From Pseudolactococcus plantarum (GTDB taxonomy: Bacteria > Bacillota > Bacilli > Lactobacillales > Streptococcaceae): 37,878 nucleotides of DNA. Position numbers and translations under genes: made by a program. The stretch lies in NCBI GenBank assembly GCA_030454995.1, contig JAKDQI010000003.1:1-37878 (forward strand). Reading direction: 5' to 3'. Shown piece by piece: positions 1 through 37,878 of the stretch (positions are counted from its first letter, which is position 1; every line of letters starts with the position of its first letter). The notes under the pieces are model-generated. The model was not told the origin of the DNA and ran no database searches. It worked only from the letters and a program-made list of their open reading frames with translations.

Positions 1-42
1 TTGGGTCATTCCCACTTTTTTCCCTAAGATTCCTTTTGTCAT
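1..42 (-). CDS. rplC: 50S ribosomal protein L3, N-terminal fragment (runs off the window)
   Basis: Minus strand from 42 reads ATG ACA AAA GGA ATC TTA GGG AAA AAA GTG GGA ATG ACC CAA = [14 protein letters not shown], the conserved L3 N-terminus, directly downstream of rpsJ. Confidence 0.9.
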
Positions 43-55
43 TAGAGTTCCTTTC

Positions 56-364
56 TTATAGTTTGATTTCGATGTTTACACCACTTGGTAAATCGAGTTT
101 CATCAAGCCATCAACAGTTTTTTGCGTTGGGTTAATGATGTCGATCAAGCGTTTGTGTGTACGCATTTCGAATTGTTCGCGTGAATCTTTGTATTTATGA
201 GTCGCACGGATGATAGTGTAAACTGAACGGTCAGTCGGTAGTGGGATTGGACCTGCTACAGATGCCTCAGTACGTTTCGCAGTTTCTACGATTTTTTCAG
301 CCGCTTGATCAAGGATACCATGTTCGTATGCTTTCAAACGAATGCGGATTTTTTTGTTTGCCAT
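56..364 (-). CDS. rpsJ: 30S ribosomal protein S10
   Basis: 102 aa [44 protein letters not shown]..., classic S10; SD GAGGAG upstream. Confidence 0.98.
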
Positions 365-422
365 TATTTCTCCTCTCGTCTATTTCTTAGAATAGGCTAG
401 CTCCACGGGAAAACTAATACAT

Positions 423-440
423 GATGCGTGGCAACGCATC
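423..440 (-). other. Hairpin in the 5' leader of the S10 operon
   Basis: GATGCGT-GGCA-ACGCATC perfect 7-bp stem; a second hairpin (minus TACTGCG-TAAAG-CGTAGTA) lies upstream in the same leader. Confidence 0.6.
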
Positions 441-500
441 CGGGTGTATCACAACCTCTCGCTTCATCGCTACATACTACGCTTTACGCAGTACTTTCCT

Positions 501-529
501 ATGATACCAAAATATTTACAGTTGTGCAA
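501..529 (-). promoter_or_regulatory. S10 operon promoter
   Basis: Minus strand TTGCAC (524-529) - 17 nt - TATCAT (501-506). Confidence 0.75.
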
Positions 530-534
530 GTCTT

Positions 535-563
535 TTCACATTTATTATTTTTTATGTTATAAT
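535..563 (+). promoter_or_regulatory. mscL promoter
   Basis: TTCACA (535-540) - 17 nt - TATAAT (558-563), followed by GGGAGG SD and ATG at 591. Confidence 0.8.
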
Positions 564-590
564 GTCCCTATATTATATGGGAGGTTTTTA

Positions 591-974
591 ATGTTAAACG
601 AATTTAAAGCATTTATTTTAAGAGGAAATGTGCTTGACTTGGCAGTCGGTGTAATTATCGGTGGTGCCTTCACAGCAATCGTCAAATCTTTGGTTGATAA
701 CTTAATCAATCCACTAATTGGTATCTTTGTTCAAAATGGTGCGCTTGCTAAACTTACTTTCAAGTTAGGTAACGCAACTTTTGCTTATGGTAGTTTTCTA
801 AACGATGTATTAAACTTTTTAATTACAGCATTTATTGTTTTCATTTTAGTTAAATCAGTTAACAAACTTTTTGTCTCAACTAAAAAAGCTGATGAAGAAG
901 TTGTTCAAGAAGATCCATTGGATATCCAAAACAAAACTTTACTTGAAATTCGTGATTTGTTAAAACAAAAATAA
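591..974 (+). CDS. mscL: Large-conductance mechanosensitive channel MscL
   Basis: [44 protein letters not shown] is the MscL signature; start reset from 444 to the ATG after GGGAGG. Confidence 0.97.
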
Positions 975-1000
975 ATCGTACTTATTATAGTATAGTAAAC

Positions 1001-1034
1001 AAAAAACTTGTTTAGTCGACTAAACAAGTTTTTT
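1001..1034. terminator. Bidirectional terminator between convergent mscL and thrC
   Basis: 34-bp perfect palindrome AAAAAACTTGTTTAGTCGACTAAACAAGTTTTTT. Confidence 0.93.
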
Positions 1035-1054
1035 TATTTTCGGTTAGTTACTCA

Positions 1055-2566
1055 TTAATCATCTTTAGTATCTTTATCAAACCCTAAATATGTTTCCACT
1101 GCTGATTGCATATCTGCACAAGCCACAACTGTTTCGTGTAAGACTGGTGCACCAAACAAATCTGATACAGCTTTGGGCAATGTTACCTTAGATAAGTCTG
1201 CTAATTTCTCAACCAACTCGAAATCATCTTCTTGACCTGTCAGCTCAGTTAAACTACCAACCACTGCTTTCGGAAATTTATAAGGACTAGCAGTTGACGC
1301 AATTACGGTAGGCGTTTTATCATCACCAGTTGCTGCGACATACTTTTGATAAACCGCACTCGCTACAGCTGTATGCGGATCTTCAATATAATGGTCTTTT
1401 TCATATGCTGATAATATCCGCTCTGAAATTTCTGTTTCATCAGCAAAATCAGCATAAAAACCGTCTAGCTGGGCTAGCATATCAGGAGAAATTTCATATT
1501 CACCAGTAGTTTGCAAATCTTTCATTAATTTCGCTGTCTTCACATCATCATCATGTGTCAAATGGAAAATTAAGCGCTCTAAATTTGACGATACAAGAAT
1601 ATCCATAGATGGAGAACTTGTCACAAAGAACTCACGATTTTTATCATAGGTACCAGAGTGGAAGAAATCAGTTAATACATTATTTTCATTAGAGGCGCAG
1701 ATTAGCTTGTTAATCGGTAAGCCAATTTGTTTAGCATAGTAGGCTGCTAAAATATTACCAAAATTCCCTGTAGGGACTGTGATATTTATTTTGTCGCCAC
1801 TTTTAATCACCTGTTTTTTAACTAATTGCGCATAAGCATATATATAGTAGGTGATCTGTGGTACTAAACGTCCAATATTCATAGAGTTAGCACTTGAAAA
1901 TTGTTTGTGATGTGCAAACATCTCCTCACGTAGTGATGTGTCATTGAACATCGCTTTTACATTCGTTTGCGCTTCATCAAAGTTACCATCGATAGCAATA
2001 ACTTTGACATTATCACCGACTTGCGTCGTCATTTGTCGCTCTTGAATTTTAGAAACGCCATCTTTTGGATAAAAGACAATGATTTTAGTCCCAGGTACGT
2101 TAGCAAACCCTGCCATAGCAGCTTTTCCTGTATCACCAGAAGTGGCCGTTAAAATAACGATTTCACGATCCACACCATGCTTTTTAGCTGCAGTTGTCAT
2201 TAAGTATGGCAAAATAGACAAAGCCATATCTTTAAAAGCGATTGTATTCCCGTGAAACAGCTCTAAATTATACTGACCATCTAGTGCTACTATTGGTGCT
2301 ATCGCAACATCATCAAATTTTTCATCGTAAGCATGTTCAACACAGTAAGCAATTTCTTCTTTAGTATAATCATCTAAAAATGCTGATAATACACGTGTTG
2401 CAATTTCTTGATAGGTCGCATTTTTTAGCGTACCAAAATCAAGTGTCACACTTGGTATTTGACTAGGTACATAGAGTCCCCCATCAGTAGCTAAGCCTTG
2501 AAGAATAGCTTGACTAGCCGTTACTTGATTATTTTTATCACGCGTAGATTGGTATATTAACGTCAT
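1055..2566 (-). CDS. thrC: Threonine synthase
   Basis: YQSTRDKNNQVTASQAILQGLATDGGLYVPS... with PLP motif HGNTIAFKDMAL; ATG at 2566 has SD GAGGTG (track start 2578 is 4 codons longer). Confidence 0.96.
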   Translation of the reverse strand: MTLIYQSTRDKNNQVTASQAILQGLATDGGLYVPSQIPSVTLDFGTLKNATYQEIATRVLSAFLDDYTKEEIAYCVEHAYDEKFDDVAIAPIVALDGQYNLELFHGNTIAFKDMALSILPYLMTTAAKKHGVDREIVILTATSGDTGKAAMAGFANVPGTKIIVFYPKDGVSKIQERQMTTQVGDNVKVIAIDGNFDEAQTNVKAMFNDTSLREEMFAHHKQFSSANSMNIGRLVPQITYYIYAYAQLVKKQVIKSGDKINITVPTGNFGNILAAYYAKQIGLPINKLICASNENNVLTDFFHSGTYDKNREFFVTSSPSMDILVSSNLERLIFHLTHDDDVKTAKLMKDLQTTGEYEISPDMLAQLDGFYADFADETEISERILSAYEKDHYIEDPHTAVASAVYQKYVAATGDDKTPTVIASTASPYKFPKAVVGSLTELTGQEDDFELVEKLADLSKVTLPKAVSDLFGAPVLHETVVACADMQSAVETYLGFDKDTKDD

Positions 2567-2599
2567 TTTGCACCTCATATTTGTTTTGTTGTTTAACTC

Positions 2600-2628
2600 A
2601 TTGTAGCATAGCTGTCAGAATATTTCAA
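2600..2628 (-). promoter_or_regulatory. thrC promoter
   Basis: Minus strand TTGAAA (2623-2628) - 17 nt - TACAAT (2600-2605); -35 overlaps the nusG terminator T-tract. Confidence 0.7.
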
Positions 2629-2658
2629 AAAACCTTCATATATAAATGAAGGTTTTTT
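2627..2658 (-). terminator. Terminator downstream of nusG
   Basis: AAAAAACCTTCAT...ATGAAGGTTTTTT inverted repeat. Confidence 0.9.
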
Positions 2659-2679
2659 GGTAAATTTTTACTATATAAA

Positions 2680-3324
2680 TTAACTATCTAACTCATCAAT
2701 TTGTTGCATCTCAAGCTCAACAGGCGTTTCACGACCAAACATGTCTACGATAACTTTTAGTTTATCGCCTTGTATTTCAGTAATAGGCCCTTCAAAACCA
2801 GAGAATGCGCCGTCTATAATTTTGACACGTTTGCCAACATAGACATCAAAAGTAATTTCTCTAACCACTTTGCCCATGCCTTGAAGAATTTCTTGAATTT
2901 CTTCTTCAAATAACGGTGTTGGTTTCGAGCGGTTACCATGGGAGCCCACAAATCCTGTTACGTTGGGTGTGTTACGCACGACAAACCAAGCTTCATCAGT
3001 CATGTTCATCTCAACTAATACATAACCTGGAAATAGATTTTCTTCAACTTCTTTGCGTTTACCATTAACTTCTTTATCCACAGTTTCTGTTGGGATTTCA
3101 ATACGCAAAATATTATCAGTCATATTGTAGGTTTGCGCACGCTCAAGTAAGTTTTCTTTAACTTTGTTTTCATAACCAGAATAAGTCTGGATAACAAACC
3201 AACCTTGATCGAAATTCACAGTCTGTTCTTGAGCTGCTTTTTCCTCAATATTTTCTTCAAATGCTTCTGACATCTCTTCTCCTTTAATGTATACAGTTTT
3301 AAATTTTTGTACTTTAGTTAGCAA
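2680..3324 (-). CDS. nusG: Transcription termination/antitermination protein NusG
   Basis: WFVIQTYSGYENKVKENLLERA...FPGYVLVEM...WFVVRNTPNVTGFVG; KOW region VKIIDGAFSGFEGPI. True start probably MSEAFEEN (~3270) after AAAGGAGAAG. Confidence 0.97.
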   Translation of the reverse strand: MLTKVQKFKTVYIKGEEMSEAFEENIEEKAAQEQTVNFDQGWFVIQTYSGYENKVKENLLERAQTYNMTDNILRIEIPTETVDKEVNGKRKEVEENLFPGYVLVEMNMTDEAWFVVRNTPNVTGFVGSHGNRSKPTPLFEEEIQEILQGMGKVVREITFDVYVGKRVKIIDGAFSGFEGPITEIQGDKLKVIVDMFGRETPVELEMQQIDELDS

Positions 3325-3397
3325 TTTTATGGGGCTTATACTGCATTATTTTAGTATAAGAAAAAGGCTTATCGCCTGTTTCCATTATTATAACATA

Positions 3398-3592
3398 TTA
3401 TTTGATCATTGGTACCAACATTTTAACGATTTGTGTGACACCACTTTTAACCAACCAGTCAAATATGACAATAAACACCATAAAGAAAGCTGAGTACTGA
3501 AGTACCATACCAAAATCTTTAAATGCTTCTGAGCGTGTAGGCCACGTCACTAGACGCATTTCAGCAATAATTGAATTGATAAATTTAAACAT
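3398..3592 (-). CDS. secE: Preprotein translocase subunit SecE
   Basis: 64 aa [34 protein letters not shown]...; between rpmG and nusG; TAATG overlap with rpmG. Confidence 0.95.
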   Translation of the reverse strand: MFKFINSIIAEMRLVTWPTRSEAFKDFGMVLQYSAFFMVFIVIFDWLVKSGVTQIVKMLVPMIK

Positions 3593-3741
3593 TATCTCGT
3601 CTCCTTGTGCAGGCTATATTTTCCACAAACCTTACAGAATTTATTAACTTCAAGACGTTTATCACGTCCGTTAGAACTAACAGTAATCGAATAGTTCCTC
3701 GATCCACAGACCGTACAAGCTAGGCTTGCTTTTTTTATCAT
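3592..3741 (-). CDS. rpmG: 50S ribosomal protein L33 (CxxC form)
   Basis: [49 protein letters not shown]; start at 3741 after GGAG. Confidence 0.94.
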
Positions 3742-3929
3742 GGCTACTCCTTTAGGCAATTCAGCGACACAGTTGTAAAGAAAAGCAAACAACATCTTAC
3801 TCTTAATGGCTGATACTAACTACCAAACCATTCCTTACATACCGCTTACAATAGTTACGATGTATCATATGTCACTGACTAGTCTTAGTACTTTATGCCA
3901 TACGTTATCTCCGTTATCTCTAATGTATA

Positions 3930-3958
3930 ATTCTAACAAAAATTGATGCACTAGTCAA
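3930..3958 (-). promoter_or_regulatory. rpmG-secE-nusG promoter
   Basis: Minus strand TTGACT (3953-3958) - 17 nt - TAGAAT (3930-3935); -35 embedded in the last codons and stop of the PBP gene. Confidence 0.75.
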
Positions 3959-6098
3959 ATAACGATTTAACTCTATCCCAAACACTGCCACCTACTTCTT
4001 TAACTCTCTTACTTGCTTTGTCACTAAAATCTTTAGCTTTATCAGTGATTGCTTTCGTTTTGTTTTTAGCTTCTTCCACGACATCGTTGACTGCTGGATC
4101 ATTTGATGGTACGGCTGCAGCCTCTACCCCATCTAAGCTATAGGCATTTTCTTCTTTAAATTGCGTATTATCTGTATAGGGTAGGATCGAACTCGACATA
4201 GTTCTAAATACTGCAGAGGCTGTACCAGCTGAGGTGTCATCTAAACGGTGTAAGTCACTTTGTGGATTTTCATATCCTAACCATAGTGTCATAACGACAT
4301 CAGGTGTATAGCCAATAACCCATTGGTCAATGTCTTCATTAGTACCTGTTTTACCTGCAAGTGTATAGCCATAAGGTGCTGCATAAATACCTGTCCCATT
4401 TGTATAAGTGCCTAGCATCATACTTGTCATTTTTTGAGCTGTGTTACTATCAATCACACGTTTTGATGTCACTTTAGCTGTCGCGATTGTTTGTCCGCTT
4501 GCATTTACAATTTTTTTGATTAAATGTGCATCATTCATGATACCATCATTAGCAAATGTTGCATACGCTTGTGCCATTTGCCAAGGGTTGGTCCCAACTC
4601 CTGCACCAAGAGCAGTTGTTAAATTATCATTCTTGCTCGTCAAATTCAACCCAAATTGTTTACCTTTTTCGATGCCAGTTTTAATCCCGATTGACTTAAA
4701 TGTATTAATAGCTGGGATATTATAAGAATTAGCAAGCGCTTGATACATTGGCATGTCCCCATGCCACTGCCGATCCGCATTTAGTGGGGCCCATCCATTA
4801 TAATCTGTAGGTTTATCATGGACTGTTTTATTAATTGACCAACCTGCTTCGATCGCTGGTGTATAAACAATTAACGGTTTAATGGTTGACCCTGGACTAC
4901 GCTCAGATTGTGTAGCAAAGTTAAAGCCTCTAAAACTATTGTGTTCAGCTGTTGGCACGCGGCCAATCAAGGCCTCAACCTCTCCTGTTTTTGGATCTAG
5001 TGCAACAGAGGCAGACTGTGCACTCACACCATCTGCTGCAACTGGAAACTGAGCACTAGTAGCATAAGTTGTCTGCATACCTGTTTGCATATTTTGATTT
5101 AAACCGGTATAGATTTTGTAGCCGTTATTTAAAATATCTTGTTCTGTCAGACCATAGGTATTAATGGCTTCTTGAATGACCGCATCAAAATAACTTGGAT
5201 AAGTATAGTCATCATCTTTACCAACATAAGCATCGTTTAGATTACTGGTAATACCTACCTGCATCGCAGTATTAGCAACATCTTGCGTGATCACCTTTGT
5301 ATTTGCCATATTCTGTAGCACAGTATTTCTGCGATCTTTAGCAAATTGACCATTTTTATAAAGAGGATTATAGACTTCTGGCCACTTCAAGATACCAACC
5401 AACGTCGCCGCTTCTTCTACAGATAAATCTTTAGCGGATTTACCATAGTACTTAAGACTAGCATCTTGTATGCCCCAGATACCATTACCAAAATATGAGT
5501 TATTTAAGTACATGGTCATGATATCTTTTTTCTCATATTTTTTATTGATTTCAAGTGCTAAAAATAACTCTTTAGCTTTTCGATCAACTGTTTGCTTTTG
5601 TGTTAGATAAGCATTTTTCGCCAATTGCTGTGTGATAGTAGAACCACCACCAAATTTACCTAAGGTCAAAACAGCCAATATAGTACGTTTTATATTAATA
5701 CCACTATTTGTATAGAACGTTCTATCTTCTGTCGCAATCACCGCTTGCTTGACATTATCAGAGATATCATCAAACTTAACTGTCGTCCCTTTTTGACCAT
5801 ACATAGCACCTGCTGACTTACCATCTTTATCGATAATTTCTGTCCGTGCTTCCATCGATTGTTTCAGCGTTTTTACATCTGCTGTTTTAGCCAAAAACAA
5901 CAAGTAACTTGCTGTCGCCAACACAATAAAAAGAACCAAGGCAATCATAATTTTGGTTAAGTTATACTTATTCCAAATCCTTTTGATGGGTGCTGGAATG
6001 ATTTGTCGTTTCTTAGCTTTTATTTTTCTATCTAATCCTGGATCACTATTTTTTTCTGATCGACTGAGACTCGATTTTTTTTCTTCATTTTCTATCAT
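3951..6098 (-). CDS. pbp2A: Class A penicillin-binding protein (transglycosylase/transpeptidase, PBP2A-like)
   Basis: GT51 motifs ATEDRTFYTNSGIN and GGSTITQQLAKNAYL; transpeptidase RSPGSTIKPL, SYN and KTGT motifs. Confidence 0.95.
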   Translation of the reverse strand: MIENEEKKSSLSRSEKNSDPGLDRKIKAKKRQIIPAPIKRIWNKYNLTKIMIALVLFIVLATASYLLFLAKTADVKTLKQSMEARTEIIDKDGKSAGAMYGQKGTTVKFDDISDNVKQAVIATEDRTFYTNSGINIKRTILAVLTLGKFGGGSTITQQLAKNAYLTQKQTVDRKAKELFLALEINKKYEKKDIMTMYLNNSYFGNGIWGIQDASLKYYGKSAKDLSVEEAATLVGILKWPEVYNPLYKNGQFAKDRRNTVLQNMANTKVITQDVANTAMQVGITSNLNDAYVGKDDDYTYPSYFDAVIQEAINTYGLTEQDILNNGYKIYTGLNQNMQTGMQTTYATSAQFPVAADGVSAQSASVALDPKTGEVEALIGRVPTAEHNSFRGFNFATQSERSPGSTIKPLIVYTPAIEAGWSINKTVHDKPTDYNGWAPLNADRQWHGDMPMYQALANSYNIPAINTFKSIGIKTGIEKGKQFGLNLTSKNDNLTTALGAGVGTNPWQMAQAYATFANDGIMNDAHLIKKIVNASGQTIATAKVTSKRVIDSNTAQKMTSMMLGTYTNGTGIYAAPYGYTLAGKTGTNEDIDQWVIGYTPDVVMTLWLGYENPQSDLHRLDDTSAGTASAVFRTMSSSILPYTDNTQFKEENAYSLDGVEAAAVPSNDPAVNDVVEEAKNKTKAITDKAKDFSDKASKRVKEVGGSVWDRVKSLFD

Positions 6099-6167
6099 AA
6101 TCTTATTTTAGCATATTTTAGTATCTCTACCTTAAAACAATGTCTTTACACCAGTCAATCAAATTAG

Positions 6168-6207
6168 TTTACAATCAACACATCTTCATTTATAATTGAC
6201 TAGTCAA
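6168..6207 (+). promoter_or_regulatory. MarR-family gene promoter with overlapping palindromic operator
   Basis: TTTACA (6168-6173) - 17 nt - TATAAT (6191-6196), abutting perfect palindrome TTGACTAGTCAA (6196-6207). Confidence 0.75.
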
Positions 6208-6238
6208 CTATTGATAAATCAAAAGAAAGAGGTATTAT

Positions 6239-6646
6239 TTGGATATCAGACAGCTCAGTAAACTGTTTTACCAAATCAAGTTGGTTAACCAAGAAACCAC
6301 GACAAAGTTTGAAAAACAAACAGGCATTAGTATTACACGCTATGAACTGATGATGTTTTTAAAAGCGCATGGTAGATGTTCCCAAACAACATTACAAAAC
6401 CAGTTACACATAGATAGCGCAGCAGTCACCAGACACTTAAAAGTACTCGAGAGTAAGCACTATGTCACGCGAGAGAGAAATAAAGACAATAACCGCGAGG
6501 TATTTGTCAATTTAACAGCTGAAGCAGATAAAGCAATCACAGACTGTGAAACCAACTGCGAGACACCTCCCCAACAAGCAAATTTACCCTTAACACATGA
6601 TGAAGTAGAGACACTACTTCACTTGTTAGGTAAACTAGTAAAATGA
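6239..6646 (+). CDS. MarR-family transcriptional regulator
   Basis: wHTH protein ...TLQNQLHIDSAAVTRHLKVLESKHYVTRERNKDNNREVFVNLT; TTG start with AGAGG SD. Confidence 0.9.
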   Translation: MDIRQLSKLFYQIKLVNQETTTKFEKQTGISITRYELMMFLKAHGRCSQTTLQNQLHIDSAAVTRHLKVLESKHYVTRERNKDNNREVFVNLTAEADKAITDCETNCETPPQQANLPLTHDEVETLLHLLGKLVK

Positions 6647-7299
6647 AAGTAGAAAAAATAATGACACATCAATTACTAAACAACGATTTTTCAGATATCA
6701 CCTTTGGCAGAAAATCAATTCGTGCTTATGACGAAACAGTAAAAATTTCGCATGAAGAAATGTTAGCCATAATTCAAGAAGCCACTACCGCACCTTCTTC
6801 AGTCAACTTTCAACCATGGCGTTTTGTGGTCGTTGAAAGTGCTGAACAAAAAGAGTTATTAAAACCTTTAGTAAAGTTTAATGCATTACAAAATGATACA
6901 TCAGCAGCAATGGTATTGTGCTTTGGCGATTTAGCCTGCTATGAACTAGGGGAAACTATATATGATCAAGCAGTATCAGAGGGTAAAATGCCACAAGACG
7001 TGAGAGATCGACAACTTGCTTCAATCGTGCCAATGTACCAATCTTTAAGCACAGCACAAATGAATGATATCGTAAAAATCGATACAAGTTTGGCAGCTAT
7101 GCAATTTATGTTAGTTGCTAGAGCTCACGGTTATGATACTAACCCTATTGGTGGTTTCGACAGCGATAAGCTAGCAGAAACATTTGGATTAGATAAAAAT
7201 CGTTATGTACCTGTCATGATCATCTCAATCGGTAAAGCAGCAGAAGCTGGTTATCAATCTGTGCGATTGCCAGCAGAAACAATTACTGAATTCAAATAA
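6643..7299 (+). CDS. Nitroreductase family protein
   Basis: FGRKSIRAYDETVKISHEEMLAIIQEATTAPSSVNFQPWRFVVVES is a nitroreductase N-terminus; ATGA overlap with the MarR gene. Confidence 0.93.
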   Translation: MKVEKIMTHQLLNNDFSDITFGRKSIRAYDETVKISHEEMLAIIQEATTAPSSVNFQPWRFVVVESAEQKELLKPLVKFNALQNDTSAAMVLCFGDLACYELGETIYDQAVSEGKMPQDVRDRQLASIVPMYQSLSTAQMNDIVKIDTSLAAMQFMLVARAHGYDTNPIGGFDSDKLAETFGLDKNRYVPVMIISIGKAAEAGYQSVRLPAETITEFK

Positions 7300-7356
7300 T
7301 TAAAATAGCAGATTTTTTCTGTCACAATTATGCTAGTGTTTTTACAAGGAGAACCT

Positions 7357-7716
7357 ATGTCCATCATCACAATACTCTTAAACAGCTTAGTTGCACTAGA
7401 GTTTTTCTATATTATGTATTTAGAAACTTTTTCAACACCTTCAGCTACAACCGCAAAAGTATTTAATCTGTCTCAAGAAGAGTTAAAAAGAGATAGTGTG
7501 ACTGTACTATTTAAAAATCAAGGTGTTTATAATGGTCTGATCGCTGTCGGCTTACTATACGCCACTTTTATGGCTAATGCATCACTTGAAATCAGTAGGT
7601 TGATACTCATCTACATCATTCTAGTTGCTTTATATGGTAGCCTAACAAGTAATAAAAAAATCATCTTAACACAAGGCGGTCTGGCAATACTCGCATTAGT
7701 CTCTACTTTCTTCTAA
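7357..7716 (+). CDS. DUF1304 family membrane protein
   Basis: NQGVYNGLIAVGLLYATF and small 4-TM architecture; ATG at 7357 preceded by AAGGAGA. Confidence 0.85.
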   Translation: MSIITILLNSLVALEFFYIMYLETFSTPSATTAKVFNLSQEELKRDSVTVLFKNQGVYNGLIAVGLLYATFMANASLEISRLILIYIILVALYGSLTSNKKIILTQGGLAILALVSTFF

Positions 7717-7737
7717 ATCACTATCTACTATACAAAT

Positions 7738-7776
7738 AAAACGCCCCGGCATTTAAATAGATGCCAGGGCGTTTTA
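7738..7776. terminator. Bidirectional terminator
   Basis: AAAACGCCCCGGCAT-ttaaatag-ATGCCAGGGCGTTTTA between convergent genes. Confidence 0.92.
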
Positions 7777-7821
7777 TTGTTGCACTTAACTTAACTAGTC
7801 TACCACTATAAATTATTTCAC

Positions 7822-8637
7822 TTATCTTTTTAGGACTTGTACCATTTTTTGACCCAGTAAAGTGACAATAAACACTGCGACAAAAACAAGCGTGATCGTG
7901 GCACTAGCTGGTGCACCACTCTCATAAGAAATAACAAGACCAGACAGCATACCGATAAACCCGATTACAACGGCTAAAACAAGTACTTGTTTAAAAGTCA
8001 AACCAATTCGCATCGCAATAGATGCTGGCATAACCATAATCGCTGACACTAATAAGGCACCAGCAACTGGAATCATCAAAGCAATTGCAATCCCTGTAAC
8101 AATATTAAATAATACTGACATCGCCCTCACTGGCAATCCATCGACAAATGCTGTATCTTCATCAAAGGTCATCACGTACATTGGTCTCATAAATAATATA
8201 AATGCGATTAACACAACAACTGCAAGAATACTCAACAAGGTAACTTGCGTTGGAGAAACTGTTACGATAGAACCAAACAAATACTGGTCTAGATTGACAC
8301 CTTTACCTCTGCCTGCACTAGAGAATATTAAGGCAAGAGATAGACCTAAACTCATCAAGATGGCTGTCGCAACCTCCAAAAAGTTTCGGTAAAGTCTTCT
8401 TAAATACTCTAGGAGTACCGCTGCTAGGATGACGATAATAATCGTTGAAAGATTAGGTGAAATCCCAATAAATAAACCGAACGCAACACCCGCCAACGAC
8501 ACATGACTCAAAGTATCACTCATGAGACTTTGACGACGTAATACCAAAAATACCCCTAATAACGGCGCAAATAAGGCCATCGCAACAATAGCAAAAAATG
8601 CACGTTGCATAAATTCATACTGAAAAAGACTAAACAC
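7822..8637 (-). CDS. Zinc/metal ABC transporter permease (ZnuB/AdcB/ZitP family)
   Basis: Multi-TM ABC-3 family: [32 protein letters not shown]; linked to an AdcR-like regulator and ATPase. Confidence 0.92.
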
Positions 8638-9376
8638 CTAACACCTCCTTGTTCTTCATATGAGTTAAGTGATCATCAAGCAATTCATCTGATGATTCAT
8701 GAACACTAAAACAACGCCAAGGTGTATTTTGTTTGCGCACCAAGTGAATATTACGATCCGCAAATGCTTTGACATCTGCAGCATCATGTGTAATCATCAG
8801 CACTGCTTTACCATGCTTATGCGCGGCATGATGCATTAATCTATAAAATTCCGAACGGCTGACATCATCCATTCCCGTTGTAGGTTCATCTAAAATGAAC
8901 AGATCTGGATCACTGGCAAACATTCTAGCAATCGCAACTCTTTGTTTTTGCCCCCCGGATAGTGCCCCCATCCGTCTATTGCGTTGTTCCCACATCCCCA
9001 CTGAACGAAGAGATTTTTCAACGTGCTCTAAATCATGGGAAGTCACACGTTTAAACCACCCATTTCTAGGAAACCGACCACTGGTAACAAATTCTTTTAC
9101 TGTGCTAGGAAAACCTGCATTAAAACTCGCAATTTGCTGAGGTAAATATGATATTCTTAGTTTTTTGCCTTTTGTATTTTTCTTGGCAATCACAATCTCA
9201 CCAGTTTTTGGCTTGATAATACCTAAGCTAGCCTTAACTAATGTCGATTTTGCTGCCCCATTTTCACCAGTTAACGTTACAAATTCACCTGCTTCAATCT
9301 GGAATGAAACACCTGCTAATACTGGTTCTGCGTCATATACAAAACTTAAATCTTTAACCTTGATATATGGCATCAA
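8630..9376 (-). CDS. Zinc/metal ABC transporter ATP-binding protein (AdcC/ZitQ-like)
   Basis: Walker [11 protein letters not shown], signature [14 protein letters not shown], Walker [13 protein letters not shown]. Confidence 0.92.
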
Positions 9377-9822
9377 AACTTCCTCTCCATTTTATTTAGA
9401 AATGTCATGATCGTATGCTGTTCTTGTGCTGAGAATTCCGAAATAACTTCTGAATATGCTGCCAATGTTGCCTCATGGTGGTGACCATGTTCTTTGGCTA
9501 TCGGCATACCTTCTGCTGATAAACACCAAAGCACAACTCGCTCATCTGAGCTGGATTTTTCCGAGACAATCAAGTTCATTTCCCGCAATTTTTTTAGTGC
9601 TTTCGTTACTGCTGCTGGAGAAATATTCAGCATCTCTGCCATTTTTGCATTTGTTAACTTACCTGCTAATAGTAACATCAAAATATGCTCTTGTGTATTA
9701 GTTAAATCTGCACCAGATTCACACTTGCCAAGCAAAATTTCTTGTTTGTTTTCAGCCAATTGCATGATTTTTGTAAAAAATAAATCGATGCTTTGACTCA
9801 ACTTTTGTGTTGTTTTTTCCAT
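9373..9822 (-). CDS. MarR-family zinc-responsive regulator (AdcR/ZitR-like)
   Basis: wHTH protein with ECESGADLT-type region and HGHHHEATL metal-ligand-rich segment; co-operonic with metal ABC genes. Confidence 0.88.
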
Positions 9823-9836
9823 ATTACCACGTTTCC

Positions 9837-9875
9837 TTTACCAGTTAAGTATATCATCCTCTAAAAAATTGTCAA
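9837..9875 (-). promoter_or_regulatory. Zinc operon promoter with AdcR/ZitR-type operator
   Basis: Minus strand TTGACA (9870-9875) - 16 nt - TATACT (9848-9853), then TTAACTGGTAAA (9837-9848), one mismatch from the TTAACYRGTTAA-type box. Confidence 0.8.
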
Positions 9876-9891
9876 GAAAAACAGATAATCT

Positions 9892-10740
9892 TTATAGACT
9901 ATCCGTTTCTTTGTAAAAATCTTCATAGACTGCATCTTGAAGCTGACGTAATCTTTCAGGATCCTTACCACCGACTGCTTTGCCATCAATCTCTGAAACT
10001 ACCATACATATTGAGGCCGAACTGGAGATAATCACCTCATCTGCCAAAAGCATCTCAGCAACCGTAAAAGGTGTCTCAGAAGTGCCAAAACCTAGCGCTT
10101 CACTGGCAAGTAACAGGTATTTCCTAGCAATTCCAGGTAGAATCCAATTATCTAGCGGTGCTGTTTGAAATACACCATTAACTAATATACTAACATTACT
10201 GTGCGCACATTCAGTGACACGCTGATCTCTGTGAAATACAACCTCATCTAGTCCTTTTAAAGTTGCTTCTTGTGATGCAATAACGTTTGGTAAAAGATTT
10301 AAGGTCTTGATATGACAAAATTCAAATCGTTTATCTTGGGCGGTCATTACTTTTAGGCGTACATCTTTATCTGTATCAATCGGCCAAGGGCTCATATAAA
10401 TCGATAAGTTAGGGATAATGTCTGGTGAATAACTGTGATCCCTAGGTGCTGTGCCACGACTGACTTGGAAATAGATAAAGTAATCGCCCTCATCTAGTTT
10501 GCCGACTAAGGTTTTCAATAACTGTTCAAGCTCCGTTATGGTAAAGTCTGGATTAATCCCAACAAGTGCCATACTTGAGAAAAAGCGTTCTAGATGATCA
10601 GTTAGCTTAAAGATGATACCATTTCGGGAAACTGTCGCATCATAAATACCATCTCCAAAAAAATGTGAGCGGTCATTAAAAGGGACCATCATCTCAGATA
10701 TACTTGAAATTTTACCGTTATAATATGCTAAATCTTTCAT
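9892..10740 (-). CDS. dat: D-amino-acid aminotransferase (class IV)
   Basis: YYNGKISSISEMMVPFNDRSHFFGDGIYDATVSRNG... class IV aminotransferase fold; SD GGAGG. Confidence 0.88.
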   Translation of the reverse strand: MKDLAYYNGKISSISEMMVPFNDRSHFFGDGIYDATVSRNGIIFKLTDHLERFFSSMALVGINPDFTITELEQLLKTLVGKLDEGDYFIYFQVSRGTAPRDHSYSPDIIPNLSIYMSPWPIDTDKDVRLKVMTAQDKRFEFCHIKTLNLLPNVIASQEATLKGLDEVVFHRDQRVTECAHSNVSILVNGVFQTAPLDNWILPGIARKYLLLASEALGFGTSETPFTVAEMLLADEVIISSSASICMVVSEIDGKAVGGKDPERLRQLQDAVYEDFYKETDSL

Positions 10741-10835
10741 TTTTTGCCTCCATCTTTCTTAACCAAACATCCCAAAGAACCACTAATACCGTAGGCTATC
10801 TCTCACAACATACGCTGACCAAAGTTACCTTTCGA

Positions 10836-11687
10836 TTACAGCATCCGAACTAGATAGACTTCATCACAGAATCCCTTGATACTATTACAAAGACGACGTG
10901 CCTTCTTTTCATGATAGCAAAGTGCAAAAACAGTAGGACCACTACCACTCATCAACACGCCATCAGCACCACTTGATAATAACCGATTTTTAATCTTCAA
11001 AATCAAAGGGTGTTTGTCAATTGTAACATCCTCTAATGAATTTCCCATATAAGTTAACACATTGTCTATGTCGCCATTAATCACGGCTGCTTCTAAACTA
11101 CTTATATCTGGATGACTGATTGTCTCACTATTCACATGTCGGAAAATTTCAGGTGTTGATACGCCAAAATCGGGCTTAACAAGTATTACCCAAGGCTTTT
11201 TCGTATTAGCGATTGGTTTAACGTATTCACCACGACCCGTCACACGAGCTGTCTGTCCATAAACACAATAGGGGACATCTGAGCCTATCTGTTCACCTAA
11301 TTTCGCCAACGCTTCTTGGCTTAAGTTAAGTTGCCAAAGTTTGTTCAAAGCACGTAGCGTTGCTGCAGCATCAGAAGATCCGCCAGCTAAACCAGCTGCA
11401 ATCGGTATTTTTTTATCAATAAAAATTTCAACACCTTTTTGGATATGAAATGTTTGCTTAATGAGTACCGCAGCTTTATATGCATGGTTTTTTTTGTTTA
11501 AAGGTACAAAGCTAGAATTTGATTGTAATCTAATACCAGTCTCGTCCGGCATCTCCTTCACTGTAATACGATCTGACAAATCGACACTTGCCATAATCAT
11601 ATCTAGCTCATGATACCCATCTTCACGCTTACCTTTGACATCCAAACCCAAATTTATCTTAGCTGGTGCTTTTTCTATAATCTCCAT
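10836..11687 (-). CDS. ispE: 4-diphosphocytidyl-2-C-methyl-D-erythritol kinase
   Basis: EKAPAKINLGLDVKGKREDGYHELDMIMASVDL and PIAAGLAGGSSDAAATLRALN (GHMP kinase). Confidence 0.95.
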   Translation of the reverse strand: MEIIEKAPAKINLGLDVKGKREDGYHELDMIMASVDLSDRITVKEMPDETGIRLQSNSSFVPLNKKNHAYKAAVLIKQTFHIQKGVEIFIDKKIPIAAGLAGGSSDAAATLRALNKLWQLNLSQEALAKLGEQIGSDVPYCVYGQTARVTGRGEYVKPIANTKKPWVILVKPDFGVSTPEIFRHVNSETISHPDISSLEAAVINGDIDNVLTYMGNSLEDVTIDKHPLILKIKNRLLSSGADGVLMSGSGPTVFALCYHEKKARRLCNSIKGFCDEVYLVRML

Positions 11688-11733
11688 AACAATATTCTAT
11701 CATATTATCAGAAGACAGTTAAGAGGTTGATGA

Positions 11734-12012
11734 TCAGTTAGTCTTTCCACTAAACGGCACCTTGAACCGATAGTCACCGCCCGCTTTCAAAGACACACTG
11801 ATGACCAAGCTTTCTCCTGTTTTTTGATACTGAACCTGACCATGATTAAACACAATTTCACCATCTGTTTGGTTATCAATCACACTCACTGTCATCTTTG
11901 CCATCAGTTGCGCAGTTAAAAATGATTTTTGGCTATGTAGATTTTTTTGATTGTCGACTATCGATGTCAAATAAAAACTTAAAGTCATACTAAAAATGAC
12001 GGAAATCGACAA
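11734..12012 (-). CDS. comGG: Competence pilus minor pseudopilin ComGG (true start probably upstream, see findings)
   Basis: Last gene of the comG operon; upstream in-frame sequence encodes KRQVKGGILLSALSISVIFSM, a ComGG-type N-terminus. Confidence 0.75.
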   Translation of the reverse strand: MSISVIFSMTLSFYLTSIVDNQKNLHSQKSFLTAQLMAKMTVSVIDNQTDGEIVFNHGQVQYQKTGESLVISVSLKAGGDYRFKVPFSGKTN

Positions 12013-12035
12013 TGCCGAAAGTAGAATTCCGCCTT

Positions 12036-12509
12036 TTACTTGACGCTTGAAAGTGCATAGATAAATAGTCGCTCATCTCCTTTTCTAAATATTAAACGGA
12101 TAACTAAGATATTTTTCTGCACTGAAATGACACTAGATGAAATGCCAAAAATCAACGGATGATAACCTTGACCACCTGCATTAGTTTTTCGAAAATCATC
12201 ACTACCTGCTTTAACACCATATCGTCTTATACCATTATCTGTCATGAGATACAAAAAATTATCTTGCACGTTATCTAACTTAGCACCTTCAAATTCTTGT
12301 CTCAATAGATTACAAAAATTTTGCCACTCTCTTTCATCTGATTTCCTGATATTTTTAAACTCTTGTGAGATTAGCGTAGTCATTGCTTGCATTACTAAAA
12401 CAGATAATGAAATCACAAAAAGTGCTACCAACGTTTCTAATAAAGTAAAGGCTTTAAGGTTTCTCTTGTAGCATTTCAAGACGCAACACCTCCCCACTAT
12501 CATTTGCAA
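12036..12509 (-). CDS. comGF: Competence protein ComGF
   Basis: KAFTLLETLVALFVISLSVLVMQ prepilin-like N-terminus; position in the operon. Confidence 0.85.
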   Translation of the reverse strand: MQMIVGRCCVLKCYKRNLKAFTLLETLVALFVISLSVLVMQAMTTLISQEFKNIRKSDEREWQNFCNLLRQEFEGAKLDNVQDNFLYLMTDNGIRRYGVKAGSDDFRKTNAGGQGYHPLIFGISSSVISVQKNILVIRLIFRKGDERLFIYALSSVK

Positions 12510-12759
12510 TCGTAAGCAGTTTATCTGTTTTGGTCAAGTGAATGATTACACCGTTTGCATTTAAGTTTGTTTGCTCGCTATCATATGCCATAAGAGCTAC
12601 GTTAAGTTCCTCTATTTCCTTATTTTGTTGATAAAGTAATAATCGATTAGCTGAAATTTCTCTTAGCACAACTAGTGTGATAACACCTAATAAGGCCATG
12701 GTAATGAGACTTTCTAACAGGATATACGCATTAACTTGTCGTTTTTTTATATAATCCAC
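12454..12759 (-). CDS. comGE: Competence minor pseudopilin ComGE
   Basis: KKRQVNAYILLESLITMALLGVITLVVL; position in the operon. Confidence 0.8.
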   Translation of the reverse strand: MDYIKKRQVNAYILLESLITMALLGVITLVVLREISANRLLLYQQNKEIEELNVALMAYDSEQTNLNANGVIIHLTKTDKLLTIANDSGEVLRLEMLQEKP

Positions 12760-13225
12760 TCCCTAACTGTAACTGATATGTAATTGTTTTATTATTGTGA
12801 TAAGGTAGCTGAACTACGATCTTCGCCCGTTTAATGGATTGAATATTACCGTTTGCTTTGAAAGTAATATTAAAATCAGAGAAGATAGTTTCCAGCGGTA
12901 CAATCAGTAATTCTCCATTTAAGCTAATCACGTTATCTGTGGCAGAAATTGTTCTCACTTCTGCTCTAGTAAGCGCCTGCGATTGTTGGTGCTTTAATTT
13001 ATTTTCAAACTCAAGCACAAACAGTTCTCCTCGAATGAGATGGACTGTTTGCCGGAAACTAGTCTCAAACAAGATGATAAACGAGCAGGTGATTGTCAAG
13101 ACCAGTAAAGTCTCCAAAACTGTAAATCCTCTAATCTGTCGGAATCTCTGGAGCCTCTCCCTTATTTTTAGCTGTTTCATAATACGCATGATAAGCATCC
13201 ACCTGTTGTTGTGTGATATTGCCAT
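12731..13225 (-). CDS. comGD: Competence minor pseudopilin ComGD
   Basis: RGFTVLETLLVLTITCSFIILF; true start probably the internal MKQLKIRERL. Confidence 0.88.
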   Translation of the reverse strand: MAISHNNRWMLIMRIMKQLKIRERLQRFRQIRGFTVLETLLVLTITCSFIILFETSFRQTVHLIRGELFVLEFENKLKHQQSQALTRAEVRTISATDNVISLNGELLIVPLETIFSDFNITFKANGNIQSIKRAKIVVQLPYHNNKTITYQLQLGSGLYKKTTS

Positions 13226-13466
13226 TCTTCAGCAATATAGTCAAAGAAACTTTTCCTGAATGGTTCATGCGGTATAATTCTGCTTGCGCAGTGACAACTT
13301 TTACCACTGCTGCATTATCTGTATCATTAACCGTCTGTTTTTGTTTAGATAAATTAGGTGCAAAAAGCATGATCAGCACACTTATAATAATGAGAACTAT
13401 CAACATTTCGATAAGCGTAAATGCTCTGACTCTCTTTTCATGTATATTTATCTTCTTTTTCTTCAT
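13131..13466 (-). CDS. comGC: Competence major pseudopilin ComGC
   Basis: VRAFTLIEMLIVLIIISVLIMLFAPNLSKQ, type IV pilin methylation motif. Confidence 0.94.
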   Translation of the reverse strand: MKKKKINIHEKRVRAFTLIEMLIVLIIISVLIMLFAPNLSKQKQTVNDTDNAAVVKVVTAQAELYRMNHSGKVSLTILLKNGNITQQQVDAYHAYYETAKNKGEAPEIPTD

Positions 13467-13467
13467 A

Positions 13468-14421
13468 TCATAGTCCTATATCCATCTGAGCATAGATAGG
13501 CAGTAACATCGCTGCATAGATTAACACAATCATTAAGGCCACCAGTAGAAAAATGAAAGGCTGTATTAAATTTAGCGACGTATCTATCCTACGAAAAAAA
13601 GACTGCCATGATAGCTCTGAATAAAGTAATAACTCATCACCTAGTTTTGCTTTCATTTCTCCATATTCAATAATCAATGCAAGTTCTGGTGTAAAAAATC
13701 TATAAGTTGTTATTGGCTTATGAAAAGGCTCTCCTGATTGCATAGTTGTCAACAAGTCTTGCCCCACTTCACGAAATAACCTATCTTCTTGCGTCACCAT
13801 CAACGTAACTATTTGACTTAACGGCAGTCCGTGCTTGATCAAGTTTCCCCATTCTCTTGCATAAAAAGCAGTTAGATAGAGTTTCACGAATTTACCAATA
13901 CAAGGCAAAGTGCCTATTTTTTGAAAATTACGCAAGGCAGATGTTTTTCTAAAATAATGCCTAAACAACAAGATAGCAATGATTAAGATACCACTTGCAG
14001 ACAAAATGCCTGTAGGCAGATAATGTAATATGATACTAGCAGTATTTTCTTTTCCAACTTGTGGCAACAGGTAATTTTTCATCCCTACCACCATCACAAT
14101 CAAAGTGACAACTAATATCAAAGGATAGGTACTCACCGCAATTAACTTATGCCGGACCTGTGCTTTGCTTGTTAAGTTATTGGTAATCAAGGCTAGTGTT
14201 TGAGAGAGGTCACCGTGGTGGTCTGACAGTGCTATCTGCGTGACAACTGACTCTGAAAACTGTAAGGTCGCCAAAATTTGTGACAAACTTTGACCATCTG
14301 ACAGACAGGTACGCATGGTTGTGACAAATTTTTGATCAACCAGTTTTGATCGTTCAAGAAAATGTATCATCTCTGATAAATTAAAGCCACTACTCAATAA
14401 ATTATGCATCAAAGTCATCAA
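13468..14421 (-). CDS. comGB: Competence type II/IV assembly membrane protein ComGB
   Basis: T2SF/PilC-like: LLSSGFNLSEMIHFLERSKLV...LPLSQIVTLM; overlaps comGA. Confidence 0.93.
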   Translation of the reverse strand: MMTLMHNLLSSGFNLSEMIHFLERSKLVDQKFVTTMRTCLSDGQSLSQILATLQFSESVVTQIALSDHHGDLSQTLALITNNLTSKAQVRHKLIAVSTYPLILVVTLIVMVVGMKNYLLPQVGKENTASIILHYLPTGILSASGILIIAILLFRHYFRKTSALRNFQKIGTLPCIGKFVKLYLTAFYAREWGNLIKHGLPLSQIVTLMVTQEDRLFREVGQDLLTTMQSGEPFHKPITTYRFFTPELALIIEYGEMKAKLGDELLLYSELSWQSFFRRIDTSLNLIQPFIFLLVALMIVLIYAAMLLPIYAQMDIGL

Positions 14422-15376
14422 TTTGACTTGTTATTTGACTGATATTTTTTTCTGATGATGCCATATCATCACTAATAAATCCTGATTTAACAAGCCACTC
14501 AATTTTGTTACGCCAAGTTTGATCTGTGTGAGTATGAAAGTTTTTATCGGCATAAGTTAGTACCCCTTTTCCACCTATAAGACGCTGATAAACAATCCCC
14601 GATAAGGCGCTTGTCATCTCACTCGAGTTAATACCAAGCTCTAACAACCTTGCATAAACACCACTGATCGATCTAGCATGAACAGTCGAAAATACTGTAT
14701 ATCCCGTCAAGTTAGCGCGAATCACTGCCCGAGCAGTTGCTTGATCTCGTATCTCCCCTACTATCACCAGATCAGGCATATGACGAAGTGAGAGTTTAAT
14801 CAGATTATCATAGGTATTACCAATCGTTTCATTTAGCTGTAGCTGTAAAAATTCTGGACTGACAAGCTCCACCGGATCCTCAATGGTAATCACCTGTCTC
14901 TCAAAAAACTTTTCCTTTGCAATATGGTTCATCAATGTTGTTTTCCCAGACCCCACTGGACCTGAAAATAGATAAAGGCCTCGTCTATCTATCAGCGATA
15001 AAACGTCTAGCAAATCTGTTTCAATCCAAAACAACAAGGGTTGGTCCTCTTTAGGTAATATCCGCAACACTAAGCTCTCATTGTTTTGAAAATCACCCAC
15101 CGTTGATAACCTTATTCTTAACCTTTTCTTGGCTATCACATAAGTACATGAGCCTAGTTGTGCACGTCTTTTTTCACCAACGTTCATACCTGCAATAAAT
15201 TTGAAATGAGAAATTAAACTTTGCCCAACTGACTCTGAGAAGACCGCATAGTGTTTGCGAGATGCTGAGTGTCGAAAACCAATCGAGAAAGTCCCCTCAG
15301 TTGGTAAAATATAGACATCACTTGCCCCAAAATCAAGCGCACTGAGTAAGAGTTTGGTTGCTATCTTTTGTACCAT
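14402..15376 (-). CDS. comGA: Competence traffic ATPase ComGA
   Basis: Walker A FSGPVGSGKTTLMNHIA; ITIEDPVEL; GEIRDQATARAVIRANLTGYTVFSTVHA. Confidence 0.96.
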   Translation of the reverse strand: MVQKIATKLLLSALDFGASDVYILPTEGTFSIGFRHSASRKHYAVFSESVGQSLISHFKFIAGMNVGEKRRAQLGSCTYVIAKKRLRIRLSTVGDFQNNESLVLRILPKEDQPLLFWIETDLLDVLSLIDRRGLYLFSGPVGSGKTTLMNHIAKEKFFERQVITIEDPVELVSPEFLQLQLNETIGNTYDNLIKLSLRHMPDLVIVGEIRDQATARAVIRANLTGYTVFSTVHARSISGVYARLLELGINSSEMTSALSGIVYQRLIGGKGVLTYADKNFHTHTDQTWRNKIEWLVKSGFISDDMASSEKNISQITSQIDDFDA

Positions 15377-15401
15377 TTTTATACCTCTATTTTATGTACG
15401 C

Positions 15402-15431
15402 AAAAAATCTGTCAGCATCGCTAACAGATTT
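15402..15431 (-). terminator. polC terminator
   Basis: AAATCTGTCAGC-ATC-GCTAACAGATTT; on the minus strand followed by T6. Confidence 0.88.
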
Positions 15432-15501
15432 CTAATATAGCTATCAATAGTTGAAAACAACTGATGCCCAACCTTACCCTAAGTAGATAAGATCGCAATC
15501 A

Positions 15502-18500
15502 CTAAAACAAATCATCGAATAAGCTTAATTGGTTGTCTTCAGGCATATTACCTAAAATGCCCATCTCATCCATCTTATCCACTAAAGTTTGAGAAACGCC
15601 TGCACGTTTTCTGAGTTCAGTTTTACTTAGAAACTCTCCATCTGCGCGTGCCTTTACAATCTGTCTGGCTACATTACCTCCTAGACCATCCATGGCAGAA
15701 AAAGGCGGAATCAACGTATCACCATCGATAATAAACTCATCAGCTTCACTACGATATAAATCTAACTTGCCAAACTTAAACCCACGTTCCAACATCTCAT
15801 TACAAAGTTCTAAAGTGCTAAACAGTGCATTTTCAACATTTGTAGCTTCAAACCCTTTGCTTTTAATTTCTGTCATTCTTGTTTTGACAGCGGCTAAGCC
15901 ATCTCCCATTACTTTCAAACCAAAAGCATTAGCACGAATAGAAAACCACGCACAATAGTAATAAATTGGCATATGCACTTTAAAATAAGCAACACGTAAC
16001 GCCATCATGATATAAGCTGCTGCATGGGCTTTGGGAAACATATATTTAATTTTACTACACGAATCAATGTACCACTCAGGTACATTATTGTCTCGCATAG
16101 CAGCAATATAGGTCTCACGCTCTTCATCGTCTATCTTGTTCCATAACCCTTTTCGCACACGTTCCATAATCGTAAAGGCCATAGACTCATCTAAACCAGC
16201 ATGAATTAAATAAACCATGATGTCATCTCGACACCCGATAACGTTGGCTAAGTTGGCAATACCTTGCTTAATTAATTCCTGTGCATTGCCTAACCATACA
16301 TCGGTACCATGAGACAAACCTGAAATCTGCAATAATTCTGCAAAGGTACTAGGTTTCGTCTCTTCCAACATGCCACGAACAAATGCTGTCCCCATTTCCG
16401 GAACACCTAGAGTACCAGTCTTAGAAAAAATCTGTTCTGGTGTAACTCCTAAGACCTCTGTTCCAGCAAAAATTTTCATGACATCTGGATCATCCATCGG
16501 GATAGTTGAGGCATCCATACCAGATAAATCTTGAAGTTTACGAATCATGGTCGGATCATCATGTCCTAGAATATCAAGTTTCAGTATGTTATCGTGGATG
16601 GCATGGAAATCAAAATGTGTTGTCTTCCATTCGGCATTGATATCCTCAGCAGGATAAGCAACCGGACTAAAATCATAAACATCCATATAGCCTGGAATAA
16701 CAATGATCCCACCCGGATGCTGCCCAGTTGTCCGTTTCACGCCGGTACTACCTGCAGCTAAACGCTCTATCTCTGCCCCCCGGTAGTAATGACCATAATC
16801 TCGTTCATAGCCTTTAACAAATCCGAAAGCCGTTTTCTCAGCTACCGTACCAATCGTTCCCGCACGAAAGGCATAGTCTTCTCCGAAAATATCTCGAACA
16901 TCTAAATGCGCACTAGGCTGATCTGCTCCAGAAAAGTTAAGGTCTATATCGGGTACCTTATCCCCTTTAAATCCTAAAAATGTTTCAAAAGGAATATCAT
17001 GCCCATCTTTTTTCAAGCGCTCGCCACAATTTGGACAAGCTTTCTCAGGCATATCAAATCCCGACCCATATTGACCTTCTGTAAAGAACTCCGAAAATTG
17101 ACATCCAGGACAAACATAATGTGGTGGTAAGGGGTTAACCTCTGTAATCCCTGTCATGGTTGCCACAAAGGACGACCCAACTGATCCACGAGACCCTACA
17201 AGATAGCCTCGGTTATTAGAACGTTCAACAAGAATCTGAGAAATAAGATAAATAACGGAGAATCCATTACCGATAATGGAATTCAACTCTTTCTCAATTC
17301 TTAAATCGACAATATCAGGTAACGGATTGCCATAAATGGCGTGAGCCTTCTCATAAGTCAACTTAGCCATTTTTTCCTCAGATTCAGGAATATAAGGTGT
17401 GTAAAGATCTTGTCTGACTGGTGTTAACACATCAAATGACTCTGCCATTTTTTGGGTATTTTCAATGACAATTTCTCTTGCCACTTCCTCTCCTAAAAAG
17501 GCAAACGCATCAAGCATTTCATTTGTCGTTCTAAAGTGAACTTCTGGTAAGGGCGCTGGCATAGCATGTTCACCGCGTCCAATAGGCCGGTTGATCATAG
17601 CACCTGCCCCAAGAGAACGGACAATGATTTCACGATAAACTGCATCTTCTGGATTTATATAATGTACATTTCCCGTTGCAAGAACAGGTTTACCAAGCTG
17701 ATTTGCAATCTTTAACATATCTTTTAAAATACGTTGCAGCTCAATCTCATCTTTAACCGTTTCTTTGACAATCAAAGGACGATAGACAGCAGGTGGCATA
17801 ATTTCTATAAAATCGTAGTAATCAGCAATTTTTAATGCATCATCAAACGATTTATTCGTCACCGCCTCAAATACTTCCCCCTCAGAACATGCTGACCCTA
17901 CAATAAGCCCTTCACGATATGTTTCAAGTACTGACTTAGGGATCCTAGGTACCCCGGCAAAATAGTTAACATTTGAGAAAGAAATTAGCTTAAATAAATT
18001 TTTCAGCCCTGTCTGTGTTTTCGCATAAATCGTTGCATGTTTGACGCGTGCTCTTTTATACGAATTTTCATCGACAACTTTTGTATTTAGATCACTCAGT
18101 TTTTCAATATTGAATTTTTGTTTGGCATCGTTGAGAAAAATAAATAAGAGTCGACCAGTTGCCTCAGCATCAAAGTTAGCCAAATGGTGATTTTCCAAAG
18201 AAACTTGAAAACGTTTCGTCAAAGGTCCTAGACCATGACGTTTAATTTCTGGATAAAGATTACGAGCAAATTCGAGTGTATCAATCACCGGCTGACTAAT
18301 CACCGGTAAGTCAAAGCGCTGATAGTTCATGTTCATAAAGCCGACATCAAATGTGGCATTATGGGCGACAAGAATACTGCCTTCACAAAACGTTTGAAAA
18401 GATTTTAGGACCTCTTCTAAAGGCTTTGAGCCTTTGAGCATATCATCGGTAATACCTGTCAACTGAGTTGTAAACTCACTGACCGGATGACCTGGATCGA

Positions 18501-19896
18501 TGAACTCATCAAATTGTTCGATGACATTACCTTTGTGCATTTTTGATGCTGCAACCTGAATTAATTGATTGTAAACAGCTGAAAGCCCTGTTGTTTCCAC
18601 ATCAAATACAACATAAGTTGAGTCAGATAAACTACTATCGTCTTCATTATACGTAATAGGGACTCTATCTTCTACTAGGTTGGCTTCGATACCATAAAGA
18701 ATTTTGACGCCATTTTTCTTACCTGCTGAGTGAGCATGTGGAAAACTTTGCGCGCCTGCATGATCCGTAATCGCAATCGCTTTGTGGCCCCAACGTGCAG
18801 CTTGTGCAACCAAATCAGAGACATCTGCAATCGCATCCATCGTCGACATATTGGTGTGGGCATGAAATTCGACACGTTTTTCACCATCTGGCATTAAATC
18901 TTTTCGGATATTTTTAGCCTTGATTTCGATCATATCACGGACACTCATGACCAGTTCATGCTTATACTGGTCCATCTGAACGCTACCCTTAACTTTGAGC
19001 CACATGCCTTTTTTGACCAAATCAAACATCGCCTGCTCTTGAGGCTTTCGACCCCATTTTTGGATAATAAAAGAGCTGCTATAGTCTGTCATCTTCACTT
19101 CAAGCATATGGCTTTCTTTTCCTGTCGTGCGATTTTTAAATACCTTATGTTCAGCTGCAAACACATAGCCCTCAAACGTGACATTTGCTTCCTCGTTGAC
19201 GATATCTTTCATCTGGGCAACAGGATCAGTTGCCTTAATTTCTTTACCTAAAGCAAGATGAGTCGGTGATGGTTGTTGGTCTTTTTGTGGCACGGATGCT
19301 TGGTCTTCAAAATATTCGGGTTCAGGCTGGTTAGCAAGAATTTCAGCCAAAGCTGCTTCGGATTTTTTTTCGTACTCAGCAACTAACTTATCCGTTAACT
19401 CATAATCAATTTTAGGTAGAATATGTAAATCTGTAAACCCAAAATCATGAAAATGTTTTTCCATAACCGGAAAATAATGTTTCACAAAATATTCTAAATT
19501 TGATAATTCGCCTACTAGGAGTTGCGCATCTGAGGACTGATCATCTGCGATAAATTGATATTTCTTAAAAATCGCTGTGAAACTGGGCGTATCACACCCT
19601 TTTTTTTCGAAAATTTCTGGTAGATAAGCATTTAACAATACTTCATCAAAGCTGCCATCTATTGTTTTGATACTTAGCTCTGTTTTAGCAATATTTGAAA
19701 AAGCCATCTCTAATCGATAGACAAGCTCTTTATAGATAGTAATTGGTAAAATACTAGGAAAAGTCAAATAAAAATGCCAAATTTTACTAACAGCGTGTAC
19801 TTCTACTTTATCAATATGACCCTGAAATACTGGATTGTTTCTAATGTCAACCGGCATTTCCAGTTGATCCATTAGTTTCTCAAATAACTCGTTCAT
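15502..19896 (-). CDS. polC: DNA polymerase III alpha subunit, PolC type
   Basis: 1464 aa; PHP motif [14 protein letters not shown], embedded DEDD exonuclease [32 protein letters not shown] catalytic motif. Confidence 0.98.
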
Positions 19897-20027
19897 TAGA
19901 CTTCTTTCTTAATTTCATGAATTGATGTTACTTTTATTATAGCACATCGCCAGATATCCATATACTGATAAAATAGAGACAACACTCATGATAATAAGAG
20001 ATAAAAATAGACGATAAGTGATAATGA

Positions 20028-20055
20028 AAAAGACCGCTTAATCAAGCAGTCTTTT
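20028..20055 (-). terminator. cfa terminator
   Basis: AAAAGACCGCTT-aatc-AAGCAGTCTTTT. Confidence 0.85.
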
Positions 20056-20064
20056 AGTCATAAG

Positions 20065-21267
20065 TTAATTTAATTTAATACCATGTGCTACATCAGCATG
20101 ATAAATATAGGCGCGTGTCATTGGTAAATTTTTACAAGAAGCACCTTTAGTCAAAAGATATTGCATCACATCAATATTTCCTGATTCAAATGATGCTGCA
20201 CAAGATTGTAGATATAAGTCCCACATTCTGTAAAAACGCATGCCATAAGTGCCGACCACATCTTCTTTTACCTTGTGGAAATTCTCTGTCCATATCTCTA
20301 ACGTACGTTGATAATGACGACGTAGTGGTTCAAGATCATCTAATTGCATTGGTGTATGTAAAATGTGTGTGATATTTTCTGCAACATTTGGAATATACCC
20401 ACCTGGGAAGATATATTTATTAATCCATGCATCCACACCAGCACCATCGTGCTGTCCAGTGATACCATGAATCAACGCAGTCCCTTCATCAGTTAAGCGG
20501 TTGCTAACTTGTTCGAAATATTCTTGCAAGTTTTCCTTACCAACATGCTCAAACATGCCGACAGAAGTCACATGATCATAAGTTTGTACCAGCTCACGAT
20601 AGTCTTTTAAATAAACATGAACTCGGCCTTCTAAACCTTCTGCTTTTATTTTAGCCTTTACAAAGTCATATTGTTCTTGACTAAGTGTCACACCAGTCGC
20701 TTCAAGATTATACTCTTTTGCAGCAGTGAAGATCAAAGTTCCCCACCCACAGCCGATGTCCAATAAAGTTTCACCTGGTTTAGCATGCAGTTTATTGATA
20801 ATATGACGCACTTTATTCCATTGTGCATCTTCTAAAGAATCCTGTTCATTAGCAAAATAAGCACATGAATAAGTCATCGTTGGATCTAACCACATCTTAT
20901 AAAACTCATTACCGATATCATAATGACTTTGTACATCTGCTTTACTGGCTTTTTCAGAGTGTGAACGCTTTGGAATGAACTTTGAAAACTTTGAGTTGTT
21001 CATAAAGCTATCTTTAGATTGGTAAATAACTGTGATTAATTGTTGTAAATCTCCAGTAATTTCGATTTTACCGTCCATGTAAGCCTCACCAAATGTGAGT
21101 GATGCATGAGCCATAATATCTTTGATTGGGATGACTTCATTTAATTTAATTTTGGCAATAGGTGTTCCTTCACCATAACTTACCTCTTCACCATCCCAGA
21201 ATTCAACGTCGATTGGGGCGTCAAAACTTGCTTTAAAAATTTGTTTGTATATCGTTTTGTCTAACAT
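20065..21267 (-). CDS. cfa: Cyclopropane-fatty-acyl-phospholipid synthase
   Basis: [27 protein letters not shown] and [14 protein letters not shown]-binding motif. Confidence 0.95.
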
Positions 21268-21291
21268 CTTTCCCCCCTTAAGTACAATTGT

Positions 21292-21320
21292 ATTTTAGAC
21301 AAAATATTTTGGAATGTCAA
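21292..21320 (-). promoter_or_regulatory. cfa promoter
   Basis: Minus strand TTGACA (21315-21320) - 17 nt - TAAAAT (21292-21297). Confidence 0.8.
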
Positions 21321-21461
21321 TTATTTACAGCGAAAGTTTGATTATTTTAAAAATTTCCCATATTTTTTTCATATTCAAACCTATTAAATATTGATTACAG
21401 GCGGTGTATTTGTATTTTGAATAGTAGTATGATCAACATTATGATTTGCATGAACATTTAC

Positions 21462-21500
21462 AAAAAGTGTAACAAACAGAATTGTTTGTTACACTTTTTT
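21462..21500 (-). terminator. ula operon terminator
   Basis: AAAAAGTGTAACAAAC-agaatt-GTTTGTTACACTTTTT; stem starts at the ulaF stop codon. Confidence 0.92.
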
Positions 21501-22230
21501 AACCTTGACCATAATAAGCATGCTTACCATGTTTTCTGAAATAGTGTTTATCTAATAAATAACTTGGCAGTACATCATGATGTTCATTTAATACCTCAGT
21601 AAATAAGGCCATATGAGCTACTTCATCTAATACCACCGCATTTTCAACAGCTTTTTCAACTGTATGCCCCCAAGTAAAAGGCCCATGCCCAATCGTTAAA
21701 ACGCCTGGCACAGCAAGCGGATCTATTTGAGAATTTATAAATCTCTCTACAATTACCTTACCAGTATCTCGCTCATAAGCTGTGACAACTTCATCTTCTG
21801 TCAGTTGACGGGTACAAGGAATTGGCCCGTAAAATGTGTCGGCGTGTGTGGTCCCATATGGCGGGATATCTCGGCCAGATTGGGCCCACATTACCGCATA
21901 TTTGGAATGCGTATGGACAATGCCGTTAACTCCTTTAAATTGTTGATAAAGATAAACATGTGTCGGTAAATCAGATGAGGGGTTTAGAGACCCTTCCTCC
22001 AAAAGAGTGCCTGATAAATTTGTCACAACCATTTGATCAGCTGTCATCGTTTCATATGGGACACCACTTGGTTTTATGACAATAATCCCAAGATCACGAT
22101 TGATTTCGCTCGCATTGCCCCAAGTTAAGACAACTAGATTAGCTTTAGCCAAAGCAAGATTAGCTTGCCAAACCCGATATTTCATGTCAGTTAATACTTT
22201 TGAATCAATCTCATGTAACGTTTTAAGCAT
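21499..22230 (-). CDS. ulaF: L-ribulose-5-phosphate 4-epimerase (UlaF/AraD family)
   Basis: LTWGNASEINRDLGIIVIKPSGVPYETMTADQMVVT...IVHTHSKYAVMWAQ; in the ula operon. Confidence 0.94.
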   Translation of the reverse strand: MLKTLHEIDSKVLTDMKYRVWQANLALAKANLVVLTWGNASEINRDLGIIVIKPSGVPYETMTADQMVVTNLSGTLLEEGSLNPSSDLPTHVYLYQQFKGVNGIVHTHSKYAVMWAQSGRDIPPYGTTHADTFYGPIPCTRQLTEDEVVTAYERDTGKVIVERFINSQIDPLAVPGVLTIGHGPFTWGHTVEKAVENAVVLDEVAHMALFTEVLNEHHDVLPSYLLDKHYFRKHGKHAYYGQG

Positions 22231-23071
22231 AGCCAGCCTCCTTTAAAAATGGTAAGACAATCGCCTTTGCATTTTCTATTTCCACTTCTGGAGAAGGACT
22301 CGTTTCACTCCACATCTCCATCACAAAAGAACCAGAGTAATTCAGACGCTTCAAAGTCTTTAAACAGCCTAGAAAATCAACACACCCTTCGCCAAACTTA
22401 ACGTTCTTAAATTTACCTTCAAAGTCTGATGTCACAGCAAGTGTATCTTTTAAATGAATCTGACTAATTTCTGAGATACCTTTTTCTAATTCATGGCCTA
22501 CATCATTTTCAGGCCATGCGGATAAATTACCTAGATCAGGGTAAACCTGTAAATAAGGGGACGGAATTTGTGATTTAATCGCTAAAAATTTAGTAATTGA
22601 ATTGATAAATGGATCATCCATAATTTCGATAGCCAGTACGACACCTTTGTTTGCAGCAATTGCGACACATTTGGCTAAATTTTTAATGAACGTATGTCGG
22701 CTGACTATCGTTTTAGGCTCATAATAAACATCATAACCCGCAAGTTGAATCGTACGAATCCCTAAGTCACTGGCTAACTCAACCGCTTTTTTGAGTAGAC
22801 CAATAGCCATCTCTTGTTTTTGAATATCTGCCGATCCCAATGGATAGCGTCTATGAGCTGATAAACACATGGATAAAATTGGAATTTCTGTGTCCATAAT
22901 AGCAGACAAGATTTCCTGACGTTGCGCTTTTGTCCACTCCAAACGCGCAATCCGTTCATCTGTTTCGTCTATTGATAACTCTATAAAATCAAATCCTAAG
23001 ACCTTGGTTAGTGCCAATCTCTCAGGCCATGAGATTGATTTAGGTAAAGCTTTTTCATAGATGCCTAACAT
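22223..23071 (-). CDS. ulaE: L-xylulose-5-phosphate 3-epimerase
   Basis: GIYEKALPKSISWPERLALTKVLGFDFIELSIDETDERIARLEW; xylose isomerase-like TIM barrel. Confidence 0.94.
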   Translation of the reverse strand: MLGIYEKALPKSISWPERLALTKVLGFDFIELSIDETDERIARLEWTKAQRQEILSAIMDTEIPILSMCLSAHRRYPLGSADIQKQEMAIGLLKKAVELASDLGIRTIQLAGYDVYYEPKTIVSRHTFIKNLAKCVAIAANKGVVLAIEIMDDPFINSITKFLAIKSQIPSPYLQVYPDLGNLSAWPENDVGHELEKGISEISQIHLKDTLAVTSDFEGKFKNVKFGEGCVDFLGCLKTLKRLNYSGSFVMEMWSETSPSPEVEIENAKAIVLPFLKEAGYA

Positions 23072-23072
23072 C

Positions 23073-23714
23073 TTACGCCCTCCAAATTCTGTTCAACTCA
23101 TTTAGAAATTCAGTTGCCGCTTGCTCTGGATTTTTTGCAGCTGTAATCCCACGTCCTGTGATAAATGTATATATAGACATCCCTTTAAATAACGCCAAAG
23201 TTTCAACAGTTAAGCCACCTGTAACAGAAACACGAAATCCCATATCAATCAATTTCTGAACTTTAGTCAAGTCTTTGTCACCCCAAGTTTCTCCTGCTAA
23301 AAGTGCATCTCTACTTTGATGATAGATCACTTGTGTAATACCTGCTGCTAACCAAAGTTCTGCTTGTTCATATGTCCAATCACCATAGAGTTCGACTTGT
23401 ACGTCATCAATTTTATCAGCAGCGGCTTTCATTGTAGGTATTGTGGCACAACAGATAACTGTCGTCCAATCTGCACCTGCTTTTTGAACATTCTCAGCAA
23501 CCGTGCCTCCTGCATCAGCACATTTTGTATCTGCAACAATTGTTTTATTCGGATACATGGCCCGGATACATTTCACAGCCTGATCACCTGCTTGCAAAAT
23601 CAAAATCGTGCCGACTTCGATGATATCTACAATATCCCCAACTGCTTTGACAGCCTCAATCGCGCTTGGTAAATCCGAATGATCCAAAGCAACTTGTAAA
23701 TTTGGTCTTGTCAT
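23073..23714 (-). CDS. ulaD: 3-keto-L-gulonate-6-phosphate decarboxylase
   Basis: LQVALDHSDLPSAIEAVKAVGDIVDIIEVGTILI...IVADTKCADAGGTVAE. Confidence 0.94.
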   Translation of the reverse strand: MTRPNLQVALDHSDLPSAIEAVKAVGDIVDIIEVGTILILQAGDQAVKCIRAMYPNKTIVADTKCADAGGTVAENVQKAGADWTTVICCATIPTMKAAADKIDDVQVELYGDWTYEQAELWLAAGITQVIYHQSRDALLAGETWGDKDLTKVQKLIDMGFRVSVTGGLTVETLALFKGMSIYTFITGRGITAAKNPEQAATEFLNELNRIWRA

Positions 23715-23722
23715 ATCCTCTC

Positions 23723-24022
23723 CTAAACTCGCGAAATTAAATCTGTTTCAGATTCAATTCGCTCTTGAATTTCTTTAGCGCTCATCACATTTTTTACACC
23801 CACTACAGTGACACCCTTAGCTTTGGCGCCATCAAACATCTCCACGAAGTTCAAAGGTGTAAAGACCACATCATAATTTCCTGCTTGACCTTTTCCTTCT
23901 GAAATTGAGCAATGGTGAATATTAGTGATTTTAATCCCTAATGTCTTCATCGCATTCTCAACACTTCGCTTCATCATCAAACTTGTTCCAGATCCATTCG
24001 CACATGATACTAATACTCTCAT
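23723..24022 (-). CDS. ulaB: PTS ascorbate transporter subunit IIB
   Basis: RVLVSCANGSGTSLMMKRSVENAMKTLGI, IIB active-site cysteine loop. Confidence 0.92.
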   Translation of the reverse strand: MRVLVSCANGSGTSLMMKRSVENAMKTLGIKITNIHHCSISEGKGQAGNYDVVFTPLNFVEMFDGAKAKGVTVVGVKNVMSAKEIQERIESETDLISRV

Positions 24023-24052
24023 GTTATTACCTCTTTTCTATTTTTGTTAAAC

Positions 24053-25522
24053 TCATAATTTTACTTTACGTGCTGCATACGCATCATAATCCTCGACGAC
24101 TAAGAAATACCCTTCTGGATCTTTCCGATATTGTAATTGGGGAATGATCGCTAAGATGACGACAACGACAACGATACCAGCATAACCCAATAACTTCATA
24201 ATCAGCGTGAACCCTGGCCAAACCGTCGCCCAGTCAAACATGCCGATATAACCACCATACTTAGATAGCCCAACCCATGACGCAATTAAAGCAGAGCCTC
24301 CAACTTGAATGACTCCTGAAAGAAATGGTAAAATACAAGCCGCTTTAATCCCACCGCGATTATTGGCGTATACAGCAAACGCCGCATTATCGAAAAAGAG
24401 AGGAATAAAGCCTGCAATAATGATAACAGGTGATTTTAACAAAATTAATAACCCAATCATCAAGAACTGGCCTAAGGCACCAAACAAGAACCCAACAGTC
24501 ACTGCATTAGGTGAGCCAAATGCAAAGGTTGCTGCAACATCAATCCCAGGTACTGCACCCGGTAATAAGGTGTTTGAAATACCAGTGAAACTCTCTGTTA
24601 ACTCTGATACGAAGGTTCTTACACCCAGTTGTAAAATAGCTAAGTTAACAGCAAACTGGAGCGATGTTGTCATGATATAGAAAAAGAAATTTTGTGTTGA
24701 GGGAATGATTTTTTGATCTATAAAATAACCTTTACCAAGCACTGTCATGATGACACCAAAGAACCCTAACATCAAAATCGCAGTTGCCACCATGTTCTCA
24801 TTAAACATAGATAGAAATCCAGGAAGCTCTATATCTTCTATTTTTTTAGACTTCTTAGACTTAAACTTCTCTGCAATAGCAGAGACAATCGCAATACCAA
24901 ACACTTGTTGATGTGCAACGGCAAATCCCGCTCCTTCTGTTAATTCTTGTGTATAACCAACAGTTAAATTTGAACCAACAGCCCAATACAACCCTAAAAT
25001 CAATCCCATTACGGCAAGAATTTCAACGCGTCCTAAATTTGGGAAACAAAATAGAATCAGCCAAAAAGCGGTCGCAGCTTGTTGTACCTGAACATTACCT
25101 GTTGTAAAGACAGCACGCATTTTAGTATATTTTTGAAAGCGAACTAAAATGATATTGGCGATAAAGGCAATTAATAGTAGGACCATGACGTCACCAAACG
25201 TCCGACCAAAAGTCTTCATAATTCCAGCATCAATTGCATTTTGACCAAAATAAGGATCAATAACCGTTGCATCCAAATTAAATCGGTCTTTTAAACCTGA
25301 CAGAATCGGTCTAAAATTATTGACTAATCCTCCCGATCCCACAGACAAAATAAAGTAGCCAACCGTCGCTTTCAAAAAGCCTGCTAAACACTCAAACCAT
25401 GGTTTTTTTAATAAGATATATCCAATTAAAACGATAAATCCTATAAAATATGCCGGCTGTGTTAAGATATTTTTTGCAAAAAAATCCCATACGACCATGA
25501 TTGCATCAAAGATATTTCCCAT
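24053..25522 (-). CDS. ulaA: PTS ascorbate transporter subunit IIC
   Basis: 489 aa multi-TM protein with QPAYFIGFIVLIGYILLKKPWFECLAGFLKATVGYFILSVGSGGLV, UlaA-type. Confidence 0.94.
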   Translation of the reverse strand: MGNIFDAIMVVWDFFAKNILTQPAYFIGFIVLIGYILLKKPWFECLAGFLKATVGYFILSVGSGGLVNNFRPILSGLKDRFNLDATVIDPYFGQNAIDAGIMKTFGRTFGDVMVLLLIAFIANIILVRFQKYTKMRAVFTTGNVQVQQAATAFWLILFCFPNLGRVEILAVMGLILGLYWAVGSNLTVGYTQELTEGAGFAVAHQQVFGIAIVSAIAEKFKSKKSKKIEDIELPGFLSMFNENMVATAILMLGFFGVIMTVLGKGYFIDQKIIPSTQNFFFYIMTTSLQFAVNLAILQLGVRTFVSELTESFTGISNTLLPGAVPGIDVAATFAFGSPNAVTVGFLFGALGQFLMIGLLILLKSPVIIIAGFIPLFFDNAAFAVYANNRGGIKAACILPFLSGVIQVGGSALIASWVGLSKYGGYIGMFDWATVWPGFTLIMKLLGYAGIVVVVVILAIIPQLQYRKDPEGYFLVVEDYDAYAARKVKL

Positions 25523-25579
25523 GTTATGTTTCTCCTCAATAGACTAGATGTCGTGTAACGTTCTAGCCCGAAATTAAGC

Positions 25580-26044
25580 TTATGTTTGAAGTAAAGTTTC
25601 AAAATCAAGCATCGTCTCTATATTTTCTAGTGCATCAATCACACCTTCAGTCATCAGTAAATCCGATAAGTTGGCGATATTCGTCATATGCTCATCCGGA
25701 TTTTTAGCAGCTAAGGTAAAAAATAATTTTGCTTGTTTTTCTTCGTTTCCTGCTTCAAAATAGACTTTATCTTTAAATTTTGTAAACGCAATTGCTGTCC
25801 CAAATACCCCATCACTTTTATCAGTTGAATGTGGCATTGCAACACCAGGTACAATGACAATATAAGGTCCGTAAGTCTGTACTGCTGTGATAACCTCCTC
25901 GACGTAAGTATCATCTATGATTGATTTTTCGATCAGATTTTCACAAGACATGCGGATGGCTTCTTCCCAGTTACTAGGCTGTTGATCACAAATTCTGACC
26001 AGATCATTGTCATAAAAATAACTTAACATCTCTATTTTTGCCAT
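25580..26044 (-). CDS. ulaC: PTS ascorbate transporter subunit IIA
   Basis: IIA fold with VVPGVAMPHSTDKSDGVFGTAIAF active-site histidine. Confidence 0.92.
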   Translation of the reverse strand: MAKIEMLSYFYDNDLVRICDQQPSNWEEAIRMSCENLIEKSIIDDTYVEEVITAVQTYGPYIVIVPGVAMPHSTDKSDGVFGTAIAFTKFKDKVYFEAGNEEKQAKLFFTLAAKNPDEHMTNIANLSDLLMTEGVIDALENIETMLDFETLLQT

Positions 26045-26061
26045 ACGAGTACCTCTTTCTA

Positions 26062-27129
26062 TTACAAAAATGATGGGAAAGGTGTGTCGTTGTCCACAGC
26101 AAAGACATCATCAAAACCACGATCAAAATTAAACTCTAAGCGATCTTTGTCGTCTGGAAAAGTAAACTTCCCACCTACTTGCCAAATATATGGTTTAAAT
26201 TGATAATTCAAACGATCTTTTTTAAATTTCCAAATTTCTGTAATTTCTTTAGGATCTGCCATAAAGTTTGCCCAAATATCGTAGTGAACCGGAATGACTA
26301 CTTTTGCATTTAAAGACTCAGCCATACGAAGCATATCTACAGAGGTCACTTTATCCGTTATCCCACGTGGATTTTCCCCATATGCGCCTAAGCAAACATC
26401 TATTTTATGCTCATTTCCGTGTTTTGCAAACATATTCGAATAGTGTGAATCTCCGGCATGATAAACGTTTCCGCCACTAGTTTTAAATAGATAGTTAACA
26501 GCCAGTTCATTCATATCTTGCGGTAGTTTATCTTTTAGGGTGATATCAGGATTCGGTTCGGTCACAAGGACTGTTCTATCAAACGCTTCAAGCGCAAGCA
26601 ATGTCACATCCCCAATTTCAACCTCATCTCCTGGGTGTACAACGATTGTTTTTTCTGCTGGCACACCCCAGGTTAGCCAGATGTTAACAACTTCTTGCGG
26701 TCCGATAAACTTTGCGTCAGGACAATTGCTGTGAACCGCTGCAGCGGTATTAATATCTAGGTGATCAGAATGAATATGTGTGACAACTAATGCATCAACA
26801 TCTTTAATTTCAAACGGATCAATGACAAAAGGTTGTGTCCTTAGATTTGGTTGTTGTTTAAGTGCACCACTCATGCGCATCATTTGATGACCTTTTACCA
26901 TCTTGCCAGTTCCATGTGTTCGTTTTCCAGTCCCACACCACAGATCACAAAGAATATTAGTCCCACCTTCTGATTTCAACCAAATGCCAGTACATCCTAG
27001 CCACCATAATGAAACCGTACCAGGTTTAACTACCGTAGCTTCAATCTCTTCATTCAGATAAGTCCCCCACTCAGGAAATGTTGAAAGAACCCACGATTCT
27101 TTTGTTACCTCTGAAATTTTGTTAACCAT
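26062..27129 (-). CDS. ulaG: L-ascorbate-6-phosphate lactonase
   Basis: Metallo-beta-lactamase fold [14 protein letters not shown]..., [30 protein letters not shown] start after GGAGG (track start 27144). Confidence 0.95.
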
Positions 27130-27192
27130 TTTTTCTGCCTCCATCTTAAATAAATAATCTATAATTCCTTTACAAAATAATCATAACAGAAA

Positions 27193-27206
27193 AGAAAGCG
27201 GTTTCA
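27193..27206 (-). promoter_or_regulatory. Catabolite-responsive element (cre) in the ula promoter
   Basis: AGAAAGCGGTTTCA (minus TGAAACCGCTTTCT), close to the CcpA cre consensus; overlaps the candidate -35/spacer (TTTGAA-17-TATGAT). Confidence 0.75.
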
Positions 27207-27214
27207 AAGCTCGT

Positions 27215-27247
27215 TATATGATCGTATCTGTATTTTACGCTCATATA
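27215..27247. promoter_or_regulatory. Candidate operator of the DeoR-type ula regulator
   Basis: Inverted repeat TATATGATCGTA (27215-27226) / TACGCTCATATA (27236-27247), 11 of 12 bp complementary, 9-bp spacer. Confidence 0.65.
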
Positions 27248-27359
27248 TCCTAATAAGTAAGATTTATAGCTATTAAAGCATTCATAATTGCAGTATACTG
27301 TATTTAAAAGAGAAGAAGATTCTTGTGACAAATACTAATACATGATAAGGGAGGCGTAT

Positions 27360-28133
27360 ATGAAAAATGCTGTCGTGAACATTCAAGCAAGACAAAAAGC
27401 ATTACTAAACGTATTGAAAGATGATCTTATGCATACTGTAAAAGCATTAAGTCAACAACTAAATGTGTCTGAAACGACAATTAGAAGAGACTTATCTAGC
27501 CTTGCTCGGATGGGGAAGGTTATCCGAAGTCATGGTAAAGCCAAACGGTTAAACACTGGCACGGTCATCGATAACTGTGATAATCAAAATATCGAAATAC
27601 TTAAAGAAATCTTAGCTAAAACTGCAGCATCTTTTGTCAAAAATGGTCAAACTGTTTTTATCAATTCTTCTTCTGCTGCACTTGATGCAGTAAAATACCT
27701 CATCAATAAAAAAGTAACAATCATCACTAACAATGTGAAAGTTGCTGCACTTGACCATCATTCCGAATCCTCTGTCTTTCTCTCGGGAGGTGAAGTCCGT
27801 TTTCCTAAGGAAGCTTTAATTGGTCAAGCTGCACAAGCATTCTTTGAGACCATCCAGGCAGATATTGCCATTATTGGATGCTATGGTATTTCAGTAGCCC
27901 GCGGCTTAACAACACCTGTTATTCACGAAGCAAAAATTAATGAAGTCATTGTCAGACAAACAAAGGGCATCGTGATTTGTATTGCTGACTACAGAAAAAT
28001 TGGTGAATCTGCTAATTTTAAATCCTGTGACCTCACCAATATTGATTATCTAATTACAGATACTTTTTCAGATCCTGAACGGTTAAAACAAATTGAAGAC
28101 TGTGGTGTTAATGTCATACAAATTCAAATTTAA
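27360..28133 (+). CDS. DeoR/GlpR-family transcriptional regulator (putative ula repressor)
   Basis: ARQKALLNVLKDDLMHTVKALSQQLNVSETTIRRDLSSLARMGKVIRSHGKA; C-terminal DeoR sensor fold; ATG 27360 has GGGAGG SD. Confidence 0.92.
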   Translation: MKNAVVNIQARQKALLNVLKDDLMHTVKALSQQLNVSETTIRRDLSSLARMGKVIRSHGKAKRLNTGTVIDNCDNQNIEILKEILAKTAASFVKNGQTVFINSSSAALDAVKYLINKKVTIITNNVKVAALDHHSESSVFLSGGEVRFPKEALIGQAAQAFFETIQADIAIIGCYGISVARGLTTPVIHEAKINEVIVRQTKGIVICIADYRKIGESANFKSCDLTNIDYLITDTFSDPERLKQIEDCGVNVIQIQI

Positions 28134-28219
28134 TCTCTATCTAAGACCTTTTTAACAGATTATTTTAGCTCAATATCTTTTAAAGTGTAGTACAATGGGA
28201 TGAAGGAGATAAATAAATC

Positions 28220-28624
28220 ATGACAGTATTGACATTAAAAAAAACCGCAACAATGATTGTGGCTTTAGGGTTAACGATGAGCTTAACTGCTTGTACAACT
28301 CAAGGTAAAGCTGAAAAAACTAACACTAGTTCGTCATCAAAAGATACAGCAACTATTACTTTGGATTTTGAAAATGATAAAAAAATAGATGAAACAAAAA
28401 AAGTAACCATCAACAAAGACCAGACTTTACTAGACGCTTTAAAAGAAAACTTTAAGGTGGATGAAAAAGGCGGATTTATCACAGCTATCGATGGTAAAAA
28501 ACAAGATGAAGCTGCTAAAAAGTACTGGATGTTTGATATTAACGGTAAAATGGCAGATAAAGGGGCAGCAGACATTCAGCTCAAAAAAGGAGATAAAGTT
28601 GCTTTTTATCTCGGTAGTTTTTAA
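28220..28624 (+). CDS. DUF4430 domain-containing lipoprotein
   Basis: Signal peptide with lipobox LTAC; C-terminal YWMFDINGKMADKGAADIQLKKGDKVAFYLGSF typical of DUF4430. Confidence 0.82.
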   Translation: MTVLTLKKTATMIVALGLTMSLTACTTQGKAEKTNTSSSSKDTATITLDFENDKKIDETKKVTINKDQTLLDALKENFKVDEKGGFITAIDGKKQDEAAKKYWMFDINGKMADKGAADIQLKKGDKVAFYLGSF

Positions 28625-28659
28625 CATAAAAAAAAGCCATATCGGCTTTTTTTTATGTT
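28623..28659. terminator. Bidirectional terminator between convergent genes
   Basis: AACATAAAAAAAAGCC-atatc-GGCTTTTTTTTATGTT, perfect 16-bp stem. Confidence 0.93.
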
Positions 28660-29102
28660 TATTTTTCATCTCTTAAGCCACTATAGGCATAAGCTACTTT
28701 AATACACATATCCATGACGATTTTATTTCTATCATGTTCTTGTAAAAGCTGGGCAGCTGCTTCGCTTTTCAATCCCAGTTGTGCCCAAAAAACATCAGCG
28801 TCAGTCTCAATAAAGTCACGTGCCACATCAGGCAAAAACTCCGAACGACGAAAAACATCTACAATATCGATATGTACTGGTACATCTTTAATACTAGCAT
28901 ATACTTTTTCACCTAGTATCTCTTGTCCAGCTAAACGTGGATTAATCGGAATGATTTGGTAACCATCATCTTGTAGTGCTTTTGCAACCATAAAGCTTGT
29001 TGCTTCTTGTTTATCCGATAAGCCTAAGACTGCAATCGTTTTGGCTTGACGTAGATAATCTGTGATGACTGCTTTTGTCTCATTATCAAATGTCGTTATC
29101 AT
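28659..29102 (-). CDS. CoA-binding domain protein
   Basis: AKTIAVLGLSDKQEATSFMVAKALQDDGYQIIPINPRLAGQEILGEKVYASIKDVP. Confidence 0.92.
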   Translation of the reverse strand: MITTFDNETKAVITDYLRQAKTIAVLGLSDKQEATSFMVAKALQDDGYQIIPINPRLAGQEILGEKVYASIKDVPVHIDIVDVFRRSEFLPDVARDFIETDADVFWAQLGLKSEAAAQLLQEHDRNKIVMDMCIKVAYAYSGLRDEK

Positions 29103-29176
29103 GGTAACTCCTTATCTAGTTATATAAAGATTATAGAACGGTTTTTATTGCCATTAGTTAACTCAATACACCAAGA

Positions 29177-29785
29177 CTATATCACATCAGTGATATCATT
29201 TACAGGTAAGCGGTATGATGCAGTACCCTCTTGCTCTGAGTACCCCATCGTAATGATAAGCTCAGGTCTAAAACGTGATTCAATAGCAAGTACTTCCTTT
29301 GCTTTGGCTTTATCAAAACCTAAAATCATGTTAGTTTTCAACCCCTTATCATGCGCTGCAAGCACAATATTTTGAGAGACTAGACCAATATTTAAAGCCA
29401 GATAATCCGATAATTCAGCATCAGAAAACTTCTCAAACATACCTGGAAGCCTTGATAATAACATCTCTTTAGCCTCATCAGGTAAAAAATCATCGCCAAT
29501 TGCTACCAAATCATGAACTCGTGCAGTCAAATCTGTATCTGAATACACGACAACCGTAGCTCCTGCGCCTTCATGTTGTGCAGCATTTTTAGCATGCATG
29601 GTAGTCGATAATGCATAGCGCTTTTCATCAGAGACAACAATGGCAAAATGCCAAGGTTGAATATTATGAGCTGAAGGTGCAAGGACAGCTTCTGATAAAA
29701 TAGCTTTTACATCAGCAATCGTTAGTTTACGACCATCAAATTCAGTTACTTTATGACGGTTATGATTTAATGTTGAAAATTCCAT
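29177..29785 (-). CDS. Nitroreductase family protein
   Basis: HKVTEFDGRKLTIADVKAILSEAVLAPSAHNIQPWHFAIV; nitroreductase fold. Confidence 0.92.
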   Translation of the reverse strand: MEFSTLNHNRHKVTEFDGRKLTIADVKAILSEAVLAPSAHNIQPWHFAIVVSDEKRYALSTTMHAKNAAQHEGAGATVVVYSDTDLTARVHDLVAIGDDFLPDEAKEMLLSRLPGMFEKFSDAELSDYLALNIGLVSQNIVLAAHDKGLKTNMILGFDKAKAKEVLAIESRFRPELIITMGYSEQEGTASYRLPVNDITDVI

Positions 29786-30291
29786 TATCCCTTAATTCTC
29801 CTTAACACTTTATACAGTAAGTAAGCAAGTACACCCCCAACGGTGTTGGTTATCAAATCATCAACTTCAAAGACACGATTGAAGTTGAATAGTAAATCTA
29901 GTAGTGCTTGGGTGCTTTCGATCGTTAAACTCATCAAAAAACTGATTAACAAAATCTTTTTAAACTGTCGAACACTTGGTTTTAATAGACAGATTGCAAA
30001 GACCAGTGGTAAAAGCAAAAATATATTTGCGACATTTTGCAACACAATCACAAATAGGTCTTGTATACTTGGTATTTTACCAAGATGGACTAGTGTATTA
30101 AATGGCGTTAATATCGTTACAATCTGACCGAAATGTACGATCCCTGGTGTTTCTATCTGTTTGATACTCGGATAGAAAGATTGGGGTAGAAAACACATCA
30201 TACAGATAGCAATAGTGTAGCATACAGCACCTATTTTTACAATTTTTTGAAACGGTTGGGTTAGGTGTTCAGTTTTATCAAATAAACGCAT
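29785..30291 (-). CDS. VanZ-like family membrane protein
   Basis: VNPFNTLVHLG-type region, LLISFLMSLTIESTQALLDLLFNFNRVFEVDDLITNTVGGVLAYLLY is a VanZ motif. Confidence 0.88.
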   Translation of the reverse strand: MRLFDKTEHLTQPFQKIVKIGAVCYTIAICMMCFLPQSFYPSIKQIETPGIVHFGQIVTILTPFNTLVHLGKIPSIQDLFVIVLQNVANIFLLLPLVFAICLLKPSVRQFKKILLISFLMSLTIESTQALLDLLFNFNRVFEVDDLITNTVGGVLAYLLYKVLRRIKG

Positions 30292-30305
30292 AATTTATTG
30301 TAACA

Positions 30306-30341
30306 TAAAACACCAGCAGACTTAATAAAGTCAACTAGTGT
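30306..30341 (-). terminator. rlmN terminator
   Basis: ACACCAGCAGACTT-aata-AAGTCAACTAGTGT; as minus-strand RNA 13 of 14 positions pair (with G-U), followed by TTTTA. Confidence 0.65.
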
Positions 30342-30364
30342 TTATATCAATAGCTAGTTATCAC

Positions 30365-31483
30365 TTAAACTGTAACGGATTCAACCGCAGTTTTTGATGT
30401 CTTATCTTTTTTCATCGTCTTACTTCTTAACTGACCACATGCGGCATCAATGTCAGTCCCATGTTCTTGTCTAATGACACAGTTTATGCCGTTTTTCTTG
30501 AGAATATCATAGAATTTAAGGACATCCTCTTTTGATGAACGACTATATTGATCATGCTCACTAACTGGATTATAAGGAATCAGATTAACATAAGCTAACT
30601 TCTTCATATCTTTCAACAAAGTTGCCAACTCACGCGCATGCTCTGGTCTATCATTGACCCCGCTGAGCATAATATATTCAAAAGTAACGCGCCTATTTGT
30701 CTTGTCAAGATAATAGTTAATCGCTTCGAACAAGGTTTCGATTGGAAATTGGCGGTTAATCCGCATAATACTCGTTCTTACCTCATTATTTGGGGCATGT
30801 AGCGATATTGCTAGATTAATCTGCAAGCCGGTTCCTGCAAATTCTTTGATTTTATGTGCTAATCCCGACGTTGAAACTGTGATATGACGGGCACCAATAG
30901 CTAGTCCATGATCATCATTAACTGTTCTGATGAAATTAATCAGATTGTTATAATTGTCAAATGGTTCACCAATCCCCATCACCACAATATGGCTAACACG
31001 TTCATCAAGACCACGTTCATCGAAATACTTTTGCACTAACATAATCTGTGCTGTGATTTCACCAGCTGTCAGATCACGCTGTTTTTTAATCAATCCAGAT
31101 GCACAAAATGTACAGCCGATATTACACCCTACTTGAGTCGTCACACATACTGACAAGCCATATTTTTGGCGCATCAAAACGGTCTCAACTAACATATTAT
31201 CTGGTAATTCAAATAAATACTTAACTGTACCGTCCTTAGACTCTTGCACCAAACGTTGTGTCAAGGGGTTGATTACAAACTGATCCTTTAATTTCTCGAT
31301 AAAGTCTTTAGAGATATTTGTCATATCATCAAACGATGTGACACGCTTTTTATAAAGCCAATCCCAGATTTGTGTCGCACGAAATTTTTTGGCACCATTT
31401 TCAATCGCCCACTCGATTAATTGGTCACGTGTTAAGCCATATATAGAGGGTTTCATTTGTTCTTTTTGAATAGTTTTAGTCAT
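30365..31483 (-). CDS. rlmN: 23S rRNA (adenine(2503)-C(2))-methyltransferase (radical SAM)
   Basis: [18 protein letters not shown] radical SAM motif; [27 protein letters not shown]. Track start 31534; 31483 or 31456 more likely. Confidence 0.96.
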
Positions 31484-31606
31484 GTTAATAGTATAGCATG
31501 TAACCGCATAGCACCGCAATAGAGAATATCTCATGCTATGTTAATCCTACTTTAAATGATAAGTCAATAATTCATCACCTATAACGTATTTCTCTAACTT
31601 GATTAT

Positions 31607-31640
31607 AAAAAAAGACATCGCCCAACAGATTAGCAATATC
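31607..31640 (-). terminator. yutD terminator
   Basis: Minus-strand RNA GAUAUUGC...GCGAUGUC stem (two G-U) followed by U7. Confidence 0.7.
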
Positions 31641-31696
31641 TCAAAAACACGATACCAAATGGTCATAATTACAACACAATAAGGACAATGCGATGA

Positions 31697-32356
31697 TCAC
31701 TTATTACGCGTTCTCACCACAAACGCTGGTCGTTTAGTGGTTGTTTTTTGTTTAGAAACTTGTTTATCTTCTTGTTTATCAAAAGATGGTCGTTTGGCTG
31801 ACGATTTTTCTTTTTGATCAAATGTACCTTTAGTTGACTGGCGTTGTTTTTGAGTACCTTGACGTTTGACAGGTTTAGTCTGTTTTTGAGTCGCTGCAGT
31901 TTTCTTGTTTTTATCTTTTTTGCTAGTCAATAATGTAGTTGATATTTCAGGCGTATCTACTTCATAGACTTTCTCTGATAAAAATGGCTCATTGCGTTTG
32001 ATATCTTTACTTCTCATCCGTTTCAAGACAAAAAATGCTGCACCATAATTCATATATTCTTTGATATACTCTTCCAAGTGTGAAATTTTCAACTCATCAG
32101 CAATTTTTTTACGAGAACTTGAAAAAAATCCCTTAAGTCGCAGTTGTTCATGTCCCCAATCACCGACAATATAATCATACTTTACAAAAATATCTGAGTA
32201 ACGTTGTGCTAACTTATCTTTATCAAAACCATCTTGATAATTATGGACGAGATGATATACTTTATCGCCAATTGTCACCACGTCATCTACAACAATGACA
32301 CGCTCACCAGGAAACTTATTATAATTTTTCTCTTCTTCTGGAACTACTTTTGCCAT
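31697..32356 (-). CDS. yutD: YutD family protein (DUF1027) with basic K/Q/T-rich C-terminal tail
   Basis: RVIVVDDVVTIGDKVYHLVHNYQDGFDKDKLAQRYSDIFVKYDYIVGDWGHEQLRLKGF; low-complexity tail from ~residue 145. Confidence 0.88.
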   Translation of the reverse strand: MAKVVPEEEKNYNKFPGERVIVVDDVVTIGDKVYHLVHNYQDGFDKDKLAQRYSDIFVKYDYIVGDWGHEQLRLKGFFSSSRKKIADELKISHLEEYIKEYMNYGAAFFVLKRMRSKDIKRNEPFLSEKVYEVDTPEISTTLLTSKKDKNKKTAATQKQTKPVKRQGTQKQRQSTKGTFDQKEKSSAKRPSFDKQEDKQVSKQKTTTKRPAFVVRTRNK

Positions 32357-32407
32357 ATTTTATTATTTCTTTCCTTGTTTTAACTACTATAACTTTTATC
32401 ATACCTA

Positions 32408-33769
32408 TTAAGCTTCAGGATGACTATCTGTTCTCAAATAATCAGCAACTATCTCTCTCATAAATTTAGGAAACTGAATTTCTGCAGTACCTGAGGCCTT
32501 CAAAATAGGAAAATAAGACGCAAATATATACTGATCTGGTACCAGTACAGTATAATATACAGCTTCATCAATCACTTCGCCTTGATAAAAAAGTTGTCCT
32601 TGATGTTCAGATAACCCTACTGTAATGATATCACCAAAAACTTTTCCTCTAAAGCCCATTCCGACGATCTTCTGGGTTTTTAAGTAATTACCAACTTGGT
32701 GTAATTCTTGCATGATCTCTTTTAGTTCTCGACCTGTTACGGTTAATTTCACCATTCTGATACTGTGAGGTAAAATATCATGTAAGGCATCCATCGTAAG
32801 CACTTGCGGTATATCTTGAACGATCATCCCACTGTTCATAACAACTGTCGACACCTGATAATAAGCACCCAATATTTCAGCTACAACGTGTGCCGCAGTA
32901 TAATCTGGCGCTTGATTGATGAACGGATGAGATAAATCGGTAATTTGTTGCGCTTGTAACAACTCATGTCCCTCCATCTCTAACCCGTCTATAACTGTTT
33001 TATCTGCAGGTAATGAAGGCAGGTGGCGAACTTCCTCAGCAATAATATCTGATTGAATACACTGGAAATGTTCATCAAAGATAAGTGTAATATCACCTAC
33101 ATGTTCACCGTAACGACCTGCTGCAGCTAGCATTGTCCCATCTATATATTTGCCATATTCGTAAATATGATGGGTATGCGATCCTAAAATCAAATCTAAA
33201 TTAGTAAACTGCGATGCCGCTTGCTCATCAAAACGCCACCCTAAATGACTTAATAATATCGTAAAATCTGCTGTTGATGTTGACAACTGCTGTGCCAATA
33301 TGTCTTGTGGATCTAAAATATCCCACCCCATGTGTGGATAGGCTAGAGGGTATGGTGCTGTCAAACCAAAAATATCGATGGTCATGCCAAAAGAGGTCAT
33401 AACAGTTTTTTTCTCAATAGCCCAACTAGGCTGTTTGGCTTTATCTTTGAGATTCGCTAACACAACATCAAAATTAGCCGACTGATAAAGACTATCTAAC
33501 CTCTCCTTAGGTAAGCCTAGCCCCTCGTTATTACCAATTGTTGCAGCAGTTAGCTGCAATTCATTCATTAAACTGATATTTGCCTGCCCATAGGTTGCTT
33601 CTGTCAAAGCATGGGAGCGGTCAACATTATCCCCAATATCAAAACGTAAGACATCAGTATAGCCAACAGCCTGATCAGTAAAAAAGCGTTTTATTTTTGG
33701 ATAATTTTCGAAATGGGAGTGCAAATCGTTTAAATGTAAGATTTTTAACACATTTCCTTGATTAGTCAT
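32408..33769 (-). CDS. Bifunctional metallophosphatase/5'-nucleotidase (YunD-like)
   Basis: LKILHLNDLHSHFENYPKI, GNNEGLG, GSHTHH metallophosphatase motifs; C-terminal 5'-nucleotidase domain. Start at 33769 (MTNQGN). Confidence 0.92.
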   Translation of the reverse strand: MTNQGNVLKILHLNDLHSHFENYPKIKRFFTDQAVGYTDVLRFDIGDNVDRSHALTEATYGQANISLMNELQLTAATIGNNEGLGLPKERLDSLYQSANFDVVLANLKDKAKQPSWAIEKKTVMTSFGMTIDIFGLTAPYPLAYPHMGWDILDPQDILAQQLSTSTADFTILLSHLGWRFDEQAASQFTNLDLILGSHTHHIYEYGKYIDGTMLAAAGRYGEHVGDITLIFDEHFQCIQSDIIAEEVRHLPSLPADKTVIDGLEMEGHELLQAQQITDLSHPFINQAPDYTAAHVVAEILGAYYQVSTVVMNSGMIVQDIPQVLTMDALHDILPHSIRMVKLTVTGRELKEIMQELHQVGNYLKTQKIVGMGFRGKVFGDIITVGLSEHQGQLFYQGEVIDEAVYYTVLVPDQYIFASYFPILKASGTAEIQFPKFMREIVADYLRTDSHPEA

Positions 33770-34001
33770 AGCATCATTATAGCACAGATCTATCCTTCTA
33801 TGTTCCCTTATATCTTGTAATTCCCCCATTTGAAAGCCTTAAACAATCACTATATACTTTCATATACCTTGGTATTATCTCGTTAGACAGACTTATAGAT
33901 TGGTTATCATCTTTCAAGATTTGATTCATGCTGTATTTTTTGGATGCAAACTTAAAAAAGACGACATCACCAGATTTTCTGTATAGCTGAGTCAACACAT
34001 C

Positions 34002-34041
34002 AAAAAAGAAATTGAACTAGAAAAGGCCGGTTCAATTTCTT
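34002..34041 (-). terminator. Terminator of the ABC exporter operon
   Basis: AAGAAATTGAAC...GTTCAATTTCTT with T-tract on the minus strand. Confidence 0.88.
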
Positions 34042-34125
34042 GATTAACTTATTTAACCTAGCAACAAAATCTTTTGAATAAAATTTTTGCCTGAATGCTT
34101 AGAGCAAGTTATCTATATTAATGCT

Positions 34126-35322
34126 TTATCTTAATATCTCAACCAGATCTTTTCGTGCAGCCATATTGGCTGGCGTGATCGAAAAGACTAGGCCAATCAC
34201 GATTGTAATGATTAGCGTTAGAGAAATTGTAAATAAGTCAGGTGAGACTTTAAATGGTAAAAAGGCAGATACCAGCAGAGCAATTAAATACCCAATGATA
34301 TAACCGATTACACCAGCAGATATCGTTAGCATTAGACCCTCAGCCAGGAATTGATTCCGGATGTCACGTCTTCTTGCACCAACACTACGACGAACCCCAA
34401 TTTCTTGTGTCCGTTCAGAAACAGATGTATACATCATATTCATAACACCCACACCTGCAATAAAGAGAGAAATACCCGCTATAGCTGAAATAAAGTAAGT
34501 CAACATCTTTAAAACTTTGCCAATCCCGTCTGTTAACGAACTCATATCAAAAGTCGAATAGTCTCCAAAATTACGACTCACACCTACTGTTTCAAGTTTC
34601 TTGATGACTTTTTGTGCGATTTTACTTGGCTTATAATCACTCGCAACGGTGATTTTTATCTGCGTAGGATTCCCTTCATTATTAGTATAATACTGATAGG
34701 AGTTTTTAGGAATCTTAACATCAGGGTTCATGTCAAATAGACCTGATGAACCACTTTCATAAATCCCAACAATCTGATACAACTCACCTTTTATCTCAAT
34801 CCCTGTTCCTAATACCCTATCTTGGTTAGCATTAATATCTTTTGCTGTTTCTCGACTAATGATAGCGACTCTTTGGTGCGTTTCATTTTCCTCGGGCGTA
34901 ATCGAGCGACCAATCACAACTCTTTCTTTATCAAATTTAACAAAGCCTAGATGTCTAGTTATCTTTTTTGCTGCTACCTGTAACTCAACCGTCAAAAAAT
35001 CTTCATCTGATTTAACATAGTCGACTTTTTCCACGCCCTCAATGTCACGCACAACTCTCAAATCTTCATCAGAAAAATAACGCATTTTATTAGTACTGAA
35101 TTGCTCATAGTCTGTCGGCGAATAGTTAATATTAACTGCTACATTTTTCTCATTAGAAGCTGTCAGATTTTTGATTGTATACGCTTCAAATCCGCGTCCT
35201 AATGACAAAATTGTAATCACACTAGCAATACCAATGACAATCCCGATCATTGTTAAAATACTTCGCCGCATATTTTGGCGAAGTGCTTGATAGGCATTTT
35301 TGATAATCGTAATCACATTCAC
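34126..35322 (-). CDS. MacB/FtsX-type ABC transporter permease
   Basis: NMRRSILTMIGIVIGIASVITILSLG N-terminus and GVMNMMYTSVSERTQEIGVRRSVGARRRDIRNQFLAEG. Confidence 0.94.
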   Translation of the reverse strand: MNVITIIKNAYQALRQNMRRSILTMIGIVIGIASVITILSLGRGFEAYTIKNLTASNEKNVAVNINYSPTDYEQFSTNKMRYFSDEDLRVVRDIEGVEKVDYVKSDEDFLTVELQVAAKKITRHLGFVKFDKERVVIGRSITPEENETHQRVAIISRETAKDINANQDRVLGTGIEIKGELYQIVGIYESGSSGLFDMNPDVKIPKNSYQYYTNNEGNPTQIKITVASDYKPSKIAQKVIKKLETVGVSRNFGDYSTFDMSSLTDGIGKVLKMLTYFISAIAGISLFIAGVGVMNMMYTSVSERTQEIGVRRSVGARRRDIRNQFLAEGLMLTISAGVIGYIIGYLIALLVSAFLPFKVSPDLFTISLTLIITIVIGLVFSITPANMAARKDLVEILR

Positions 35323-35987
35323 ATTATCACCTCACCATCAGCCACCTTAATCTCACGAGTACAATACGACATCAAATTGGCATCATGCGTGACTAAAATA
35401 ATTGTCACACCACTAAGTTGATTTAATTCCGTAAATAATTGCATGATTTCAAGAGATGTCTTACTATCCAGTGCACCAGTTGGTTCATCTGCGATAATAA
35501 ATTTAGGTGATTTGACAATCGCACGGGCAATGGCGACGCGCTGTCTTTGACCACCAGATAAAAGTTTGACAGACTGATTCACAAAATCAGCTAACCCAAC
35601 TTTTTCTAAACTTTCCAAAACTAAACGCGTTTTTTCCTGATGAGAAACACCAGCGTACAACAAAGGCAGTTCGACATTTTGCCCAACTGTCATCTTTTCA
35701 ATCAATCCAAAATTTTGAAAGACAAATCCAACATTTTCATTTCTGATTTTAGATAAATCATCATCTGTATATTGTTCGACTAATTTATCTTCAAAATAGT
35801 AGGTGCCCTTAAATTTCGTATCTAGAAAGCCTATTAGATTAACCAACGTGGACTTTCCAGACCCACTACGCCCCATAATGCCAACAAAATCACCCTCAGA
35901 AATGGTTAATGAGATATCATTTAAAACGGTAAATTCTTGTCTCGCGAGCGCATAGGTTTTTGTAATATTCTCAAGGCGTATCAACAT
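35319..35987 (-). CDS. MacB/LolD-type ABC transporter ATP-binding protein
   Basis: Walker A GRSGSGKSTLVN, signature LSGGQRQRVAIARAI, Walker B FIIADEPTGALDS. Confidence 0.96.
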   Translation of the reverse strand: MLIRLENITKTYALARQEFTVLNDISLTISEGDFVGIMGRSGSGKSTLVNLIGFLDTKFKGTYYFEDKLVEQYTDDDLSKIRNENVGFVFQNFGLIEKMTVGQNVELPLLYAGVSHQEKTRLVLESLEKVGLADFVNQSVKLLSGGQRQRVAIARAIVKSPKFIIADEPTGALDSKTSLEIMQLFTELNQLSGVTIILVTHDANLMSYCTREIKVADGEVIM

Positions 35988-37043
35988 AATCTGATGCCTC
36001 CTTGATGAGCTTACCGCCTATCTTTAGACCAGAGACAACTTGTAAGCCACTAGTCGTTTCCTTAGTTTCAACGGCTACACGATCAAATTTTTTCCCATTT
36101 TGCAGGTAAACTTTTCCATTTTTAACAGCAGACTTAGGAATATAAAGTGTCTCATTTTTTTATGAATCTGAACTGTATAGCCATTTTGCAAGTGTTCATC
36201 TAAGTTAACCTTAAACGCATACTGACTCGCTGCTGTTTCAGAGCTTGCTTTTTCTGGAACTGGCGAGATATAGGTAATTTTTCCTGTGATTTTTTTTGCT
36301 AAATCAATCGTTTCGACCGTTACCACATCGTTCACCTTGAGCTTATCGTAATCATATTCTGACACCTTACCATTAACGAGCGTATCACGACTAACAACAC
36401 TAAGTAAAGGTGACGTTTCTGACTTGTTACCCATAATCACAAAACCGTCCGTTTTAGCAGTTACAGTAGCTGTTTGTTTTGCCTTTTGACCATCCAGTGC
36501 AGCCTTTGCTTGATCACGTGCTAGCACACTAGTAGTTATCGCACGTTGTGCAGCTTTCCAAGACTCATGATTCGTTTCAATCTGAGCATTAATGACTTGT
36601 CTTTCGCTATCATCTTTCGACTTGTTAAAGTCATTACGCAGTTTAACATCTTTTTTCTCTGCCTCAGCTAAATCGGCTTGAGCATTTGCTAAATCGTTTT
36701 CAGCTCCTTTGATCGCAAACTCTTGGCTTGATAAATCATCAGTAGGTTTTGTATAGGTCAACAAAACATCGCCAGCCTTCACTTCCTGTCCATCTGAAAC
36801 ATTAACTTGAGAAAGTTCACCAAGGGCTGCATCATCTCTATAGTTTGTTGATGTTTTTGCGATCACACTACCTTTAAAAATATCATCTGCCTGAGCCTTT
36901 ACGGTGTAAAGCGAATAATCTTTCGTCTTACTAGAATTTCCTTTAGGTAACACAGTTGATAAAACCACTATACCGATAATCATTATGCTAATAATGCTCG
37001 TTAATACAACAACTACCGGATGTTTCTTATACATTTTTTTCAT
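35971..37043 (-). pseudogene. HlyD/MacA-like membrane fusion protein, frameshifted at a T7 tract (plus-strand 36155-36161)
   Basis: ORF 36075..37043 is MFP-like (TVKAQADDIFKGSVIAK...DGQEVKAGDVLLTY...VTAKTDGFVIM) until HKKMRHF; one added base restores HKKNETLYIPKSAVKNGKVYLQNGKKFDRVAVETKETTSGLQVVSGLKIGGKLIKEASDYVDTP*, ending at 35971. Confidence 0.75.
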
Positions 37044-37144
37044 TTCTAATCCTCAATCAACGCCTCTCTAACTTTATCGCTGTGCTGCTAGCAAATAAAA
37101 AATTTGATCCGCTAACTATAACAGCTCTTAGCATTATAATAGTA

Positions 37145-37345
37145 TCATTGACCATATTTTTTTATTGCACGAAACACAACGATTAATTCAGGTAAATTAA
37201 CTAAAAGTAGCAATATCAAAACAAACCATGCTTTGTAATGAACAGCACCCGAAATGGTTGCAATAAACAAAAATATCTCAATAAAACTTGGTAATGTTGC
37301 CTCTTTCTTATATAGCAATCGTTTCATCTCCTTTTTATTTATCAT
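37145..37345 (-). CDS. Small cationic membrane protein (66 aa)
   Basis: MINKKEMKRLLYKKEATLPSFIEIFLFIATISGAVHYKAWFVLILLLLVNLPELIVVFRAIKKYGQ; two hydrophobic segments, basic ends; GAGG SD; ATGA overlap with the upstream gene. Confidence 0.75.
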   Translation of the reverse strand: MINKKEMKRLLYKKEATLPSFIEIFLFIATISGAVHYKAWFVLILLLLVNLPELIVVFRAIKKYGQ

Positions 37346-37839
37346 AAATAGACCTCAATAAAACCCGCAATAGCTAATAAAAAGAAGGTAACAGCCAACA
37401 GCAGACGAACATATGGCCAGTCATTAATTAAACTGCTAAATTTTTTTCCTTTCCTAAATTCCCTTATATTTTTAGCAATAGCTATACCTGCTAAAGCAAT
37501 ACAAACAAATGACAATAATTCAAATACGGTATAAGGTAACAGTAGCAATATTATTTGTTCTAGAGACAAACTGCCACTTGCTATTCCCATTGTGACACCG
37601 TTAAGAAACAAAATCACTAGACCTCCAACACCGAATGTCAGCGCCCCAATAGTTAAAATTAATAAAGCGACTCCTGCATTATGATTAAATATATCATGGA
37701 ATGCAATTTTTTTAAGAGCATGCGTTATCCCTACACCCGATAATTTAGTTATACATATGCCAACCACTAAGCCTATCATCGAAAGCGAAAAAGTTAGCCA
37801 AAAATCTTTTTTTACATCAGTCTTGTTTATCAAACACAT
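37342..37839 (-). CDS. SpoIIM/DUF95-like membrane protein
   Basis: ~165 aa multi-TM with FHDIFNHNAGVALLILTIGALTFGVGGLVILFLNGVTMG, typical of the stage II sporulation M/DUF95 family. AAAGGAGG sits 6 nt before TTG at 37833, the probable true start. Confidence 0.8.
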   Translation of the reverse strand: MCLINKTDVKKDFWLTFSLSMIGLVVGICITKLSGVGITHALKKIAFHDIFNHNAGVALLILTIGALTFGVGGLVILFLNGVTMGIASGSLSLEQIILLLLPYTVFELLSFVCIALAGIAIAKNIREFRKGKKFSSLINDWPYVRLLLAVTFFLLAIAGFIEVYL

Positions 37840-37878
37840 CCTCCTTTATATTACGTGCGTTCTGTAAAAGAGTTTAAT

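Follow-up and report, generated by a model that had tools for sequence, protein, structure and literature searches.

Leaderless mRNAs are known from several Streptococcaceae: they make up about 13% of mRNAs in Lactococcus cremoris, in which leaders of 4 to 14 nt are absent (PMC10986495), 9% in Streptococcus pneumoniae (PMC6212727), 8.6% in S. pyogenes (PMC6431027), and 8% in S. agalactiae, where transcription of such mRNAs begins at the A of the AUG in 90% of cases (PMC4448216). In enterococci, the fraction is under 1% (PMC7724050). The pbp2A gene of pneumococcal strain D39 (SPV_1821) is itself leaderless, as determined by Cappable-seq and a reporter, and its promoter supports efficient leaderless translation that is not improved by an added ribosome-binding site (PMC6212727). 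Here, we analyzed a pbp2A-like gene in a 37,878-nt stretch of Pseudolactococcus plantarum DNA (contig JAKDQI010000003.1; hereafter the window). We consider it about 90% probable that this gene has a sigma-A extended -10 promoter, an mRNA running from the A of ATG 6098, and initiation at a 5'-AUG free of any Shine-Dalgarno (SD) sequence, as part of a Streptococcaceae-wide class. Under this reading, the housekeeping sigma-A polymerase would bind a -35-less, TGn-extended -10 element (6113-6105) and begin transcription at the A of the ATG, seven bases past the -10 hexamer, to yield a leaderless 5'-AUG mRNA on which ribosomes would start without SD pairing. These would probably be intact 70S particles with initiator tRNA and IF2, a route for leaderless mRNA cited in PMC6431027; both this route and the actual +1 are what we infer. 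A leaderless pbp2A, which we regard as real, is largely expected and the class is not new, because both the class and the pbp2A family were already known to be leaderless in relatives.

The encoded protein carries the Pfam Transgly (PF00912) and Transpeptidase (PF00905) domains. Its best NCBIfam model was strep_PBP2A (NF038276; E 4.9e-296), with a score of 983.7 bits under the curated cut-off of 1100 bits, so we name it a PBP2A-like orthologue and not a formal PBP2A member; it does belong to the PBP1A family TIGR02074 (557.9 bits, cut-off 508.75), which has transglycosylase and transpeptidase domains. It was 98% identical to the penicillin-binding protein of Lactococcus plantarum DSM 20686 and 79-88% identical to those of L. 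piscium, laudensis, chungangensis, reticulitermitis, insecticola, and raffinolactis. On the minus strand, positions 6096-6113 read TGCTAAAATAAGATTATG, i.e., TGCTAAAAT-AAGATT-ATG, exactly as the initial annotation had reported (Table 1). The sigma-70-type -10 element is located 6 nt 5' of an AUG start codon, within the 6- to 7-nt distance that defines the class, and that ATG was retained in 11/11 same-genus orthologues. The annotated lack of an SD was confirmed by an anti-SD duplex energy of +0.8 kcal/mol, and no -35 box was found for this gene, the best match at 15-19 nt being 3/6. Within the -10 hexamer, the first TAA closes the reading frame, and no start codon lies between it and the gene, so ATG 6098 is the furthest-upstream start possible; the open extension 5' of it spans just 9 nt. 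The sequence predicts that pbp2A transcription begins at the A of this ATG (+1).

Table 1. Predicted leaderless genes of the window and the promoter elements of the pbp2A-like gene
Feature	Coordinates	Strand	Remarks
pbp2A-like class A penicillin-binding protein gene	3951..6098	-	715 aa; ATG 6098; predicted leaderless
TGn-extended -10 element TGCTAAAAT	6105..6113	-	Read from the sequence; TGNTANAAT kept in 11/11 same-genus orthologues
6-nt discriminator AAGATT, -10 to ATG	6099..6104	-	T at -1; spacing spectrum and -1 pyrimidine enrichment
ispE, TGATAGAAT-N6-ATG	10836..11702	-	ATG 11687; predicted leaderless
VanZ-like gene, TGTTACAAT-N5-ATG	29785..30305	-	ATG 30291; predicted leaderless, weaker case
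rlmN, TGCTATACT-N6-ATG	30365..31498	-	ATG 31483; predicted leaderless
YunD-like metallophosphoesterase/5'-nucleotidase gene, TGCTATAAT-N6-ATG	32408..33784	-	ATG 33769; predicted leaderless

From outside the sequence, the strongest support comes from the leaderless pneumococcal pbp2A. The window gene resembles it in its orthologous PBP2A family and in the succession of extended -10, 6-7 nt, and ATG that is found in the sampled Streptococcus. The two differ in the N-terminal tail and in the spacer, the spacing being 7 in several Streptococcus and 6 here, and a 5' end on the start codon was measured in the pneumococcus, whereas for the window gene it is predicted from sequence. Some further transcription might come from the divergent 140-nt intergenic region, with the leaderless mRNA accompanied under other conditions by a minor leadered transcript. 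A conserved MarR-type palindrome 98-109 nt upstream would fit such dual use, but that palindrome is located on the plus-strand promoter of the MarR gene, a consensus scan of 6080-6260 found no minus-strand consensus promoter, and a leadered form would have no SD; we therefore regard dual use as unlikely.

The initial annotation had listed four further starts of this kind in the window, in ispE, the VanZ-like gene, rlmN, and the YunD-like gene. All five are present, with one amendment: the spacing in the VanZ-like gene is N5, not N6, although N6 occurs in several relatives. The longest open reading frame of rlmN begins at 31534, 51 nt 5' of the leaderless ATG, and that of the YunD-like gene at 33829, 60 nt 5' of its own, so that both leaderless ATGs are internal. 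The rlmN start at 31534 is probably false, and a practical use of the leaderless assignment is to correct longest-ORF start errors at both genes. The terminator-like hairpin of rlmN lies directly upstream of the VanZ-like gene. A terminator-like hairpin with its T-run directly adjoins the extended -10 of the VanZ and YunD-like genes in several species, leaving no space for a separate -35; these compact terminator-promoter-ATG junctions (30291-30340 and 33769-33830 on the minus strand) were also seen in same-genus orthologues.

Taken by themselves, the statistics of the window are modest and would not have convinced: TGNTANNAT-N6-ATG had 4 matches against 0.84 expected, a number that 1/100 shuffles reached, and the match at 30946 (plus strand) is no gene start, having been rejected as antisense inside rlmN. 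Loose matches at 14440, 26011, 27005, and 30070 were rejected as well, none being a gene start. Across the 1.94-Mb assembly containing the window, which is AT-rich (36% GC), there were 83 occurrences of TGNTANAAT-N6-ATG, whereas the reversed pattern had 6 and a spacing of N12 gave 16. AGGAGG-N7-ATG, tried as a genome-wide SD yardstick, proved overly strict (15 matches) and was abandoned. Distances from TGNTANAAT to in-frame ATGs in the 5' part of genes were then tabulated over 806 kb of this genome (553 called genes), giving 32 at 6 nt, 9 at 7 nt, and 0-5 elsewhere between 0 and 60 nt, absolute counts that are biased because part of the sample consisted of contigs known to carry matches; the other two frames had nothing at 6-7 nt. 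Contigs picked mostly irrespective of matches (C1-C37) retained the spike, with 14 at 6 nt and 4 at 7 nt. Dinucleotide-shuffled upstream regions yielded 0.72 +/- 0.87 matches at these two spacings, compared with 41 observed (0.8 Mb). One of the 41 (L059:5803, SD -6.3) was dropped because its ATG lies within a PTS IIC gene. The leaderless genes of the genome would number roughly 70-100, with pbp2A among them.

Signatures independent of the motif pointed the same way. SD energies in the 41-gene set averaged -1.2 kcal/mol, with 2% below -6, and 84% of the remaining genes had an SD near a possible start. A pyrimidine stood at -1 in 34/40 leaderless genes and in 131/283 ATGs preceded by an SD (Fisher p = 2.7e-6); this is the -1 Y/+1 R preference typical of initiators, provided that the A of the ATG is +1. 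Codons 2-5 were A-richer in the leaderless set (0.55 vs 0.44), and the aligned set showed no -35 consensus, which makes these extended -10 promoters. Among the 41 genes, those to which curated models gave a name included PolA, UvrB, LigA, MutL, RecQ, RlmD, RlmB, QueA, QueG, TruA, TsaE, BirA, thiamine diphosphokinase, pantothenate kinase, uridine kinase, dTMP kinase, PlsX, CdaA, ArgR, LytR, a PBP2A-like protein, and IspE. The class looks like one of low-abundance housekeeping genes.

For comparisons between genera, we took genus g1 as the clade of the window and read g5 as Streptococcus and, by inference, g9 as Lactococcus sensu stricto. Conservation among relatives, which the initial annotation had named as a check, was evident: across the five genes, the leaderless geometry was kept in 53/57 orthologues of the window's genus. 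In pbp2A, TGNTANAAT lay at N6 in 11/11 species of this genus (N7 once), and the DNA further upstream was divergent. ispE kept the arrangement in 11/11 orthologues of the genus and also in 4/4 of genus g3, at N7; the YunD-like gene did so in 12/12, and in 10/10 of Lactococcus. For rlmN, the counts were 10/12 in the window's genus and 0/12 in Streptococcus, and for the VanZ-like gene 9/11 (at N5-N6) and 0/8, respectively. The streptococcal VanZ-like gene directly follows rlmN and had no visible promoter of its own. Could the pbp2A -10 still be a chance look-alike, with the true promoter upstream and a leader in between? An AT-rich genome and modest statistics in the window leave room for such a coincidence, but shuffling produced far too few matches, the observed matches spike at one narrow spacing, the element persists across relatives whose DNA farther 5' has diverged, and upstream there is neither a minus-strand consensus promoter nor an SD to serve a leader; we judge this very improbable. 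Slimmer still is the chance that the promoter is real and the true start codon lies downstream, behind a short or normal leader: the start was assigned without proteomics, but the N-terminal protein sequence encoded from ATG 6098 onward shows conservation across 11 species, the next in-frame ATG follows about 50 codons later, where the membrane segment begins, and a downstream start cannot account for the fixed 6- to 7-nt ATG spacing of the whole class. The suggestion of the initial annotation that these starts form a systematic leaderless class is thus upheld by the spacing spike, the absence of SDs, the -1 pyrimidine, and conservation in relatives, and the lack of genome-wide enrichment that it had named as a refuting outcome did not materialize (83 against 6, and 41 against 0.72).

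Judged by motif counts, the leaderless class is concentrated in the Streptococcaceae. Median N6 sites per genome were 92 in the window's genus, 90 in Lactococcus, 116 in genus g2, 42 in g3, and 36 in Streptococcus, and 7-18 in the remaining genera of the family; the spacing-12 background was 6-18. Other Lactobacillales families had about 14 sites per genome, near background. In most of the other Bacillota, the count was about 5-20, and the controls gave about 4. The motif density by genus parallels the published leaderless fractions of L. cremoris, streptococci, and enterococci, and the near-empty interval from 8 to about 18 nt in the spacing spectrum matches the missing 4- to 14-nt leaders of L. 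cremoris. With L. cremoris, the window's genus shares the family, a similar motif density (medians of 90 in g9 and 92 in g1), and the gap between leaderless starts and leaders of about 40 nt. With the class of S. pyogenes and S. agalactiae, it shares the AUG start, extended -10 promoters, and strong conservation between species, although that class was measured and the one here is predicted, and the window's genus has the motif about 2.5 times as often as Streptococcus does. In this way, an experimentally known leaderless class is extended, by sequence alone, to an unstudied lactococcal clade. The densest TGNTANAAT-N6-ATG occurrence was in genus g2 (G001, G011, G019, G026, and G032), with 94-142 sites in small, partly incomplete genomes.

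The less expected part of the results is a gene-by-gene switching between leaderless and leadered forms in sister genera. In Streptococcus, 10/12 pbp2A genes had the motif at N6-7, with a different N-terminus. In Lactococcus, taken as the genus of L. cremoris, the leaderless arrangement was found in 0/13 pbp2A loci (L115-L126 and L128) and all 13 were leadered: TGNTANAAT lay 34-39 nt 5' of the start in 7/13, and most had an SD-like AGGA/GAGG before the start. Because these orthologues are SD-leadered, the leaderless status of the gene is not fixed. Such natural switches, with pbp2A leaderless here and in Streptococcus but carrying a leader in the sister lactococcal genus, provide matched pairs for studying what leaderless initiation is useful for. 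A bolder proposal, which we hold only tentatively and think rather doubtful, is that the Streptococcaceae leaderless set is a selected regulatory class under translational co-control via the 5'-AUG, with pbp2A-like genes switched by gain or loss of an SD leader of about 35 nt. If so, low-abundance housekeeping genes for DNA repair, RNA modification, cofactor kinases, and cell-wall synthesis would be controlled together, and the SD leader would have been gained or lost behind a conserved promoter between sister genera. The pbp2A gene of genus g2 lacks the TG but has a TAAAAT located 7-8 nt upstream of the ATG.

Two neighboring features of the window were also observed. A near-consensus TTTACA-17-TATAAT promoter at 6168-6207 on the plus strand belongs to the divergent MarR-family/nitroreductase genes (6239-7299), and a perfect palindrome, TTGACTAGTCAA (6196-6207), follows right after its -10 and is a likely MarR operator; the TTGACTAGTCAA sequence is likewise found upstream of pbp2A in L. 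piscium. The HlyD/MacA-like adaptor gene (36075-37043, minus strand) is frameshifted near a T7 run at 36157-36163, with a conserved-looking C-terminal part (NETLYIPKSAVKNG...) running on in another frame, which reflects either a sequencing error or a pseudogene.
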